Below are positions 1 through 9,083 of a stretch of DNA of 9,083 bases, in pieces. The position numbers were made by a program, and so were the translations under genes. Where the stretch lies: assembly GCA_040752395.1 (NCBI GenBank), contig JBFMHD010000115.1, positions 1 to 9,083 on the forward strand. Reading direction: 5' to 3'. Source of the stretch: JBFMHD01 sp040752395 [NCBI: Candidatus Hydrogenedentota bacterium] (lineage in GTDB: Bacteria > JBFMHD01). Each line of letters starts with the position of its first letter. The first letter of the stretch is position 1. The notes below the pieces were generated by a model. That model worked only from the letters and a program-made list of their open reading frames with translations, ran no database searches and was not told where the DNA came from.

Positions 1-153
1 GACAGGAGGAGAAGGCACAAAGGATATTAGGGGATGGGTCATAGGGGATGGGGTATATTAGGGGGCGGCGGTTAGGGGTTAGGGGTCCGGAGTCGAGAGT
101 CGTGAGTCAGGATAAGACTGACGACTTAATGACCGGAGACTAGAGACTTTTTA
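1..153. repeat. G-rich and degenerate heptamer repeat region, non-coding
   Basis: I see no convincing gene here. The left part (30-85) is a series of G runs separated by short AT spacers. The right part (about 88-152) contains GAGTC-type units (gagtcga, gagtcgt, gagtcag) followed by inverted-sense GACT units (gactgac, gactaga, gactttt). A very similar GAGTC/GACTC block lies inside repeat copy 3 at about 8891-8951, so this is a dispersed low-complexity family and not random sequence. It directly precedes repeat copy 1. Confidence 0.7.
30..85 (+). other. G-quadruplex-type G-run cluster
   Basis: Runs of G occur at 30-33, 36-38, 44-47 and 50-53 with loops of 2, 5 and 2 bases. This fits the usual four-run quadruplex pattern on the + strand. 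Further runs at 61-65, 75-78 and 82-85 extend it. The sequence pattern is direct; whether it folds in the cell is unknown. Confidence 0.5.
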
Positions 154-333
154 GAGGAGTACTCATGAGCGCAGGTTGCGCTCTACACTATTGTGTTATT
201 GGGTTCTTGGGTTATCGCGTTTTTGGGTTTTTGCGCTCTACACAACGTATGAAAAACCAGATGTTTGTTTATCTTGCTTCTTGCCTCTTGCCTCTTGCTT
301 CTATTTGATATTATTAGAGTTACAGCGTTTTTC
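154..333 (+). repeat. Dispersed leader-ORF repeat, copy 1
   Basis: About 180 bp, + strand. In order: a Shine-Dalgarno GAGGAG (154-159), ATG at 165, a hairpin GAGCGC-AGGTT-GCGCTC (167-183), degenerate octamers (gtgttatt, gggttctt, gggttatc, gcgttttt, gggttttt), a second GCGCTCTACAC (233-243), a conserved stretch around ATGAAAAACCAGATG, CTTGCCT-like heptamers, and the right end ATTAGAGTTACAGCG followed by TTTTTC at 333. It matches copy 2 over its whole length but has two extra heptamers, so it is 14 bp longer. It ends one base before the Shine-Dalgarno of the gene at 349. Confidence 0.85.
165..308 (+). CDS. Putative leader ORF of repeat copy 1 (47 aa)
   Basis: The ORF starts at ATG 165, 5 bases after GAGGAG, and ends with TGA at 306-308. 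It encodes a 47-residue hydrophobic peptide that begins MSAGCALHYCVIGFLGY. The same start context and N-terminus (MSAGC, then A or V, then LHY) occur in copies 2 and 3. The C-terminal half differs because octamer and heptamer counts shift the frame. The good ribosome-binding site supports translation, but the repetitive origin and variable tail mean the peptide itself may have no function. It ends 40 bases before the next start, so coupling is weaker here than in copy 2. Confidence 0.3.
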   Translation: MSAGCALHYCVIGFLGYRVFGFLRSTQRMKNQMFVYLASCLLPLASI

Positions 334-348
334 AGAGGAGGGGAACCA

Positions 349-585
349 ATGGTCTGGAAAAAAGAAGGAACCATACTTGATACTAATCTTAAAGAACTCG
401 AACTCGATGTTCTTTTAAAACTCACAATCGAATGTATCAGAGAAATACAGGATAGAAAAACTAAAATAGAACAGTTCATAGATACACTTGATGAAGATAT
501 GAAAGCTCTGCTCAATCGTTCAGTCGAGGCTCGTGGTCAAAATAGGCTATTTTCCACTATGGCTTCTGAGGAAACCAATCAATGA
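349..585 (+). CDS. Hypothetical 78-residue protein, likely helical
   Basis: I do not recognise this protein. The ATG at 349 is chosen because a strong Shine-Dalgarno (AGAGGAGGGG, 334-343) ends a few bases before it; longer versions would read back into repeat copy 1. The product is small, soluble and acidic. The middle part (about residues 12-58) has regularly spaced Leu, Ile and Val with many Lys, Glu and Asp, consistent with a helical or coiled-coil structure. There is no signal peptide or membrane segment and no Cys. Its stop codon overlaps the start of the RpiB-like gene as ATGA (582-585), which implies co-translation with that gene. The tight link to RpiB-like and guanylyltransferase genes suggests one transcript, but gives no specific function. 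Confidence 0.65.
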   Translation: MVWKKEGTILDTNLKELELDVLLKLTIECIREIQDRKTKIEQFIDTLDEDMKALLNRSVEARGQNRLFSTMASEETNQ

Positions 586-1199
586 AGATTGTTATATCAA
601 GCGACCATGCGGGATATAAACTCAAAGAAGAAATTAAACCATTTTTAAAAACTAAAACCGAAACAACTGAAGACCTTGGCCCTTTTTCCGAATCGCCTGT
701 GGATTTCCCTGATTATGCTCTCAGGGTCGCTGAGTTAGTAAGTAGAGGAGAAGCTGATTTTGGCATTATGATTGATGGTGTCGGTTCAAGTTCTGCTATT
801 GTTTGTAATAAACTACCTGGTATCAGAGCAAGTGTTGTTTATAACGAATTCTCATCTAAAATCGCAAAAGAACATTCTAATGCTAATATTCTATGCCTCG
901 GTAGTAAAAGTCTTGGTGCAGATGATGCTATAAAAATATTAGATACCTTTTTTTCAGCCGAGTTTTTAGGTGGTAAATACAAAAACCGGTTACAGAAAGT
1001 TGAAGATATAGAAAATAAATATCTCATAAAACCTGATAAATCTTCTCTTTTAAAAAAGAAGCTTGTCACAGAAACAGATTTACGCGAATCTAAACGTGCT
1101 GGTACCCCAATCTTACTCTCAAAAAGTATGTCAAAATTTACACCCTCTGCTTTAGAGTTTATAGAAAAAAATTCTGATATTATAACCTGGGAACCATAA
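582..1199 (+). CDS. RpiB/LacAB-family sugar-phosphate isomerase homologue with altered catalytic site and C-terminal extension
   Basis: RpiB-family enzymes interconvert ribose 5-phosphate and ribulose 5-phosphate, or related sugar phosphates. Family signatures: SSDHAGYKLK at residues 6-15 (Asp8, His9), GVGSSSAIVCNKLPGIRA around 66-83, EHSNANILCLGS at 97-108 (His98, Asn102), and FLGGKYKNR near 128-136. The usual catalytic Cys in the C-G-T-G motif is Asp65 here (IDGVGSS), and the Thr two positions later is Val67. The protein therefore may not be a standard RpiB. It has 205 residues against about 145-150 for typical RpiB. The extra tail (about 147-205) contains LVTETDLRESKRAG and FTPSALEFI, which resembles the short region at the N-terminus of EutT and EutQ microcompartment proteins (TE..LR...G, TP.A.E). 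The gene overlaps its upstream neighbour by ATGA and its downstream neighbour by TAATG. Family membership is well supported; the substrate is unknown. Confidence 0.85.
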   Translation: MKIVISSDHAGYKLKEEIKPFLKTKTETTEDLGPFSESPVDFPDYALRVAELVSRGEADFGIMIDGVGSSSAIVCNKLPGIRASVVYNEFSSKIAKEHSNANILCLGSKSLGADDAIKILDTFFSAEFLGGKYKNRLQKVEDIENKYLIKPDKSSLLKKKLVTETDLRESKRAGTPILLSKSMSKFTPSALEFIEKNSDIITWEP

Positions 1200-2308
1200 T
1201 GAAAGAAGATAGATGGGTTATTATTCTTGCAGGTGGATGTGGCGAAAGACTCTGGCCCTTAAGCACAAAAAGACGACCTAAACACTTAATACCTATAATA
1301 AGGCAGTTCCAGAACTCACTCAAACCCCTACCACTTAAAACTAATCACCTGAAAAATAACACAACATTGTTAGAAGAAACTTTTAATAGAACCTCTCAGG
1401 TCATACCAGATGACAGGATATTAATAGTCACCAAAAAAGAGCAATATCCTCTTATAAAAAATTGTTTTAGAAAAAATATTACCATAATCAAAGAACCCAT
1501 TGGAAAAAACACTTTCCCTGCGATATTATCAGGTGTGCAGTGGATAATAAACCATTCTGATGAAAACCAATTAATCTCAGTCTTTTCAGCTGACCAATTC
1601 ATCTCACCGCTTCATAAATTTATATCCTGTATATTACGTTCGTTTAGATACTTACAGAATAATAATAATATCCTTCTCTGGGGTATAAAACCTGATAGAC
1701 CATCTACTAATTTTGGTTATATTAAAACATATCATAACAAATCAAGGGCTACTCCCTCTTTCTTAGACGTTGCTGGTTTTATTGAAAAACCTGATATCAA
1801 AAAAGCCAAAAAGTTTATCTCACAAAAAAACTATTTTTTTAATGCAGGTATATTTTTCTTCAAAGCAAATGTTTTTCTTAATGAAGCTATTATTCTATAT
1901 CCTGATTTATCTCTCCTACTTCCTAAACTTTATACCTCGATTAGCTCTACAGCACCTGTTTTAGAAGTATATCAGAAATTTCCGACAATCTCTATTGATT
2001 ATGCACTTCTTGAAAAAATCAGGAATCTAAAATGTTTACCAGTTAATTTTTACTGGAATGACGTTGGTAGTCTTGATGATTTTGTCAATTTATTTGCTAA
2101 ACAAACCCGGTTAATCACCTATAACTCTAAAAATATAGCTGCTTATTCTGAATCAGGTCATATTATATCAGCTTTTAATATTAATGATATTATTATTATT
2201 GAGAGTAACGGAAAAATATTTGTAGCAGATAGGAAATCATTAAAAGAGATTCGCGGATTCTATAAATTTCTTTCAACTAATGCATCAGTGCCGCAATCCA
2301 TTCTGTAA
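1199..2308 (+). CDS. manC: Mannose-1-phosphate guanylyltransferase (GDP-mannose pyrophosphorylase)
   Basis: This nucleotidyltransferase makes GDP-mannose from mannose 1-phosphate and GTP, supplying cell-surface polysaccharides and glycoconjugates. The 369-residue protein shows the nucleotide-binding signature AGGCGERLWPLS...RRPK (residues 11-28), EPIGKNTFPAI (99-109), SADQFIS (130-136, matching the usual PADHxI with His replaced by Gln), FGYIKT (172-177), GFIEKPD (193-199), FFNAGIFFFK (213-222), and SIDYALLEK (265-273) leading to the sugar-binding WNDVGSLDDF (286-295). It has the length of the single-domain type, with no fused phosphomannose isomerase domain. The start ATG overlaps the RpiB-like stop as TAATG, so it is probably translationally coupled and is the last gene of the cluster. 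The assignment to mannose rather than another hexose rests on the family pattern. Confidence 0.88.
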   Translation: MKEDRWVIILAGGCGERLWPLSTKRRPKHLIPIIRQFQNSLKPLPLKTNHLKNNTTLLEETFNRTSQVIPDDRILIVTKKEQYPLIKNCFRKNITIIKEPIGKNTFPAILSGVQWIINHSDENQLISVFSADQFISPLHKFISCILRSFRYLQNNNNILLWGIKPDRPSTNFGYIKTYHNKSRATPSFLDVAGFIEKPDIKKAKKFISQKNYFFNAGIFFFKANVFLNEAIILYPDLSLLLPKLYTSISSTAPVLEVYQKFPTISIDYALLEKIRNLKCLPVNFYWNDVGSLDDFVNLFAKQTRLITYNSKNIAAYSESGHIISAFNINDIIIIESNGKIFVADRKSLKEIRGFYKFLSTNASVPQSIL

Positions 2309-2339
2309 TATGCCATTGTTATGCGATATGTTGTGCAGG

Positions 2340-2356
2340 TTTAATTGAAAATTAAA
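2340..2356. terminator. Possible weak bidirectional terminator palindrome
   Basis: TTTAATT (2340-2346) and AATTAAA (2350-2356) form a perfect 7-bp inverted repeat with a 3-base loop in the 57-bp gap between two convergent genes. Its position suits a shared terminator. The stem is only A-T pairs, so it would be weak. Confidence 0.3.
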
Positions 2357-2365
2357 TATAGGCTT

Positions 2366-2785
2366 CTACCATTCATTTAAATTAACCGGTTTACGCATCG
2401 CTTTTTTCTCTGAGTTTTTGTGTTTTTGTTCTAATACTTTTAATTTAGCCCGGCGGGACCTTTGCCTCTTCTGACGCCTCAGCTTCGCTATTCGTGCTTT
2501 TTCGCTTGCAATCTCACCTGTTAGCTTTCTCTCAATCAAATCACACAATAGCCTTCTTGCAAGATACCGATTTACTGATTGCAACCGTTCCCTCTGACAC
2601 CGAACCATAATACCGCTTGGCCTGTGATACAATCTCACGCACGTTGAGGCTTTATTGATTTTCTGACCACCAGGACCTGATCCCCTTATAAATTCTTCCT
2701 TAATATCAGACTCTTTTATATTAAGCGATCCCATCCTCTGTTCAAGTTCTTTAAGTTTTCTCTCAGATACCCTGAAAAAATACAT
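2366..2785 (-). CDS. RF-1-domain peptidyl-tRNA hydrolase, ArfB/MTRFR-like (peptide chain release factor-like protein)
   Basis: Proteins of this type hydrolyse peptidyl-tRNA on ribosomes, usually to rescue stalled complexes. The chosen 139-residue product has the GGQ signature in IRGSGPGGQKINKAS (Gly39-Gly40-Gln41), then the typical VRLYHRPSGIMVRCQRERLQ segment. The C-terminal tail is very basic (about 100-139, rich in Lys and Arg), like the tail that ArfB-type factors insert in the mRNA channel. The stop-codon-recognition domains of full RF1/RF2 are absent, and the length fits ArfB (about 140 residues). The start at 2785 is chosen because a longer frame would translate repeat copy 2 in a different frame from its leader ORF. 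GGGGGG (2795-2800) lies 9 bases upstream as a weak ribosome-binding site. The leader ORF ends at this start as TAATG, suggesting coupling. It is convergent with the guanylyltransferase gene. Confidence 0.85.
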   Translation of the reverse strand: MYFFRVSERKLKELEQRMGSLNIKESDIKEEFIRGSGPGGQKINKASTCVRLYHRPSGIMVRCQRERLQSVNRYLARRLLCDLIERKLTGEIASEKARIAKLRRQKRQRSRRAKLKVLEQKHKNSEKKAMRKPVNLNEW

Positions 2786-2958
2786 TAATAAAAACCCCCC
2801 TTCGAAAAACATTGTAACTCTAATGATATCAAGTAGAAGCAAGAAGCAAGATAAACAAACATCTGGTTTTTCATCCTTTGTGTAGAGCGCAAAAACGCAA
2901 TAACCCAATAACCCAATAACCCAATAACCCAATAGTGTAGAGCGCAACCCGCGCTCAT
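2785..2958 (-). CDS. Putative leader ORF of repeat copy 2 (57 aa), coupled to the GGQ gene
   Basis: On the - strand the ORF starts with ATG at 2958, 5 bases after GAGGAG (2969-2964). It encodes 57 mostly hydrophobic residues beginning MSAGCALHYWVIGLLGYW and stops with TAA at 2787-2785. That stop shares its last A with the ATG of the GGQ-protein gene (TAATG). The good ribosome-binding site and stop-start overlap suggest that ribosomes finishing the leader could reinitiate on the rescue-factor gene. The peptide is made from repeat sequence, so a regulatory role for its translation is more likely than a peptide function. Both are inference. Confidence 0.4.
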   Translation of the reverse strand: MSAGCALHYWVIGLLGYWVIAFLRSTQRMKNQMFVYLASCFYLISLELQCFSKGGFY

Positions 2959-2969
2959 GTTGACTCCTC
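2804..2969 (-). repeat. Dispersed leader-ORF repeat, copy 2
   Basis: About 166 bp, in the same orientation as the downstream GGQ gene. Read on the - strand: GAGGAG, five bases, ATG, hairpin GAGCGC-GGGTT-GCGCTC, four perfect GGGTTATT octamers, GCGTTTTT, a second TTGCGCTCTACAC, ATGAAAAACCAGATGTTTG, two TTGCTTC heptamers, and the end ATCATTAGAGTTACAATG followed by TTTTTC. This is the cleanest of the three copies. No terminal inverted repeats are obvious, and no target-site duplication can be assigned. Confidence 0.88.
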
Positions 2970-3021
2970 TGAGTGCCTTTGAAAGTAAGAAGTGAGAAGT
3001 ATACTTTTTTACTTTTTATAA

Positions 3022-3050
3022 TTGATTTATTCAATAAATTTTTGTATTTA
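3022..3050 (+). promoter_or_regulatory. Predicted sigma70-type promoter for the DUF2156 gene
   Basis: TTGATT (3022-3027) and TATTTA (3045-3050) are separated by 17 bases. The ATG at 3057 lies 6 bases after the -10 box, where transcription would normally start, and no Shine-Dalgarno is present. This predicts a leaderless or nearly leaderless mRNA. The region is very AT-rich, so chance matches are possible. Confidence 0.4.
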
Positions 3051-3056
3051 AAAGAT

Positions 3057-3956
3057 ATGTTTCAGCTTAAATTTGATTCATTTAAAAATATAGAAATATC
3101 TGATAAAAGTAAGATAAAAAGTACATTACACAAATGTAATCCTATGCAAAGCGATTATAATTTTGCAACTTTATATGTCTGGAAAGATATCTATAAGACG
3201 AAATGGACTTATATCGATGAATTATTAATTATCTATGCAGCATCAACAGATTTCATATTAATGCCTATCGGCAGAGAAATAAATTTTGATGAATTATTAC
3301 AAATCTCTGATATTTTTAAAAACGAGAATAAAAAAGGCAATTTCACTCTTGTTGAACTATGCTTTATTGAAAAAAACAAAGATTTTATTATAAAATATTT
3401 TAAACCTGAGCAAAACCAGGGATACAGCGATTATATCTACCTTACAAAAAAATTAGTTGAATTAAAAGGTCAAAAATTACATAAGAAAAAAAATTTAATC
3501 TCTCAATTCTTAAGAAATAACCCGGATTATAAGTCTTTAAGAATTCAAAATAGTCTGTTAAGTGAATGCAAACAATTAGCTGAAAAATGGTCTGAGGATA
3601 AAAAATGTGATGGGTCCTCTTCATTAATAAATGAAAAATTGGCAATAATTACTGCACTGGACAATTTTACTCAACTTGATTTAGATGGCCTCATTATCTC
3701 TGTAAAAGACAATATAATTGCTTTCTCAATCTTTAGCAGGCAGAATACCGAAACCTATACAGTACACTTTGAAAAATATAATAACAAAATAAAAGGTTCA
3801 GCTCAAATTATCAACTGGGAAACAGCAAAATATTTGCTTGATAAATGTAAGTATATAAATAGAGAACAGGATATGGGGATACCAGGATTGAGACAGGCTA
3901 AAATGTCATATGCCCCAGTGTTCCTGATTAAAACTTACAATCTATTCCGCAGTTAA
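3057..3956 (+). CDS. DUF2156 family protein
   Basis: The 299-residue protein resembles DUF2156 proteins, which are built on acetyltransferase-like folds related to the lysyl-phosphatidylglycerol synthase domain of MprF. Visible landmarks: SDYNFATLYVWKD (32-44), DYIYLTKKLVELKGQKLHKKKN (125-146, the DUF2156 segment Y-I-Y-x-x-x-x-L-x-x-L-x-G-x-x-x-x-x-K-x-N), a central W-S-E-D stretch, and the C-terminal EQDMGIPGLRQAKMSYAP (270-287), also typical of the family. There is no membrane segment, unlike MprF. The biochemical role is not established, and aminoacyl transfer to a lipid or peptide would be a guess. The start at 3057 is the first ATG after a promoter-like sequence; an upstream start at 2973 would extend into the region beside repeat copy 2 and lacks support. 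It appears to be a single-gene unit upstream of the nuo operon. Confidence 0.8.
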   Translation: MFQLKFDSFKNIEISDKSKIKSTLHKCNPMQSDYNFATLYVWKDIYKTKWTYIDELLIIYAASTDFILMPIGREINFDELLQISDIFKNENKKGNFTLVELCFIEKNKDFIIKYFKPEQNQGYSDYIYLTKKLVELKGQKLHKKKNLISQFLRNNPDYKSLRIQNSLLSECKQLAEKWSEDKKCDGSSSLINEKLAIITALDNFTQLDLDGLIISVKDNIIAFSIFSRQNTETYTVHFEKYNNKIKGSAQIINWETAKYLLDKCKYINREQDMGIPGLRQAKMSYAPVFLIKTYNLFRS

Positions 3957-3962
3957 TATAGA

Positions 3963-4071
3963 CCTCAGTTATTCTACTTTAGTATTCCGTCAGTCTTCAG
4001 TGGGATTCCGTAATCTTGCTTCTAAAGTATAAGTTCTACTGCACCAACAACTGAGGCATTACCTACTTTAG
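3963..4071. promoter_or_regulatory. Nested inverted repeats and three TACTTTAG octamers upstream of nuoA
   Basis: CCTCAGTT (3963-3970) pairs with AACTGAGG (4049-4056). Inside it, TACTTTAG (3975-3982) pairs with CTAAAGTA (4022-4029). A third copy, TACTTTAG at 4064-4071, can pair with the same 4022-4029 arm. ATTCCGT also occurs twice (3984-3990 and 4015-4021). The layout could be operator half-sites ahead of the nuo promoter, or alternative RNA structures at the 3' end of the DUF2156 transcript. The sequence does not decide between them. Confidence 0.35.
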
Positions 4072-4081
4072 TAATTTATCC

Positions 4082-4110
4082 TTGACATTGGTAAAATAAT
4101 GTTATATCAA
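4082..4110 (+). promoter_or_regulatory. Predicted sigma70-type promoter of the nuo operon
   Basis: A perfect -35 box TTGACA (4082-4087) is followed after 17 bases by TATCAA (4105-4110), a 4-of-6 match to the -10 consensus. TATATC at 4103-4108 is an alternative with a short spacer. The nuoA ATG at 4124 has no Shine-Dalgarno, and the predicted start of transcription lies only a few bases before it, so the message would have a very short leader. Confidence 0.5.
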
Positions 4111-4123
4111 CCATTATATTATT

Positions 4124-4567
4124 ATGAGTAAAAATTTTTTGTATGTTGGTTTATTTATAGTTTTTGGTGCAGCATTCGTTATCGCTTGTGTACTCTTTTC
4201 GAAAATATTATCATTTATTCTTGGTTATCGAAACCCTACTGAAACAAAATTAAAACCATACGAATGCGGTGAGATACCAGTAGAATCTGCCTGGAGAAAA
4301 TTTACGCCAAGATTCTATATAATCGCTTTAATATTCATCATCTTCGATGTTGAGATTATATTTATGATACCCTGGGCTTGTTATTTTAGCTCTCTGCTTG
4401 AACAGGGTCTCGCTGTTTTTGCAGCAATCGAGATGCTTGTTTTTATCATCATTCTTCTTCTTGGGTTCGCTTATTTATGGAGCGAAGGCGACCTTGACTG
4501 GATTAAAGGCTACCAGCCTTCATCCTCGAGTAAAGAAAAGCAAGAAAAGTATCATTTGGTAAAATAG
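4124..4567 (+). CDS. nuoA: NADH-quinone oxidoreductase subunit A (NuoA)
   Basis: NuoA is a small membrane subunit of complex I that helps link the quinone site to the proton-pumping arm. The 147-residue protein has three predicted membrane helices (about 6-30, 64-86 and 96-119). It carries the family signature YECGEIP (46-52) and RFYIIALIFIIFDVEIIFMIPWA (63-85), including the conserved membrane acids Asp75 and Glu77. The length is normal, with a polar C-terminal tail rich in Ser and Lys. The ATG lacks a Shine-Dalgarno but lies just after a strong promoter match, so this is probably the first gene of the operon. A pair of unrelated small genes follows before nuoB, which is unusual because nuoA and nuoB are normally adjacent. 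Confidence 0.95.
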   Translation: MSKNFLYVGLFIVFGAAFVIACVLFSKILSFILGYRNPTETKLKPYECGEIPVESAWRKFTPRFYIIALIFIIFDVEIIFMIPWACYFSSLLEQGLAVFAAIEMLVFIIILLLGFAYLWSEGDLDWIKGYQPSSSSKEKQEKYHLVK

Positions 4568-4618
4568 GTCTTTATTAGATGTCAGCTATTAAAATGTGAA
4601 GGAGTAAATCGTTAAATA

Positions 4619-4924
4619 ATGAAAAAATATTTTATTAATCTTACTGAAAAGGACAGGATACGAGTTGAAATAACAGTTAGTAAAGGCAAAATATTAAATT
4701 TTGTTGTGCAATTAGAAACTTTTCTAATTAATAATTGGGAACCCGCAGTACGATATAATTATGCGCATGGCTTTCCACATAAAGATTTGATTTTTAGAAA
4801 TGGTAAAAAAATTAAAGAAAATATTTCAGAAGAAAGTCTGTCAAAGATAGTTAATTGGGCAATTAATGAACTAAAAATAAATTGGAAAAAATATTTAAGG
4901 AGGTGCGGTTTTGAAAAATTATAA
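4619..4924 (+). CDS. Small hypothetical protein with R-Y-x-x-A-H-G-x-x-H-x-D motif (DUF7718-like)
   Basis: This 101-residue protein contains VVQLETFL (29-36) and VRYNYAHGFPHKD (44-56). The motif Arg45-Tyr46-x-x-Ala49-His50-Gly51-x-x-His54-x-Asp56 recalls small uncharacterised proteins of the DUF7718 type; I make that link from memory and with moderate confidence. The two His and the Asp could bind a metal or phosphate, but no activity is known. The ATG at 4619 has GAAGGAG (4598-4604) 14 bases upstream, which is longer than ideal. The gene overlaps the next small gene by 14 bases, so the two form a unit. Both are visibly more A-rich than the nuo genes on either side, which suggests separate acquisition into the operon. 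Confidence 0.7.
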   Translation: MKKYFINLTEKDRIRVEITVSKGKILNFVVQLETFLINNWEPAVRYNYAHGFPHKDLIFRNGKKIKENISEESLSKIVNWAINELKINWKKYLRRCGFEKL

Positions 4925-5069
4925 AATTTTAAAAAATAAAAAAAGAGAAAAGTTGATGCAGGAAAATCTCGAATTAGCAAGAAAGTTTCTGTTAGAGATT
5001 GTAAAAAATCCCAGTAAGACGAAAAACATACCTTCAGGTGCTACTATTATACTTTATCCAGTTAGATGA
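4911..5069 (+). CDS. Small hypothetical protein (52 aa), partner of the preceding gene, DUF5647-like
   Basis: This gene is short and starts with TTG at 4911. A perfect Shine-Dalgarno AAGGAGG (4897-4903) lies 7 bases upstream, inside the end of the preceding gene, which decides the start. It ends at TGA 5067-5069. The product is very basic at the N-terminus (Lys-rich, residues 2-14). It then has NLELARKFLLEIVKNP (19-34) and IPSGATIILYPV (40-51), a pattern resembling small DUF5647-type proteins (helix, then I-P-x-G-A-x-I-x-x-x-P), although the usual acidic end is missing. An internal ATG at 4956 would give only 37 residues and lacks a good ribosome-binding site. The overlapping two-gene layout resembles toxin-antitoxin modules, but no toxin fold can be recognised. 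Confidence 0.65.
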   Translation: MKNYKILKNKKREKLMQENLELARKFLLEIVKNPSKTKNIPSGATIILYPVR

Positions 5070-5126
5070 GCAGCCGAGGAGTTTTCCCACGACCGCTCAA
5101 TTAACTAGCTAAATTTTGGATCTTTT

Positions 5127-5600
5127 ATGCGTGATTCGATAATTATCACTTCGGTAGATTATATTATTAACTGGGCACGTAAATCTTCGCTCTGGCCTAT
5201 GACTTTTGGACTTGCCTGCTGCGCGATTGAGATGATGGCTACCGGTGCCTCCCGGTTTGACTGGGATAGGTTCGGCCTTATCCCAAGAGCTACTCCTCGA
5301 CAATCTGACCTGATGATAGTAGCAGGAACCGTAACACTAAAAATGGCTGAAAGAGTAAAAGTATTATACGAGCAGATGCCAGAACCTAAATATGTTATCG
5401 CAATGGGTTCCTGCGCAATATCAGGTGGACCCTATAGACCACAGGGTTATCACGTGCTTAAAGGCGTTGATTTAATTATACCTGTTGATGTCTATGTTCC
5501 TGGCTGTCCACCACGACCAGAGGCTTTATTTGATGGTATAATCGCTTTAAGAGAAAAGATAACAAAAACAAAAAACATCGCGAAAATACTAAAGGGGTAA
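5127..5600 (+). CDS. nuoB: NADH-quinone oxidoreductase subunit B (NuoB)
   Basis: NuoB carries the terminal iron-sulphur cluster N2, which passes electrons to quinone at the junction of the hydrophilic and membrane arms. All four cluster ligands are present in the 157-residue protein: the tandem Cys31-Cys32 in [10 protein letters not shown], Cys96 in GSCAISGG and Cys127 in [10 protein letters not shown]. The region [19 protein letters not shown] (44-62) is also typical. Translation is taken from ATG 5127; only a weak GGA lies close upstream, and a better GAGGAG at 5076-5081 is too far away. The preceding 57 bases (5070-5126) hold no recognisable signal. The gene sits 3 bases before the nuoC start codon, on the same transcript. 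Confidence 0.96.
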
Positions 5601-5603
5601 AAA

Positions 5604-6074
5604 TTGACACGAATCGAACTAACTAAAATCTATTCTCAATTATCTAATAAATTCCCGGATGCTATCTTACCTTTTACCCTACCTGCAAATGGTGATAGTT
5701 ATATCGAGATAAAACAGGAATCAATTTTAGTTATTGCAAGCGAGCTAAAAAATAATGGGTTTACCTCACTTGTCTGCATGACAGGTGTTGATGATGGAAA
5801 TACCTTTAGCATCAGATATCATCTCTATTCAATGCAAAAAAAAGAATGGGCTATATTAAAACTCAGTCTATCAAAAGATAACCCGGTTGTTGATTCAGTT
5901 TCAGGTATATGGAGAGCTGCGAACTGGCAGGAACGTGAAATATATGATATGTTTGGTATAAAATTTATAGGTCATCCTGATTTACGAAGGATTTTAATGC
6001 CAGAAGATTGGAGCGGATTCCCATTAAGAAGAGATTATGTAACACCATCCAGGTGGCACGGGATACCAGTGTAA
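5604..6074 (+). CDS. nuoC: NADH-quinone oxidoreductase subunit C (NuoC)
   Basis: NuoC is the 30-kDa-type subunit of the quinone-reducing module, packed against NuoD and NuoB. The 156-residue protein has the family signature near its end: GIWRAANWQEREIYDMFGIKF, then GHPDLRRILMPEDW and FPLRRDYV (about 102-147). The start is TTG at 5604, supported by AAAGGGG (5591-5597) 6 bases upstream. It is separate from nuoD, not fused as in Escherichia coli. The 70-base gap to nuoD (6075-6144) contains no gene and no clear regulatory signal. Confidence 0.94.
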   Translation: MTRIELTKIYSQLSNKFPDAILPFTLPANGDSYIEIKQESILVIASELKNNGFTSLVCMTGVDDGNTFSIRYHLYSMQKKEWAILKLSLSKDNPVVDSVSGIWRAANWQEREIYDMFGIKFIGHPDLRRILMPEDWSGFPLRRDYVTPSRWHGIPV

Positions 6075-6144
6075 CAGTACCTCCGTAAGCCATCAGAACG
6101 TGTGAAAAAATTGTAGTGAGCACCTTGCTATCTAAAAGAAAAAA

Positions 6145-7266
6145 ATGAGTGAATTTATTATTGAAGGCACGACATTATTCAAAGGTCCTCAACACCCGTC
6201 AACACACGGCGTTTTTCAGTTAAAATTAAAGACTGACGGCGAAATCGTTATTGACCTTGACCCTGTTATCGGTTATCTACATAGATGTTTTGAAAAGCAC
6301 TGTGAAAATATTAACTACACTCAAGTCATACCATATACAGACAGGCTCGATTACGTTGCTTCGATGAACAATAACTGGGGATATTGTCTCTGTGTAGAAA
6401 AGCTCGCTGGTATTGAGGTTCCGAAACGGGCTGAATTCATACGAGTAATCGTAGGTGAACTTAATCGTATAGCAAGCCATCTTGTGGCTTTTGGAACCTA
6501 CGGCATGGATATCGGTGCGTTTACGCCGTTTTTATACGCATTTCGTGAACGAGAATTTATCCTTGATCTTTTTGAAGAGCTCTGCGGTGCAAGACTTACT
6601 TATAATTTCGTAAGGATCGGTGGCGTAAGCTATGATCTGCCACCAGGCTGGCTCCAAAAATGCCTGGAGTTCTTAGATTATTTTCTCCCGTTTATTGATG
6701 AATACAATAACCTGCTTTCATATAATAAAATTTTTATAAAGCGAACTGCCAGAGTTGGCATCCTCTCAAAAGAACTCGCAATAGATTATAATGTAACAGG
6801 TCCTAATCTTCGTGCCTGCGGTATTGACTGGGACCTGCGTAGAGATGAGCCGTTCTCAGTCTATAAAGAACTCGAGTTTAATGTTTGTACTGGCAAAGAC
6901 GGGATTGGTGTATGTGGTGATTCCTGGAACAGATATTTTGTAAGGATGCTTGAGATGGCTGAATCAGTAAAAATTATAAAGCAGGCACTTGATATGATCC
7001 CTGACGGACCTGTAATGTCAAAATTTAACCCGCTTGCTTTTAAACCACCTGCTGGTGAAGCTTATGCGAGATGTGAGACACCACGTGGTGAGATCGGATT
7101 CTTTATTATGTCAAATGGAAGTGATAAACCATATCGCGTAAAGGTCAAATCCCCTTGTTTTTCTGCTATCTCTTCTATACCTGCTTTCTCAAAAGGTCTT
7201 ATGATCGCAGATATCGTTGCTGTAATCGGGTCACTTGATTTTGTTATGGGTGAGGTTGATAGATGA
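6145..7266 (+). CDS. nuoD: NADH-quinone oxidoreductase subunit D (NuoD)
   Basis: NuoD is the 49-kDa-type subunit that forms the quinone-binding pocket with NuoB; the fold is shared with the large subunit of [NiFe] hydrogenases. In the 373-residue protein the quinone-pocket residues are visible: GPQHPSTHGVF (14-24, His17 and His21) and DRLDYVASMNNN (66-77, Tyr70). Other typical segments are GELNRIASHL, GPNLRACGIDWDLRRDEP and ETPRGEIGFF, and the C-terminus VAVIGSLDFVMGEVDR matches the family's conserved end. The hydrogenase-type Ni-binding Cys pairs are absent, which favours complex I over a membrane hydrogenase. No strong Shine-Dalgarno precedes ATG 6145. The stop overlaps the nuoH start as ATGA. 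Confidence 0.96.
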   Translation: MSEFIIEGTTLFKGPQHPSTHGVFQLKLKTDGEIVIDLDPVIGYLHRCFEKHCENINYTQVIPYTDRLDYVASMNNNWGYCLCVEKLAGIEVPKRAEFIRVIVGELNRIASHLVAFGTYGMDIGAFTPFLYAFREREFILDLFEELCGARLTYNFVRIGGVSYDLPPGWLQKCLEFLDYFLPFIDEYNNLLSYNKIFIKRTARVGILSKELAIDYNVTGPNLRACGIDWDLRRDEPFSVYKELEFNVCTGKDGIGVCGDSWNRYFVRMLEMAESVKIIKQALDMIPDGPVMSKFNPLAFKPPAGEAYARCETPRGEIGFFIMSNGSDKPYRVKVKSPCFSAISSIPAFSKGLMIADIVAVIGSLDFVMGEVDR

Positions 7267-8303
7267 ACCTTATTGAAAAATTTTTAGGTAATTTTATACC
7301 AGATAACTACGTGATAATTGTTTCAGTTATTATATTCTTTGGTATTATCTTATCTATCCTTTCATTATATAATCTCTTTATTGTCTGGCTTGAGCGCAAA
7401 GTCGCGGGTCATATGCAGGTTCGACCAGGCCCAATGGTTACAGGTGGTTTTCATGGCTGGCTGCAGACAGTTGCTGATGGTATAAAACTTTTCTTAAAAG
7501 AAGATATTATCCCCAAAGAAGCTGATAATATTTTCTTCTGGATATCTCCTGCGCTTATTATGGCGGTCTCATTTGCGGTCTGGGTCTGCATCCCCCTTGG
7601 CATCGATTTAATTCCTGCTGACCTTAATCTTGGTATCTTCTTTATAATTGCGATATCTTCTCCAGTAGTAGTTGGCATTGTAATGGCTGGCTGGGCTTCA
7701 AAAAACAAATGGGCGATGCTCGGCGCATTCAGGTCAGCTGCACAGATTGTCTCTTATGAAATACCAGTCGCTCTCTCAATCCTGCCACCTATTATTTATG
7801 CAGGCACACTTTCTATGACAGGCATTGTAGATCTTCAGATAGGCGGGTTCTGGAACTGGCTTGTCTTTAGAAACCCATTCTTATTTTTAACTTTTATTAC
7901 TTATTATATCTCAGCTGTTGCTGAAGTTAACAGGTCACCTTTTGATCTACCTGAAGCTGAGAGTGAACTTGTTGCAGGGTTTCATACAGAATACAGCGGT
8001 ATGCGGTTTGCTATGTTCTTTTTTGCTGAATACTCGAATATGCTCGCAGTAAGTGCCATCGCAGTAACTCTGTTTCTTGGCGGCTGGTCTGGTCCGCTAC
8101 CTACATCTTTTGTACTCCGTATACCTGTTTCAGTCTTAAACTTTTTTGCTAAAACTATGTTTCTTGTATATCTGATGATATGGTTTCGGTGGACTTTCCC
8201 GAGACTTCGAGTCGACCAGCTTATGAACCTGTGCTGGAAATTTTTTATACCGCTATCATTTATTAATCTATTCGGAACAACTTTGTGGAAACTTTTATTA
8301 TGA
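7263..8303 (+). CDS. nuoH: NADH-quinone oxidoreductase subunit H (NuoH)
   Basis: NuoH is the multi-helix membrane subunit that connects the quinone site with the antiporter-like subunits. The 346-residue protein has about eight predicted membrane segments. Signatures: WLERKVAGHMQVRPGP (42-57), GWLQTVADGIKLFLKED (65-81), FRSAAQIVSYEIPVA (156-170) and AEVNRSPFDLPEAESELV (220-237), followed by AGFHTEYSGMRFA. The charged residues on these loops line the entry to the quinone chamber. nuoH follows nuoD directly, so nuoE, nuoF and nuoG are not at their usual place in this operon. It overlaps nuoD and nuoI by ATGA at both ends. Confidence 0.96.
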   Translation: MNLIEKFLGNFIPDNYVIIVSVIIFFGIILSILSLYNLFIVWLERKVAGHMQVRPGPMVTGGFHGWLQTVADGIKLFLKEDIIPKEADNIFFWISPALIMAVSFAVWVCIPLGIDLIPADLNLGIFFIIAISSPVVVGIVMAGWASKNKWAMLGAFRSAAQIVSYEIPVALSILPPIIYAGTLSMTGIVDLQIGGFWNWLVFRNPFLFLTFITYYISAVAEVNRSPFDLPEAESELVAGFHTEYSGMRFAMFFFAEYSNMLAVSAIAVTLFLGGWSGPLPTSFVLRIPVSVLNFFAKTMFLVYLMIWFRWTFPRLRVDQLMNLCWKFFIPLSFINLFGTTLWKLLL

Positions 8304-8776
8304 AATTTTTATCTTATTTTAAAGAAATTTATTCAAGTATCTACTCACTAATCGTTGGAATGCTTATAACAAATAAATATTTATTTAAACCCATCTTCAC
8401 AGTTCAATATCCGTTCGAAACACTGATATTCAAAGACCGGTTCCGTGGCATTGTTTTTAATGATATTTCTGACTGTATAGTCTGTGGCATGTGTGCCAGA
8501 ATCTGTCCACCTGGTTGCATAAACTTAAAATCAGAAAAGCGTAGTCCCGAAGAAACAATACCCCTTACATCAGATGGCAGAAAAAAAATGCTGAAACTTA
8601 CTACTTATATAATAGATATATCTAAGTGTATGTTCTGTGGCTTATGCACAGAGGTCTGTCCCACTAAATGCCTTAAGATGACAAAAAAGATAAAAGGGCT
8701 GATAAGTAATGACTACTATGATAGAAAATTGCTTATCTATGATTACATCGCACTAAATAGTAAGGAGTTAACATGA
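8300..8776 (+). CDS. nuoI: NADH-quinone oxidoreductase subunit I (NuoI), 2x[4Fe-4S] ferredoxin-like
   Basis: NuoI holds clusters N6a and N6b, which pass electrons to N2 in NuoB. The 158-residue protein contains two CxxCxxCxxxCP motifs, CIVCGMCARICP (Cys59, 62, 65, 69) and CMFCGLCTEVCP (Cys110, 113, 116, 120), enough for two [4Fe-4S] clusters. The N-terminus has the family's amphipathic helix ahead of the FKDRFRG segment (45-50). The start at ATG 8300 is preferred over GTG 8285 because it forms the ATGA overlap with the nuoH stop, the same arrangement seen at nuoD-nuoH. The stop codon itself overlaps the ATG of repeat copy 3. Confidence 0.95.
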   Translation: MKFLSYFKEIYSSIYSLIVGMLITNKYLFKPIFTVQYPFETLIFKDRFRGIVFNDISDCIVCGMCARICPPGCINLKSEKRSPEETIPLTSDGRKKMLKLTTYIIDISKCMFCGLCTEVCPTKCLKMTKKIKGLISNDYYDRKLLIYDYIALNSKELT

Positions 8777-8868
8777 GCGCGGGTTGCGTTCTACACTATT
8801 GGGTTTTTGGGTTTTTGGGTTCTTGGGTTATTGGGTTATTGCGTTTTTGCGCTCTACACAAAGCATGA
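8773..8868 (+). CDS. Putative leader ORF of repeat copy 3 (31 aa), overlapping the nuoI stop
   Basis: ATG at 8773 overlaps the nuoI stop as ATGA and is served by AAGGAG 5 bases upstream. The 31-residue peptide begins MSAGCVLHYWVFGFLGSW and stops at TGA 8866-8868. The different octamer count puts the end in another frame, so it is shorter than in copies 1 and 2. An ATGA junction with a good ribosome-binding site is what one expects for the next nuo gene, so this may be the original nuoJ initiation site with the repeat placed directly after it. Confidence 0.35.
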   Translation: MSAGCVLHYWVFGFLGSWVIGLLRFCALHKA

Positions 8869-8873
8869 AAAAC

Positions 8874-9039
8874 TAAAGATGATATAAAAAGAGTCGTGAG
8901 TCACAAGTCGCAAGTCGTGAGTCAAAACAAGACTCAAGACTCAAGACTTTTCAGCAGGCTCCGGGCTTTTGTCTCCAGCCGGCTGTAGTCCGTAGCCTGT
9001 AGCCTGTAGCCCGTCCTGACACCTCTCACTTCTTCCGTT
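8874..9039 (+). repeat. Nested heptamer block inside repeat copy 3
   Basis: This block consists of GAGTCGT/AAGTCGC-type heptamers (about 8891-8923), inverted GACTCAA heptamers (8931-8951), a GC-richer linker, CTGTAGC/CCGTAGC heptamers (about 8983-9013), and a CTCACTTCTTCCG segment. GAGTC and GACTC units can pair (for example 8912-8923 with 8931-8942) and are followed by TTTT at 8948-8951, so a weak intrinsic terminator or attenuator is possible. The same GAGTC/GACTC type occurs at 88-152. Confidence 0.6.
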
Positions 9040-9083
9040 ATCTTGCTTCTTGCTTCTACTTGATATCATTAGAGTTACAATGT

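Follow-up and report, generated by a model that had tools for sequence, protein, structure and literature searches.

The window, that is, the whole stretch of 9,083 nt that was analysed, contains three copies of one dispersed repeat family. The first copy (c1) occupies positions 155–333 of the plus strand and runs from the left edge AGGAGTACTCATGAGCGC, through an octamer array, to a right module that closes with GTTTTTC. The second copy (c2) is located at 2804–2968 on the minus strand, where its left edge, AGGAGTCAACATGAGCGC, is read from position 2968 downward and its GTTTTTC right end falls at 2810–2804. The third copy (c3) begins at 8763 on the plus strand and is cut by the end of the window at 9083, its right end and the gene downstream of it lying outside. 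The coordinates of an earlier note on this DNA were approximately right; the present mapping places c2 on the minus strand and shows that c3 is both longer, by about 150 nt, and truncated by the window.

The same note had claimed a dispersed family of three copies, and this is borne out by pairwise similarities of 84–100% over 46–136 nt. In ungapped comparisons, c1 and c2 share 90% identity over 136 nt and 86% over 57 nt, while c2 and c3 share 91% over 81 nt, 96% over 67 nt and 100% over 46 nt. For c1 and c3, the corresponding values are 84% over 81 nt and 92% over 39 nt. The repeat family is genuine, and the homology of its members extends from a left edge common to three different contexts as far as a right edge shared by the two copies in which that end is visible.

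This left edge reads AGGAGT-NNN-C-ATGAGCGC in all three copies. In other words, it consists of a Shine–Dalgarno (SD) sequence, exactly five bases and ATGAGCGC, just as had been reported. The pattern AGGAG-N5-ATGAGCGC occurs exactly three times in the window, once per copy, and a search allowing up to three mismatches gave one other match, with three. After the start comes a 6-bp inverted repeat, GAGCGC-N5-GCGCTC, the first stem base of which is the G of the ATG. Read directly from the sequence, the start codon and hairpin lie at 165–183 (plus strand) in c1 as GAGCGC-AGGTT-GCGCTC, at 2940–2958 (minus strand) in c2 as GAGCGC-GGGTT-GCGCTC, and at 8773–8791 (plus strand) in c3 as GAGCGC-GGGTT-GCGTTC, where one G-C pair is changed to G-U.

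The order of elements within the repeat is a left block with the hairpin, an octamer array of the TTGGGTTA type, a second GCGCTCTACAC block and a tail. The hairpin and the array are separated by TCTACAC. The array consists of 5.6 units in c1 (TATTGGGT, 189–233, plus strand), 5.6 units in c2 (2890–2934, minus strand) and 6.4 units in c3 (8799–8849, plus strand), so its unit number varies among copies, as in a minisatellite. On the 3' side of the array, the second GCGCTCTACAC is followed by ATGAAAAAC and then by the tail, which contains heptamers of the TCTTGCT type along with a TTGATATCATTAGAGTTACA block (slightly altered in c1). The middle of c3 holds about 150 extra nt between its two halves, at approximately 8883–9035, and these are largely other tandem heptamers.

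RNA folding of the copies gave no gain over shuffled sequences (z of 0.31, −0.04 and −1.22 for c1, c2 and c3), and a search of the whole window against Rfam at the gathering threshold returned no match to a known structured RNA leader. Two further candidates were set aside. For a G-quadruplex in the octamer array, counting by eye gave three, four and five GGG runs in c1, c2 and c3, which is too few in c1. A portable promoter was likewise not retained, as 30 promoter-like sites were found in the window against a shuffle mean of 32.5; among the sites listed, none is inside c1 or c2 and three are in c3.

GTTTTTC is the last block common to c1 and c2, and the right edge is visible in these two copies only. 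In c1, it ends at 333, leaving 15 nt before the ATG at 349 of a 78-aa open reading frame (ORF) on the plus strand (349–585; no Pfam match), and an AGGAG is present at 336, just past the mapped right edge and before this ORF. In c2, it ends at 2804, with 18 nt between it and the ATG at 2785 of a minus-strand gene of 139 aa with an RF-1 domain in Pfam (2366–2785). This short protein resembles a ribosome-rescue factor. The proposal that the first two copies end ahead of the initiation region of the next gene was thus correct. Both are also oriented with that gene, and c3 runs along the nuo operon. A ribosome-binding site and start codon at one end are found in 3/3 copies, and stopping before the next start is seen in two.

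The left edge of c3 covers the last 14 nt of a nuoI-like gene (8300–8776, plus strand, 158 aa, with 4Fe-4S domains in Pfam), the TGA stop of which overlaps the left ATG as ATGA. Elsewhere in the window, a DUF7718 gene is located between nuoA and nuoB at 4619–4924 (E 3.2e-26, with a weak, sub-cutoff match to the TscA antitoxin). It is overlapped by a small ORF at 4911–5069, which has a strong SD before its TTG and no Pfam match.

One reading of this arrangement is a portable translation leader, in which the left SD-ATG would start an upstream ORF that opens the next gene, couples to it or switches it through the octamer number. We consider this reading unlikely, despite several features in its favour beyond the constant SD-N5-ATG edge and the placement of the two visible right ends 15–18 nt before an ATG. 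For instance, the ORF starting at the left ATG of c2 ends in TAATG, overlapping the ATG of the RF-1 domain gene. The composition of the edge itself points in the same direction. The five-nucleotide spacer between SD and ATG has pairwise identities of 2/5, 2/5 and 4/5, and the 29 nt from the left ATG onward have 28, 27 and 28 of 29. As the spacer is more variable than the flank downstream, its variability would fit a constraint on the SD and the ATG. Moreover, AGGAG stands 4–9 nt before an ATG at four sites in the window, against 1.23 expected, and these are the three left edges and the start of the ORF directly after c1. Against this, 14 of 200 shuffles of the window also reach four such sites, and AGGAG occurs outside the repeat too: it precedes the TTG at 4911 by 8 nt and the ATG at 4619 by 14 nt. 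Weaker SD-like 4-mers precede the starts at 582 and 7263.

The upstream ORF itself argues further against a leader. It is 47 codons long in c1, 57 in c2 and 31 in c3, its frame and length differing between copies because the number of repeat units changes. A conserved leader peptide was rejected on account of these shifts of the reading frame. In c1, the ORF stops 40 nt short of the next gene, and the TAATG coupling geometry is found in c2 only. The arrays are poor in stop codons, with several frames open through them; among 5000 shuffled c2 sequences, 340 retain an open ORF of the c2 length (56 codons). All these counts come from only three copies. What stands of the spreading translational leader proposed before is therefore the SD-N5-ATG edge (3/3) and the position of the right end (2/2), whereas conservation of frame and coupling does not. 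The leader interpretation is supported in part, by this anatomy, from which a selected leader function does not follow. A more elaborate version describes an element that starts with an SD and ATG, ends against a second SD and settles before gene starts. Such an element would always leave behind a working initiation site and an upstream ORF that switches coupling by its octamer count; this we regard as improbable.

Another possibility is that the repeat inserts into start regions, with the SD and the ATG supplied by the host site, in c3 if not in the other copies. The left edge of c3 looks like a native nuoI/nuoJ junction, and ATGA overlaps are also found in the same operon between nuoD and nuoH (7263) and between nuoH and nuoI (8300). 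The end of nuoI is complete at 70 of 80 related loci, and 63 of the 70 yielded an ORF behind it. This ORF shares bases with the nuoI stop in 29 cases, has an SD-like 4-mer upstream in 34, and combines both in 17; these ORFs were counted without confirmation as nuoJ and without a shuffle control, and such 4-mers are common by chance. The spacer varies more than the rest of the edge, which would also agree with a host-derived SD and ATG.

Additionally, c1 is flanked by a direct repeat matching at 11 of 12 positions, TTTTTAGAGGAG (148–159) and TTTTCAGAGGAG (329–340), which includes the SDs at both ends. None of 1000 shuffles did as well, in a comparison picked after the repeat had been seen. The T-run of this direct repeat is, on the other hand, part of the right end common to c1 and c2, and an equivalent end duplication is absent at c2 (401 of 1000 shuffles as good). 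A further argument against insertion into start regions is that identical AGGAGT and ATGAGCGC motifs are present in c1 and c2 as well, at places with no known native gene start; this identity suggests that the edge may travel with the repeat. Taken together, an origin of the SD and ATG from the host site is about as unlikely as a leader.

A related idea is that c3 is the source, i.e., that the start region of nuoJ was turned into a repeat and then spread elsewhere. In some relatives (loci L030, L041, L034 and L039), the ORFs after nuoI start with ATGAGCG or ATGAGT, which is near ATGAGCGC. On the contrary side, the sequence of c3 located 3' of ATGAGCGC is the shared repeat, and nuoJ itself lies outside the window. 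Such an origin appears very improbable.

The best explanation, which we hold with slightly better than even confidence, is a small non-autonomous, non-coding repeat resembling a miniature inverted-repeat transposable element (MITE) with an internal minisatellite. The unit would measure about 165–180 bp (more in c3) and comprise the hairpin-bearing left block, the minisatellite, the repeated GCGCTCTACAC block and the tail. It may spread as a unit, whether the route is transposition in trans or recombination, and would be tolerated beside genes, aligned with their transcription. The SD, the ATG and the hairpin are parts of its left end, which is conserved in the three copies. Any influence on the neighbours would probably be passive, arising from a short upstream ORF with no fixed frame and from an SD-like purine run past the right end.

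In size and copy number, the family agrees with a MITE (50–1000 bp, several copies, no transposase coding), as the window has three copies of 165–321 nt with no conserved reading frame. The classical signatures of mobility were also sought. No terminal inverted repeats were found, the best match being of 4–5 nt, with 193–917 of 1000 shuffles as good and with the right end of c3 cut. Beyond the mapped edges of the first two copies, no target duplication was detected (for c1 and c2, 842 and 641 of 1000 shuffles did equally well), and no transposase family was found among the 13 window proteins scanned. Counting against a MITE-like repeat are also the facts that the SD-ATG spacer is less conserved than the 29 nt from the ATG onward, that c1 and c2 are each directed toward the gene that follows and that c3 is not cleanly intergenic, with its left edge overlapping the nuoI end.

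Palindromic elements of the REP-like and IS200/IS605-derived families offer a different comparison, in which the GAGCGC hairpin would act as a recognition end. In all three copies, a GGAG lies 7 nt 5' of this small conserved hairpin, as read directly. The dispersal of the repeat and its short hairpin with a 5' tetranucleotide recall REPs and GTAG-tagged palindromes (PMC3733652), but size, tag and location all differ. The unit here is of at least 165 nt and not 20–40, the tags given in the cited part of that paper are GTAG and CGTC, and REPs are described there as lying mostly downstream of coding regions, whereas c1 and c2 are just upstream of ORFs. A REP-like nature is the least probable of the readings, hardly to be expected, and the earlier view that this is not a usual REP proved sound: the repeat is no 20–40 bp palindrome with a GTAG or CGTC tag, and has GGAG 7 nt from the stem instead.

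Among known systems, cyanobacterial STRR sequences are degenerate 7-nt tandem arrays. They resemble the degenerate heptamer arrays around the present copies, but the repeat itself is a defined mosaic unit.

A parallel to a MITE-like mosaic is BrickBuilt of Porphyromonas gingivalis, a MITE with an internal minisatellite and a leader–minisatellite–tail architecture, the copies of which are described as all intergenic (PMC4596501). Both elements have a leader, a tandem array of variable unit number and a tail, and both occur between genes. Unlike the present repeat, in which no terminal inverted repeats were found, BrickBuilt carries them, and its units are of 23 nt instead of 8 nt; the SD-ATG edge is absent from the BrickBuilt description in the cited part of the paper (PMC4596501). 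In marine Beggiatoaceae, TAACTGA heptamers are found mostly just upstream of start codons, and a role in translation was proposed for them (PMC4679880). The likeness consists in short tandem repeats before start codons. As far as the cited account goes, the TAACTGA repeat overlaps the expected SD position in bacteria where SDs are rare, in contrast to the mosaic of at least 165 nt described here, with its SD-ATG at the far edge (PMC4679880). Literature searches for similar elements or arrays brought no paper on this repeat to our notice.

Searches beyond the window covered genome and viral contigs, related loci, and plasmid and phage collections. An exact 20-nt core gave no match in genome_contigs or viral_contigs, and neither the right-end 21-mer nor a 27-nt octamer run was found in viral_contigs. 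Four viral contigs contained a 17-mer from the left block, and one contained an 18-mer from the second block; all five were taken as chance because BLAST extends to no more than 17–22 nt of the repeat.

Relatives of the window were sought in genome_contigs through NuoD, with a search seeded by six octapeptides and loci coming from GTDB genomes; the best identity was 62% (best 80 of 221 examined). The NuoD tree tentatively places the window, on a long branch, beside a likewise long Eisenbacteria row, with support of 92/88 that is subject to a long-branch warning. Of 47 genomes in the same phylum as this row, 42 had a NuoD match, the best at 58–59%. A 29-nt core, allowing up to three mismatches, was absent from all 245, 199 and 47 genomes searched in three groups reached via NuoD-related loci, none of them shown to be the host's own; the 199 were sampled from a larger group. 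A 20-nt match in locus L026 was attributed to chance; it lies on the opposite strand, a short way upstream of nuoD and apparently inside nuoC coding sequence.

Any copies elsewhere in the genome matter for the meaning of this family. If they keep SD-N5-ATG and stop before starts, the family would be a dispersed repeat by which translation signals are installed, and would lend itself to testing how operons are spared harm from intergenic repeats. If not, it would be another small mosaic repeat of an uncultured lineage.

When c2 was compared with plasmid and phage collections, the octamer array alone was matched, in five and one records, respectively. A similar GGGTTATT octamer array was noted at 1501–1545 of L091, a record of Vibrio parahaemolyticus, where a hypothetical gene and clpX flank it; no gene is annotated in this DNA, although the gene table of the collection is incomplete. 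In the window itself, degenerate heptamer arrays followed by complementary heptamers, and thus able to form hairpins, are present at 88–150, 8905–8952 and 8953–9012, and their energy is lower than that of nearly all mononucleotide shuffles (3, 0 and 4 of 200, respectively, as good).
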